From Amylostereum areolatum (lineage: Eukaryota > Basidiomycota > Agaricomycetes > Russulales > Stereaceae), in assembly GCA_012932865.1 (NCBI GenBank), contig SAXG01000011.1, positions 620,001-684,000 of the forward strand: DNA of 64,000 nt, read 5' to 3'. The stretch's first letter is position 1, and the number at the start of each line of letters is the position of its first letter. The position numbers and the translations under genes were made by a program. Below the pieces are notes generated by a model. It was not told the origin of the DNA. It did not search any database and saw nothing but the letters and a program-made list of their open reading frames with translations. Below, in pieces: positions 1 to 64,000 of this stretch.

Positions 1-447
1 CTGGGCGTCGAAGGCAGCAGGCCATTCTTCTGCAACACCCCCTTAACGACCCCACTTGGCGTCTTCAACTTGAACGGCAGAAAAAAGTCGGGGATTGATA
101 GCTTCGGGATGTGCTTTCGCAGTGCGCGCATCGGGTGCTCCTCCCAGAGGTCTACGCCTTTGGCCATCTGGTCAGCAATCCTATGATACGCGTGGTTGAC
201 GATGTATAAGTAGAAATAGATGGTTTTGAGGGACCATTCTTCATCTGAGCTTGGCGAGCTGTGCGTGCGGAACCATTCGAGGATCGCGAAGACGTCACGA
301 AAATGGCTGTCGAGGCTGACGAACGTGCACGTTGACTCACAGCGTGCGACGAGAGTAGACCGCAAGCACGCACCTCTGGGTGTGCCAATTTTGCAATATT
401 TCCGGGACGCTCACCTCCCTGCTGGTCAGCCCCAGTGGGAAGTCCAT
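1..447 (-). CDS. Hypothetical protein, N-terminal part, runs off the left edge
   Basis: I do not recognise this gene. The ATG at 447-445 opens a short exon (447-374); a GTGCGT donor at 373 and a TCAG acceptor before 315 define an intron that keeps the frame, and the second exon stays open to base 1. The visible product (about 130 residues) reads as a normal soluble protein rich in aromatic and charged residues (for example RDVFAILEWFRTHSS and KTIYFYLYIVNHAYHRIAD), with no signal peptide or obvious motif. Its position beside transposon genes suggests it belongs to a mobile element, but nothing in the sequence proves this. The exon joining is inferred from splice signals only. Confidence 0.45.
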
Positions 448-892
448 ATCGCCGGATCGATTCTAGTCTAGCGATATAGCCCAATTTCGGTCTGATTAGA
501 AATTAACATATGGATGACTGTATATGATATTTTGTTAGACAAAATCCATCCGTTTCGTGTCGCAGCGTACCTGACCTTGTATCCGTTTGCAGCAGAATCT
601 ATTCCGATGTATTCTCGATGTATTCTGTCTCATTCAGATCGCAGTTCACGCAGCCAATGAAAACAATGCAACAGATATATTTCGATGTATCAAAAGCTAC
701 GGAAGTCTAATCTACGGTCAACAAAACAGGTCACGCCACCGCCACACGGTCACATGATGCACGCGCGGTATGACGCGCGCGCGACAGAACAGATGCGAGA
801 AACTTCACGAAAAACGGAGTTGTACTAGAGTGAGAGTGCCTGTGAGCTCCAAGAACAATAAAATAAATGGAAAGACTTACCTGGAATAGACA
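448..892. other. Intergenic, no gene seen
   Basis: AT-richer than its neighbours, ending in a short alternating CG-rich stretch near 760-785. I searched it for a CACTA-type terminus that would bound the neighbouring transposase element and found none. No coding frame is convincing. Confidence 0.5.
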
Positions 893-3061
893 TCAAGAGC
901 GCCGGGATTTGTTCTTCGACAATGCCACCTCGGCCTTCTAATATGGTAAGGTGGACAGACTTGTCAGTAATATTATTGAGATACTTCAGGCAAGTTCTCA
1001 CCTTGGCTTTCTCCACAACGACATAACGCTAAAGCAAATTGTTAGACGGGCTCGTTGAAGAAAGGGGTATACGTACCTCGCGCTCAGAGGCGGCAAGACG
1101 GGCCCAGTATGTATCAAACTCCGCGACGGTGCCGGCGAAGTGAGTCTCCTTCCATTCAACTCCACAGATAGATCTAAACATTCCGCACGGTTAGGGATTG
1201 GTGAAAATAAGAAGGCGACAGAACTTACTTCGCCGTGATTCGCGTGACCTGTGGTTCGTATACGAGCACCGATTTAGCGGCACCTCGACCCCGAGCAGAT
1301 CGAACAGGCGGTAAGGCCGCTCCCCCAGATGCAGGCTCGCCTGCAGCGGACGCGGTACTTGCATCAGCTCCCACAGCGCCTTCGGCAGCTGGCGTCGAGG
1401 GGTTGTTTCCCTCGCCAGAGCATGGGACCAGGATCGCAGAACCAACCAAAGGGTGGTTATCGGGTGCGTCATGTTGCTCGTCGGACGCGCCATGCTGTTC
1501 CTCGGGTGCGCCATGCTGTTCCTCGGGTGCGACGCGCTGTTCCTCGGGCACGACAGCTTGGTCCTCGGGCGCAACAGCTTGGTCCTCGGGCGCCGCGACA
1601 CGCTGTTCCTCGGGCTCGACAGGTTGTTCTTCGGCCTCGAGGGGCTGTTTATCACTTGCGGGCATGTTGTCGATGTCGTAGCTGATGCCGCTACTACAAG
1701 AGAATAAATGAGTTAGTATGTACAGAGACTAAGCGGAGCAAGAAACTCACAAGATATCTTCTTCAATATGCTAGATGTTGACAAGTGTGCAATTAGCAGA
1801 GAAAGCGGACACAGCTTGCAACGCACGAACCTCAACTTCCGGCTGTGCATCCTCCATAGGCACGGGGGGCGGCGGGACAGGATCACTTGCCATTGCCGGA
1901 TGCTGAGCAGGAGGTGCTGGGGGTGCTGGGGAGCCAGAGGTGGTAGTAGATGAGGACACTGTCCTGGCCTTCTTAGTAGCAGGACGCATGCGGCACCGCT
2001 TGCCCACTGTAATGGCACCGTGGGTGTCGTTGTCGTTGTCGTTGGGAGCAGAGCCTACGAAGAAGACGTCGTCGTCGGAATCTTCGTCGGAATCTTGAAC
2101 TTGAAGTACATGGTTCCTGTACCATTGGGGGTATGTGTGGATGACGAGCCATTCGATCTTCCAGTGGTTTTCGCACAAACGCAGGATCGGATATTGGCGT
2201 TCCAGCTCAGCGTAGATATGGTCGCAGTCTCGCGGAGATGCTCGCTTCCACGTCTTGGGAGCCCTGTTGTTGAGTTGAAGCACATGGAAGACGTCCCGTA
2301 AAGCGCTCCGGATCGAGCTAACGTAGTGTCCATTGACGGTGCGTCCATTCTCGTCATCGAGGAAAGTGGCGGTGGTGTTGACGCCTGCGGATATGGCCTT
2401 GCCGCCGCGCGCATGAGGAGTGGAGATGCCTTTGAGGCTGTTCGCGTGCTTTATGTAGTCGGAGCGGTTCCAAAACTTGACGTTGAGATGATCTTCGTGA
2501 TGTAATATGACAAATGGCACTGGGCCTGCGGCTGGCCCAGCGGCGGCTGCGGGATTGTTGGACCCACCGACGGACGCGATCACGGTGTTGAACGCGTTTC
2601 TGAGAAACATTGAGATAAGCCAAGCGCAAAACGAGAAGATGGTGAACTCACTGTAACACGGTTTTCTCCCCTATGAGAACGGCCTTCTCCTGTTCGAGAC
2701 GGTGGATAGTTGCGATAACCTGGAGGTAGACGGTGTTGCCGCTGGCTTGAAGCTGCTCGGCTGTGGCGAGAGCTATGATAGAAAGGTGCGAGGTAGTAGC
2801 CGGGGTGGTCACCTGGACCGAGTTGAACTGAAAGAAAAGGTTTAGGGTCGAGTGGGAACAAGAAGGGTGTATGCGGCTTACATTGAAAGGTAAGTTGGGG
2901 GAAGGCTGGGTGAGGGTATCCTGGTTGGGGGAAATGCCGTTGACGGGAGCCTGAGCTGCTCCGTTGTCAAACGTGGAGGCAGAACCAGATGGGGAGACGA
3001 CCAGATGGTAGGGCGTGCCCTCGCGCGCGAACAAGGTATCGAAAGAAGTTGGTGGGTTCAT
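893..3061 (-). CDS. Unknown multi-exon protein with C-terminal PEEQ repeats, probably transposon-associated
   Basis: Not recognised as a named family. The ATG at 3061 opens MNPPTSFDTLFAREG; splice sites that preserve frame join further exons containing a helical stretch (EQLQASGNTVYLQVIATIHRL), a folded central region (about 2.1-2.6 kb) with HHEDHLNVKFWNRSDYIKHA and WKIEWLVIHTYPQWY, an acidic run (DSDEDSDDD), basic residues, then a Pro/Glu/Gln repeat and a last exon ending KNKSRRS before TGA at 895-893. The product is about 600 residues. The micro-exon coding HIEEDI at about 1.76 kb is needed to keep frame, which supports the model. It lies downstream of, and on the same strand as, a Tnp2 transposase gene, so it may be the second protein of that element; this is inference. 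Confidence 0.5.
1463..1640 (-). repeat. 21-bp coding minisatellite (PEEQ/PEDQ heptads)
   Basis: About eight imperfect 21-bp units encode a seven-residue repeat of the form A-P-E-E/D-Q-x-V/G inside the preceding gene. The units keep the reading frame, so length changes would not disrupt the protein. Likely an unstructured acidic linker. Confidence 0.7.
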
Positions 3062-3248
3062 GAGGAGAAGAGTTGTTGCTGTTGTTGAGATGAGTGCGGT
3101 GAGTAAAGAGAGATGGAAACGAACGTACGCGCTGGCATTCCCTTTATTTGGCCCGGAGGTAACCAAACAGTGGGACGGGATGTATATAGGAGCACGAGGC
3201 ATGGCAACGGGGGGGACACCGAAGTGAGGCGGCTAGCGGGTTGTCTAA
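3062..3248. promoter_or_regulatory. Divergent promoter, TATA at 3183-3188
   Basis: A 187-bp gap separates two genes that start in opposite directions (ATG 3061 minus, ATG 3249 plus). TATATA at 3183-3188 is about 60 bp upstream of the plus-strand ATG; being nearly symmetrical it could also serve the minus-strand gene. Confidence 0.4.
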
Positions 3249-4107
3249 ATGTTTCATACCACGCCCCCGCCGACCCCGCCGAACCACACGAAAGTCCTCG
3301 AGTGGCGAGCCACAAGCAAGTGGACCAACATGATTCCAAGTCCAAACTGGTTGGCAGAAGAAGCAACACAAACCGCTGACGAAGAGAGCGAGGGCGGTCC
3401 TGTCAGGATCGCCGGAAAGTTAGTTTACACTATAGTCATTGCCAATTTCGGATGCGCTCACCAATATCTGGCACAGAGGGCGCGCTGGATACGTATACTT
3501 CGGATTAGGAGACACGGAAACCCAGGAAGGATCCGACAAGGACACTGTACGCGACGAAGAAGAGGTGTTGGCGTCAGTACCGAAAGACCCAAAGAGAGAA
3601 GAGCGCGAGTTTTGGGCTCCCTCGGAGCGCATAGTTCACAGTATGTACGCACTGTTCCATTGAGTTATGATCTTGTCGATCCTGTTCTCCCAGGGAATGC
3701 CGTTCGGCCTGCGCACCTTCCGCTTGAGGGGCCTTCTAGTTGCTTGAGCTGCTACCAGTGGCGAGCCGAGGCGCAATGGTTTCGCAATCGATACCACGTC
3801 CGGCACGAAGAGGTCTTCGAGCTCCAGCAGAAGGCAAACTGTTTGGCCATCTACGAGGCGGAGGACCGGCGAGAACGTCGCGAGCGTGCAGAACATGTCA
3901 ACATGCACTCGGAAACGGTGCACCGGCTAGAGGATCGCGTTCAAGCTCTATCACAGGGGCTCACGCGAGCATCACGTACCTTGGATGTATGCGCACAGTT
4001 CTTGGGCCATGAGAAATGGTTGCTTTTGATGGAGAAAGTTGAGCAGGAGTGGAAGGCAGAACAGGAGTGCATGAACATTTCCAGCAGAGAGGAAATGCAG
4101 CATGGTG
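3249..4107 (+). CDS. Unknown coiled-coil protein, three or more exons
   Basis: I do not recognise the family. Exon 1 (3249-3418) ends at a GTTAGT donor; exon 2 (3477-3640) begins after ...GGCACAG and ends at GTATGT; exon 3 starts at 3694. Each junction keeps frame, giving readable protein across three exons. The third exon holds a CLSCYQ motif, then about 90 residues with heptad-like spacing (EDRRERRERAEHVNMH, HRLEDRVQALSQ) that look like a coiled coil. The 3' end is unresolved: a GTGAGT donor after 4107 can join to ATAG before 4134 (a very short intron) or to GAAAG before 4191. Both give frame-consistent short tails ending at the TGA near 4222. Confidence 0.45.
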
Positions 4108-4954
4108 GTGAGTAGCCTGGGGGATTGGGATAGTCATGCTGGACGAAGAATACACTCATTTCCATGGACCTGTCTCGAGATATCTGAAAGGAGGGAGCAA
4201 GCCACGACACCCCACCGCCTGTTGAACGTCGCCGTGCGAACTCTCACACGCATCGGGGCTCAAACGAGCGCTCGCATTCCTTGCAACAGACTTCGACCTG
4301 CGACGCCTACCTTACTCATCTCGAGGGACTCGGAGGAACGCGCTGCCTGTCGACGTCGTCGAGTAGCCACACTGGTAGCTTCCGCCACGGGATCGCTACT
4401 AGCGTTGGCACGATCGCAAGGCCCGCCGGCGCAAGGGGACTTCAGTTGCGAACAGAGGGTAGGTCTGTTACTTTCGCGCATTCAAAGGTAACTTGAAGCT
4501 CACCACGTCCGATCACAGCTCCTTCCTCTCAAAATTGCATCGTCCCGCCCCGCGTACGCAAGAGTCATACGACTTGCAGGCTGACTGTGGCAGGCGGAAC
4601 CATCTCGGGCGCACGGCCCCCCGTGAACATGTCCAACATCGACCCACGGACGGCAGGACAGAAGGGGCGGCGCGCATGAGATTCAGTCGGATTAACTAGG
4701 GACCATGGTGAGTACGACACCTCACTCAGCCACACAACGCAAAGCTCACCAAGATACAGGGAGCACTCTCCGCGTGGGCGCCTCGAACACGTCCAATGAC
4801 ATGCATTCGAACAATATTCCATCCCAACTCCCGTGGCGGTGGCGCATTGGCTTGAGCAGCAGTAGCGGGACGGACAAGGGGGACAGTGGCATTTCGGAAA
4901 AGTGTATATTGAGTATCTACATATCTCCGTATTCTAGTATGGCTACTATACAAC
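4108..4954. other. Tail of preceding gene, then no clear gene
   Basis: The first 110 bases probably contain the last small exon of the coiled-coil gene. Beyond that there are open stretches on both strands (for example around 4.23-4.49 kb) but none has family resemblance or clear splice support. A CACTA-like element end was looked for and not found. Confidence 0.35.
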
Positions 4955-6630
4955 TCATTCCTCCATTGATTCACCCTGCCCCATCATGATAATATCCAGC
5001 CCGGGTTTTTCAACCAAGAAATACTTCTTCCCATCCACATAGCCCCGCGCCTCGGTGACTGCCTCGGTGAAGGTATGTGGGATCATTGCAACCACGGACA
5101 GGATATCCTGTGCTGCTATTACCCGAAACCCCGCGCGGCCACGATATGTGGATGACCAGACCGTCCCATACGACAACGCTAGAATCTCGGGATCCGGACG
5201 ATCGAACACTGACACGAGGGCGAGCGTGACTACGTCTTGTTCAACACGTTCCCCAGTCGCACCGTCTTCGAGGGGGTGCAAGCGTACCCGGAAAAAATAC
5301 TGAACCTCTGCAACGTTGTGCGCGCCGGTGGCAGAATCACCGTTGATCTACATTGACAGCATTATCAGGCTGCAAGTCCCTCAAACAGAGTGAATCTCAC
5401 CTTTACGATACGGGATATGCGCGTTCGAGAGAGTTCTTTTTGCTTCTCTTTCCAGGCGGAGCGTGCGTTTTGACCGTTGGGTAGACGGAGCCGTCCCCAT
5501 TTCCGGACGGCAGTAATTCTGCCATCATCTCATTCCCCTCCCTGCGCCTGCCAGTATGCTGTCACGAGCTCAGCCTCGTCGTCGGGAAGGGTGCGCGCTC
5601 CCGTGTCCATAGGCCGAAGAAGGGCATATTTGCCGTCAAGATCCACCGCACCGCGCGGAAGTGCTTCCTTGTCTGGCTCGAGATCGGGCATTATTGCCTT
5701 GAGGGCGTTGGTCTGTGCACGTTGCACGCCGCGCTCGGAAAGGTTTGCGTACGGATTTGAATCAAGTTTGAGCTCAAAACCGAGATCACCTATGGTTCGT
5801 TCGATTGGCCACTGGCTGAGAAGTCCAAGGGGCCCCACACGAGCGGACTCGGGAGCGAGGTGAGCGACCTGGTGGACACTTTGCCGACAAAAATGGAGCC
5901 GAGAGACTTTCCTCCTGTAATACAGCTCTTCAAACTCCTTCGAGAACTCCAGGAGATGCTTTTGGGCGCGGCGGAGCGCCTCCAGTCTGATCTTGTAGGC
6001 GTAAACGATACGGATCCCGGCGACGAGCTTGCAAAAATTGCGCCAGTATGGAAGGGGAATCAAGTTGTAGAAAATAGCGGGGCCAAGACCGAAGATATAG
6101 AGCAGGAATTCCCATGCTTTGTAGCCACTTGTCAGCTTCTCAGCGGGGTTCCGAGGCGGTCGTCCGAAGGAGCTCGGCCAAAATGCGGTGATCATGGCCA
6201 CAAATAGACCATGTGTCGCAAAGATTTCCTTCTCCATCAATCCTGCCCACTCCCAAGTCGACTTATCGTCATTACGATCACACGACATCGTCCCACGCCA
6301 CAACGACAGGAGGAGATCGGTTAGATTGAGGCAGACAAGATGCATGACATCTGCGGGGAACATAGCGGGCACGCCTAGTGTACGCGAGTGGTGGATCCCG
6401 CTGAAGATACTTGGTTTGCATATCCCGGTCGCCAGCCGTGCGGCCTTGTATTCGGCCTGTGTCTTGGATGCTTTAAGCTCTGCAAGATTTTCTTGATACC
6501 TGAAAGAATATAAAGATCAGAAATCACGGACAGGAAAGATGAGAAGGATCCGTCGTACCGCTGCGAGGTTACAGGGGATTTCACGGTCGCGAGAGCTTCC
6601 AGCTTGATATCAGGGTGATCGCAGCCCTCC
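4955..6630 (-). pseudogene. Tnp2-family transposase, 3' half (separated by a Gypsy insertion)
   Basis: Continues the transposase from the exon interrupted at 13728. After the CCTCC duplication comes an exon ending ...SPVTSQR, a 56-58 nt intron, then the typical Tnp2 segment YQENLAELKAS, TGICKPSIFSGIHHSR and GVPAMFPADVMHLVCLNL with LLLSLWRG, followed by the conserved region ending near SQWPIERTIGDLGFEL. An in-frame TGA at 5532-5530 precedes DDGRITAVRKWGRLRLPNGQ, which is clearly still family sequence; one more intron leads to the last exon (VALVS-like region, FLVEKPGLD) ending at 4955. In the CACTA superfamily the enzyme excises and integrates the element. This copy should be inactive: one retroelement insertion plus one nonsense codon. 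Confidence 0.8.
6626..6630. repeat. Gypsy target-site duplication, left copy (CCTCC)
   Basis: CCTCC directly precedes the LTR starting TGTCAG. The same five bases follow the other LTR. Five bases is normal for Ty3/Gypsy integration. Confidence 0.9.
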
Positions 6631-7050
6631 TGTCAGAAACGCAGTTTATGAGACCGATGAACCGCCTAAGTCGCGACGATGGGAGGAGCGAGAAGAGAAT
6701 AGATTCGAGAGTGCCGGGGTCTAGGGTAGTGCAACGTGTGCTACAGTACCGTATGACGAGATGGACAGTCTAGGGAGAAGGGAAGAGAAACACTGTCCTT
6801 ATATACAAGTGGGTACGATGGTGCGATGCGATGCAATAGTGGTGCGAGCGGGGGGAACAATAAGAAAGGAGTCATGGGGTGGAGGACGAAGGTCCGGAGC
6901 GATGATGTCATAGATAAGGATGCGGAACCCCGCTCGGAAGTCCGGGCAATGACGTCGTTGAAGCATGTGATGCAAGGGAAAGTCATGTGCCGTGACGCGT
7001 CGCGTGTACGAGGTCTGCAAACGAAGAGAGGAATGGAGCGATCCGTGACA
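6631..7050 (-). repeat. 3' LTR of the Gypsy element (420 bp)
   Basis: Begins TGTCAGAAAC and ends CCGTGACA, so the termini are TGTCA...TGACA. By eye it matches 13308-13727 throughout. The pol frame ends at 6983, inside this LTR. Confidence 0.95.
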
Positions 7051-10000
7051 TTACCCCCCCTTTAAGACGCGCTTTCGCCTGGAGCGCAATGTCATCTGCA
7101 AGGGTAGATGCGAGGAAATCGTCAAAGGAGATGCCGAGGGAACGCACAGGGCGGGGCGCATTTGGATGGCGTTTGTGGAAGGCGTCGATCATGTCAGTGA
7201 CTTTTGAGAGCGAGGAGCGAGGGAGCCAGGTATTCTCGGAGTCAGGATAGCCTGCCCACTTGACGAGGTATTGTATGCCTTTCTTGTTGCGGGTCGGCTT
7301 CGAGTCGATGATGTCTTCAACGTCATATTCTTCCTCGTCATCAACGAGGTCAGGCGGCGGTTGTTCATAGTTTGGACCATGTGCCGTTGTCTCTTTGTAC
7401 GCGGTGAGCAGCGAAGCATGGAAGACTGGGTGGATTCTCCACGTCTTCGGCAGCTTCAGGCGGTAGTTCACTGGGCTAATGACGTCAACGATCTCGAAGG
7501 GTCCAAATCGTTTGGCAGCAAGCTTAGCTTTTGGCCTCGTCGTCTTCAGGTTTTTGCCTTCGAGCCAGACCTTGTCTCCGACGGCAAACAGTGTCGATTT
7601 GCTGATCGTGTCACCGTTGTAGTGCTTCATTAAGTCGGATGCGAGGGCAAGGCTGGCCTTAATCTCCTGTCGGACTTCTTCAAGTTGACGGAGGCGTTCT
7701 TCAACTGCAGGGACCTTTGAGGACGGGTTTACGGATGGGTACATCTTGGGGAGGAAGCCGTAGAGGACTTCAAAGGGGGCCTTTCCAGTAGCTGCATGGG
7801 TGCGGGAGTTGTGAGAAAACTCGAAGAAGGGCAGCCACTTCACCCAGTCATCCTGACGGTAGTTGCAGAATACTCGCAGGAACTGCTCAAGGTTCTGGTT
7901 CTCGCGTTCGGTTTGGCCGTCTGTCTGTGGGTGATACGCTGTGCTGAGGGCGGACTTGATCCCGAGCTTCTCGTTGAGTGTACGCATCACCTGTCCAGCA
8001 AATTGGGGTCCACGATCCGAGATGATCTTGTCTGCTAAGCCGTAGTGTCGGTATACCTTGTCGAAGAGAATGTCGGCCGTGCCATCACTGGTGATCTTCG
8101 TTGTACATGGGGTGGTAACCACCATCTTGGTGAGGCGATCAACCACGACATTGACGGCATTATAGCCTTCGCAGTCAGGGAGCTCGACAATGAAGTCGGT
8201 AGAGATGATGCCAAATGGTCGGTCGGGTACTTCGTTCGGGATCATGTCGACGTGGGGTCGGCTGCTCTGCGTCTTTGTCGACTGGCAGGTTGCGCATCCT
8301 GCTACGAAGTCGCGGACGAAGACAGACATGCCAGGCCACCAATATTCACGACTCACAAGTTCGTAAGTCTTGAAGCGACCAGGGTGTCCAGCCAGGGGCG
8401 ATTCATGGTACATTTTGACAATGTCGCGTCGCAACTCGTCATCTGCAGGGACATATACCTTTCCTCTAAACAGGACCAGGCCTTCTTCGTAGTTCCACTC
8501 TTGAAGGTTCTTGACGAGTGTACGTGGTCCATTTCGTAAGATGGCATCCAGAGCTTGAACGACCTCGATGTCCTTGGTCTTGCAGTCGCGGATACGTCGT
8601 CGGAGTTCAATATCGCCGAGGGAGGTTACTGCTCCTGGCCTTGTTGCACGTATCTGGAAGTACTTGGGGTCGAGCAAGATACGCTCCTTGTTGTCATTCT
8701 CAACGCCCTGCTTGTGATCAGGTCGTCGGGACATTGGGTCTGGGCGATGGGATACTCCTGGTTTGTGAACGAGCGCGAAGTCAAATCGAGTGAGGAATAG
8801 AGCCCAACGTGCCTGTCGGCGGCTCAGCTTTTGTGCTGTCTTGAAGTGTTCCAGGTTCTTGTGGTCTGTCCAGATTTCGACGGTGTCGGGGGCGCCTTCA
8901 AGGTAGTGGCGCCAGGCTTCGAGCGCACGGATGATCGCGAGTAGCTCCTTGTCGTAGATGTCGTAGTTGCGTTCCGGTTCGGACAGGGCCTTGGACAGAT
9001 ACGCCACTGGATGCCAGTGACCGTCGTTGCCTTTCTGCGAGAGTATACCTCCAGTAGCAAAGTCCGAGGCGTCAACTTCGACGAGGTAGGGTTTCCTTGG
9101 ATCAGGCATAACTAAGACAGGGGAGGAGGTGAACGCAGCTTTAAGTGCGTTAAACGCCGTCTGGCATTCCGTCGACCAATTCCATGTGCAGTCCTTCTTT
9201 GTCAGGTCGAACAGAGGTCGTGCGATCTTGGAGAAATCCTTGATGAAGCGTCGGTAGAAATTACCAAATCCGAGGAAGGATTGTACATCCTTGACCGTCC
9301 GGGGTGTCGGCCAGTCCTGGATACCAGCTACCTTGACGGGGTCCATGGCGATCTTGTCGTGCGAGATAATGAGTCCGAGGTATTCAACGGAGTCCTGCTC
9401 GAAGACACATTTCTCTGGCTTAAGGAACAGGTCATTGTCTTGTAGGCGTTGGAGAACCTGTCGCACTATGGCACGATGTTCCTCCATAGTTCGAGTGAAT
9501 ACGAGGATGTCGTCCATGTAGATGATGACTTTGCCCGAGTCGATAAGGTCCTTGAAAAGTTCGTTCATCATTGCCTGGAACGTCGCGGGGGAGTTCATAA
9601 GGCCGAAGAACATCACCGTAGGTTCAAAGAGGCCACGATTCGTCTTGAACGCAGCCTTCCACTCGTCGCCTTCCTTGATGCGGACGTTGTTGTACCCCCA
9701 GCGGACGTCCATCTTGGAGAAGATCTTTGCACCTTTGAGGCGGTCGACAATTTCTGAGATCAGCGGCAAGGGATACTCGTTCTTGATGGTACCCTTGTTT
9801 AGCTCTCGATAGTCCTGTACAGGCCGCAGCTTCCCATCCTTCTTTTTGACGAAAAAGAACGGACTTGCCTGCGGCGACTTCGATGGGCGAATGTAGCCCT
9901 TCTTCAGGTGGTCGTCGAGGAAGGTATCGAGCTCGATCTGCTCGGAGGGGGAGAGCGGATAGATCTTGCACGGCTTGGGTTCGAAGCCGTCCTTCATGTC

Positions 10001-11077
10001 GATGGCATGATCCCATGGTCGTCGGTCGGGTAGTCGTTCAGAGGTTTTCTTGTCGAATACGGGTGCAAAGTCGCGGTATGGAGGGGGAACCAAGTCTTCA
10101 AAGGTTTGCGGACGTGCATTTTCCTTTGAGTGCTCTGCAAGCTCCTGCGCCTTGGTGAAGCCCGCGCGGATTGGTACTGCCTCCGGGTTAGGGCCGTCAA
10201 CTTCAGGAAGAATCCCAGCACGACGCAGGCCATTGATCTCCCAGTCTCGGAAGACTCTGGGTCGTTCGTCGTCGTCTTCAGTGAAAAGGCGGGCAGGTAG
10301 AGGTGAGAGATGGGATGTGCGGATACGAACACCTTTGACCCTGCGCGCGGGGATGACATACGTAGGGATAGGGGCCCAGGAGACATACACTGGTTCTGGG
10401 AAGGGGTCGTCCAGGACTAGAGGTACCTTAGGGGGTGCATCAGCTCGAACCTTTCGCTGTGATCGGGTCGACAATGATGTTCGCGGCTTTGTTGCAAGGT
10501 TTGTCACGGTCGGTTCGGAGAGGGTGCAGGAGGGAGGGCAGCGGAGCATGTCAACACGATCTTGCTGCCAGTCTATGGTGGGGTTATGCTCATCGAGCCA
10601 GTCTGTTCCAAGGATCATATCGTGATCACCGATGTCGGTGATGAAGAACTCAGCTTCTTCCTCATGGTATGCCTTTGAGTCTTGCGAGTATATCCGGATT
10701 CGCTGGGTCGTCGTGTCACGTACCCAGCCCATGATGTTCTCGGTGCCATCCACGTTACGCACGGGGAACGGGTTTTCTAGTTTTCTCGTGGTCAGCTTCT
10801 TGCGTTCAGCAAAGCTTCGATTGATGATGGTTCCTTCTGCACCGCTGTCAAGCAGTGCATCTGCGTCGATTTGTCGGCCTGTCGCTCGTCCAATCATCTT
10901 GACTCTGAGCGTTATCGAGGGTGTTTGCCTGTTCTTCGTGACAGTAGAGAGGTGCACACACGATGGATACGATTGCTCACATGAGGTCATAGATGATAAT
11001 ACAGAAAAGCGATTGTAAGATGCCGATGATACAAGTCCTTTGCCTCCGCCAGACGACGCGACTGGGGGGCGTTTCAA
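6983..11077 (-). CDS. pol: Gypsy Pol polyprotein with C-terminal chromodomain
   Basis: About 1,364 codons. In order: aspartic protease (DALLDSGAEGTIIN, residues about 75-90), reverse transcriptase (FFFVKKKDGKLRPVQDYREL; catalytic YMDD), RNase H (VEVDASDFATG), integrase zinc finger (H...H...CATC), integrase core with D, D and E in TDFIVELPD, SDRGPQF and TERENQNLE contexts, and a chromodomain (DVEDIIDSK...YLVKWAGYPDSENTWLP). The last 20-odd residues are encoded by the polypurine tract and LTR. There is no ATG at the start: the frame is -1 to gag and opens TTG AAA right at the gag stop (TTTTTGA), so Pol is probably made by -1 frameshifting in the overlap. Confidence 0.93.
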   Translation of the reverse strand: MKRPPVASSGGGKGLVSSASYNRFSVLSSMTSCEQSYPSCVHLSTVTKNRQTPSITLRVKMIGRATGRQIDADALLDSGAEGTIINRSFAERKKLTTRKLENPFPVRNVDGTENIMGWVRDTTTQRIRIYSQDSKAYHEEEAEFFITDIGDHDMILGTDWLDEHNPTIDWQQDRVDMLRCPPSCTLSEPTVTNLATKPRTSLSTRSQRKVRADAPPKVPLVLDDPFPEPVYVSWAPIPTYVIPARRVKGVRIRTSHLSPLPARLFTEDDDERPRVFRDWEINGLRRAGILPEVDGPNPEAVPIRAGFTKAQELAEHSKENARPQTFEDLVPPPYRDFAPVFDKKTSERLPDRRPWDHAIDMKDGFEPKPCKIYPLSPSEQIELDTFLDDHLKKGYIRPSKSPQASPFFFVKKKDGKLRPVQDYRELNKGTIKNEYPLPLISEIVDRLKGAKIFSKMDVRWGYNNVRIKEGDEWKAAFKTNRGLFEPTVMFFGLMNSPATFQAMMNELFKDLIDSGKVIIYMDDILVFTRTMEEHRAIVRQVLQRLQDNDLFLKPEKCVFEQDSVEYLGLIISHDKIAMDPVKVAGIQDWPTPRTVKDVQSFLGFGNFYRRFIKDFSKIARPLFDLTKKDCTWNWSTECQTAFNALKAAFTSSPVLVMPDPRKPYLVEVDASDFATGGILSQKGNDGHWHPVAYLSKALSEPERNYDIYDKELLAIIRALEAWRHYLEGAPDTVEIWTDHKNLEHFKTAQKLSRRQARWALFLTRFDFALVHKPGVSHRPDPMSRRPDHKQGVENDNKERILLDPKYFQIRATRPGAVTSLGDIELRRRIRDCKTKDIEVVQALDAILRNGPRTLVKNLQEWNYEEGLVLFRGKVYVPADDELRRDIVKMYHESPLAGHPGRFKTYELVSREYWWPGMSVFVRDFVAGCATCQSTKTQSSRPHVDMIPNEVPDRPFGIISTDFIVELPDCEGYNAVNVVVDRLTKMVVTTPCTTKITSDGTADILFDKVYRHYGLADKIISDRGPQFAGQVMRTLNEKLGIKSALSTAYHPQTDGQTERENQNLEQFLRVFCNYRQDDWVKWLPFFEFSHNSRTHAATGKAPFEVLYGFLPKMYPSVNPSSKVPAVEERLRQLEEVRQEIKASLALASDLMKHYNGDTISKSTLFAVGDKVWLEGKNLKTTRPKAKLAAKRFGPFEIVDVISPVNYRLKLPKTWRIHPVFHASLLTAYKETTAHGPNYEQPPPDLVDDEEEYDVEDIIDSKPTRNKKGIQYLVKWAGYPDSENTWLPRSSLSKVTDMIDAFHKRHPNAPRPVRSLGISFDDFLASTLADDIALQAKARLKGGVMSRIAPFLSSFADLVHATRHGT
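7051..7064 (-). other. Polypurine tract next to the 3' LTR
   Basis: On the minus strand AAAGGGGGGGTAA lies immediately before the LTR TGTCACGG, the expected position for the plus-strand DNA primer. Confidence 0.8.
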
Positions 11078-12099
11078 AAATCCTGCGACTCCAGGATATC
11101 CTTTAACAGTGCCACTGCCTGTTCCTTACCTTCCACGTCTAGATCCTTCAGCTGGCGGGTGATTGCCGCGATGGTTTTGGACGGGTTGGGAGCTGCTTTC
11201 GCAGTGGACGGAGCCGTGTTCGTCGGCAGGGGAGGGGCCTTGGACCCAGTCTCTACTGCGCCCACTTGTCGCGTGCTCGAATCGCGGTTGGGGCAGTCGC
11301 GAGAGACGTGACCGGCTTGTCGACACATGAAGCACTTGCCTTCGCGCATCATCTTCGCGCGCTCGTCGTCCGTCAGCTTTGCAGGGCGGGTCGAGGTGTT
11401 GGTGAAGGCGTCAACTCGGCGCGACGCGGAGTCGTTGGTCGAACCGTTTGAGGTGAGCGCGACAGCCCCCTTGGACTGACTGCTCTTCCTCTCTGGGTTC
11501 TCTTCGAGCCACTGGTGGTTGATGCGGCGGGCGCGCTCCTTCCACTCCGCGAGCTTGGTGGGGAACGGGTACGACCGGGCCACCTGCTTGCCGAGGTCAC
11601 GCTGAAGTCCTTTTTTGAAAAAGTGGATTAGCGCCTCGTCGTCATACGCTGACATGGTTGCCAGCATCTCAAACTCGGTGATAAAGTCAGTGACGTCCCG
11701 GGTGGTCATTGCGAGCTCGTTGATCTTACGCTGAGCCTCTATCTTCGGATCGACGGGCACAAAGTCTTTGCCAAACCTCTCGAAGAGCTCTTTGTAGGAG
11801 CTATAGTGGAGTGTTGGGGGCGTGGGGTCGAGGGTGTCGGCGTCTTCCTTCTCGTCTTCGTCGGCGAAGAGTTCCATGCGGCGATGCGTGGCCCAGGCTT
11901 TCGCCGTGTCGTCCTCCATCAGGCTGAGGAGGAGCATCATCTTGGCGTCATCTGTGGCATAAACATCTTTGTTAACGCGCAGGAACATGCGGAGCTCGAG
12001 GGAGAACCGGAGGGTGTCGCGTCTATCGCCTTTGAATGGCTTTGGCTTGGGGCCGATCTCCCGCTTGGAGACGGCAGGTTTGGATTCGGCATCGGACAT
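11074..12099 (-). CDS. gag: Gypsy Gag with CCHC zinc knuckle
   Basis: A 341-codon frame from the ATG at 12099 (MSDAESKPAVSKREIGPK). The middle holds a retrotransposon-gag capsid region (KAWATHRR, YKELFERFGKDF, ALIHFFKKGLQRDLG) and near residue 265 a CX2CX4HX4C knuckle (CFMCRQAGHVSRDC) for RNA packaging. The stop TGA at 11076-11074 lies in TTTTTGA. This ATG is the first ATG in any frame downstream of the predicted transcript start, over 1.3 kb away. The gag frame also stays open upstream of the ATG for 198 codons to a TAG at 12693-12691, so a longer Gag from a non-ATG start is possible. Confidence 0.9.
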   Translation of the reverse strand: MSDAESKPAVSKREIGPKPKPFKGDRRDTLRFSLELRMFLRVNKDVYATDDAKMMLLLSLMEDDTAKAWATHRRMELFADEDEKEDADTLDPTPPTLHYSSYKELFERFGKDFVPVDPKIEAQRKINELAMTTRDVTDFITEFEMLATMSAYDDEALIHFFKKGLQRDLGKQVARSYPFPTKLAEWKERARRINHQWLEENPERKSSQSKGAVALTSNGSTNDSASRRVDAFTNTSTRPAKLTDDERAKMMREGKCFMCRQAGHVSRDCPNRDSSTRQVGAVETGSKAPPLPTNTAPSTAKAAPNPSKTIAAITRQLKDLDVEGKEQAVALLKDILESQDF

Positions 12100-13294
12100 C
12101 TTGTCGAAGGGGAGGGGGACGGTGAGGGATTGGGCGAGTTCTTGATCAAGGCGGCGTAGGGTTTCTCGTCGACGTTCTTCTGCTTCTTCAACTTCGTCCT
12201 CGACTTGTTTTGCGACAAGGAAGTCGGCGGGGGTGAGGAATTGCTGGTTATGATGCCACGACCAGTGATCTTGGACGGGACTGAACGAAGTGGGCTGCCA
12301 CTCAACTACTGATCGTCCTGGGGTTCCGTTCTTGTTCCGTCTATAGGCGTACCACTTCCCAGTTGTGTCGTTGTGGTTGATCCCTTCTGGGACTTCGATT
12401 ACAGTACGTCGACGGGGTGGGGGCGAGTTGGTCGGAGGGGGGTTCAGGAAGCGCTGTAGAACGTCCGCAGCGGTGGCAAAATCTGATTCTTCGACGTAGG
12501 GTTGTTCGTCACGGTCGTCGAAGTACCAGTCTCGACGTTGCCGGTTTGGTTCGTCGTGCAGCCAACGTACGGATTCCTTAGTCTGCTGCGAGGCGAGGAT
12601 ATAGTATTCTTCGGGACAGTAGTCTCGAAAAACGCCTGGGGGGAGGTTCGGAGTGGGGGGACGAGGGGCTGTGGAGGACGTGATGATGGTCTAGAAGAAG
12701 TCCGCCGCGATGGGGCGACGGCCGAGGAGTTTCTTGGTGAGGTAGCCGGCTTTTACTGCCTGGCGGATCTTATGTTCGTGGTGGCGGCGACGAAGGGTCT
12801 TACCCTTGATGGTGGGACGGAGGACTGGTGGTGGGGTGGATTCGGGGGTCCGGCGGTTAAACTGGGAGACGGAGGTGAAACTGGTTTGGAGGATCGGGTT
12901 GGGGGCGTCCTGGATGAGGTATGTGTGGTAGGTGGGGGCGTGGAGGGTGAATTCAAGGCGTTCGAGATCTACGTTGATGCACGTAGTGATCCGGACGTAT
13001 AGGGCGAGGACGACAGTACCGTGATCCTTGTGCCACCTCCACTCGAAGATGCGGAAGTTGAGGCCGTGCGCGGTCCAGGGATCTTTCTTGCAGAGGTTCT
13101 GTACGGGGACGAGGCAGTTGACGGTGACGGCGTCGGACCAAGGGTAGGGGAGTGGTGCGTCGTCGCGGGGGGTGATCGGCTTTCCGTTGAACGGGAGGAA
13201 AACCGGTGCGTTCGGGAGGTCCGTGGTGGGAGTTTTTAACGTCGTAGAGACGGCAGAGGTAGATGGAGAGAGGGGTGCGAGGTAGGCGTAGGGG
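12100..13294 (-). other. ATG-free long leader with gag-frame open reading
   Basis: Between the primer site and the gag ATG the minus strand contains no ATG in any frame. In the gag frame there is only one stop (TAG, 12693-12691) all the way back to the predicted transcript start. The translated text looks like a real protein (for example FLPFNGKPITPRDDAPLPYP, FRIFEWRWHKDHG, TYHTYLIQDAP), which argues for a coding function, past or present. Confidence 0.6.
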
Positions 13295-13305
13295 TAGACT
13301 GTCCA
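13295..13305 (-). promoter_or_regulatory. Primer-binding site, complementary to the element's own transcript start
   Basis: Minus strand TGGACAGTCTA, two bases inside the 5' LTR. It is an exact 11-nt complement of TAGACTGTCCA in the LTR (13449-13439). Self-priming by an 11-nt match is the known mechanism of Tf1 of fission yeast. Confidence 0.75.
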
Positions 13306-13307
13306 GG

Positions 13308-13727
13308 TGTCAGAAACGCAGTTTATGAGACCGATGAACCGCCTAAGTCGCGACGATGGGAGGAGCGAGAAGAGAATAGATTCGAGAGTGCCGGGGTCTA
13401 GGGTAGTGCAACGTGTGCTACAGTACCGTATGACGAGATGGACAGTCTAGGGAGAAGGGAAGAGAAACACTGTCCTTATATACAAGTGGGTACGATGGTG
13501 CGATGCGATGCAATAGTGGTGCGAGCGGGGGGAACAATAAGAAAGGAGTCATGGGGTGGAGGACGAAGGTCCGGAGCGATGATGTCATAGATAAGGATGC
13601 GGAACCCCGCTCGGAAGTCCGGGCAATGACGTCGTTGAAGCATGTGATGCAAGGGAAAGTCATGTGCCGTGACGCGTCGCGTGTACGAGGTCTGCAAACG
13701 AAGAGAGGAATGGAGCGATCCGTGACA
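13308..13727 (-). repeat. 5' LTR of the Gypsy element (420 bp)
   Basis: Same sequence as 6631-7050. Contains the promoter and the self-primer sequence. Confidence 0.95.
13439..13482 (-). promoter_or_regulatory. LTR promoter: TATATAAGG and self-primer start
   Basis: On the minus strand TATATAAGG (13482-13474) lies 33 nt upstream of TAGACTGTCCA (13449-13439). If the transcript starts at 13449, its first 11 nt pair exactly with the primer-binding site. TATA spacing and complementarity point to the same start independently. Confidence 0.7.
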
Positions 13728-13732
13728 CCTCC
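13728..13732. repeat. Gypsy target-site duplication, right copy (CCTCC)
   Basis: CCTCC follows the LTR end CCGTGACA, matching 6626-6630. Confidence 0.9.
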
Positions 13733-15562
13733 ATAACGTAGTTCTCGGGAAGTAGGCATGCTGGATAGTAGTGCGGGGCTCCGCGTTTGTGGCGTCCTAC
13801 GATGGAGCAGTAGAAACGGCAGCCACTACGCCCATGGTGGCCGACCATGCCATCAAGTAATGCCATCGCGGGAGTGTCCGCGGTTCCGAAGGCGAGGAAA
13901 GGACGATCGACTTGCATTTCCTGACGCGATGCATTCCACACGCGGAGGCCTTCGCGCTGCAACGCGGCGAGATGGTGGAGACCCGGAAAGATGAATGAGT
14001 CGAGATTTTTTGGCTTGTTGGGACCAGGAATGGCACCGCCGAAAGCAATGTGCCTCTTCTTGTAGCGCAAAGTGGGATCTAAGTCGAGAAATATCCATAC
14101 GTATATCCAGCAGTCAGATGCTTTGTTTCGATACAACTGAGCGCCGTCGGTCGTAAACAATACAATGGTGTCCGTGGCCGACAAGTCCTTCCGTTTGATG
14201 GCTCTTCGAAAGTCTTCTCCATGATACACATCTTCGTATACACTGACCGGAGCTCCCCCTGCCCCTTCGTTGGCCAGAATCTCCTCTCGAAGACGGCGCC
14301 CGTATGACATCCTCTCCGCCGCTTCTGGGGACCGGTAGCGCGCCTGGATCTGCGGACCTAAGGGCACAGTACGGAATTGTTGGCGAGGCTGCAAGATTTT
14401 GCCTTGGCTCGATGCGAGTTTGTCCGGGTCGTAGCGAGAAGTGCCGCAGAGGGGACAGGCTTGCTTGTCGGCGAATGGTCCTGTATAGGCTAGGCAGCTG
14501 TTCACACACATGTCGTGCGTGATGGGCATGACACCGCTGAGCTCCGCGATGCGCCGCTTAACCTGGTAGTGTGATAGCATGGTTTCGTCGGGGTGTTTCT
14601 TGAGGTACGCCTTCCGAACGGCGTCGTAGGCATTTCGGGACGCGTACGTGTTGGCAAGGTAGGTCTCGATGTCGTGGCGAAGGCCTGCATCGACTTCGGG
14701 GACCTCCTGTGGGGGATTTCGAATCATTTCGATGTATTCGGCATCGAGATACGAGTTGTCGAGTGTAGCGTTCTCGAGGCCGTCCTTGAAGCAGTTCGCC
14801 CACTCGATATCTTGGATTGTATGTGGAGCATTGCGTGCGGTCGGACACTGGGCCTCGGGGGCAAGTTGGCTCGGTACTAGTTCGTCCTCCGGCGGTATGC
14901 TGGACGGGTCGTCTTCATCTGCCGGTGTGCTGGAGGGAGGGAGAGGCGCGTCGTCGGGTTCAGGTTGATCGTGTTCGTGCTGGCCTGCGAGATCGGCCGC
15001 GCTGCCTGGATCGGCGGTCTCTACTGAGTCTGAAGGGAGGTCCGGTTCATCTTGTTCGTATTCTGTTGAGTTTGGACGAGCGGGCGGGGCCGTGGGATCA
15101 AGCGGGTGTGGAGGCAACAGGATATTTTCATTCTCGCCCTCTTGTACAGTGTGCGTGTCTATCGAAAACATAGCAACATCTAGCTGCGACTAATACAGTA
15201 TGTTAGTATAATAAATATAAAAAAGAGGTAGAAATATGCGAACGTACCATCGTATCGTCCAGAGCGAGGCTGCTCTGCCTGCCCAACTGTTCCCGCTCGT
15301 TGACATCATCTTCCTCTACGCCCTCCTCGATATCTTGATGATGCGGCGACGTGCGCGGAGCTGTCCTCGATCTCTTTCCCTTACGAGCGCGTGAGCTTGA
15401 GGAAGGGGGGTGGGGACGCTTGTGATTAGACGAGGTTCCCGCATTGTTGTTGAAAAATGCATGGAATGCTGGTGATATCCGATCAGGCGCGTGTCGGAGG
15501 TATGTTGATTGAGAAATGTGTGCGCCTCCGTTGCAGGTCTTCTGACACGTACAAAATGGCAT
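13728..15562 (-). pseudogene. Tnp2-family transposase, 5' half (broken by Gypsy)
   Basis: Exon 1 starts at ATG 15562 (MPFCTCQKTCNGG, a Cys-rich start followed by a Ser/Arg/Lys-rich stretch) and runs to a GTACGT donor near 15249; an intron ends near 15190. Exon 2 carries an acidic linker, then HTH-like and zinc-like parts (CVNSCLAYTGPFADKQACPL), and the Tnp2 catalytic core: VLFTTDGAQLYRNK, CWIYVWIFLDLDP, GPNKPKNLDSFIFPGL, GTADTPAMALLDGMVGHHG and GCRFYC. The frame then runs into the LTR at 13727 and stops at 13660. Asp residues in TTDGAQ and GTADTPA are the likely catalytic acids. Together with 4955-6630 this is one gene. Confidence 0.85.
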
Positions 15563-15932
15563 GATAGAGGAGGGATATCGCGAAGGGTGTAGTACAGGAC
15601 GAGGAGAGACGAACGAAGATGAAGTTCTGCTCGCGCAGCGAGAGATCGCCAAGTCGCAACGACCCGCAGATCCCATCATTCCTTGCCGCGATGCCGACTC
15701 GCCCGCTCCGGACCACTCCCAGCCCCGTTCGATAACTAACTATTTGCATCTATCTCATTCAACCACATTAGATTCCATGGGACGGACTTCCCACTGGGAT
15801 TCATCAGTCGCAAGACCGCGTGGACCCTACATACATGATCGCGTTGTACACGAGAGTTGCTGAAAGTAACTCGAGCGTAACCCACCGGCGTGCGGACGTC
15901 CCGTCCTCGCAAGACACTTCCTCTCAAACCTT
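15563..15932. other. Intergenic gap between Tnp2 gene and permease gene
   Basis: The boundary of the Tnp2 element must lie here if the permease 3' end is intact, but I find no convincing terminal repeat or CACTA/TAGTG terminus. No gene seen. Confidence 0.4.
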
Positions 15933-16571
15933 TCACTGGCATATGCCGCCCTTCTCCAGCGCACCCCTCTTCTCATCCCCACCGACGCTGATCTTCTCGA
16001 CCGACGCCGCGTCCGCGTCCGCGTCCGCCGAGGGCAGCACGCCCATGCGCTCTGCCTCCTTGCGCGTGAAGGTCCCGTACACGTCTTCGCCGTCCATCGC
16101 GTCGAGGTTGCCGGGCGGGAAGGCGAGGTTGAGCGCGTAGAAGAGGAGGAAGGATATGGAGAAGCCTGTGCGGGGCGGGGGGGAGGGATTCGGTCGGTCG
16201 GTCAGCCTAGGATCGGATGGGACGAGGGGAGAGAGAGAGAGAGAGCGCGCGCGCGCGGACGCACCGACAAAAAAAGACAGGTAATACAGCTGGAACAACG
16301 CGCGCGGCGCGCGCGCGTCCACCCTCACCGTCGCATCCAGCCCGCCCACCGTCGGCGCCCAGCCCGCGCCCCACGCCGGGATCGCGCGCAGATTGAAGCC
16401 CCAGCGGTAGTAGTACGCGCCGCGGAGGCGGAAGAGGCCGGAGAGCGCGAGCCGCCGCCGGCGGAGGAGGAAAAAGTCGCAGGCCATGATGCCCATCATG
16501 GGCGCGAGGAAGACGGAGAAGGAGGCGAGCACGGTGAGGAAGGTCGCGGCGCGGTTGGCGAGCTGCCAGGG
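15933..16571 (-). pseudogene. NCS1-type permease, 3' part (cut off by a DNA transposon)
   Basis: C-terminal part of a 12-TM nucleobase-cation-symport-1 transporter (uracil/uridine/allantoin/hydantoin permease family). It starts inside the target duplication with WQLANRAATFLTVLASFSVF, then LAPMMGIMACDFFLLRRRR, YYYRWGFNLRAIPAWG, an intron, and ISFLLFYALNLAFPPG before a cytoplasmic tail ending at 15933. The frame continues exactly from the part at 32238-33924 if one copy of CCAGGG is kept. The tail has an Asp/Ala repeat (ADADADAAS). As it stands the gene cannot give a full transporter. Confidence 0.85.
16566..16571. repeat. Target-site duplication of the 15.7-kb element, left (CCAGGG)
   Basis: CCAGGG directly precedes TATGGCAGGCC; the same six bases follow the mirrored end at 32238. 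Confidence 0.85.
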
Positions 16572-16800
16572 TATGGCAGGCCAAATGACGAAAAAATACA
16601 TGTGCGCGAAACTTTTCGCCAACATGTCGTGCGCGAGACTTTTTGTGTCATCTTTCTGCGAGACTTCTCGGAATCGTCTGAACTTGCGAGACTTTTGATG
16701 CCGACCACTGCGAGAAACTTTCTCGTCCAGCCTCTCCTCGAGAAACTTTCTTCACATCCATGTATACTAACTTTTCCAACTTGTATAGCAAAACATATGC
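16572..16800 (+). repeat. Left terminal inverted repeat, about 230 bp
   Basis: Matches the reverse complement of the right end with roughly one difference per ten bases. It holds six or so iterations of a GCGAGA(A)ACTTTTC-like motif at 20-35 bp spacing, some as short palindromes (GCGAGAAACTTTCTCG). These look like transposase-binding sites. Confidence 0.88.
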
Positions 16801-16869
16801 TTTCTGTAGGCCAATGACCCATCAAAATTGAACAAACACATCTAAATACTTATGTAGAACAAACTTGAA

Positions 16870-18625
16870 TCAACCATCCACAACCAGCCAAGTACCCTTC
16901 GCATCTTTTCCACCAGCACTTTGACAACTTTTAGGAGCACTGACCCGTTTGTACTCAAACTTGCAGCTTCTGTAAATGATGATGAACTCCTCATTGCCTG
17001 TAAGCTCAGAATTGTCACCATTTTTCTTCGGCTGTTTGTCTGATGATCCCTGCACCTGTGCACACCAGACACGCCTGCATCCAGGACACTGGGCTGGAAC
17101 CATGGCTCCCCAAGGACGGACACGTGGCGAAGACCATATGTAAGTACACATCTTGACGGAGTATGCAAGGGAAGAAGAAGCGCCACGCTTGTCGCCGACC
17201 TTAGCTTTGACGGGCCTCCTGAGGAACATAACAACACCAGAATGGCGTCCCAGCTGCAGGCTGTTGTTGAGGATTTCGCCTATCATGTTTTCTGGGTGAC
17301 GGTCATTGATATACAGGCGCTGGACGAGTGCCGTGATGAATATTGTCGTGTCGAATGGGACCAAGGCCTTTGCAGTGAAACCGAAGAGGTTGTTCACTTT
17401 CGAGCTAATCGTCTGATGAGTCCAAGTACACACAATATAAGATATGATTTCACGTACCTTTGAATGAACTCTTTCCATTCCACCACCCGTCGAGGGTTGG
17501 TGAATGTTCCACCACAACTCACAACAACGACCGTGGTATCGCAGAGTCCCATGAACTCAACCAAGGCATCGGTGATCACGTATGACTTGAACTACATGAA
17601 CAAATATGTGAGTCACAATGTAGATAAAGAAGCCAAAAACATACCTCGTCGATAGATGCACAAGCATCGCTTCTCCAGAATAAACACCCCTCGTTGTTTT
17701 CCTCAGGATTGTCGCTATCCTTGCTTTGCGAGTGCGTGGTGATGAAAATGCAGAGCTTTTTTATCTTGGCCCTATGATAGGAATTAGGAACAAGTTGCAC
17801 AGTACAGAACAAAACAAGAACATACTGGCGCATATCTTCCATGGTGGCTTGCACAGTGGCAGCATGCACATCAAATGTCTCTGGTCCATCAATGTCGAAA
17901 AGGATAGTACGCTGCACCAGTTTCGACAGATCAAAGTATTGATCATGTATAAGTTCCATTGCTGATTTTGCACCAGTGCAGGCATTGGCTTGTGTGGTGA
18001 GGGCAAGATGAACCATACCAAGACGTGGGTTCGCAACACGATGAAAGGTCGCATGCTGCGTGTCACCCTGGATCTCCAATCCATTGGGAAACATAGGAAT
18101 GAGAGAGCCCGTCCTCTCGCTGCTACGGAAAAATCCCTGGCAGAAATAAAACATCAGATCGCACCAGGTTGATTGTCAGTAAAACAAACCGAATATGGTG
18201 CATTATTTAGATCTTTATCCTTGATGTTGCAAGAAGTGCAGATGAATACCAGGCTTTCCAGCATGTTTTGGATAGACTGGGCACCCTTCAGACACTCCAT
18301 GCAGGTAGACGCATTGCAGCGCGAACAGCCGACCATATCACCGCCGTTGTTACACAAGTTGCAGCCCTACAATATTTAGCACACTACATGGTCAAACTTA
18401 GTATTATCACTTACAGGGTCATGCTCATCATCTGTGCTCATGTCCTCCTGTAGTTCCTGATGGTGAGTTGAAAATGAAGGGATGTTAAACTTGGAAACAA
18501 ACCTCTGGGTCCAACTCCGCAGTGTCCCTTTCAGTGGCATTGTTGCGAGACCCCAACTCTTCCAGTTGGAGCCTTTTAACAGTCCCACCAGTGCTCTTAC
18601 CGGCTGTTTGCTTCGTGCGTGCCAT
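16870..18625 (-). CDS. Histone H3-tail mimic + PHD-like finger + caspase/CHAT-like protein
   Basis: ATG at 18625 opens MARTKQTAGKSTGG, nearly the first 13 residues of mature histone H3 (R8 is G here; K14 is also lost). Exons 18625-18503, 18456-18415, 18366-18189 and from 18136 join in phase 0. Exon 3 encodes a PHD-like zinc finger: C-X2-C (CNLC), GGDMVGC-X2-C, C-X2-C (CMEC), FIC-X2-C. Then comes a region with KLCIFITTHSQSK and, about 55 residues on, DTTVVVVSCGGTF: strand-H and strand-C signatures of the caspase/CHAT fold. The end is a further region with a CPGC knuckle, stop at 16870. About 520 residues. Functions proposed: recruitment by H3K4/K9 readers or writers and a protease core. All functional statements are inference; exon signals and motifs are seen. 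Confidence 0.65.
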
Positions 18626-19791
18626 GAGAGGTGCCGGACAGTGGAGAAGGTGTCGAGCAAGACGACGAACGAGTGTGTGACGTGGCCGCGCGTCCTCGGC
18701 GAACGTCGGAGTTTGCCGGGTCACGTGACCAGGTTCAACTCCACGTGGCCGTTTGCTGGCACCTTTGCTCTTCGTCCCACGACGCACCCGCCACCGCCTG
18801 CCGGCGTGTGCGCGGGAGGGACGCCCAGATTGGTCGTCCCTCGCGTCGTGGAGACGCGACGACCGCTGACACGCCCGTTACGGGCGTGTCGGTGGCCGTC
18901 CACCTCGCCGCCGCTGTCCCGCGACGCGCCCGCCACCACCTGCCGGCGTGTGCGCGGGAGGGACGACCAGATTGGTCGTCCCTCACGTCGTGCGACGGCG
19001 ACGACCGCTGACGCGCCCGTTACGGCGCGTCGGCGGTCGTCCACCTCGCCGCCGCCGTCCCGCGACGCGCTCGCCACCGCCTGCCGGCGTGTGCGCGGGA
19101 GGGACGACCAGATTGGTCGTCCCTCGCGTCGTGGAGATGCCATGGCCACTGACGTGCCCATTACGGCGCGTCGGCGCTCGTCTAGCTCGCCGCCGCCGCC
19201 ATCCCGCTCATCCCCGCGGTCGCCCAACGCACCCGCCACCGCCTGCCGGCGTGCGCGCAGGGGGGAACAACCTGATTGGTCGTTTCTAGCGTCGTGGAGA
19301 CGCGGCCGCTGACGTGCCCATTATGGTGCGACGGTGGTTGTCTCGCTCGCCGTCGCCATCCCCGCCGCTGCCGTCCCCGCCGCTGCCGTCCCCGCCGCCA
19401 CTGCCGCCCCACGATGCACCCGCCACTGCCTGCTGGCGTGTGCACGGGGGAACAATCTGATGGGTTGTTCCTTGCGTTGTGGAGACGCGACGAGCGCCGA
19501 TGCGCGGTAACGGGCGCATCAGCGGTTGTCTCGCTCGCTGCCGCTGCCGCCTCGCTTGTTCCTGCTGTCCCATGACGTGTTGCTCCTCATTTTCTACATG
19601 GCAGTTGTTGTTCATGTATGTGTCACATATCATGATCACTTCGGCCATGTTTTCCCTGGGTCAGGTCTTTCTAAAGCAGTCAAAATTCACTCCGCACCAG
19701 AGTAGATTTTGATGTGTTTGGCCATGTTTGGTTTGCTGTGCAGTGACAGCACATCACCGGATGGATTTGCTTCTTCTCTCCTACCATCACC
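18626..19791. promoter_or_regulatory. Divergent intergenic region of the element
   Basis: Lies between two transposon genes that start in opposite directions (18625 minus, 19792 plus). Most of it is the GC-rich satellite described separately; the last 250 bases are AT-richer. Long open frames on both strands in the satellite are by-products of its composition. Confidence 0.5.
18780..19565. repeat. GC-rich satellite, about five 140-190 bp units with internal palindromes
   Basis: Units begin near 18781, 18924, 19063, 19226 and 19413 with a CGCACCCGCCACCGCCTGCC-like start. Each holds two inverted repeats: GGGACGACCA-GAT-TGGTCGTCCC and a weaker arm pair around CGTTACGG. Unit length and divergence grow from left to right. 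GC content is far above the rest of the element. Confidence 0.85.
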
Positions 19792-20739
19792 ATGTCCCAA
19801 AGCACTCTTGACCACTGCAACAAGCTCATACAAGCTCAGCCTGAAGCACTTAACATGAATCAGTCCAAGGAGTGGGATGCATGGTTCCAGCAGGCTCAGC
19901 CTTTGAAGGTATATAAATTGTTTGCGCTTTTTTTACACCTAGCTTATAAAGCCCTGTAGAAGCTCCTTGAGCCTGTCCGTGCAGATGCAGAATTGCAAAA
20001 GCGTAGTGATTGGCTGTTGGTGCTTAAGAATATGGATGCCGCCTTTGTCAATTATGATAACATGCAGTGGCTTATGAAAAGTATGTGCATCTGGCCACAT
20101 CTAGCAATGGAAGTAACCAATGATTCCACCTTAGATGCAGACAAGCACACAAAGAAATCCTCGTGCCTACCTTCCAAGGCTGTACCCTCTGTGGAGGCTG
20201 GTATGAGCACCCAATAATGCATATTTTGTTCTCTAATAGGCATCTGGACAGATTCACAGAGTGCTACACCTGTTACTACATTGAACTTGGATGAAGAAAA
20301 GGTTTCCTACTTTAAATTGGTGCACTTTTCTCTACTTTTTTGTGGCCAACTGAAATGAACATTACTCCTCTAGAAACATCCTGATGTGTTTGACCCTCCA
20401 TGCAATGCTTGTCATGATGCAGGAGCAACACCATGCAGGCGGGCGGTTCAGCAGCGATTTAAACGTTGTGAACGGTGTGTCAGCGAGGACATCAGATGCA
20501 GTTTCACTGTGATGCAGAAGAAGAAGAAAAACCCCACTGCTGTGAACGAAGGTATACCTCCAAAACGCCGTCGTATCGCTAAGGAAGGCATTATCTCTAA
20601 TAACTCTTCAATGGTCTCGATGCCATCGGGACAGTTGATGAGGATGGTTCAGGAGATTGATGATGCCATGTCGACTCTGAACAAGATTAGGCATGAGATC
20701 TTGGATATTGTAGAAGGTGGTGCATCTCTGGATGGATGA
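19792..20739 (+). CDS. Cysteine-rich basic protein, possible zinc-cluster DNA-binding protein
   Basis: ATG 19792 opens MSQSTLDHCNKLIQAQ. Five or six exons joined by clean GT-AG sites (for example donor 19909) keep the frame to the stop at 20739; product about 270 residues. Near residue 150 is CNACHDAGATPCRR, then RCERCVSEDIRCSF: six cysteines in C-X2-C-X8-C ... C-X2-C-X6-C spacing, reminiscent of but not identical to fungal Zn2Cys6 clusters. A basic run (KKKKNPT, PPKRRRIAKEG) follows and looks like a nuclear localisation signal; the C-terminus is helical. A role as a DNA-binding partner of the transposase is plausible, not shown. Confidence 0.6.
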
Positions 20740-21078
20740 TTTGGATGGTGGTTATGTCTTGATCCCTTAACTGTGGCACTTTTTGTGTTTGGATTACCTT
20801 GTTCGGTACAAGCTGGTTTCTGTAGCCCGTAATCCAAGGCCATGATTGCTAACATCACATGACTTTTCTGCCTACGTCACGATCAGCACTGCATTAGGTG
20901 TGGTAATTACTTTAGCTTCGTGCACGCAGAAGGCGAACATGCAGATAGTAGATACACAGGCAGGTAAGTACGATAGATGGATCCCTTCCACCGTTGCCAG
21001 GAGTCCTTGTCGAGTATATTACTTTACGCTTCGTACTAGTCAAGCTCTTCGCCATTACGGCACTTTCCACATCGGTAC
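20740..21078. other. Spacer, no gene seen
   Basis: May include the left border of the Copia remnant; no LTR pair or duplication could be recognised. Confidence 0.35.
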
Positions 21079-22123
21079 TTGAACTTTATTCGTCTCGGTA
21101 CGATAATTGTACGCTACACAGTCTTTCCTCCCTTGCGTGTTTGTACCGCAGACAATCTACCCCCTGCACTTGTCTCTTGTCCTCTCGCTCCCGTCAAGTT
21201 AAAACCGACACAAACGCGCAGTAGTTGGTTCAGCTCGACGTACACTCTATTGGCCCGACGATGTCTCCTGCGCAGACCCACAAAGCCATCCGAAGACGAC
21301 CCAACAGACCCATACAAAGACCCGTGCCGTTCCCACCCATTCCTCATTCCCGCATGTCGACCCTATCCGACTTCTGTTCTGTTTTCCTTCCCCTTGGAGA
21401 CTCGGAGCGCGCTGCCAAATGGCTGGAATGGTCGATCCGGATGGAAGCTGTGGAAGGTGGTGCACGTGGAGGTGAGCCTGAAGAAGATTGTTGCGGCAGC
21501 GGATGGGAAGAAGTCGGCGGTGATGGAAGACGGAGGAGGAGATTGCGGAGGAAACAGAAGTTCTGCTGGTTGGAAGGGACTCGGCAACAATGGCAGAAGC
21601 ACGCGCAAGGATGATTGCTCACGTCGAGAGGTCCGAACTCGCTCACTTCCGGAAAGAACACGACCCAATGGTCATCTGGCAAAAGCTCATGGCTGTACAC
21701 CAAGCCCGTGGCCTCGCAACTCGACTCACGCTTCGTCGGCGTCTGCTCACAAGCGTCAAGAAGGATTCGGAGTCGATGCAGAGCTGGGTCACCAGGGTGT
21801 GGGATCTGGCTCAGGATTTGCGGGAGATTGGAGTGCAGGTACCGGAGGAAGACGAGATCCTCACACTGACGATGGGCCTCCTGGCCTCATATGAGGCGCT
21901 GGTCGTGTCGCTACGTGCCCGTTGGTTGACTGTGGTGCTCGACGGTGACTGCATTCCATTGCAAGTGGACGGCAAACTGTCTGGAAGTGCTCTAAAATCT
22001 GGTGTCCCAGGATATCATCGACCTTGTCACTGTATGTCTGGTCTGCAGGGTAGTAGAGTGGTGCACAGCGGCTGCAGGCGACAGGAAGAAACTAGTGAAA
22101 GTCGCTACAGAGATATTGTGTAA
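21079..22123 (+). pseudogene. Decayed Ty1/Copia gag fragment
   Basis: Two frames hold pieces of a Copia-type Gag (UBN2/Retrotran_gag family): NGWNGRSGWKLWKVVHVEV near 21.42 kb and, in another frame from about 21.59 kb, HDPMVIWQKLMAVHQARGLA, RLTLRRRLLTSVKKD and VPEEDEILTLTMGLLASYEA. The frame shift between them and the absence of protease, integrase or RT show a truncated, dead copy. No LTRs were found. It is nested in the large DNA transposon. Confidence 0.65.
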
Positions 22124-22518
22124 AGAGGATCTGTCTCAGTACTGTATGGTCGCACCATTGTCATGTAATTGATAAAAGTGCATTCATCTGCAGTCATCTG
22201 CCCAAGCCCCTTCGCATTTGACAGCGGAGCATTGAGCCACGAGCCGAGCAAGGTTAGAGGCCACCCGCCGGCGGCGCTTCTCGAGTTCAATAATAATACG
22301 TCAATTACTTGACTTCCACTAATTATATGAAATGACGGATACATCCAAGGCAACAGGAATAGCCAGAGATGATTAGGAGGTGTTAAGGTTTAAGGAAAGA
22401 ACATAACAAATGAGAGTAAACTGTCGGGGAAGAAGAGGGCGACGAGTGATTATAACTGGAGTTGATGGTCAGAATGGACAACACGAAATGTAATACACCC
22501 TTACCCCCAAGCTCCTAA
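22124..22518. other. Spacer, no gene seen
   Basis: AT-rich; no coding frame or repeat recognised. It lies between the Copia remnant and the BTB gene and probably contains the BTB gene's 3' untranslated region. Confidence 0.4.
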
Positions 22519-23642
22519 CTAGACATCCATAGTGAGATCGATTGTGTTGAAATCACCAGCTTGAATAACAGGTCCGATATGGTGTTGCTGGCGGAGGTTG
22601 ACCATGGCTTCGGAAAGAAGACGAGCCTCCTTCTTGAAAGCGGATCGGTGTGACATCCTTTCGACAGTGGCCTCGTGACAGAGGGCACAAACATCAGGTA
22701 GCTGGCCTTTATTCTCCTGCAGGATTTTTAGCACATCTGCATCGGATTTTGGCTGTTCAGGATGGTTGAGCATTCTGGCAATGACAGTGCGCCATGAAAG
22801 CTCCCATGCTGCCTCGCAGACATCAGCAGCATCACAAAAGATACCGGGATAGAAATGGGGAGGAGAGTCGGCTAGATATTTGCGGTGTTGCTCGATCTGA
22901 CGATGAAGCCGCATGAATGCAGTCTGGATGTCAGAACCAAGAATCCTCAGCTCATGATCACTGAGACGATCAGGGTACATCTGGAAGACATCCGGGAAAG
23001 TATACTCGATCCATTTCTGGTCGTCTATCTTGTAGTCAAGAGCGCAGCGAAGGCGTCGGACCAGAGTCCACCCAGCAGGCCATTGATCGAGGCACATCTT
23101 GAAGTGCTGCACCGCATCGGGAATGATCCACATATGGGCAAGATGGAGAGCTGCGATGAGCTGATCGGCATTGAGTGGGTTATGAACCATGTTGTGACTG
23201 TAGATTGATGTGATTAATTGTGTTTGTCAGATCAAAAATGACAGCACATACGGTGTTCCAAATATGCAGTCCATCAATGCCTCGAAAGCATCCTCATTGA
23301 TAGCAACAAGCTTGATAGGCATTTCATCTGATGAGCCTTCGCCATCCACACCTGAAGGTAGGTGGAAGATATCCTCGAATGCACCTGCCCGGGCCATCAA
23401 GACGTCCACAGGAATTCTGTATAGGCGCATTCCAACCTGTAATATCCAAATGAGCAGGTGAGATATTAGAATATTGTCTTGTATGTATGTACCTGGAAAA
23501 CGACCATGCGCCCTTCATAATAATGGGTCGACCGACGAACAACACGAGCAGGGATATCGGCTGCTCCAGCTGCTGCAGAGGTCTGGCCTCTTTCTAGGCT
23601 TGGCTGTGTATTGGGAGGAGTTGGAGGAAGATTAAAGTTCAT
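22519..23642 (-). CDS. BTB/POZ-domain protein carried by the transposon
   Basis: ATG 23642 opens MNFNLPPTPPNTQPSLERG. Two introns (about 23492-23437 and one near 23250-23195) join the exons. The second exon has the fungal BTB signature: GMRLYRIPVDVLMARAGAFE, DIFHLPSGVDGEGSSDEMPI and INEDAFEALMDCIFGT. The third has the helical extension (LNADQLIAALHLAHMWIIP) and a C-X2-C pair (VCALCHEA). About 330 residues, stop 22519. BTB domains mediate dimerisation and often link substrates to Cullin-3 ubiquitin ligases; the Agaricomycete family is large and mostly uncharacterised. As transposon cargo it may be a captured host gene, yet its codon usage and AT content resemble the other element genes. Confidence 0.8.
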
Positions 23643-23832
23643 GAGGAAGAATAAGGAATAGAATGAATAAGACAGATGGGGACGAATGTGCTGGCAGATG
23701 AGCAAGCAGTCCTGTCACACATCTTCAAAAGAGGATGTGTGACTGTGACTATTATGTAATCAATGTCACTCGTCTGAGTGGATGTTGCCTGCTCTTACAA
23801 GTTATCCTGCATGCTGTCATCCACCCACCTTG

Positions 23833-26133
23833 ATGGACAACTTTCCCCCCTTTCCTCCCTTGCCTGAATGTATCTATAGACCATCAGGCTGGTCTCACAA
23901 CACTCTATCTGCTCATGCCTTGGTCTCCGATCACTATGCACATGCACGTCGCATTCTCCATCAAGAGGATGGTGATCCTGGACAACTCAGAGCACTTGCC
24001 GAGGTTCTCCACACCCGTGTAAGACCCATCTTTCTAGCTCTGGTCAATGAAGTCAACGACTTTGACTGGGGTGTTGTGGGCAGTCTGGCACTAGGCCAGA
24101 CACTTTACGAGCTGGATAAAGCAGCAAACACACGGCGAGAGAAGTGCGTGTATCTAGGCTCATCGTATATACAAACCACTCACTTGATCCTACTTTATAC
24201 AGAGCTCGGCGGACATTTATCATTATCGACCCTGTCACCGTCAAAAAGGTTGGAGGGCGGGGACGTCCCAGGAAAATTATCAGCGAAGATGTTTTGCGTG
24301 ATGCTGTTGGCCCTGATCGCAATATCCCGATCACACGCCTGGCCTCTGCCTTCAAGATGCATCCTGATACTATTCGGTCATATATGAAAAAGTATGGCCT
24401 TGACCATGGTTACGCGGATATGACAGACAGTCATCTGGACGATCTCATGCGTCTTTTCAAGATTAACAAGCCCGACTCTGGAAGCAAGTTTGCACACGCC
24501 TTTCTACGTTCCCTCGGGCTTAAAGTACAGAGACACCGTGTTCGTGAATCTCTTCGCCGCATCGACCGTGTAGGCCAGACACTTCGGAAGCACCCCAAAA
24601 TTACCAGGCAGAAGTACAGTGTCCCCCGTCCCAATCATCTTTGGCATCTTGATGGTCACCACAAGCTGATCTTATGGGAAATCGTGATTCATGGTATCAT
24701 TGATGGATACGACAGACAGGTACACCAGTTTTTAATATTGCCTCAACCTTGCTAACTGAGCTGTAGGTGGTACAGCTCCGTGCCAATGGCAATAACCGGC
24801 CACTCACGGTTTTAGAAGACTTTCTGGAGGCGATCATCACATATGGTGTCCCTCTACGGGTGCGTGGTGACCGTGGTGGTGAAAACAAATGGGTCGCTGT
24901 GTGGATGATAATGCATAGAGGACCGAATCGTGCATCGTTTATGTGGGGATCGTGAGTATGTCCATTTTCATTTCTGTGTCGCCACTCAAACGAAAATTGG
25001 ACAGATCTACTCATAATCAGCGCATTGAACGGCTTTGGGTGGATGTTGGAAAACAGTTCGCCCGTCGCTGGAGAGCATTCTTCACACGGCTAGAGCGGCT
25101 GCATGGGCTTGACCGCAAAAATCCTTACCATATCTGGATACTACACCACCTTTTCCTTCCTCTTATCAACACCGACTGCGACAATTTCCGCACTGAATGG
25201 AATAACCATGGCGTTCGTGGAGCAGATACTCATGAGCAGACACCTAATGTATGTGTGTTGGAATGCTATTCTGTTTATATGCTCACATTTGCTTAGGATA
25301 TGCGCTTTCTTGCACGCTTTGAGCAAGGAGTGGATGACGATGCACTTGCAGATGTCCACCCTGAGCTACTTGAGCGCTATTATGGTGTTGACGGAAGAAT
25401 ACGCACTAGTTCTCAGACTGGAGCTGGCCATGCATCCGACTCGGAAGGTGACGACCTCTCTTTTGTTTCCGATGAAGAAAACTTGGACAGCAGAAGTGAC
25501 TCAAATGTAGGCCATACTACTTCGAGATGATGTTCACACTCTGAGTTCTTTATAGGAGCCTAATGAAGATCATGTCGGTGAAGATTACCCTTCATCGGAG
25601 ATTGGTGATACCCCAATCAATGAAGATGAAGAAGAGGATAGCCTTGAATGGGGTGCCGATGAAGAAGAGAACCAGGAAGAACCAGAGATATCACCAGAAT
25701 ATGTGGATGAGGATGATGAGGAGGAGTTAGGTGATGAACTAGATGACGATGAGCTTCAAGCAGCAGATATGGCTGAGAAGATTGCCCAGGACCAGGACAA
25801 GAATATCCGGCATGAGCCTATCGAGGTTGCCGATCATCGTAGCCCATTTCAGGATTCTGAGATGGAGGAATTTTTTTGGCAAGAAGTGGAGGATCTACAA
25901 AGAAGACATATTGTCCCTGACGGTATGATGCTCACTCAAGAAGAATGGGATAGTGAAGAAGAGGATGAAGAAGATGGGGACTCTGAGGGATATCCGACCT
26001 ACGAGGATATATCGGTAGGATTTCGTATACGCAAGCAGCTAGTCATCCAGCTTCCTCCAGAGATCTGGTACCCCAGAGCTGTGTCATGGTGTCAGGCTCT
26101 CCATGTATACAATCATCGGTGTGTTCAGTTGTA
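23833..26133 (+). CDS. rve-type DDE transposase of the large element
   Basis: ATG 23833 opens MDNFPPFPPLPECIYRPSG. After an N-terminal domain of about 115 residues, exon 2 has a basic strip (VGGRGRPRKIISEDVLRDAV) and an HTH-like part (LASAFKMHPDTIRSYMKKYG). The integrase-fold core follows: D in HLWHLDGHHKLILW, D in LRVRGDRGGENKWVA, E in GSSTHNQRIERLWVDVGKQ; the last motif spans an intron that keeps frame. Then HIWILHHLFLPLINTDC and an unusual, very acidic C-terminal tail (Asp/Glu-rich, about 150 residues). No nonsense codon was seen, so this copy may be intact. It is the obvious candidate for mobilising the 15.7-kb unit. Confidence 0.82.
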
Positions 26134-26316
26134 ATTCCAGCCTTTATTGCATTCAGATCTGCACAAAGAACGAAACTCGGCATTCGGAAAAACTCGGTAT
26201 CTTTTTAGTCGGAGCTTGAATTGCCTTGAGGTTTGTGACCGATGCCCTTGACCCTACCTTGAATCTCTTCGCATCTCCCACTACCTGCTCCTAGACTCTA
26301 TTTCGACATCACTTCA
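26134..26316. other. Short spacer / probable promoter
   Basis: No coding sequence; separates the transposase stop from the ATG of the next gene on the same strand. Confidence 0.4.
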
Positions 26317-28548
26317 ATGGCTGGAGATAACACTTGAGCTGTCCCAGACTGCTTCTGCCGGCGCTTCGTTCTTCGCAAGAATCAAAAAGAGGACGATGCA
26401 TACACTTGTCGTGACTGTGGCCATATGGAATCAGCCCATCCCCAACATACCGACTCCAATGATGGCCCTTCACAGCCTCTCTCTTTAGAGATGGACAAGG
26501 TCATGGCTAAAGTTCGTGCGACCGGTGACACATCATCCTTTGCGTACCACATCCCTGCTGCTCGCTCAGGACAGAAGAAAGCATCTAGGGATACTGCTAT
26601 GCAGGAGGCTGTTAAAGGTCTTCGATATCATCACACATCTTCTCAGCCTGCCAAGCTGAAGAAGAAAAGCAACGCCAAAGACGAGATGAAGAAGATATCA
26701 AAGCTTCTTACAGACACATCTGGTCCTACTGTATGTCATTGTTCCATGTTCGATTGCATTCTCTCTGATACATGTATATACCAGATGAGCTCAACAAGTG
26801 CCAGCACCTCGAAGGGAAAAGATAAGGTGGTGGAAAAGAAATCAAAGCCAGCTGTAAGTTGCAATTTTATTCAAGTTGTGTCCATGCTCTTAAGTGGTGT
26901 AGGATGAGACATATAGTGTTGGAGAAGTCGTTCTTAGTCCATGGGGTCTTACCCCACCTCGCAAATTCACTGGAAAGGGAAAGGTGTATCTTTCTCCCTA
27001 CATAGTGTTATTCGTCCACTCATCATGTCATCATTTCCTAGGCGAAGATGCATGAGCATGATAGAGGAGGCCTACTCCAGGGACCGAAGCCCGACGCAGG
27101 ACGACGAACTATCGGTACATCCATCAAGGTTAACAGTCTAGATCAAGGGCTGCTGACCAGCTATGGTATGATCGTTTCACCCCAGAGTGGACACACCGTG
27201 TTCTCCTGGAAAAGGGATGCTAGCCCTCTTGACATCTACAATTTCATTCGACACGATGTCTTCAAGGATCACATCTTATTCCAGTGGCTGGATCTCAAGG
27301 TTCCTCGTCCTCGTGAGGTTGACGACCAGCTGCCTCTCGTGATGCTACGAAAGGCATCAACCTCTGTCTATGTTGCAGGCGATATCACAAGTGCTGCCAA
27401 TCTTGCTAAGATGCGCACTCCTGGTGGACGTGGGGCTGAAGGACAAACTCTTTACCTTGGTACGGTTGACCTCTGTTATATGCATAGCTTATCTAACACT
27501 TATTTTAGCAACCCGTATAGAGATTCCTGTGCAGGTGCTGCAGCGGTGGAACGATCCAGATGCTCCCGATGTTCTAGAAGAGTTTGCCCTGCCTACGTCT
27601 TCAGATGAAGTGCATAGTGATGATGGCGGCTCTGAGAAAGAGAAAGATGACAATAACTCGGAAGACAGAGGTGCGTAGTTGAGTATTTATTCGAATGCTA
27701 CTTACTTCTGTGCAGAGCCCGAGTTACCACCCAGAATGACCACACGTAGGAGCAAGCGCCTGCGCTCGCCATCACCTATTGCCATTGATGATAGTGATGA
27801 GGACAACATTCCTGCATCTCCTCCCCCCCGTCGCAAAAGCAAGAGAGTGCGGCGTCGATCGGTTATTCATTCTCCTACCGTGACTCCAGTAAGAGATGCA
27901 CGGGAGCGTGGTGCATCTTCTTCTCCCGATGAAGAGGAGGCATATGTTGCTACAGAGTTTGAAGAAACTGAGGACGAGGGCGGCATATTCCGTAGGCTTC
28001 AATTGTCTCTAACATCTGGCCCAAGTTCTAACTTTGCCGTCCCGTTTACTAGCTACTGGGCATAGCACAGTCACTCAGGATGTTATCCAGGCTACGAGTA
28101 GCTTTGCGAGCATCACTGTGAATGAAGATGGAACCATGACTGGCGGACCTTCCATCAGTCAAGGGTATGATAACAATGGTGTAGAGATTCCTGCACCGTC
28201 GCAGCTATGTATGTCATTCTATGTTGATTTCGTCAATCTGTTGGCTAACATCACTTAGTCTTCCCTGCTGGAGATGAGGACAATCATAGTGAACACACCG
28301 CAGATCCAGACATGACCGACATTTCTCCTCTACTCCACTCCACACCACCACCAGAAAGGCGTTCTCGGCCGAGCAGGGTTCCATACACGATTCCCAAAGA
28401 CAACTCCTTGGCAGCATCTTCTTCTCGCTCACGCCTTCCATCTACTATTCCAGCAGGGGCAGTTCAAGCTCGTATCCAGAGCAAGACGGCGGGAAAGCTT
28501 CTTGGGCTTGCACCCCTTACCAAAGATCCTTACGACTCCGATGATTAG
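26317..28548 (+). pseudogene. Zinc-ribbon protein with disordered basic tail; in-frame TGA at codon 7
   Basis: ATG 26317 gives MAGDNT, then TGA (26335-26337), then the same frame continues with a zinc-ribbon-like unit: PDCFCRRF, TCRDCGHMESAHP (C-X-C, C-X2-C-X-H-X4-H). Later exons, joined by clean splice sites, hold a Ser/Lys-rich linker, a globular region (SYGMIVSPQSGHTVFSWKRD, LPLVMLRKASTSVYVAGDI, IEIPVQVLQRWNDPDAP) and a disordered tail with charged runs and nuclear-localisation-like signals (TTRRSKRLRSPSP, RRKSKRVRRRS), ending at 28548. The downstream ATG at 26425 could start a protein lacking the zinc unit. The stop is one C-to-T change from CGA. The family is unknown to me. Confidence 0.6.
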
Positions 28549-28620
28549 GGTGTATCAGTCTCCCTCTGGAATGTGTTTCATGGATGGTCATTTTCATTTG
28601 TGGTAGCTTACGATAGTTTG

Positions 28621-28715
28621 TTACGAGTTACAATGATTTTTTACGGATTTCCATGATTTTTTTACGACACTCAATGATTTTTTTACGACACTCAATGATT
28701 TTTTACGACTTACGA
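28621..28715. repeat. About 20-bp tandem repeat (TTTTTTACGACACTCAATGA-like)
   Basis: Four to five imperfect copies of a unit of 19-22 bp; two copies of TACGACACTCAATGATTTTT are identical. It lies just after the stop of the zinc-ribbon gene. Confidence 0.75.
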
Positions 28716-28885
28716 TCTCTCCTCCCCACTCACTAAATACGACATATGAATAAGATGCATTTGTAGATTGTGAATTTCAATTCTGTAGCAGTGTTTTGAG
28801 ATAGTGTTCCTTTGGATGTTGCGAGAATTAAGTAGAGAGGGAGGAAAGCACCTCACTTGTGTGTGTTTGCAGCTATGAAAAGCAT

Positions 28886-28985
28886 GTTCAAATGGTGTAA
28901 TGGTAGTGCACGGGGTTTGTGAGTGTGAAATATCCTCCATCAACCGTGGCTCCAAGTTCAAATCCTAATGGTATCATAAAATAAA
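28886..28985 (+). other. Possible tRNA-derived SINE head
   Basis: TGGTGTAATGG (28893-28903) fits the tRNA box A consensus and GTTCAAATCC (28956-28965) fits box B, 53 bp apart, followed by an A-rich tail. Acceptor and T stems do not pair, so it is not a working tRNA gene. It may be a SINE remnant or chance. Confidence 0.3.
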
Positions 28986-29092
28986 TAAGTAAGTGTGAGG
29001 GTGGTCTTGCTGATAAGATAACGTCTATTCTGGTTTTGCTCCTTTTTCTCAGATAAAGTAGGTATTTTGTATCTAAAAGAGTAGAACATAGC

Positions 29093-29759
29093 TAGTGTTC
29101 AACAAATTATAAAGTATACTTAAATATAATCGTATTCATACAAAAAAATACCGATATATTATGGCTTCTACGTATTCTGTTCGGCCTCGATATGGTTGAG
29201 TACAATATGTTATATTACGAGTACGATACAGTACGCACCTGATATTTAATTGTAATACAAGTATGCCAGGAACACAGCTACTTACCCGGTCTACCGGCTT
29301 CAAGACGGTCTTGCGAGTCCGGAATAGATATCCAAATCGAGAATAGCATCTCCGGCAATAGCGGGAGCTGTCCGGGACCCTGCCGATGCTCAGTCCCATT
29401 CTCAGAAGGTGTGCCGCCGCTGTTTCCCACGACATGCTGCCAATCCCAGCGGCCAGTATCAGCACCCCGTCACTGCCAATGGTGGTAGGCTCAGTATCTC
29501 AACTAAAGTCCCAATAAACATGCTCTTGGGGTACATGGTTAGCTCATTAATGAGGTTGGACATAGTACAGAAAGTTCATTAGGTCTAGTTGAGGTCTAGA
29601 GCAATAACTTCAATTAGATACAAGTAAATAGGAAGATCTGACAAATACGATACAATATAGTACAGGTACGAGTAAATATTGGAATGGCCGCCTTCGTAAT
29701 AATACGTATTCGATATAATATGGTCGGCCAGCATATTTACTCGTATTTGTTGAACACTA
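29093..29759. mobile_element. 667-bp hAT-type nonautonomous element
   Basis: Terminal inverted repeats TAGTGTTCAACAAAT (29093-29107 and mirrored at 29745-29759) are flanked by perfect 8-bp duplications AACATAGC (29085-29092, 29760-29767). Eight-base duplications and a TAGNG terminus are hallmarks of hAT. The inside is AT-rich with TACGA/TCGTA-rich subterminal stretches and no coding capacity. Confidence 0.88.
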
Positions 29760-29818
29760 AACATAGCAAGAGATCCTCGCAGGCGTGTCGGCGGGCGGAG
29801 GCAGGAGCCTCGGCGTCG

Positions 29819-29888
29819 GCGCAGGCGTGTCGGCGCAGGCGTGTCGGCGCAGGCATGTCGGCGCAGGCATGTCGGCGCAGGCGTGTCG
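29819..29888. repeat. 14-bp minisatellite, five units (GCGCAGGCGTGTCG)
   Basis: Five direct 14-bp units, two of them with A for G at position 9. Degenerate copies precede it from about 29778. Confidence 0.9.
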
Positions 29889-30116
29889 ATAGCAGTGGAA
29901 GAAAGAAGGGGTAAGGATGCAGATAAATGTGTGGTGCTAGCATGCACAGAATGTGTGTAGCTGTTTTATCTTTCTCGAGTGGCTGTTGTAACAGTGTGAT
30001 GAGCTAGCAAGATGATTGTTTCCATTTCTGGGGAAAAATTCCCACGGTATTCAGATTCAGATTTCCGGGGCCAACCTCTGCCTCTGCTAGCTACCACTAC
30101 ATTCTCCCCTACTACT

Positions 30117-31956
30117 ATGTCATCTGCCCAGCAAAAAGGTGAGAGACTATCTCTGTAAGACAAATTCAAATTGTTTAGGCCCCTTTTAGCCATTTCTACT
30201 CTGCTACAGAACAGCAAAGCCTGCCAGCTCATCAGCAGTGCTGCTTTTGCTACAGGTGATGTTGCTGCACTGGCAGAGTTTGCCAACTATCTTAAAGGGG
30301 TAGGGTTGAAAGATATGAAGGTATGCCATCTTTCTGCCCGGCTAAATGTCTATGAAGTCCCTCTCACCTCCTGGATTTAGATTGTAGCTTTTATGGGCAT
30401 TATAGGGCGTCTTGCAAAGAACGGCAACTCTCAGGCTATAGCCATCAAGCAGGCTCGCCAGGAGCATACTTCCCAAGGCCGACGTAGTGATTCTGCCTTA
30501 GGATCTACTGCTATGCACTATGACAAGCGCCGCCTTGTATGGATACCCCTTTTTTGTGCTCATGTTTGTGCTGATTCAATTTATTTCTAGATCAAAGATT
30601 TTGGGCTTGACCATTCTCCATGCACGTTAAAAGATTTCATTGCTGCTCCCAACGTCGAGGTCATTGTTCGTCACCGTGGAGAGTCACCTGTGCCCCGCAA
30701 TACCCTCCTCTATGATGCACCAGGCGGTATCACATTTACTCCTGGCGGCAAGGCAGCACCTGGATTTTATCTTGTGCCACAGAATAAGTCTGTCATCTTT
30801 ATTGCTGAGGAAGAGGGGCAGCCTGCAGGTGTGTATGTATATGCTTTATTTTTCCAACTATGTTAACATTTGGCTCTGCAGTTCCTGACGGCAAGCTACA
30901 AGCATGTCATTCTATGATACACTTCAAGATTGAGCTTGTGGTCCTACGCAACATCTCTGCCGGGTATGGGATGGAGGAAAGTGAGGTTGCTTCATTTATG
31001 GAGTGGCTATCTTCTGTTGTTAGCCAGGCCGTTGCTGACCGTCGCAATGTTCGGGTTAGAGCTTCCACTTTTTGTAACCATCACCATAATGCTAACACAT
31101 GATTACCAGCCCAACCATAAGGGGAACCTTGTGCAGCTTGGATGGAATGCTGGTCCACGCCATGCTCGGGTCTGGGGCCTTGCAAAGAGCTTCACCAGGG
31201 ACTCCATCACACCTTCGCAGGCTGAGAAGCGTGACACTGATGCCCTTGCTGGATTTTCGATGATGTGGGCATTTATACGTGCACGGATGCCGAAAGAAGT
31301 GGTGGATGCTGTGGAGGCATCCCTAGATAAGGCAGGTATGCCTTCCATGGCGACACGTCATATTGAGCAAGGTATATGTGTATTATATCTGCTGCTGTGT
31401 ATAGTGCTAAGAACATCTTTAGGATATGGGTATAAACTCCCCATCCGTGGCAAGGAATACATATTCCCACTGGCCGACCGTGCACCTCCTGAGGGATATA
31501 TGTCACAGGGATATTCTGCGTATGTTTCTTGATCTTCTAACTCCTGTCTACATTATTGATCATGTATTTCTGCATAGCCCATCACATACAGACCAGTGCT
31601 TTGCACCGTTTGCTTTTTCTTGGACTATTGATCGCCATGTCAGCGGTCTACCTGTGCAGCTGTCCCCACCGCGGCGCTCTACCCGTCACAAGAGCAAGAG
31701 CACTACATCTATCGCTGCTAAGAAGGTGATTGCCACTGGTGGCAACTTTGTTGATCTTTCTCTCCATGTCATCGTCGAACAAAGCATCGACAGCCTTGCT
31801 GCGTATAACCCCATCTATCTCCATGGGACAACAGTTCACAATGGTGTCATGACACGTGGATGGGCGATCACATTCTCACAGCACATTTGGAATGCCTTTA
31901 AGGTGGCGGAGAAGGGCATCAAAGTTGTTTCTGATGCCGGTGTAGGGAAGGATTGA
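30117..31956 (+). CDS. Putative 2OG/Fe(II) dioxygenase-like protein (TET/JBP-like?) in the transposon
   Basis: ATG 30117 opens MSSAQQKAISTLLQ across a 51-nt intron (30139-30189); about seven more introns keep frame to the stop at 31956. Product roughly 450 residues. The C-terminal third has SHTDQCFAPFAFSWTIDR (HxD), about 80 residues later GGNFVDLSLHVIVEQSID, then YLHGTTVHNGVMTRGWAITF: a second His followed 11 residues later by Arg. HxD...H...R with intervening GG/strand pattern is the metal and 2-oxoglutarate signature of the double-stranded beta-helix dioxygenases. TET/JBP oxidases of this fold are known as passengers of basidiomycete KDZ transposons. Here the assignment rests on these motifs alone; the N-terminal two thirds are not recognised. 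Confidence 0.55.
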
Positions 31957-32007
31957 CAATGGATGGCCATAATAGAGTTATAGCTTACTAGTACTCTGCA
32001 CCATGAA

Positions 32008-32237
32008 AGACATATATTTGCTATACAAATTGGAAAAGTTAGTATACATGAACACAGAGCAAGTTTCTCGAGAAAAGACTGCACGAGAAAGTTTCTCGCA
32101 GTGGTCGGCATCAAAAGTCTCGTGAGTTCGGACGATTCCGAAAAGTCTCGCAGAAAGATGACGCAAAAAGTCTCGCGCGCAACATGTTGGCGAAAAGTTT
32201 CGCGCACATGTATTTTTTCGTCATTTGGCCTGCCATA
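32008..32237 (-). repeat. Right terminal inverted repeat, about 230 bp
   Basis: Ends ...CATTTGGCCTGCCATA, the mirror of the left end. Identity is total over the outer 55 bp and then drops to about 85-90%. Confidence 0.88.
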
Positions 32238-32243
32238 CCAGGG
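32238..32243. repeat. Target-site duplication of the 15.7-kb element, right (CCAGGG)
   Basis: Same six bases as 16566-16571. Confidence 0.85.
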
Positions 32244-33924
32244 CTGGACGAGCCACGCTGCGAACTGGCGGGAGAGAGGTTGGGGGTTGGGAGGTGGATG
32301 CAGAAGGGGAAGGTGGGGGGGAAGGGACGCACGAAGGTGATCATGGCCCCGCGCCGGATGTTGATGTACTTGGGGAACATGCCGCTGAGGTCGATCCCGC
32401 CCGCGACGGCGTTCCCGCATACGTTCTCAAAGCCCGACTGTGACAACCACGGGGTGGATGAAGGAACGCGTGCTGGAGAGGGCGACGAGGGGGGCTTACG
32501 GTGGTGGCGAACCCGAGCGCGAGGAAGAAGACGGCGGCGCGCGCCTTGGGGCTTCCCTGGCCGGACGCCATCATGCGCATGAGGAGGTCGGGCGGGTTCC
32601 AGTAGATCTCGCCGTAGATGTTCTGCGCGGCGGCGGTGACGACGAGGCCGACGAAGCTGACCAGCGTCCCGACGAAGAACCTGCGCGCGCGCCCGTCAGC
32701 GGAGGATGGAACGGGGAGAGAAGGGGGGGCGGGGCGGAAGGACGGACAGGCAGAGCACGGTGCCGGCGAAGTACCCGCGCGCGTTCTTGCCGTAGCGCGA
32801 AAAGTCGGAGCCGTTCGTCATGCCCGCGGCCTTCCCGCCGATGGCGGAGTTGATGCATTGCATCATGAGCCACGACGTGGACCAGGCGGAGCGGGAGGTG
32901 CGCGTGCCCTGCCTGAAGAGCGGGCCGACGCCCTTGGAGACCGCGAGGGACCAGATGACTGTTGTGCAGACCGAGAAACGTCAGTGGAGAATTCGGCGTC
33001 GGCGGGGGGGTGGGTGGGAAGGGGACGCACGCATGCAGATCATGGCGAGGCCGCAGTAGAGGGAGATGAACTGGAAGGGGCGGCGGAAGTTTTCGGGGGG
33101 CATCCAGAGGAAGGGGATGGATCCTGCCCAGAAGACGAAGAAGCCGATCATCTCCTGAGTGGTGGTCGGGACGCTCGCGGGGAGGCCTGCCGTCGACGGG
33201 TGTATGAGCATGCTGCATCGCGAGCGGACACAAAACGGGAGGGAGAAACGGCGCGTACCCTTAGGGATGTTCTGGAAGGAGGGGAAGAGGGCGGTGATGA
33301 TGACGGCGCAGAGTTTTCCGCCGGTCCAGCACTGGGTCGCGTTCCAGATGAAGTTGAGCATGACGCGCTGGATGAGCGGGATGTAGCTCCCGCGCATGCC
33401 CCAGGAGAAGCGGTTCTGGATGGTGAAGCCGATGTGCCATCGAAGCCCGCACCAGGCGATGAAGCTCGCGAAGAAGGTGATGACGGCGCGGGCGACGATG
33501 ATGACGGCCTGGGTGAGTTGATCAGCTGAGGCAGAGCTGTGGGGTTGTGTATCGAGTTATTTAAGTACCATGGACTGGCCGACGGAGAGCCCGGCGGTGA
33601 GGAAGGTGTTGGGCATTTGCCATGTCGCGACCTGATAAACAGTGAGCAACGGTGGCGCGTTGATCGAAAGAAGAGGCGGGGACACACGTTGAGAGAGCTG
33701 AGGGTCCAGTATCCGAAGTACTCGAACATGCCCCACGTCCTGCGGCTGAGTCGACTGGTCAGGCAAACCCGCGCGAACTTGAAGGATGGGGGGGAAAGCA
33801 CGTACGACGGCGGCAAGGGGACCAAGTCGCGATTGCACCAAGCGTCGGTCTGCTCGTGCTTCTGCTCGTCGCCGCGGAGCCTGACAAGGTCGTCGACGCG
33901 CTTGAACAGACGCTTGGTGGCCAT
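32238..33924 (-). pseudogene. NCS1-type permease, 5' part (truncated by the DNA transposon)
   Basis: ATG 33924 opens MATKRLFKRVDDLVRLRGDE. Several short introns separate exons with strong family motifs: GMFEYFGYWTLSSLN, VATWQMPNTFLTAGLSVGQS, IAWCGLRWHIGFTIQNRFSW, GSYIPLIQRVMLNFIWNATQ, MQCINSAIGGKAAGMTNGSD with FSRYGKNARGY, and GFENVCGNAVAGGIDLSGMF with PKYINIRRGAM. The last exon stops at WLVQPW in the target duplication. The family imports uracil, uridine, allantoin or hydantoins with cations at the plasma membrane; the substrate cannot be told from sequence by eye. The adjacent hydantoinase-like gene favours hydantoin-type substrates. Confidence 0.88.
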
Positions 33925-34388
33925 GTCGGTGAGAGGGAAACGGCGAGCGCGGTGGGGGGCTGGAGCGGGAGGACTGAGAAAAAGGCAGCGACATTGCGGC
34001 CTTGAAGAAGGACGAGCGAGGTTCGTGTTATCTGTCGCGCGTCAACCGTAGTATCTTTCACCCTTATCTGCTCTCTCAGAGCCCCAGCGGAGGGACGGGG
34101 GGAGGGAGAAGCGTCCAGGCGAAGGTGAAGTCATTGCAGGGCCACTCGACCGCTGGCATTTCCTGAATAGGCAAGGGTCGGCCCTAAAAAGGCAAGAGAG
34201 CAAACACGGTCCGCGGCACGGTGCGGCGCCGCCGGCGCGACGCCGATAGGCAACTTGGATTTTGGCCGCGACGTTTATCTTTCTCTCGTCATCGCCGTCC
34301 GTTGATATGTCGCTGGCACACGAAGGTCCCTCCTGGCCCGGTCCAGATCAGCGCCGTCGATACTCGCACCACCATTGAGGAGTCAGCA
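33925..34388. promoter_or_regulatory. Bidirectional promoter region of permease and hydantoinase-like gene
   Basis: 464 bp between two divergent ATGs. No clear TATA box; it includes CTCTC/GAGAG and GCGCCGCCGGCGCG stretches. Shared control of the two genes is likely but not shown. Confidence 0.45.
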
Positions 34389-37300
34389 ATGTCCCCCGCC
34401 CTCGAACCCACCAAGCGCATCGGCGTCGACGTCGGCGGCACCAATACAGACGGCGTTCTCCTCGACCCCTCTGCGTCTTCCTCTCCGGACAGCGCCATTC
34501 TTGCCTGGCACAAGTCCCCGACGACGCCCAACCCCAGTGATGGCATCGAAGACTGCATCACACAACTCCTTTCCGACGCGAAGCCGGATCCAGCGGAGAT
34601 CGCGAGCGTGACAATTGGCACAACGGTGAGTTGTCTTCATGCATCGTTGGGTGGATGCGGAGGAGGCTGGGCTGGGATGGGAGAGAGGGCGCGCATATAT
34701 TCACCCCATACCCATCCGCGCCATTGCCTGTCATGATATCACTCGATTGTCGCATCGCGTGCTTGGAGGTGTAGGAAGTGCAACGCGCGCATATATCCAC
34801 CCCCTCGCATTCCGTCCGCTTTCGACGCACATATACTCATCGCCCGCACCCCTCCCAGCACTTCATCAACGCCGTCGTCGAAAAGGACAGCAACCGCCTC
34901 TCCCCCGTCGCCGTCATCCGCCTTTGCGGCCCCTTCTCCCGCGAATGCTACCCCGGCATCGACTGGCCCCCGGACCTCGCGTCCATCCTCTGCCAGTACT
35001 GCGGCTTCGTCGACGGCGGCCTCGAAGTGGACGGCAACGTCATCCGCGACCTCGTCGAGAGCCAGGTCGAGGAGCAGTGCGCGCGCATCAAGGCGAAAGG
35101 CATCCGGTCCATCGTCGTCAACGGCATCTTTTCGCCCTCGGATGTCGTGGAACGGCAGGAGGAAACGGTCGGGCGGTGGATCGCGAAACACTACCCGGAA
35201 GCCGACGTCGTGCTCTCCAAGCACGGTACGCCTGCCTTTCCTTCCCATCCTCCCGCTCCCCTGCTCACCTGGACGACGCAGTCGCGAACCTGGGCTTCAT
35301 CGAGCGCGAAAACGCGGCGATCCTGAACGCGTCCATCCTGCGCTTCGCCCGGAGCACGATCGCGTCCTTCCAGCACGCGATCACCCGCCTCAAGCTCGCC
35401 TGCCCCGTCTTCCTCACCCAGAACGACGGCACGCTCCTGCCCGCGCCCCTCGCCGCGCGCGTCCCGATCCGCACCTTCTCCAGCGGACCGACCAACTCGA
35501 TATGCGGCGCGGCGTTCCTGGTCAAGCACGCATACGCGCACTCCGGCGTCGACCGCAAGAGCGTGCTCGTCGTCGACATCGGGGGCACCACCACCGACGT
35601 CGGCATGCTCCTCGCGAGCGGGCTCCCGCGCCAAGCGTCCGCGGTGACGGACGTGTCGGGGGTGCGGATGAACTTTTCCTGCCCGGACGTGAAGAGGTGG
35701 GTTCCACCCTTCTTTCCTCCCCTCCGTACTCTGACGTTGGGCTACCGCTTATCAGCATCGGGCTGGGGGGAGGCTCGCTCGTGCGCAAGCCCTCGGNTCC
35801 TCGCGAGCGGGCTCCCGCGCCAAGCGTCCGCGGTGACGGACGTGTCGGGGGTGCGGATGAACTTTCCTGCCCGGACGTGAAGAGGTGGGTTCCACCCTTC
35901 TTTCCTCCCCTCCGTACTCTGACGTTGGGCTACCGCTTATCAGCATCGGGCTGGGGGGAGGCTCGCTCGTGCGCAAGCCCTCGGACGCGGCGCCGCTCAC
36001 GATCGGTCCTGACTCGGTCGGACATCGCATCCACACACAGGCACTCGTGTTTAGCGGGGACGTCCCGACGGCCACGGATTACGCTGTCGCGGCGACGGCG
36101 GGTGGGGCGGACATCGGTGACCGGGCGCGCATCCCGGAGGGGGTGTATGCATCTGTGAGGGAGTACAAGGTCGTGTTGAAGGGGATGTTGGAGGGGATCG
36201 TCGACCGTATGAAGACGAATGCGGACGACATCGACGTGCTGCTCGTGGGCGGGGTGCGTTTCATCTGGTCGTGGGTATCCTCCCTCAGGCTGACGGTGCC
36301 GTCTGCAGGGTGCGATCCTCGTCGAGGACGGCGCGATGCTCAAGGGCGCGAGCAAGGTTATCAAGCCCAAGTACTCCGGCGTCGCCAACGCCATCGGTGC
36401 TGGTATGTACCTCTCCTAGTGAGACGGGCACAGTCCTCACTCCATCGTACCAGCCATCGCTCGCGTCTCCGGTACGGTCGACACCGTCCAGTCCACAGCG
36501 GACAAGACGACGCAGCAAGTCCTGGATGCGGTCTCCAAGATGGCCATCGACCGCGCGGTCGAGAACGGCGCTGTGCGTGAGACGGTCGAGCTCGCGGAGA
36601 TGGACGTGATCCCTCTCCAAGTACGTGCATTTATTCCCCAGCCCATCTCTATCTCTCACCAATGGCTCCAGTACATCGCCAACAAAGCTCGCGTCATCGT
36701 CAAGGCCGTCGGCGACTTCGATTTCTCGCGTCGCGCGGCCATCCCAGATGCACTCGACGACGACGCTTGCACCGCCCCTCCCGGCGTGATCTTGGACAAG
36801 AACCCTGCCGCCCTCCCCGCGTCCGCGCGTGAAGTTCGGCGCGACACCCCCGCGGCCATCCAGGCGTACGTGCCCCAGATCACCCCCGGGCGCGAATGGA
36901 TCGTGTCCGAGACCGACCTCGCGTGGATCGCGACGGGCTGCTACATCCTGGGCACGGGCGGCGGGGGCACGCCGTACCCGCATTTTGTGCGGGTGAGGGA
37001 GATGATGCGCAAGGGCGCGGTCATGCGCATCGTCAGCGTCGACGATGTCGGGGACGACGCGCTCGTGGCGTGTGGAGGGGGGAAGGGCAGTCCCACTGTG
37101 GGCATCGAGAAGCTCGCGGGCGACGAGTGGGTGTTTTTTTTTCTTTTGGACCGTGGTGTCTGTTTCGTGTGCTTATGGAGATGTACATAGGATGATGGAG
37201 GCGCAGAAGGCGGTCTACGACCTCGTCGGACGCAAGCCGGACGCCCGTCATCGCGCTAGAGATCGGTGGGGGGCAACGGTCTGCAAGGTTGGTCCCTCCT

Positions 37301-38393
37301 TCTGGCATGTCCTGAAAACCGCCGGCTAACTGTGCCCCTTCTCTAGGTCTCCTGCTCGGCGCGTCGTGCAACATGAACATCCCCACCATCGACGCGGACT
37401 GGATGGGCCGCGCCTACCCAGTCTCATGGCAGATCACCCCCGTCGTGTGGGGCGGCGACGAGGCCCAGTTCCTCCCCCAGGCGATCGCGGACGGGAACGG
37501 GAACGTCATGGTCAGTTTTCCACCTTCCCCTCGCCCCCCCTCGCCCCCCCTCGCCCCCCCTCGCCCCCAGCGCGCCCACCGGCACTACGCGCGCGACCGT
37601 CGTCATTTACCTTCCTGCAGGTGATGCACAAGGGCACGACGGAGAAGATGATCGAGCGCGCGTTCCGGGCGGCGCTGGCGGAGATGGGCAGCCCACGTCG
37701 CGTGCGCGAAGGGCCCGTACACGGGCGCGAAGACCAAGGCGTACGGCGTGCGCAACACGCTCTCCATGGCGTGGCGCATCGGGCGCGCGGGTCGCGCTCT
37801 GCCGCGCGCGGAACGAGGTCGACGCGGTCGCGGACGCGATCATCGACGCGGTCGGCGGGGCGGAGATGGCGAGGGTGCTGTTCCGGTGGGCTCCCTGTCT
37901 TTCTTTTCCCCCCGCGCTTTTCGACCGTCGGGGCTGGGCTGATGCGGGGGCGCGGCGTGTGCTGGCAGGGGCAAGATCGTGGGCGTGGAGCGCACGACGG
38001 CCAAGGGCCACGTCTCCGGCGAAGTCGTCGTCCGCGCGGGTGGAGCGCTCGCCGTTCGTCGGCGCGCAGCTGCGGATCCCGTTCAAGAATGAGAACATCC
38101 TCGCCGCGCGCGTGGACGACGGCGGCGGCGGCGTCGAGACCGTCCTCGCGAGCGTGCCCGACCTCATCTGCGTGTGCGACGCCGCGAGCGGGGAGGCGAT
38201 CGGCACGCCCGAGTATCGGTACGGCTGCTCGTGTTCGTGCTCGGGATCCAGGCGTCGGACCGGTGGACGGGCTCGGAGAGGGGGATCGCGGTCGGGGGGC
38301 CGAGGGGCGTTTGGGATGGAGGTGGAGTATAGGCCTTTGGGCTTGTTTAGGACGCCGAGGAGCGTGATTGATGAGTATGGGGGTGGTGATTGA
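34389..38393 (+). CDS. Hydantoinase/oxoprolinase-like ATPase fused to DUF917; locus has assembly faults
   Basis: ATG 34389 opens MSPALEPTKRIGVDVGGTNT, the nucleotide-binding start of the HyuA/oxoprolinase N-domain. Exons then give the hydantoinase A domain (SVLVVDIGGTTTDVGML, FSSGPTNSICGAAFLV, SIGLGGGSLVRK, IDVLLVGGG) and, from about 36.9 kb, the DUF917 part (TDLAWIATGCYILGTGGGGT, CNMNIPTIDADWMGRAYP). The family hydrolyses hydantoins or 5-oxoproline with ATP. The text as given is broken: a 188-bp duplication around the N at 35797, an extra C near 37691, an extra G near 37795 and frame changes near 38222 and 38310 are each needed to follow the family sequence. These look more like consensus errors than decay, because all other positions remain conserved. 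Confidence 0.82.
35609..35984. repeat. 188/187-bp direct duplication flanking an N (probable assembly artefact)
   Basis: 35609-35796 and 35798-35984 are the same sequence except for one T (AACTTTTCC versus AACTTTCC). The single N at 35797 is the join. Only the first copy keeps the reading frame. Confidence 0.9.
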
Positions 38394-39461
38394 AGGGGTT
38401 TTACGAGGGGGTCGCGCCGTTCTGCGAGGAGAGTTTCCTGATGTTACACACAGCTTCGCTTGGCCCGTTCGCGGCTCTTGCGCGGCTCGGACAATGCATA
38501 TACTTAAGGACTATGTTCTGTCTTAACCTGAAATAACGTCAGCGACTCTCCAGCCACCGGTAGTGATTTATCGTAGGTTTTCCGATTGCTCTCACAGCAC
38601 ATCTCGCGTGTTTTCACCAAGCGCACGCAGTCTGCAGCGCCGTAGAGTTCAACGGATCGGGGATCGTTGCTTGTGCGTGTTAGGATCAAAGGCTTTTGGC
38701 AAACATCGATAAACAATGACAATTGATAACTCATGCCGTTAGCCTACTCTCGCCATCATGTCGCCATCGTTCATGGATTCTCACTCGCCAGACGGCGTTC
38801 GATTCGAACGCAGCTACAGCAGCGCTTAACTGGGTACACGCGCCCGTGACAGGCTTATGGTCCTCATGACTAGCCACGCGTGGCCGGGTCTGGGATAGAT
38901 CTGTGTGCGCCCCGCTGCCCCGTCCTGCTGACCTGCCCTCCAAGATGCTGGCCCCTTCACGGAAAGTGCGCGGAAGTTGATCAATCAACAGACAGGTTAA
39001 TTCGCACGAAGGCCCAAGCGGCGGAACGGGAGCGGAAATGACGGGATGGGCAGTGGAAGTGTGGGAGCTCGAGCTGGGCTCGACAATCATTCTCGAAGGT
39101 GAGCCTACGGTACCCCATGAATTGAAGATACGCTATAATGAGATGGATGTGAAGGCCAGAAGCTACTCCCGCCTACCAGCGGCGAGTAGGAAGGACACTC
39201 CATCAAAGGCGCGGCAAGGAGGCGGAAGCGGTCGGGGAGTACAAAACGCACATGCTCAAGCTTCCGCCGCGTGAGGTACCCCCAACGTCTCACCATTCGC
39301 ACCACGTACGCTCTCTTGTCTGCTTGGCATCCTACGCCCTTGTTGACTCCTTCACCATAGCCCATATCGCCTGCTGCACCAGCCTTTGAGCTTTACCAGG
39401 CACGTAGAATCCTGACCCAGTCTATTTCTCCTCGTGCGGATGCTCACCCAACCCGCGCAGG
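38394..39461. other. Intergenic, no gene seen
   Basis: About 1.07 kb with no convincing coding frame, RNA gene or repeat on either strand. Confidence 0.5.
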
Positions 39462-40079
39462 ATGTCCTACACAATCACGGTCCGCGTCTACCAGGCCAAT
39501 ACCGATGCGTTCTTCAACATCGTCGAGAAGACCGTGTGGAAATATGCCAACGGCGGGACTTGGGCTGCAGCAAACGGCGAGCAGGTCCTTACCATGGGCG
39601 GCAGCGGGACGTCTGGTACCTTGCGCTTCCTGTCCAACACCGGCGAATTGTTCATCGTCGCGCTTGGCGTGCACAACTATAGGCGCTGGGCGGACATAGT
39701 CACGGACCTGACCCCCAGCGATACCGGCGTCGCCATAAACCCGCAGTACTACTCGTCTGGAAGCGATGCTCGGGCGCGGATAAGAGAGCAGACACTGTCG
39801 ACCTACAGTGTCACCAATGCCAAAGGCAGGAAGATCGCGGTCAACTACACGGTGGCCGAAGGCAACAATCTCAAGGCCGACATCATCATTGGATGTGTAG
39901 TGTCGCCGCCGCTCGGCCCTGCCGCCGGCGCCGTAGCAGATGCGCCTTCCCACCCTTGCAACGCGGTCGCCGCCCACAATACCGTTGCCGCCCACAGCGC
40001 CGCCGCCTCTCCCGCCGTTCTTCCCAATCTAATCTCCGTAGAGATTAGATTGAGTACGAACGCCGGGAGCGTCGGTTGA
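39462..40079 (+). CDS. Fungal fruit-body lectin (actinoporin-like fold) with odd C-terminal tail
   Basis: ATG 39462 (MSYTITVRVYQANTDAFFNI) starts a protein whose first 145 or so residues match the FB_lectin family end to end: EKTVWKYANGGTW, MGGSGTSGTLRF, GVHNYRRWADIV, INPQYYSSGSD and a final NNLKADIIIG. Family members are cytoplasmic, bind T-antigen-type galactosyl and GlcNAc glycans and act in defence against nematodes and insects. Known members end at about this point; here the frame continues for about 60 residues of Ala/Pro/His-rich sequence to the stop at 40079, likely through loss of the usual stop or an unrecognised intron. No signal peptide, as expected. Confidence 0.9.
   Translation: MSYTITVRVYQANTDAFFNIVEKTVWKYANGGTWAAANGEQVLTMGGSGTSGTLRFLSNTGELFIVALGVHNYRRWADIVTDLTPSDTGVAINPQYYSSGSDARARIREQTLSTYSVTNAKGRKIAVNYTVAEGNNLKADIIIGCVVSPPLGPAAGAVADAPSHPCNAVAAHNTVAAHSAAASPAVLPNLISVEIRLSTNAGSVG
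40025..40052. other. Perfect 12-bp inverted repeat with 4-base loop
   Basis: CAATCTAATCTC, CGTA, then GAGATTAGATTG. It lies in the extra tail of the lectin frame, about 25 bp before the stop; the RNA would fold into a strong hairpin. Confidence 0.8.
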
Positions 40080-40401
40080 CGCGTCGCTGCCTGCTGGACA
40101 GAGAGGTAGGCGTAGAATTACCAACCGTGATCGCATTCAGATGCCTTTTGCGTTGAAGGACAAAGGGATGGAAGGATGAAGAAGGGAGACAGGAGAGGGG
40201 AAAGGGTACGAAGGTCTCGGCTTCGCATGTATTTGAGTTGTTGGTGAACCTGTGAAGGAAAAATGGAGACGTCTCGGCGGCCATGTTTGTACATATATGA
40301 TACATACACTACGTCGTACAGTACAATTATGCATACAAGGCGCGAGTGAACAAGTAGCCACTACGAGCCGACCGCAACGACAATAGTATGATTCCCGCCC
40401 T
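40080..40401. other. Convergent 3' region between lectin and GH78 genes
   Basis: 322 bp holding the 3' ends of two convergent genes; no coding sequence seen. Confidence 0.5.
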
Positions 40402-42799
40402 CTAACGCCAATACTCCTCCGTTACCGTCGCCGCCTCGCCATCCACCGTCGTCGTCCCTGATACCGGCAGGGTCACCACCCCCTTCGTCCCCGTGGGCAC
40501 GTCCACGTCCAGCTCAAACGCCGTCTCGTTCGACGACCACTGCACGCCGAACCACCCCAGGCCCGTCGAGAACCCGCCCTGCGCCGCCGGAAGCCCGCTC
40601 AGATGCGGCGACACGGCCCAGGTCGCACCTTGAGGGGAGGTGACGGTGAGCCCGAGGACGTAGAACGTGAGCGCGGAGGTCGGGCCCGTGCTCCAGCCGT
40701 GCGAGTGCGACGTATACGATTCATCGTTGTCGTAGCCCGCGAACCAGCGGTATCTGCGTGACGCCATTTCGTAAGAGCGAGGTGGATCAGTGTAGGCCCA
40801 AACGTACCCAAGGGAGCCGTTGGTGGTGTAACCTTCCAGAAGCGTGGACTGCACGCTGAGGTTGGTCGTGAGCATATATCCCCACTCTCTCCGGATGAGG
40901 TCCAGCGCGCGCTCGCCACGGTCCGCCTCGAAATGCGCTTGAATCTACCCCGAAGCTTGTCAGCACCTTTAAGGAAATCGCAGGCCAAATGTACCTCGAA
41001 CCCGCTCACATACGGCGCGACGGTGTCCGGCATCTCAGGCCCCACTGCCCCAAGCTCCACCCAGTTCTTCGTCAACCCCTCGCTGATGGACTCCTTTTGC
41101 GCCTGCGAGGTCGTGAGGTTGAAAAGGACCGCGAGCGAGTTACCGTCCTGGGGCACGAGGGTGCTCGTCTCGTTGTCGCGGTACATTCCGACGTCATCCA
41201 TCCACAGGACTTTGTTGAAGTTCTCCTTGAGCGTCGTCGCGTTGGCGGCCCAGGCGGCGGCGAGGTCGGTCTGGTTCAGCGCGTTGGCGAGCTCGACACT
41301 GTTCAGGAGAACCTGGGAAGAAGAGCGTTGATTTCAGGTTGGTCAAGGTTTGGAGAATCGCAGGATTACTTTATAGTAAGCAGCGTTGGGGGAGATGCTG
41401 TACCCTCCTCCTCCGTTGCGTCCCCAATCGTAAGACGCGCTCGTGGAGTTGATTAGACCCTCGTCGCCGACCAAATTTTCGAGATATCCAATGGCTTTCG
41501 TATAATTTGTCCACAAAGTTTGTACCAGCTCGATATCGCCGGTATAGAGCCACGAGCTGTGGACACCGACCAGTGTCCACTCGTGGTAGGTAACACTAAA
41601 AACAACGACATGTAAGTTGTAAACCGGGAAAGCCAGAAGAAGGCGAGCAAACCTTCCGAGAGCGTTGATGGTTGGACCAGCATAAGGAAGTTCGCCCGAC
41701 GCGTTTTGCCACGAGAACAGAGAAAGAATACTGTTCTTGGTAGGAAGCAGATCGTTCAGCGAAACGAAGCTTGTTGGTGTAGATATGCCCATGTCGCCTG
41801 GAGGGATGCTCGTTGGAAGCGTTCGAATCGGATTTCACATGCCGACTTACCAGGCCAGATGGTCCTGTAGGATACTCTAGGTAAGAGCAAGAACTCAGGG
41901 CGGACGGATTGTGAAAACTTACCGATCCCGTTTCGCTCCATCAACCAAGATTGGACTGGCAATCCCACTGGTCGCGTTGTTGGCCCAACCTACATCCCTG
42001 TTAGCAATCATCGCGACGTCCAAGCACGGCATCGCTCACCATGTCCTGGATAAGGCTGCTCCTTTCCCGAGTCTACCTGCACTCTTCCCTGATCCGCTGC
42101 TATTGAATTTGTCTGCACAGTGTATGCTCCCGCATACCACAACTTCGTCAAAAAGTCTTCATCTTCCGACCCCGGATCCTGCGCGGAGAAATAGCCGGAA
42201 TAGTTCCTCAGGCTGTCGAAGTGGGGCATGAAGGTAATGGTGCAGGATACATTCGAGATTGTAACGGGGTCGTCGGCGTTGGAGACGATGGTGAGGTAGC
42301 GGAAGCCTCCTCGGAGCCATTCAGCGGGTTGTGTCCAGAAGCCGGCAGCAAGGGGGGCGAGGACCGGTTCAACGCCATCGACGGTGGTGTTTGCGTTGGC
42401 AAGGCCCGAATTGTCCGACGAAAACGGGCGGGCAAACAGGGCAGATTCGGAAAAGGAGAGAGAGACGGCCGACGAGGAGGTGACGTTCTCAAAATTCCAG
42501 GAGATGAGACCGCCGACCTGTGGCCACCGTCAGTCGTTAAAGATAATAAAAAGCGAAGCAACACGAACCTCTTTTCCGAAATCGAGGGTGACATATGAGT
42601 TGCTCCCCGAGAGCGTGGCAGAGCCTTGGTTCCCCGCGAGGTTGGACGCGTTTTCGACGGTACCATTTACGCGATAAATGGCCGTGGGGTATACCGTCCT
42701 GGATTCCGGCGAATAGTTGAAGTCGTCCCATGGGCCTGCAGGCGCCGCCGCCCATGCGAGCGACGCGGAAAAAAACACAGAGCAGAGGCGCGGTAGCAT
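40402..42799 (-). CDS. Secreted alpha-L-rhamnosidase-like glycosidase (GH78, six-hairpin fold)
   Basis: ATG 42799 opens MLPRLCSVFFSASLAWAAAP, a clear signal peptide. About seven short introns. The N-terminal part is a jelly-roll domain (SNSYVTLDFGKEV; GGLISWNFENV). The catalytic (alpha/alpha)6 part shows FLTKLWYAGAYTVQTNSI, QGRVQVDSGKEQPYPGHG, YHEWTLVGVHSSWLYTGD, YDWGRNGGGGYSISPNAAYY and SHSHGWSTGPTSAL, ending with a small beta domain (GFSTGLGWFGVQ). About 650 residues. The enzyme should act outside the cell on rhamnose-containing glycosides or pectin side chains. The exact activity within GH78 is not certain. Confidence 0.85.
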
Positions 42800-44588
42800 C
42801 GAGAGGGACGTCGGAGGAAACTAGACTCGGAGAGTGATGAGCGAGCATATAAAGGCCTTGGACGGCGCGTCATACCTTTTTTCGCAGGGGCAGACCTCGA
42901 TAGGCCACTAAGTGACTTGTTCACGGGGACGTTGGAAAACCGTTGACCACTGGACGGGCCGTACGACCTGAATGAAAAACGGTCTGCTGCTCGACCATGG
43001 GACACAAAGGTCGATGATTCGGAATTCATGTTTTAGAGGATGGCCACATGAGCGCCGAGAACATATCTGGCGGGGATTACACATGAATTGTTCGTCACTC
43101 TCGTCGTAGATGGACCGTCAAAGAATCCTCACCTGTTTTGAATCTATATGCTCTGAATTTCAGGTGAGGAGCCCAATCCTGCATAGTGACTAGTCCTGTA
43201 TCAATGACCCTGGTCCCTTGCTGCAACTTTGTCCTCGTGAGTCGTTGGTCTCCACACAGGTCCTCTCAAGGCGTGTTGAAGGCGATGTGAGTCGGATTGC
43301 GACGATATGCATCAAGGAGGATGGTGGTGGTGGACCCTGGGTGGACCTGGTGGTGGTGGTGGTGGTGGTGGTGGTGGTGGTTCTGTGCTGGTTGAGATCG
43401 TTGAGACCGTGCAAAGCTTTGCCAATTGCCGCGACCTCGGTCCGCCGAATCCCGATGACGATGCCGTTTCTTGCCGTTTTTTAGGCCTGTCCACCACCTC
43501 CTAACCCACCTCCGAGTCACTGGCACTCTCCTTGACACCCCGTTGCCCCGCTTTCACTTTCAGTGCTCGTCCAATTTTTTCATACTCGAAAAACGAACAC
43601 ACGGTTCCCTACGTCTAGCCACGAGCCCGCCACCTTCGTCACAGAGCTTCGGAAATCCGCGTAGCGACGGCGCACTGGCACTAAGACAATCTCCGTCCCC
43701 ACACCACGCCATGCTGAGCACCAGATACCGAATCGGACGTAACCAAGCCTTGGAAACCTCCTGTTGACGACATGTGCGATGTGGCCGACCTCTTGAGCAA
43801 GTGGTCGTCGAAAAAGATCGCTTGGCCGGGGGCGTTTGGGGCGGGGGTTTACGTTCGCTACTGAAGGCTGCCAACCACGGTCACTTATACGGTGCGGTTC
43901 TGGGTCCGGCTAGTGTTTCTGACCGTCTGTTTATATGGTCAGGTTTACATCTTACTCGCAGTGTCGAGCGGTTGAACTTCCGATTTGGATTTCGTCCAAC
44001 CCTCTGTTCTCTCATTGTGAAAAGAAAATATGGTACATCGAATCTCGAATCATGGGCCTCGGAAACGTTCCATAAACCGCCTCGTTCACGCGGTAAATCC
44101 GTCTGTCTATCTCATACATGTTCTTTGGACGGCATGCAATGTTCCGGGAACGATTCTTCACAAAATATACTTCCCATGGCATTGTTTTGCGAACTCTATC
44201 GCACTGAAGCTTGAAGTGACAGTGCGATCGTAAGTAGAAGTAGCACATTGCACCAGCGAATAATCCAGCGCTACCCATTGCGCCACCGGAAACCTCGTGT
44301 TGTGCAGGCAGGCTTCGGAACTTCGACGACCAGACCCAGACTAGATCACTAGCACAGCTCCTCTCTCGAAGTCCCAACCCACTAGAGTACTTCCATCTAG
44401 TCTCTAAAAGGGACAGCCTCACCGAGGAGGGAGGAATCCTCAGGCACTTGTCTTACTATAGTAGTACAGCCGGTGGATCCACTGAAGTGCTTTTGCTTCA
44501 AAGTTCGAACTTCCGTCTCCCGCTCTCCCATCACCACGGTGCGTACAGGTGGTGCAGCACTCTCGATCAAGCACCGGCGTGTTTCTGC
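42800..44588. other. Long intergenic region, no gene supported
   Basis: About 1.8 kb. Several 60-150 codon frames exist on both strands but none shows a family or splice support. It contains a (TGG)11 microsatellite and, near its right end, the probable NUP promoter. Confidence 0.45.
43348..43380. repeat. (TGG)11 microsatellite
   Basis: Uninterrupted 33-bp run. Sets of Gly/Trp/Val or Pro/His homopolymer frames here come only from this run. Confidence 0.95.
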
Positions 44589-44596
44589 TTTATATA
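44589..44596 (+). promoter_or_regulatory. TATA box of NUP copy 1
   Basis: TTTATATA about 105 bp upstream of the ATG at 44696. A start of transcription near 44620 makes the ATG at 44624 too close and favours 44696. Confidence 0.5.
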
Positions 44597-44695
44597 CCAC
44601 GCTGGCTGAAGCGAGCTCAAGGTATGGCACCCCCAGCCCCCCGTGGATCGCATCCTAGACCTGAACCCAAACCGGAATCGCGCAAGCGTTACGCT

Positions 44696-45954
44696 ATGTG
44701 GATTTTTTCAGCTGGTGTCGCCATCGTCGCATCCTACTTTCTGCACGGCAGTTGGGCTCTGCTCACCAACGACCAGTTCGTCGGTGACGCACTTCACTTG
44801 TATACGAAGAGCGATGAGGGACCGCAGAAGATCACGCCCAAAATCTTCATCTTGAGCGCGGTGCGTCTCCCTTATATTTTCCAATTCTGTCCCCCCATCT
44901 CGAACCGTCCTGTGCAATCGTCCTCCTTACGCCGCATTCGCAGTTTGATTCCGAAGGGGAAGTCTGGCAAGGCATCCCAGAATTCGATATTCTGGGGCGT
45001 AATGTGACTGTTCCCGGATTCTCTCCTCTATTCCCCGACGCCCATTGCACGCTCGACGGTTCGATCTGCCAGCTCGTCACCGGCGAAGGCGCGATCAACG
45101 CCGCGGCCACCATATCTGCCCTCGTCTACTCCCCGTCCTTCAACCTGACCCACACCTACTTCCTCGTCGCGGGGGTCTCTGGCATCAGCCCCAAGCTCGC
45201 GACGATCGGCTCTGTGACCTTCGCCCGCTACACCGTCCAGGTCACCTTGCAATACGAGGTCGATGCTCGCGAGAAGCCCGCCGGTTTCTCCACCGGATAC
45301 ATCCCGCAGGGTGCACTCGCCCCCGACCAGTACCCACCCCGCGTGTACGGCACGGAGGTGTTCGAAGTCAACGAGGACCTTCGCCAACACGCGCTCGCGT
45401 TCGCGCAACGGGCCGCGCTGAACGACACCGCGAGCGCGCAGGCCTACAGGGCCATGTACGCCAGCAACGCGCTGTTCGCCCCGGGTGCGGCGCCCCCCTC
45501 GGTCGTCGCATGCGACACCGCGACGTCCGACGCGTTCTGGAGCGGCGCGCTCCTCGCGGAGGCGTTCGAGAACACCACGCAGCTGTTCACCAACGGCAGC
45601 GCGACGTACTGCACCACGCAGCAGGAGGACAACGGCACGCTCGAGGTGCTCCTCCGCGGTGCGCTCGCGGCGCGCGTCGACTTCTCCCGCATCATCATCA
45701 TGCGCACCGGATCGAACTTCGATCGGCCGTTCGACGGGCAGAGCGCGGCGGAACACCTTTTCTCGGGGCTGAGCGGGTTCGACGTGTCGATCGCGAATAT
45801 TCGCTGGGCGGGGGTGGAGGTCGTGCGGGGTATAGTGGACGGGTGGGAGGACACGTTCGCGAAGGGGATACAGCCGTCGAATTACATCGGGGATATCTTA
45901 GGATCGATGGGAGGACAACCTGATTTTGGCCTGGGGAGTGTATTCTCAGACTAG
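44696..45954 (+). CDS. Purine nucleoside permease (NUP) family protein, copy 1
   Basis: From ATG 44696: MWIFSAGVAIVASYFLHGSW, one hydrophobic segment that looks like a signal peptide or anchor. One intron (after PKIFILSA) leads to the NUP domain: FDSEGEVWQGIPEF, CQLVTGEGAINAAATISALV, THTYFLVAGVSGISPKLATI, FARYTVQVTLQYEVDAREKP, ACDTATSDAFWSGALLAEAF and RIIIMRTGSNFDRPFDGQSA. The fold is related to nucleoside phosphorylases. Family members were named as nucleoside transporters in yeasts, yet the sequence has no multi-TM body. A longer frame upstream (from 44549 or 44624) exists but is less likely given the second copy's start. Confidence 0.85.
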
Positions 45955-46317
45955 TGCCGTGGAGGCAGGATGTACTTATGGGAATTACCAGACCAGATGG
46001 CCTAGGAGCGTGGTGACCCTATTCACACCATAGGTGTGAGTGGAACCATATACCTCGCCATGTATAAGGTCTATGAGATGTTCGACAGTGTTCGACGCTG
46101 CACGCAAGGTCTGAGTCCACTGACCCTGTACCGCGGTTGGGCACGACCTTAGTACTTAGTTTCAAGAGGGGCTGGGGGAATATTACATGTGTATCGTACG
46201 ATTATACTAATACACTGCGGCTTTGCCTTCCGTAAGATACGCGATAATCCAGAAAAATTAGAATAGGGATCGTAACTCGTCGCCGGAGGAGGAGGGTCAA
46301 AGTAGCGCCTTCGAGCT
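45955..46317. other. Convergent 3' region, no gene seen
   Basis: 362 bp between the convergent NUP and 7-TM genes; no coding signal. Confidence 0.5.
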
Positions 46318-47879
46318 CTACGCCTTCGCTTCCGCACCGAACCCGTTTCGTACCTCCTGCTCTCTCGTCCCATCCTTCAGAACAGACCCAGATGGGACGC
46401 TGCGAAGCTCGTGCAGATCAACGTCTATGTGGTCCCGCCTGGAATCCACCCCCGAGCTCCCCCAGTACGTGCCGCTGGCATCGGCGTCGCTCGCTTGAGA
46501 GTGCCGGAACTGGATCATCTGGCTCGTTGGAAGTACAGTCTCTGCCGTTGACTCGATAAAGGAGCTCCGCGAGTTGACGATGATGACGACGATGGTGGGA
46601 TATATCCCCTGCAGGAATGTTCAACACGAGGTGAGCGCCGGGTCTACGCGCGAAAAACAAGAGCTACACGCACGACAATGGTGCTCGTCATATATTGATA
46701 CACCGTCGAAGCGAAATGTAGGTTCGTGCTTTCCGACACTTGGTCTTGTAAGTTGCCGATGCTGAGTATGACAGGTTCCAGCTAAGCCGGCGCGGAAGGT
46801 GAATGCCAAACCCAGGATGATTGGAGGGTGACGTACAAAGAAGAGTGTGTACAGAATCCCCGACTCGACGAGGATGATCATGATTTTCTCAGCTCGCGTC
46901 TTTCGGGCCAACCCAGGATTGTCCAGCGAAGCCCGGATCGTTCGACGGTATCGCCTGCACATGGGAGGCACTGTGATTAGCTTACGTTCACAACGACAGG
47001 ACGGCAATGTCTCACCATGCCTTGTAACCGATCAGAATCGTCGCTACCGCGGTCGTGGCGACTGTCGTGCTGTACGAGGCGGTTTGGATGTTCTTGCAGA
47101 AGGTTGGGTGCTGGAATGAACCAAGTATGATGTCACCGCCCAGCCGCGCGGTACAATACGTCAACATAATGGTGGATACTGTGAAAAATAAGTGAGTGCT
47201 CAGGCATCGTCAAGACAGGGGAACGGTACGCACTGATGGACCCAAGAAGCATCGCACACGGCAGGATGAGGACCAGCTGCTCTCTTCCGTTCGACCAGAA
47301 CGCGTGGACGCGCCATATGATGATAGCGTCACCAATGTTGGTCTGAAAAGACAGGGGATGTAGGGGACAGGCGAGAGTGATGCATGCTGTCAAACGTACC
47401 ATGTAAGCGTAGAGCACGCTCTCGGACGACGCCAGATGAAGGATCGCGTTGCCAGCATTGTTGTACTTTGTTTCGAGGCTCTCGTTGGAATCGGAGAGGA
47501 GAGCGAGCTTGATCTCGACGATGACGTTCCGAACGTCGATGACCCAGAGGGTAGTACGCAACAAAAATAAGAGAATGACGGCAACGAGCGTTATCAAGGA
47601 CACCCGTGTCTGGCGGCTTTTCCCTCTGGGGAAAAGCTTGTCAGCGCTTGGCTTTGAAAATAGATTCGTGAGACGCTTACAGCAGGATGGTAGCCGCTTT
47701 GACGACGAGGACAGCGTAGATGGCTGAGAGGGCGCGCGCCGGGTTAGGGGTCACTGAGGGTAGGTCAATTGGCGGAGGTGCTCACCATACAAGAAGGTCT
47801 CGACGACGACCGCCACGAAAGACTCGAGGAGATCGTGACCAAGGCTTTGCAGCACGGTTGTGTCCGTGGACGCCGCCAT
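46318..47879 (-). CDS. Seven-TM-type membrane protein, paralogue A
   Basis: ATG 47879 opens MAASTDTTVLQSLGHDLLES. Many short introns. Hydrophobic segments recur in order: FVAVVVETFLY; VSLITLVAVILLFLLRTTLW; a hinge with VLYAYM; DAIIIWRVHAFWSNGREQLV; MLTYCTARLGGDI; TTVATTAVATILIGYKAW; and EKIMIILVESGILYTLFF, with a hydrophilic C-terminal tail (RDHIDVDLHELRS) ending at 46318. About 330 residues. The pattern fits a 7-TM plasma-membrane protein of an Agaricomycete family common in polypores, with no known ligand. It is not a classical pheromone receptor. The gene has a close paralogue 1.2 kb away on the same strand. Confidence 0.65.
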
Positions 47880-49088
47880 AACGGGGGGAATGGGGAGGCT
47901 TATCTGCGCAGGCTAAGAGGAGCTCCACTATATATGTCCTCTTAGACGCGTTCCACAAGTTGAACCGGCGACGGTGCATATGTGGTCGCGCTTGGTCGCG
48001 GCGCCTTGGCCAAAATAACGAAAGGGACGGCTAGGGACGGGAGCGTATTCGAACGAGGAGAGGCTTCTTGATGACCATTGGTGCCTGCACTTTATCATTG
48101 TCGGGCCCCCTTGTTTGGTGTTTAATCGTGAGTTCTTGAGTGCTCATGGTCTACACATGGGAAACATCGACGATCCGCCTGCATGCCGAAGGTTTCGAAG
48201 GTGGGTGCAAAGTTACCACCAATGCATTGCCTTACATCGCCCTATCCCCAAGTGTCGGTGGGTTATCCGGGACTGTCGGTGTGGTGGGGGATGCGGGAAC
48301 ATGCATCTGAGACAATGTGGTGACAAGTTGTTAGAATGGCGCTATCTTAGCTCCGGTTCAATGGTAGAGCCATAGCGGCAGTGTCAACCAAAGGAAAGCA
48401 AATCTAAAAGGATCAGTTTCAGATCTGCACCTCCATATCGATCCCCAAAGCCTATAAGCACGAAGTCAACGTTCCGCTAGGTTCCGCTTCGGAAAGCATT
48501 CATCGATATTATTATGGAAGCACTTACACGCCATAAGCCAGCACGACAATGAGATCTTTTGCAGTTTGGAATCAACACGGTGTCGACATCTGCAGATGTG
48601 AGCAATCGGTGTCTATGGGCGGGGTTCGAACTCGTTGCGCGATCACAAAGCGCTCCTCTCCAACCCGATCGAACCAGTGATCTCGATCTGAGGTTCTGGC
48701 TCTCATCGACGTCGGGCGAGGCGTCCTATTATATACGCTGATAGTTATATGTCGGGGTCCGCAGTAAGCCACAGACTATAGCCACGGCGCCGAACTTGTT
48801 GACCACGGTCTGTATTGCGAGGGCACAGGTTGATACATAATCTGCCGTCGCATCCGGCGATGTGAACGGGGAACCGGGGAAAAGGGATAATGGTCCAGAG
48901 CCTGCGAAGTGCCGGTGTCGACAATAGACGTTGAGCGTACACATGGCCGAGTACTTATGCCAAGAGCAGGACCCCCGCACTGGCACTGACACTAGCTTTC
49001 GGAAGACGAAGAGAGGGATTCACGAGAGGACGCACATACTAAGGGAAAGGTCATCGTGGCGCAAGAAGTACGACGTCAGGCAATCCAC
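47880..49088. other. Intergenic, no gene seen
   Basis: About 1.2 kb separating the two 7-TM paralogues. It must include the promoter of copy A; no coding frame is convincing. Confidence 0.45.
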
Positions 49089-50606
49089 TCAAACAATGAC
49101 TTCCGCCCTCTCCGGTCGGGTCTTTCCTTTCACTTCTTTTTCCATCTCCTCCAGTCCAGAAGAACCGCTGTGCAACTCGTGCAGGGTGATATCGACGATG
49201 CCTCGCCTCGATTCAACATCGCTCAGAGCATCTGAGCTTGTTTCGTCCGAGCTTGTGCCGGTCTTGAATTGGACAGCTTCGCCAGACGCAAGCGCGCCCC
49301 TGGTCGAAGAATCGATGAAGGATAGCTGCGACTTGACGAGGACGACGATCACGGTGGGATATATACCCTGCACAAAAACGGCCAAGTAAATACAGAGCGT
49401 CGCAGAGGGAAAAAGTAATAACGCACGACAACGGTGCTCGTCAAATATTGGTATACCGTCCCCGCAAATTTTAAGTTGGTCTTCGCATCTTCGCGCGCTT
49501 GCAAGTCCCCAATGGAGAAGATCACGGGCGACAGCTGTGCGCGTGCGTCAGTACGCGGTAAAGCCACCTATAACGCCGCTCACGAAGAAGAGGAAGTAGA
49601 GGACTCCGGACTCGACGAGGATGATCATGACTTTCTCGACACGCGTCTTGGGAACCGATTCGTCGATCGAGGACTGAATCGAGCGACGGTATTGCCTGCA
49701 TAGTGTCTCAGCATCTACGCGCGTGACGGACTACGGGAAACACTCTACCATGTTTTGTAGCCGATCAAGAAAGTTGCGACGGCCGTGGTGGCCACTGTGG
49801 CCGCGTAGGACGTCTCTTGCATGTTCCTGCAAAGCGCGGGGTGCAGAAATGCACCACCTACGATGTCTCCGCCCAGTCGATCAACGCAGTACGTCAACAT
49901 GATCGTAGAGACTGCCAGTTATATGAGTGCCCCGAGGGTTGATGAGACGATCTAGCGAAACGTACTGATAGAAGCGAGAAGCATCGCGCCGGGCAAGAGG
50001 AGGACCAGTTTCTCTTTGCCGTGTGACCAAAACGCGTAGGCGCGCCATATGATGATACAGTCGCCGATGATGGTCTAAAACCCAGATGGTGAGAACGATC
50101 GTTACGACGCCGAAAGATCGCTGGACGCGACGCACCATGTAAGCGTAGAGCAAGGCCTGAACTGAGACTAGGTTGAGCACCGTTTCCCCAGCGCTCCCGT
50201 ATTTGGCTTCGAGCGTGTCGTCAGAATCGGAGATCAGCGTGATTTTGAGTTCGATGATGATGTTGCGGACGTCGATGATCCAGAGCACAGCGTCGAGCAA
50301 GAACAGGACGATGACGGCGGCGAGCGTTATGAACGAGGCCGGCCGACGACCTTTTCTACGACTGGAGGAAGCCTCGTCAAGAAGGACCCATGATGACGAA
50401 ATGAACACTGACAGAAAGATGCTGGTTGTTTTCAGGATGAGGATGGTGTAGACGGCTGGTAGGACGATGGAGTTGCTGTCAGTTGCGGGCAAGATAACGA
50501 AAACATGGAAAGGCCCACAAAAGAAGAATGTCTCCACCGTCACGGCTACGAAAGACTCGAGGAGATCATTGCCGAGGATCTGAAGGGTGTTGTCTTTCGA
50601 CGCCAT
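49089..50606 (-). CDS. Seven-TM-type membrane protein, paralogue B
   Basis: ATG 50606 opens MASKDNTLQILGNDLLESFV. The exons parallel paralogue A in order and splice phase: FVAVTVETFFF; AVYTILILKTTSIFLSVFIS; FITLAAVIVLFLLDAVLWII; IIIELKITLISDSDDTLEAK; DCIIIWRAYAFWSHGKEKLV; MLTYCVDRLGGDIVGG; TTAVATFLIGYKTW; EKVMIILVESGVLYFLFF; ending SRRGIVDITLHELHS and stop 49089. The Trp-Arg-x-x-Ala-Phe-Trp-Ser motif and the tail motif HELHS/HELRS are shared with copy A, so the pair arose by tandem duplication. Function unknown; a sensory or transport role is a guess. Confidence 0.65.
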
Positions 50607-51428
50607 GGTGTGAGGGGAATCGATCGCTGCCCACACGGTGAAGACCATTTCTCCATATATGCCTCGAAGAAACGACCGGACACGGCAGTGACCGCCCGCA
50701 TATCGGCGCAAGACTGCCGGGGGTGTGGGGGAGATGGCAATGCTGTCATTAGAATGAATGAACTATAGGTGCCTGCATCTGTTGAAACGATCAGAGATTG
50801 TTCGCTTGCAGGCCAAGAGCACTTATCAGCGGAAGAAAGGCGCGGAACGAGAGTGATTGATGTCTGATTGTATAGAAGAAAAGAGAACGGCCGTAAGTCG
50901 CCTGGGACTACTGTCGCTGAAGCTGTTGGGGAACATGCACTCGTCATGGCACGCTAGGCAGTGCTACAATGTTGTGAGACGATCTTGCTCATGGAAGAAA
51001 AACTCCTTGAATCGGTGTGCAGGATACTTACAGCGGTGTCGTGCCCGCGGATCAGATACGACAATCGATACACTTGCGGTACCATTAGCATCAGGCCTCA
51101 AGGCCATCATGGACATAGTTGACGGATAGGAAGCATGGCACGCTAAAGGATGTATGCGAGTTAGCAAACCTTCCCAGGTAAAGGGGCAGAGATGACGCAC
51201 TACGACACAGTACGATAGTGTGGCCATCAACGTGTCTCGCGCGAGGTTAGGATACACTGGAGCACGCTGAAAAGTACATCGCCCAACCACCATGTATTGT
51301 CATCCGTTCGTTACACAGCGGTCATCGTCGTTCTCGGTGCCTGATTCCATCCTATGCCGTACCCGCCGCCCCTTTCGCATTCCTTCGAGAGTTGAGAGGA
51401 GTCAGGGAGTCAGCAGATAGGCCTCAGT
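50607..51428. other. Intergenic, no gene seen
   Basis: About 0.8 kb with the promoter of paralogue B and the 3' end of the next gene; nothing else recognised. Confidence 0.45.
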
Positions 51429-54400
51429 TCAGGCGAAGTCTTCCTTGTCGAGCTGGATATAATTCGCATAATCCACCGGCCTGGATATACGTAGCGTCGT
51501 CAGCCCTCGATCCAGCCAAAACCCAACTCGGAAACTCCAGCTCACCATCCCGCCCGACACCGATAGCACCAGCTCGTCGAACGCACCGGCCTTGGGCGCG
51601 GTCGCCCACCCACGTCGTCCGTGACGTAGGGTTCGAAATCCGGCTTTGGGGAGGTGAAGAGGTAGATGACCGTTGGGAGGGCTGGTGGTGCCGAGAAAGC
51701 GGATCCGCCGCCAGAGCCGAAGCCGGGACGCGGTGGAGGGAAAGTGGGACGTTGCGGTAGGCGAGAGTAGCCTAGGGCCGGCGGGCTCCAGTCGTTGACA
51801 CTGAGGTCATTGATATTGAGGGTGCGAGTAACTGTGAGAAAGACCGCACCCAAGGTGAACACAGGATGGCCATGGGGAGAACCACAGGAAGACGACGTAC
51901 TGAGGATAAGCTCGTGAGGATCCACGCCGTGCCGTGCTCCCAACGCTGCCGCCTGGTCTGCTAAAACCTTCCAGGCCTCGTTCACGGACGCGATGTGCGT
52001 CTGCCTCCGACTGAACACCGTCACGGTCGCCTGCGGGAGCATCGCCAGCGGCCACCTGTCGTACACCCATCAACACAGAACACAGCCATAAAGCTCGAAC
52101 ATGAGAAACCCTACCCTTCGAGCCCGTCGGGTAACAAAAACGGTCGGGCCTGTTGTCTGTCCGGAAAACCACGGTTCGTGGCCACGTACTCCCCTTCCAC
52201 GTCTCTCGCCACATCCAACCGACACCCCTCGATTTCAAACACATTCCCCAAGACCTCGAACCCGCTGAAATCCTTCCCTCCGCGGGGTATGTGCCCATAA
52301 TCTCCGACTTCGAACTTCCCTGCAGGACAGCGCTCTTGCCAGGTGTGTCCGTGTCGTTCGCGAGCGAGGGCGATCTTGCGGAGAGCAGGGAGGGAGAGGG
52401 CCGCGCCGTCGTCGGTGTCGAGAATATCTTCAAGTTCTGGAGCAAGGGCCGGGGCTTCGGTGGGATGCGGAAGGAGCGACTCCAGGAGGGCTTGCAGCTG
52501 TCGGATTTTCTGTGTGTGTTATCCTTAGTTGGTCGCTGTGAGGAGAAGAGAAAGAGAGAAAGAGAACGTACACCAACGGCGGATGAGCGCGTCGCGCTCC
52601 CGGCCAAGGGAGAATCTTCCACACGTGCGAGTTCTTTCAGATACTGGGAAGCAAGCGCTCAGTCCATATATGCGTGGCTCAGTCACGGAAAGATGGGTAC
52701 CTTGAGTGCGCGATCCACCAGAGACTCGCAGATATTGTAGCTGCGGGCAGTGATCCAACCATCCTTGGGTAGCGGGAGGCCTAGGACGACATTATTGTCG
52801 TCGTCCACGGTATATGTCGCGTCCTGCTAGGGATTAGAACAGCGACGAAAAGGCGACGAAGGTGGATATATGCACCTCGATAAAGTCCTGCAATTGGTCA
52901 TCGGTCAAGGAAAGCTGCTGTTGGACGTGCATGGCGGCAGACTGCTTTCGATATCAGAGTTTGGCGACGCTCTTAAGACTGAGAGGCTCACGGTGATGTC
53001 GCGGTACTAAGCGGAACGTTAAGCTCGACAGCAGAATGGCAGCGTGATCGCCATACTTACGACGTGCAGTAGGGCGCGAATTGAGCTCGCCATGCTCTGG
53101 GAGTTCAGTAAGTTCTGAACGTAGAGCCCGACGTCACGCGTAGACCCTAAGGCGCTTTCGTTCAGCTAGGCAAGGTGTGGGAGCGACGAATGTATACGCA
53201 CCGTTCGCAAGCAGGATAAAAGGCACCGCCGTCTTCCCATCCGAGTATCCAAGAATCTGTGGGAGATTCTGGTGGCTGTGCGGTACAAGTCAGCAATAAG
53301 GACGACAAAGTCACAGAAGGACGTGACTGACTACAGCCGTCGCAACATCTTGACGTCTCTAACCCATTGCTGGATCATTCGCACCCGTCAGATACCCACA
53401 CAAGAAAGGTAGAACGGAAACAAACCCGCCGTGCTTCCTTCGTATCCGCATACCGCTTGACCGTCGTCTTGTTTCCGTTGATCTGGCCCTCACATGTCCC
53501 TGAAAACCATCCAACAGGCCTGCGATGTGGCTTGCGCACGATGACTTCCGACTGATGGTACCTCCGAAACCCGGACTCGTCCACGATCTCGTCGCCTAAC
53601 GTCTCGAGAAAGATGTCCTCTTCAGTCTTTACGTTGGCGATGGCAAGTGATGGGTGTTTAGGGGGGATGGTGTCGAGGGAGTCGGAAAGTTCTAGCGGTT
53701 TCACGACGGCCTGTGAAGGTGGAGGTTCATTTTCGGTTTCGATGGGGGTCGGTGTGTCTTCGATGTACAGTGGCTGGGGTGTCCGCTGCAGTGTACCGAT
53801 CGCATGGTGGATTTCGATTATTGTCGCAAGCTACAGCGTATACAGACCAAGCTTCAGAAAGCAGTCGAGACAAAGAAAATCTGAAGCGCACCTGAAAGGA
53901 TTGAGCCGCCTCGTCCAACTGTTCGTTGTAATCCTCCAGCGCGCTCTCAATGTTGCTCTTGGACAACAGCCGGTTCAGCCACGTTGCCTCGGACGCCTTG
54001 ACCATAAAATCGCGTATCGAGACCAACGTTCTACGTCGAATACATTGTAAGCATCGCGGGAGACGTAAAAATGAGAAAGAGCGCACTCGGAGAACGTCTG
54101 AACGTTGTCGATGAGAGCTTTTGGAGCCCTCTCCCACTTGCCCTCCATCCTGTGTCCGAGGTCGGTCAACAGCTTCGCCGCGCGCACAGCTAGACGAATG
54201 CAGTCTTTACGATTGACCTTGACTTCCTGGAGCCATTCGGATAAGCCTTCGTTAGCGCATGTGGGACGACGCGACTACGCACTGCGACGATTTCGAGCAT
54301 GGCTAGAACTGCCGCCGCCGCCACTGCCGCGGGAGGAAAGCTGATCAGGGAGGCAGCCTCCTTTGCCATATCGGCGGTCTTCATGACCAGGTCGAGTCCC

Positions 54401-54441
54401 AGGCTCCCCGTTGCGCGTTTGCGAACGACCTTGAGCGACAT
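51429..54441 (-). CDS. MLKL-like protein: N-terminal four-helix domain + degenerate kinase-like domain
   Basis: ATG 54441 opens MSLKVVRKRATGSLGLDLVM. The first 170 residues are helical and resemble the MLKL/HeLo-type N-terminal domain seen in many basidiomycetes: KTADMAKEAASLISFPPAA, AVRAAKLLTDLGHRMEGKW, NVQTFSETLVSIRDFMVKAS, DEAAQSFQLATIIEIHHAI. A Pro/Glu linker follows. Then a kinase N-lobe-like region: GQINGNKTTVKRYADT (beta-3 Lys), WVRDVKMLRRLHQNLPQIL, PFILLAN; no HRD or DFG was found, so a pseudokinase is likely. The C-terminal part (KFEVGDYGHIPRGGKDFSGF, ATVTVFSRRQTHI, ending YIQLDKEDFA) is typical of the family. About 700 residues, many introns. By analogy with MLKL, a membrane-acting cell-death or immune role is possible. 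The start codon is uncertain. Confidence 0.65.
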
Positions 54442-55458
54442 GTGCGTTGCCAGTGATTCCTGGGTCGGTGTCGCCCTCCACTTCTTCAAGGAAGAGATCT
54501 TGTGTGGTGCCGAGTGGTGGATGAAGGAGCGAGGGAAAGTTCGTCAGGAGGGGGGCTAGAGGCAGTGTGGGCATCAAAAAGAACGACAGATGACGACAAT
54601 CCGTCGGAAAGAAAGAGACGGACCGAATGATACGTTCGATCACTGAGATATCGCGGCGACATGGCCGCAGGTCTCTCCTGGGCTGCGCTCGACGTAGAGA
54701 GAGAAGGTGGGATGTAGGACGTTGTCTCGTACCCAGACGTCCGAGTGAACCAAGTTCCTGGTCTCGAAGAACCGTCGGGGCGTCAGAAATGTGAAGATCG
54801 ACCCCGGGCCGCCTCGCCGCTTGTGATCACGTGTTCTTTGTTTTGTTTTCATCTTGATTCTTTTACTCTCGACGGACGCACGCATTTCGTCTTTCAACCA
54901 TAATGTCTATTGCGCATCACTCATCCTGCCCTTTTAAACGTGGAAGATCACCCGGATCCTCGTCTCCTTTGAGATAAAGTCCCCACGTCTCTGCTCGCGG
55001 CAATGGTATTCTCGGTATGCGTTCACTTCTGCTGGTTCTTTTGACTGTCCGTGTTGCAGTGGACTCCACGTCTTCGTTAGCACCTTCGCAGGATTTGATG
55101 TGCGACTCTTTTGTTTCCACACAGAGGTTTGGTCCCCAAGACAGACCCTCGGTTGCCGGTTAGTTGTGTCCTGCATATCTCGTGCGAAATCCATCTGACT
55201 CCTTGTTAGGCGTTCAACGTCACTCAACTCGTGACTGCGATCGACTGCTCTCGCTGCCGTCTCCGTCAAGATGATAGTATGAACGAGTCTTCGAACTACA
55301 CTCCCATAGTACCGCCTTGTATGACGTGTTTTCCTTCAGGTTTGTCTTCGGACAGTGCAGATCCGCCTGCAAGCGCGTCTCCGGACCCTCCGCTTGTGCG
55401 CATGTCTTAGGACCTACCGCCTTCGGGCCTGCCTTCGGAAATATCCTTTTCGCACTTC
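54442..55458. other. Intergenic, no gene supported
   Basis: About 1 kb upstream of the MLKL-like gene; open frames are short and unsupported. Confidence 0.4.
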
Positions 55459-56151
55459 GTGTACGATGTTGCACATTTGAACCAGTGGCACCACTTCAAG
55501 TCAGCTGTCCACAGCGAGGACATCACGGAGGATATTCATTACGTGCGAGGTACTTCCCTTGTCATTTCTTGGGTACATCTGCCTTGTGTTCTGCGTCATT
55601 TTTCTTCCTTGACTTTACCCTCCATTCGTGCTATGTGTGCGCGACATCTCGTCTCAGTGCCTTGCACATATTCTAAAGTTCGTGCTGTTTTGCTCCTACT
55701 TCTGTACTCGGCTTCTGAACGAGCAGCATGGACCATACCCGCCGAACGTAGTCTCTTTCACAGACCCTAAAAGATGACATGCACCTTTTCGGATGAGGAA
55801 GGACAGTGCTGATCTACACCGAACGATGTCGACGTTTCGCCGACTCAGAGCGGAATCTCAATACCTGCACATATAAACTTTGGGGTGCCAGCGAATTCCC
55901 TTGTAGCCGAACCCACGCATCCCACATTGGTAGATCCTGCGCCAGCGACAGTCGTGTTTCCTCCTGTGTGCAGTAAAGACCTGCATTTTTCGATCATTCG
56001 CCAATGGAAAACGGAGATGGATCCGCTGAAGTGGATTCATAAGACGTGCATGTCCTGCGGTCAAAGCAAATTTGACAGCGAGCTGGAGGTAGGCTCTGTG
56101 CACACGAGGAGAAGAAGGTCAGCTTTCCTCGCCGCAGAACTGCCACGGTAA
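55459..56151 (+). pseudogene. Possible transposon-gene remnant
   Basis: Frames at 55459-55770 (LPSIRAMCARHLVSV, a leucine-rich helical stretch) and 55885-56151 (IRQWKTEMDPLKWIHKTCMS, with C-X2-C) resemble, loosely, Cys-rich N-terminal regions seen in Agaricomycete mobile-element proteins. They are in different frames without good splice sites. A decayed fragment is the likeliest reading; it may also be chance. Confidence 0.25.
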
Positions 56152-56635
56152 CGACTACAGAGACCAGGTAAAGCCCGTAGGGCCGTAGGTATCAGAGGAG
56201 AGCTTCCGAGTCACATAATGCAGGGGATGCGGGAATGGCGGTCCGGGAACCCGGGGCAGCGTCAACGAGACCACTGGCAAGATGATGCATCTTTAGCTTG
56301 GACGTAGTCCCTCCAAGTCTGTCGAATTTCACTTCCAGTGCCACGGGACACTCGAAACCTGAGACAACAATGTAGATGGAAGGTTTTTATGACCATTCAG
56401 TGCAATGAATGCTGGATCCGGATGGCGACAATGATATTATACTTACTTAAACTGAACCGCCCACATGGGCCCCATCCCACCTAACCTACTCATTCCTCCA
56501 CCCTCCCGTCAGCAGACAGATTGCAGCCCGAGCGGAGAGAGCAGAAACGATGTTGTGCAGGCGAGGAAACACATACAACACTTCACACTTAGACCGAACA
56601 AAGATCCTTTTCCGCTACGACCCGCGCTCTCATCA
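56152..56635. other. Intergenic, no gene seen
   Basis: Nothing recognised apart from the likely 3' untranslated region of the COQ8-like gene. Confidence 0.45.
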
Positions 56636-58830
56636 CTATGTGCTAAACACATACCCGCCAGTCACCTTCTCCCACAGCCTTCTGCAATCCACCCGTGCAT
56701 CCAACCTCGACGCGAGCAAGAACGCGCCGCTGAGTTTCCTATTTCGCGATCGCATTAGCCAGTCACCTCACAAACAAGAAGAGAAGACCGACCGGTTGAG
56801 CGAATATGTCTCCCGTGGCGGTGGCGTCAGCCGGTGCTGGAGCATGACGGGGATCTGCGCGCGAATTTCCTTCGTGATTTCCGTCCAGCGCGTTCCGGGC
56901 CCGAATGCAAACGGCTGGAGGGTATCCCCGCGGAAGGGCGTGGCAAGCAGCGCCATCGAGGTGAGGTGCGCGTCGAGCATTACCTGCACCAGTAGTCAGC
57001 GTCTGTCCGCGGCATGGAGAAGGACGAATAAACTTGCCTCGCTCTCCTCCCCGGTCAGATATCCCAGCCTTAAACTGGCCTCCCTGCTTCCGTCGACATC
57101 CCCTTCCGCCGCTGCGCGCAAAAGCCGCAGCCAGTCGTCCATGAATGCAACGGGGTACGTGCGCGTCGCACCAAAGTCAACGAGCTCGAGTCGGCGAGCG
57201 TTGGGGTCCCATAGGAAGTTGGTGAAGTTGGGGTCGGTCTGCATCGCGCGGAAGGCGAAGAGCTCCTTGAGACAGAGCTCGATGGTAAGGGATGCGATCT
57301 AAGGGGAGCGCGCAGCCTGAATGAGCAGGATACGAGGGGGAAGGAAGGAGAACGATTCTCACATCGTCCTTGTCCGCCTGTGAAAGGTGGCCGACGGTGT
57401 CACCCCCAACGCTCACGCCGTCAAGGTACTCCATCACAAGCACACGCTCGGTGCTCCCGTCCCAGACCCACGGCACCTTGAATCTAGGGTCGGCACCTAG
57501 ATGCTTCTCATCCCCAAACTCGCGCAGGAACCCAGCTTCGCGTACGTAGTTGCATTCGTCCTCCAGCTCTTCCTTCATCGCCTGTTGACTGGATCAATAA
57601 CCAGGCCTGAAGAACGCGAGAGAAAGGGCGCGCACCGCAAGCGTCTTGTCGAGGAAGAGCCCTCGAGGCAGTAACCGACCGGCGGTGAGCAGCGCAGTGA
57701 GGTATCCTATGTCCGCTTCGACCGACTGGCGTATGTTCGGAAATTGGACCTTGACCGCGACCCGAGCCTCGGCGCCTGTAGGGCTTGCTTGAGCGGTGAG
57801 CACGCCGCGATGAACCTGGCCAATGGATGCCGCTGCGAAGGGGACAGGGTCGAAGGAGACAAAATTTGATTGCCAGGCGGGACCGAGGGAGGTCTGCATG
57901 ACTTTCTGTTCGCGAAGGTTAGGGTCGCAGATGGAACGGAGAGAGGAGAGAGCTCATGCCTCCATTTGCCAATTAGGCATGTAATGGGCGCCGTCCTGCA
58001 CGCGTCGGAAGATCTTGTCGACTTCAGGCGGGAGGAGATGCGTGTCTGCGCCGATTGTTGATAGGTTTCCAGGTGAGAACGCTGGCGGGTGACGTACCTT
58101 GGATGCTTAGGAACTGCCCGACCTTGAGCGCTGCACCGCGCATTTGTGAAAGCTTGTTGACGAGTCGGGAGATGTTGGCTTCGGTGAACATGACGGGCGT
58201 GGAGGATCCCGAGGAGGTGGTAGACCGACGGACGAGCTCGGATGCCGCGCCATAGCCGAGGGAGGCTGCGAGACCTCCGTAGTGGAAGAGTCGACCAATG
58301 CGGGAGGAGGGGACTTTAGAAGATTGAAGAGTGCGTGCTATGGGCAATTCTGGAGCCAAATGTTGGGGACTTGGGTCAAGAGAAAGGGGGGTTGAAGGGC
58401 GAGGTGCGAATGTTGGAATCGAAGGAGGTGTGTCTGGAGTAGGCGTGGAAGGTAGCACCGACGTGTTGAATGCGTCGGACAACGCGTGAGGTTCCTCGAC
58501 TTGCCGTGGGGAAAGAGGCTCTGTGTCGCGTATATGTTGCACATTCGACAAAGCGTTCGGAAGAAAGGCAGGCGGTGACACCGCAATCTGCTTGAGCCAC
58601 GCTTCGTTGGCGCGGTGAAGGGAACTCGGCTGCACGTCCCTCGACTCCAGATCTTCTTCTACCTCCAGCTCAACCTCCTCCTCTATTTCATCCAGACTCC
58701 TCCGTTTCCTACTCGCGGTCCCAGCGCCGGTACGCGTGAGTTGGGCCGCGCGGTATTGGGCGGCATGTTCAAGGATTTGTACGGCAGAATAGGCGACGGA
58801 GAACCAGTTGAAGGCGGGGCCTGGAGGCAT
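56636..58830 (-). CDS. COQ8: ABC1/COQ8 (ADCK) family atypical kinase
   Basis: ATG 58830 opens MPPGPAFNWFSVAYSAVQIL. A long acidic and Pro-rich N-terminal region leads to the family's own motifs: KxGQ in GAALKVGQFLSIQ (about residue 245), Ala-rich AAAS in place of the P-loop (PFAAASIGQVHRG), VAVKVQFPNI, ERVLVMEYLDG, QTDPNFTNFLWD and LVDFGATRTY. Six introns; after RETYSLNR a last intron joins KLSGAFLLASRLDAR to the stop at 56636. COQ8 is a mitochondrial inner-membrane ATPase/kinase needed for ubiquinone (CoQ) biosynthesis. All hallmark residues seen are conserved. Confidence 0.92.
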
Positions 58831-59031
58831 ACGTCGCGAGTGGGAAATTAAGGGAGAGTGTCGTGGAGTAACCTGATTCTAGAGGTCCATAATTTGGGAA
58901 TGTGGACTCAGGTGTTGGTGGTGGTCGAGTGAAGGGTGGACGAAAGACACGCGGAAAACACGTGCGAACTGAACGTTCAAAAGAGCGCGCCCGAATTGTC
59001 GTCCTCGCCGTCTGCCACGTCGACCACCATC

Positions 59032-59861
59032 ATGCTCGTCCCCATCGACACGACGAAAACGTCCCTTTTTCTCTCTCTCGCCGCCATCGCGTTTAACCCC
59101 ACCGCTTGGAACATCGTCGCCCGCAATGGTACCCATGCTTGCCTCCGCACACATCACGCCAGCTCATACCTATTGCAGAGTACCACAACAAGACGATTAC
59201 GCGACTTTTTGGTGGGAGTCCACGCGCAGGAACATACTTCCTTGCTCTTTGCATCTTCGGCGCTGGCATGATCCGGGACCACCTGTTCGTTTGACCCCCT
59301 CTTCATCTCCATGCACTGACACGGGCACGTCCATGCACAGATACCGCGCAGCGCTGCTTGAGCAGCCACGCCAACCTTTGCTACCAGAGCCCCTCGATAC
59401 CGTGGTCCCCGCCGTGCTCTTTGGGCTTGGCCAACTTTTCGTCGTGACCTCTACTTGGGCCCTAGGCGTAACCGGAACCTTCCTCGGCGATTATTTCGGT
59501 ATTCTCATGGACCATCGTGTCGAAGGCTTCCCCTTCAATGTCCTCCGCGACCCTATGTACGTTGGCAGCACCATGTGCTTTGCAGCTACCGCCTTATGGT
59601 GCGTCCCTTTGATCGTCTGTGCACGAGGGAAGGACGCTGATTGTCCTGCCGTAGGTATGAGCGTCCGGTTGGGCTTCTGATCACGGCGTACGTCTACATC
59701 GTTTACATTATCGCGCTTCGCTTCGAGGGGTACGTGCTCCTGCTTCCGCCTACGTCTGATCCCACCTTGACATCCCGTCTTTTAGACCGTTCACCGACAT
59801 GATCTACTCTAAACGCGCCGCCCAATCCGCGAACGGGAACGCGTCGAAGAAGGAGCTGTAG
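59032..59861 (+). CDS. OPI3: Phospholipid N-methyltransferase (Opi3/PEM2 type)
   Basis: ATG 59032 opens MLVPIDTTKTSLFLSLAAIA. About five short exons encode a small membrane protein (about 200 residues) with hydrophobic segments and the signature GTFLGDYFGILMDHRVEGFP, NVLRDPMYVGSTMCFAATAL, then (after an intron) RPVGLLITAYVYIVYIIALR and, in the last exon, PFTDMIYSKRAA. This is the phosphatidyl-N-methylethanolamine methyltransferase of the ER that makes phosphatidylcholine from PE with S-adenosylmethionine. Divergent to COQ8 with only 200 bp between the ATGs. Confidence 0.88.
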
Positions 59862-60500
59862 ATGCGACACGACCTTGGATGAACACTCACGAACCGTACG
59901 ATCCTTCGGGCTCTTGGCCGTCGTCTGGACGGGACTTTCAACAGTCGACCCCGCGCAAAAGTGGGATATCATACGCGGTCTCCGGATTTCGCAGTAATAC
60001 ATAATTTACCTCGCTCTATATTCAACAATAGATTCCGTGGACCTTCCCTTACCTCCTTGCTCGTTCGTGGCTCCTACGTCAAACGCCTTCCAACGACGAC
60101 CTCCGAATCTGCCGGCCGGTTGAGAAGACATGTCCTCGAGGCGCTACGATATCGATGGTGCTGGGACGCGTCCCGATAGGCAAAGTTGTACCACGCGCCC
60201 TTCTCCTCGTCTTCTCGTACCCCTCCTCTGACCCCTGACTCGACCGGAGGGTCATTGGACACTAACAACGTTGACGCCTCTGACGCAGTGCAATGGCGTG
60301 CTCTATTCCTCTTCGTCAGCGAGTCGTCCTAACTGGAGATATTTCCCTTTTCACGGAACCACAGGACCTTGGACCGACCTCACTCGAGTCTAGTTCGCAG
60401 CGCGCAGGGTGATTCCCCCGAGAGCGGGCGCAAAAAGGACGCGCACCCCAAGACCCACTGATCACGCGACCGTTCCGTGCGCGCGTCATCGTCCTCCGCA
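59862..60500. other. Intergenic, no gene seen
   Basis: About 0.64 kb between the methyltransferase and the promoter of the next gene; no coding frame with support. Confidence 0.5.
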
Positions 60501-60514
60501 GGGTATATATACCC
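60501..60514 (+). promoter_or_regulatory. Palindromic TATA box GGGTATATATACCC
   Basis: A perfect 14-bp palindrome around TATATATA, 53-66 bp upstream of the cyanamide hydratase ATG, the right distance for a core promoter with a short leader. Confidence 0.65.
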
Positions 60515-60566
60515 AGTCCTGGTTCGTCTCATCCGTACCCCGACTTTCCTCGAACACAATCCGACC

Positions 60567-61539
60567 ATGTCTCAGGATCCCGTCACCTTCTACGGCTTCA
60601 CCCCCGTCCCGCGCGATCCCGATGTCCTCTTTGAAGACCACCCTACCGCCCTCGGCGACAATCCAAAGCAAGACCCGTTCACGGCGGCCGACTTTCCATT
60701 GCCGGAATCGGACGTGGTTACGACCGTGCGGGAGTTCGTCCAGGTGCGTACGTGCGTGCGTGGTTATGCGTGTTCTAACGTCGGATTGTGATCATAGAAA
60801 GAGCTGGACGAGCAGACGTGGAACCATAGCCATCGCGTTTACATCTACGGTATGCTCCTCTTCCCAACTCTTGAATTTTTTTACTCATCCGATGATCTAC
60901 AGGTTCTGCCCTTGTCAAGACACACTTCCCGACCTGGTCCTACGACCCTGAAACGTACTACCTCGCGTGCCTCTTGCACGACATCGGCACCGCGCAACGC
61001 TTCCTCTCGACCACCAAGATGTCCTTCGAGTTCAAGGGCGCGATCGTCGCGCGCGACGCGATCCTCGCTGCGCAGGGAAAGGAGGACCAGGCGGATAGCG
61101 TGTGCGAAGCGATTGTGCGGCACCAGGATATCTTTGTGAAAGGGTACGTCATACGTTTGAGTGTACTCACGGTCGGGAGGCTGACGATGACATTGGTTGT
61201 AGGGGAAACATTACGGTGATTGGCCAAGTCCTGCAGCTCGCCACGATCCTCGACAATATCGGCCTGTATGTCTGCCCTTCCCTCTCTTCTTTCTACACTG
61301 ACTCGTTCACGCTCCAAAGCCGCGCCAATCTCGTCCACCCCGACCTCATCCGCACGACCACGGCCGCCTTTCCGCGCAAGGGCTGGTCTGAACACTTCGG
61401 GCGCGTCATCGAGAAGGAGCTCGCGCTCAAGCCGTGGTGCCATACGTCGACGTTCGAAGTACCCCGGTGGAAGGAGGGCGTGAGCAGCAACTTTGCGACT
61501 GACGTACGGGGAAACGAGGTCATGCGGGCGTATGATTGA
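60567..61539 (+). CDS. Cyanamide hydratase (HD domain, Ddi2/Ddi3 type)
   Basis: ATG 60567 opens MSQDPVTFYGFTPVPRDPDV. Four introns. The HD metal-site residues are visible in order: H in TWNHSHRVYIYG, HD in ACLLHDIGTAQRF, H in AIVRHQDIFVKG, then LQLATILDNIGL and the C-terminal NLVHPDLIRTTTAAFPRKGW typical of the fungal enzyme. About 250 residues, stop 61539. The enzyme hydrates cyanamide to urea (EC 4.2.1.69), acting in the cytoplasm. The strong TATA box suggests inducible expression. Confidence 0.92.
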
Positions 61540-62438
61540 GCTGCGAATGAAACGTGTGTAAATGTCATAGTGGCCCGATGCATTGACTCTGATTGACGTG
61601 TACTTTCTGCGCAAATTGAATGAGTTTGTTCTCGGGGGTCGCCGTCGACTCTCGCGTACGTACTGAACTTATCCATTTATCCAATGGAGAGAACAGGAGG
61701 AGCACTAATCTTGCGTTCTATCGCCACCCTTCGAGCTTTCGAGGAAATTCCGTGGGAAACATGATATTGATCGGCGAATTGCCAGAGGCCGTTGTCGCTA
61801 CTGCGGCATGCGCATGTCGAACTCCAAGTTTCTAGCTTTCCACCATACATCGTCGTTCCTTCATCCTCTCCCCAGCATCCTGCAATCTTTAAGGAGGACT
61901 TGGTCGGCTCGCGGATCCATACTTTGATATCTGTTGGACCACCAGCCCCTTGCCTGGCTGCGGCGCTCCAATTGCACACAAATGATAGTCAGGCGCGGAC
62001 CATACGTATATATCAAACTTACGACGTTCCCCCGATTTCGGAGCAACGTCATGGAGCTGTAAAACGTGTGAATGCACGCGGCAACCGTGCTGATAACGAA
62101 CAGGGACTGTACTTTGCATCAGGAGGACCACCTCGTGTCGGATAGGCTACATCGACCGTCGACGTACACTCTCCACAGATTGCGATATGTCGTCAGGGCA
62201 AGTCCTTCACCGCTCTTGCATCTTGCATTGCAAGACGACGCGATCAAACAGTGTACACGGTAACGCGTTCTCACAGGTATACATAAACTGTATGGGCTGA
62301 CTTTGCCCGGCCTCTCAAGGTCGCGCCAGGGAATGCGCACCGTGGCAGGACACCGTCGTCTCCGGGTTGTCTCCACCGGCGCATCCGCAGAAACGTGTTG
62401 GGAAAATGATCAGGTTGGGATCATCTTTTGCCGTGCGT
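61540..62438. other. Intergenic, no gene supported
   Basis: About 0.9 kb. A few 60-120 codon frames on both strands (for example around 61.7-62.1 kb) lack family or splice support. Confidence 0.4.
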
Positions 62439-62447
62439 ATATAATAA
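62439..62447 (+). promoter_or_regulatory. Candidate TATA box of NUP copy 2
   Basis: TATATAATA, about 210 bp upstream of the ATG at 62651; the leader would be longer than in copy 1 and may contain an intron. Confidence 0.35.
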
Positions 62448-62650
62448 GGAATGGTCAGTGCTCGTCACGATCTGTACCCCTGCTAACCCGTCCCCAAGGT
62501 CGTTCACCATTTGTCCTGTGGTTCAGCTCCTTCAGGCATCCTGTCCTATCTTATATCACACTATCTAACGTTCGTATCAAGGTACGTCCTTCAACTTTGC
62601 TTGCTCCCTCCGAGCCTCATAGCTGAGCGCTGAGCCCACAGACTAGATTT

Positions 62651-63930
62651 ATGATAATGTGGTTGCATTTACTAATTGGCATCGCCGTCCTGGCATCTCG
62701 TCTTCTACATGGAGCGTGTGCTGCGGTCCTCCGCGAGCGTTTTGAAGAGGGCTCGGAGAGCAGGAGGAACAGCGGCGGATCTGGCGTCATCGCCCCCAAG
62801 GTGTTCATCTTGGATGCGGTGCGTCGCATATTTTTCGGACCTACACCGTCATACTCACAGTACCTCGCGCGTAGTTCGATGCCGAAGGCGAAGCGTGGCA
62901 GAACATACCCGAGTTCGACCTCCTCTCACACAACGTAACAGTCCCCGGCCTCTCCCCGCTCTTCCCTGCCGCGCACTGTACGCACGACGGCTCCATCTGC
63001 CAAGTCATTACCGGCGAAGGCGCGATCAACGCCGCGTCAACGGTGTCCAGCCTCGTACACTCGCCGTTTTTCGACCTCACACACACGTACTTCCTCATCG
63101 CGGGAATCGCAGGGGTGAACCCGAAGCTCGCCACCATTGGCGCGGTCACGTTCGCGCGGTACGCGGTACAGGTCACGCTGCAGTACGAGATCGACGCGCG
63201 GGAGAAGCCCGCAGATTTTCCGACGGGGTACGTCCCGCAGGGCGCACGCGCACCGGACGAGTACCCCGCGACGTTGTACGGCACGGAGGTCTTCGAGGTG
63301 AACGACGCGCTACGACAGCGCGCGCTTGCATTTGCACGTCGCGCGACGTTAGTCGACACCCCGGCCGCCCAGGCGTACCGTGCGCACTACGCCTCCGACA
63401 CGCAGTTCGCAAAGGGAGCGGCTGCGCCCACGGTCGTCGCGTGCGACACGGCGACGTCGGACGCGTTCTGGAGCGGCACGCTGCTCGCTGAGGCGTTTGA
63501 GAACACTACGCGGCTGTTCACGAACGGAAGCGCGGAGTACTGCACTACGCAGCAGGAGGACAACGGAATTCTCGGTGCGCTCGTGCGCGGTGCACGCTCC
63601 GATCTGGTCGACTTCTCCCGCATCATCGTCATGCGCACCGCGTCCGACTTCGACCGGCCGTACGCGGGTCAGAGCGCGGCGGCGAACCTGTTCTTGGGCT
63701 TGAGCGGGTTCGAGGCGTCGATTGCGAACATCAGGACGGCGGGAGTTGAGGTGGTGCTGGGGATCGTGGAAGGGTGGGAGGTCACGTTTAGGGAGGGCGT
63801 GCACGCGACAAACTATGTGGGCGATATACTAGGGTCGATCGGAGGTGAGCCGGACTTTGGGCCTGGGAGTGTGTTCGAGGATCAACAGGCGCCGTTTGGT
63901 CGGCGGGGGAGGGTAGGTATGACCGCGTAA
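62651..63930 (+). CDS. Purine nucleoside permease (NUP) family protein, copy 2
   Basis: ATG 62651 opens MIMWLHLLIGIAVLASRLLH, a signal-peptide-like segment, then one intron after PKVFILDA at the same place as in copy 1. The domain repeats copy 1 motif by motif: FDAEGEAWQNIPEF, CQVITGEGAINAASTVSSLV, THTYFLIAGIAGVNPKLATI, FARYAVQVTLQYEIDAREKP, ACDTATSDAFWSGTLLAEAF and RIIVMRTASDFDRPYAGQSA. It adds a short tail (DQQAPFGRRGRVGMTA) before the stop at 63930. Same strand and 18 kb from copy 1; a dispersed duplication with most residues conserved. Substrate (purine nucleosides) is from the family name only. Confidence 0.85.
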
Positions 63931-64000
63931 CGAGCTCAAGACTGGTAGCTTCTATGCCCGTCGCGGACACCATCCTAGTTTCATTACTACACGACACGAT
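63931..64000. other. Right edge of window
   Basis: 70 bases after the NUP stop; nothing recognised. Confidence 0.5.

Follow-up and report, generated by a model that had tools for sequence, protein, structure and literature searches.

The locus described here raises the question of what kind of mobile element encodes, alongside its transposase, a protein that begins like histone H3, and of what such a cargo might do. It lies in Amylostereum areolatum (GCA_012932865.1, contig SAXG01000011.1, 620,001-684,000, forward strand), and all coordinates are positions in this 64,000-nt stretch, hereafter called the window. The element occupies positions 16572-32237 (~15.7 kb), with both boundaries fixed to a single base by sequence inspection, and carries six multi-exon genes whose models were built by eye from sequence alone (Table 1). 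An earlier note on this DNA had claimed precise 6-bp CCAGGG duplications and 230-bp inverted ends, and both are borne out: the duplications agree with an empty site elsewhere in the genome, and the arms measure ~226-228 nt, are 91% complementary and have the termini TATGG..CCATA. Some bystander sequence is present in the element as well, in the form of a fragment of copia gag (PF14223, E=7.6e-19).

Table 1. Features of the element and its borders, in window coordinates.
Feature	Position	Strand	Evidence
Target-site duplication CCAGGG, left copy	16566..16571		sequence; empty site on C113
Left TIR, begins TATGGCAGGCC	16572..16797	+	inverted-repeat comparison
Gene A, 482 aa, 7 exons: H3-tail mimic, PHD-like finger, THS/CGG region, CPGC near end	16870..18625	-	eye-built model, Pfam, motifs
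Tandem repeats (spacing 141 to 187 bp) in the stretch separating the divergent genes A and B	18741..19545		repeat comparison
Gene B, 261 aa, 4 exons: Cys-rich, C-x2-C-x7-C-x10-C-x2-C-x6-C then basic stretch	19792..20739	+	eye-built model
Gene C, 337 aa, 3 exons: BTB domain protein	22519..23642	-	PF00651 E=7e-4; homologues on C45, C24
Gene D, 681 aa, 6 exons: DD34E rve-type (rva_4) transposase, acidic C-terminus	23833..26134	+	PF24764 E=4.9e-57
Gene E, 621 codons, 8 exons: N-terminal zinc-ribbon-like motif, long low-complexity part	26317..28548	+	eye-built model
Gene F, 485 aa, 8 exons: H363-x-D365 ... H442 ... R453, candidate 2OG-Fe(II) oxygenase	30117..31956	+	motif
Right TIR, ends CCATA	32012..32237	-	inverted-repeat comparison
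Target-site duplication CCAGGG, right copy	32238..32243		sequence; empty site on C113

The site of insertion can be reconstructed from a second version of it in the genome. When the flanks are joined and one duplication is removed, the resulting 600 bp match C113:380642-381243 (query 1-600) with a printed identity of 100%, the match spanning 602 contig bases against 600 of the query and thus including a small gap. A permease reading frame is restored across the joined flanks, and PF02133 is matched on either side of the insertion. The element is therefore inserted in one of two versions of a host permease gene that are near-identical over the 600 bp compared, and the filled site on C13 and the empty site on C113 offer a ready within-genome comparison.

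The presence of an rve-type DDE transposase, also claimed earlier, is confirmed by the profile match of gene D and by its three catalytic residues (D254, D311 and E346, the latter pair separated by 34 residues). As described in published accounts (PMC12730594; also PMC10045372), IS3EU elements have a 6-bp target-site duplication, TIRs of over 30 bp and ends of the form TAYGG..CCRTA. The corresponding features here are ~226-bp TIRs, TATGG..CCATA termini and duplications of CCAGGG in the window and GTCGGG in a copy split between C164 and C133, while a further copy on C156 has mismatched flanks. Together with the DD34E rve (rva_4) transposase, this agreement in duplication length and termini argues for a transposon of a known kind, and on these features we assign the element to the IS3EU superfamily as a gene-rich DNA transposon. 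The transposase lineage is consequently not a new one.

Epigenetic cargo on the IS3EU lineage is not new in itself, since elements carrying TET/JBP genes have been published for Pucciniales and Tuber indicum, the latter being the only occurrence outside the rusts in the relevant part of that survey (Kojima 2025, PMC12730594). Those elements share the 6-bp duplication, the TAYGG..CCRTA ends and a DDE transposase with ours, and likewise carry further genes, among them one for a proposed epigenetic enzyme. Their genes, as given there, encode a transposase, TET/JBP and an alpha-kinase, whereas the partners here are BTB, zinc-ribbon, Cys-rich and H3-mimic/PHD-like proteins and an oxygenase-like protein that matches no TET profile. 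What differs from the published TET-carrying IS3EU elements is the cargo set, in which gene A is the most striking. No described element with an H3 mimic was found in searches of the open-licence PMC literature.

Two other assignments were considered and rejected. Polinton/Maverick elements are 15-20 kb long and have TIRs and an rve-type integrase, as does the element. Their duplication is also 6 bp in the account consulted (PMC10045372); however, Pfam searches with the six genes matched no PolB, capsid or packaging ATPase. The KDZ elements, which the earlier note took for comparison and which carry AG-type TET/JBP genes, are DNA transposons of fungi too, and their dioxygenase has been proposed to counteract methylation of DNA. 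Their transposase differs from that of the element, as do their duplications, termini and gene content. The survey of TET-carrying elements, in the part consulted, lists Kyakuja, Zisupton, EnSpm, Plavaka and Helitron2 as the TET-carrying lineages of Agaricomycotina, and describes Kyakuja with a 7-bp duplication and no TIR and Zisupton with an 8-bp duplication (PMC12730594).

A genome search with the left TIR, which the earlier note had recommended for finding full-length siblings, returned seven places: two in the window, two on C156 and single ends on C164, C132 and C133. The C156 copy is a second both-ended one that contains all six genes, with no matching duplication at its own two flanks, and a third copy is split over two contigs, with its left part on C164, its right part on C133 and the duplication GTCGGG. 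Over 221 bp of the left TIR, the C164 and C132 copies are identical to the window copy and C156 differs at 2 positions; over 221 bp of the right TIR, C156 and C133 are identical. The element is young. Codon changes between copies are mostly nonsynonymous (35 against 5 synonymous for window versus C156; 36 against 7 for window versus C164/C133), and thus show no sign of purifying selection after the copies diverged from one another. A strong footprint of C>T change at CpG sites (56 of 120 changes, odds ratio 12.3, p=5e-25) indicates that methylation-linked mutation probably acts on the copies. This suggests that the cargo does not keep silencing-linked mutation away from the element.

The most distinctive component of this cargo is gene A. 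Its predicted protein begins at the first Met of the frame (exon 18503-18625) with MARTKQTAGKSTGG, which has 12 of the 13 residues of the H3 tail. We rejected a chance origin because the second-best 13-mer in the six frames of the window reaches only 7/13. The mimic start is kept in all four gene A copies (window, C156, C164 and C132), and a paralogue on C105 (42-46% identity in the parts compared) starts MARTKQSAKKS, also from the first Met of its frame; in an ungapped comparison with gene A, 8 of 10 residues are identical directly after the Met but only 4 of 26 in the next residues. Twelve MARTKQ starts occur genome-wide, five at H3 genes, five at gene A or its paralogue and two unexplained. 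There is, in short, strong sequence evidence for the H3 mimicry claimed earlier. H3-tail mimics are known from host proteins, in the SNAG domain (LSD1) and in G9a/GLP mimic peptides, where a short tail copy likewise engages H3-binding proteins. Here, by contrast, it is a transposon protein that bears the mimic at its N-terminus, with a PHD-like finger behind it.

Fingers of the PHD type are readers of H3 tails. The finger of protein A matches PF00628 weakly, below the Pfam cut-off of 24 bits (21.4 bits, E=2.5e-4, for one exon; 15.8 bits for the whole protein), and its ligand spacing fits C4HC3 with a Cys at the usual His position, in the paralogue as well. A near-copy of the H3 tail joined to a finger of the tail-reading type suggests that the protein may interfere with host DNA packaging and silencing. 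The caspase-like core that the earlier note also saw did not gain support: it is a motif reading of a conserved His and Cys, and a profile built from two diverged A proteins gave no match in PDB at E up to 10 and none in Pfam. These two proteins, 48% identical in this region, do keep THS, CGG ~55 residues on after a hydrophobic stretch, and CPGC. Gene A paralogues reside on C137 and C105, and since none of the 59 transposase matches listed falls on these contigs, the gene may exist apart from such elements as well; within 0.8-kb pieces, no convincing IS3EU ends were found near the paralogues.

The other cargo genes are less readily classified. The cysteine pattern of gene B, which we take to be Zn2Cys6-like, gave no Pfam match, and at three other places in the genome the gene finds weak matches (39-40% identity). 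Gene C falls just under the PF00651 cut-off (20.2 versus 20.5 bits), so that its earlier reading as a BTB protein stands as a weak profile match with homologues on C45 and C24. In the window copy of gene E, codon 7 is a premature stop that the two other copies used for comparison lack. Gene F fits the HxD/E ... H iron triad by motif and has the additional R453, and is an oxygenase, as previously claimed, only by this motif reading: searches of Pfam, PDB sequences and NCBIfam gave no relevant match, including TET/JBP, and a single-sequence AlphaFold model of its last exon has a mean pLDDT of 32, too low to judge the fold. According to the published survey, PE-type TET/JBP proteins are marked by HxE instead of HxD (PMC12730594), and gene F, with HTD, does not fit this type. 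A PF20515 (TET) search of the genome gave no match, but control genomes were equally silent. The chromatin theme proposed for the cargo as a whole therefore survives at least for the H3-mimic/PHD-like protein, which looks chromatin-related, while the PHD and BTB matches are weak and the caspase and oxygenase readings are of motifs.

Some of these genes recur beside another transposase. On C45, BTB, transposase and zinc-ribbon genes occur in the same order and orientation as in the element at low identity, with the BTB homologue adjoining the transposase, and C24 carries the same partners. Among nine further transposase places (~1.5-kb flanks, E up to 0.01), only C45 and C24 have them, the C24 BTB match coming from a separate homologue search rather than this survey; C150, C170, C95, C2, C117, C161 and C66 gave no BTB or zinc-ribbon partner. 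In the 10.6 kb of the C45 family examined, no IS3EU ends with a matching 6-bp duplication were found, and beyond the zinc ribbon gene E shows no signal against the C45 protein (110/500 shuffles reach the score for the middle part and 32/500 for the C-terminal part).

Taken together, these observations lead us to propose, at roughly even confidence, an IS3EU element inserted in a permease gene, with accessory proteins and an H3-mimic/oxygenase cargo that blunts methylation-linked silencing. The DD34E transposase would excise the element at its TIRs and reinsert it with a 6-bp stagger, and the BTB and zinc-ribbon proteins, because both accompany the transposase in the second family, would be accessory to transposition or its regulation. 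Loss of the initiator Met from protein A would expose an H3-like A-R-T-K-Q N-terminus. Protein A might then rival H3 in binding those host proteins that read the tail by its K4 face; alternatively, its tail might sit in the PHD-like finger of A itself and be pushed out by genuine H3, such that self-inhibition ends on chromatin. Together with the candidate oxygenase F, it would blunt methylation-linked silencing of the element, an anti-silencing role that is plausible. More tentatively, and on balance doubtfully, the free N-terminal mimic, finger and protease-like core might form a transposon-encoded switch or decoy against H3K4-linked chromatin, alongside an oxygenase outside the known TET types.

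The cargo might instead be passive, consisting of host genes captured by an IS3EU element with no role for the element or chromatin. The lack of visible purifying selection between copies would fit such capture, as would the copia gag fragment, the gene A paralogues on contigs without a match among the transposase matches listed, and a search for relatives of gene F, which found none in the rest of the genome at E up to 0.001. However, passive capture would not keep the same gene order, and the order and orientation of BTB, transposase and zinc-ribbon genes persist at low identity in the second family; the H3-mimic start also recurs in a diverged A protein. We thus regard this explanation as rather unlikely.

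The recurring BTB-transposase-zinc ribbon core would suit a cargo that serves transposition through target choice, complex assembly or copy-number control, in which the H3 mimic and PHD-like finger, of a type that reads H3 tails, tether the transposase complex to particular chromatin. A tail mimic alone would be a poor tether, and the two insertion sites with a duplication (CCAGGG and GTCGGG) are too few for a test of target preference; we consider this role unlikely. It is more improbable still that gene A encodes a chromatin-gated caspase-like protease, acting for example in H3 clipping or cell death and self-inhibited by its H3-like N-terminus: the motifs kept in the two diverged A proteins speak for it, and the empty PDB and Pfam searches against it.

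If the H3 mimic of our preferred anti-silencing account works as we read it, transposons, like viruses, would use histone mimicry, and this element would provide a compact, testable system for studying how a mobile element of a fungus confronts H3-based silencing and DNA methylation.

The earlier note had read this locus as a transposon with terminal inverted repeats (TIRs), and its structural description proved correct to the base, including the ends, the CCAGGG target-site duplication (TSD) and the inverted arms. The TIRs are approximately 226 bp long and 91% complementary. A left TIR query retrieves seven places in the genome that holds the window's contig, C13 (57.1 Mb, 182 contigs). The short introns and the kinds of genes present point to a fungal source, probably an agaricomycete. 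Over 221 bp, the left TIRs of the copies show 0 or 2 differences (n=4 left ends) and the right TIRs show none (n=3 right ends), compared with 19 or 21 differences between left and right. Because each arm is near-identical between copies while the two arms differ from each other, the left-right asymmetry is a trait of the family.

The element interrupts a permease gene whose frame is open across the junction when 300 bp from each flank are joined minus one TSD. These joined 600-bp flanks match C113:380642-381243 end to end at a printed identity of 100% (602 bases on the contig), so that C113 carries the insertion site without the element. The locus therefore exists in two near-identical versions, likely to be two haplotypes, one with the element (C13) and one empty (C113), and insertion of the element into the permease gene is likely to be recent.

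Locations of the element, its host gene and its copies (C numbers denote contigs of the same genome)
Feature	Location	Details
Element	window 16572-32237	TSD CCAGGG at 16566-16571 and 32238-32243
Disrupted NCS1-type nucleobase permease gene	window 15933-16565 and 32244-33400	PF02133 on both flanks
Second copy	C156:183817-198592	both ends, all six genes; 96.9-99.3% identity in long blocks
Third copy, left part	C164	corresponds to window 16569-23918
Third copy, right part	C133	corresponds to window 23911-32237
Left-end copy	C132	2.6 kb
Relic	C150	1.4 kb

The outer flanks of the C164 and C133 parts both carry GTCGGG, and thus the two appear to have formed a single insertion that was divided at the 8-bp GCTCATGC (window 23911-23918; C164:159101), possibly by another large insertion or by a rearrangement. 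The C133 part is itself broken, at the equivalent of window 31394-31398, by an LTR retrotransposon of 5.5 kb, whose 537-bp LTRs are 99.8% identical and which is flanked by a 5-bp duplication. The neighboring bases at the junction of the C150 relic are those at the C133 junction. Furthermore, the left flanks of C156 and C164 are equal over 1500 bp (99.93%, one difference), and the right flank of C156 (ACGGCA..) is unlike both its own left flank and the right flank of C133. The C156 copy is therefore either that insertion carried on a second haplotype or a duplicate of it, with a rearrangement at its right side. Two independent insertions carry a clear TSD: CCAGGG in the window and GTCGGG at C164/C133.

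Gene models were built by eye with splice signals as the sole guide, and the exon limits predicted for D and A are broadly consistent with exon-wise matches to relatives on C45, C24, C137 and C105. From the left, the order is A(-), tandem repeats, B(+), a copia gag remnant, C(-), D(+), E(+) and F(+), wherein B is Cys-rich, C is a BTB protein scoring slightly below the Pfam cut-off, D is a DD34E rve transposase, E is a zinc-ribbon protein and F is a candidate oxygenase. Codon 7 of E is a premature stop in the window copy and not in the two other copies compared, and the C164 copy has an 11-bp deletion in C and a 2-bp gap in B at an exon border. The copia-type gag fragment (window 21524-21985; PF14223, E=7.6e-19) is common to the C156 and C164 copies. 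A nested 667-bp element at window 29093-29759, bounded by perfect 15-bp inverted repeats (TAGTGTTCAACAAAT) and flanked by the 8-bp duplication AACATAGC, is present in the window copy and not in C156 or C133; from its form we take it to be hAT-like.

IS3EU elements have TA..TA ends and usually a 6-bp TSD (PMC10045372), and those of fungi have a 6-bp TSD, TIRs longer than 30 bp and TAYGG..CCRTA ends (Kojima 2025, PMC12730594). The window element shares these published features of TSD, TIR length and termini, and is placed in this known superfamily on their basis. Rust IS3EU elements carry TET/JBP and alpha-kinase genes, and a TET-bearing member also occurs in Tuber indicum (PMC12730594). The words BTB and PHD are missing from the main text of that source, and we found the present gene set described nowhere in the literature searched.

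A second family has an arrangement like that of the window element. Its transposase on C45 is 37-59% identical to D, by exon, and is flanked by a divergent BTB gene (31%) on one side and a co-oriented zinc-ribbon protein on the other. None of 500 shuffles (mean 28.3) reaches the score of 63 obtained by the zinc-ribbon match to E, and the remainder of the protein gives no signal above shuffles (110/500 and 32/500 reach its scores). C24 holds a copy of the compared C45 stretch at 95.6%, with BTB approximately 8 kb off. Neither homologues of A, B and F nor the ends of this family were found in 10.6 kb at C45, and seven other transposase places have no BTB or zinc-ribbon partner within approximately 1.5 kb.

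The chromatin theme proposed for the cargo in the earlier note is partly supported: its strongest and most surprising part is the histone H3 mimic, and the oxygenase and caspase labels stand as candidates. Protein A starts with MARTKQTAGKSTGG, which beyond the Met agrees with H3 at 12 of 13 residues, and no other 13-mer in the six frames of the window exceeds 7/13 identity to the H3 tail. This start lies at the first Met of the frame and is present in all four copies that hold gene A. The C105 paralogue likewise begins with MARTKQSAKKSQGASG, preceded shortly by an in-frame stop with no earlier Met, and its following 26 residues share only 4 ungapped identities with A (the exon end is not fixed). 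The recurring part is therefore the K4 side of the tail. Because R8 is altered in both proteins, a decoy for K9 methylation seems disfavored. In the portion of the C137 paralogue that was covered, this start is absent and the upstream part differs. The THS, CGG and CPGC motifs are retained in its C-terminal part, which shows 48% identity. Tandem repeats lie upstream of A (window 18741-19545), and by eye CCGCCAGGAG-type units also precede the C105 paralogue.

Genome-wide, 12 ATG-led MARTKQ sites occur, compared with none for a reversed-pattern control; five are at H3 genes, five at A proteins and two at neither. The last two (C56:680636-680653 and C146:69368-69385) have no histone H3 match downstream at E up to 1, and may be other H3-tail mimics or chance occurrences.

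Three copies were aligned over 14,123 sites, leaving out window 18700-19560. Codon differences from the window copy number 35 nonsynonymous and 5 synonymous in C156, and 36 and 7 in C164/C133 (D covered over 1968 of 2046 bases); no purifying selection is visible in these differences at present depth. C156 and C164/C133 differ at 89 of the 14,123 sites (0.63%), against the single difference in their common left flank, an excess that is suggestive only. Polarizing by the majority of the three copies, two of which are at one insertion site, yields 120 changes, including 76 C>T or G>A, 56 of them in CpG (odds ratio 12.3 versus all element cytosines, p=5e-25), with TCG the commonest triplet (23). 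The observed/expected CpG ratio is 0.78 within the element and 1.13 for the window sequence outside it. This footprint fits methylation-linked mutation of the copies. For the cargo, whose mechanism we infer, it supports the existence of a pressure to which anti-silencing proteins would be a response, and suggests just as much that such mutation is not stopped by the cargo.
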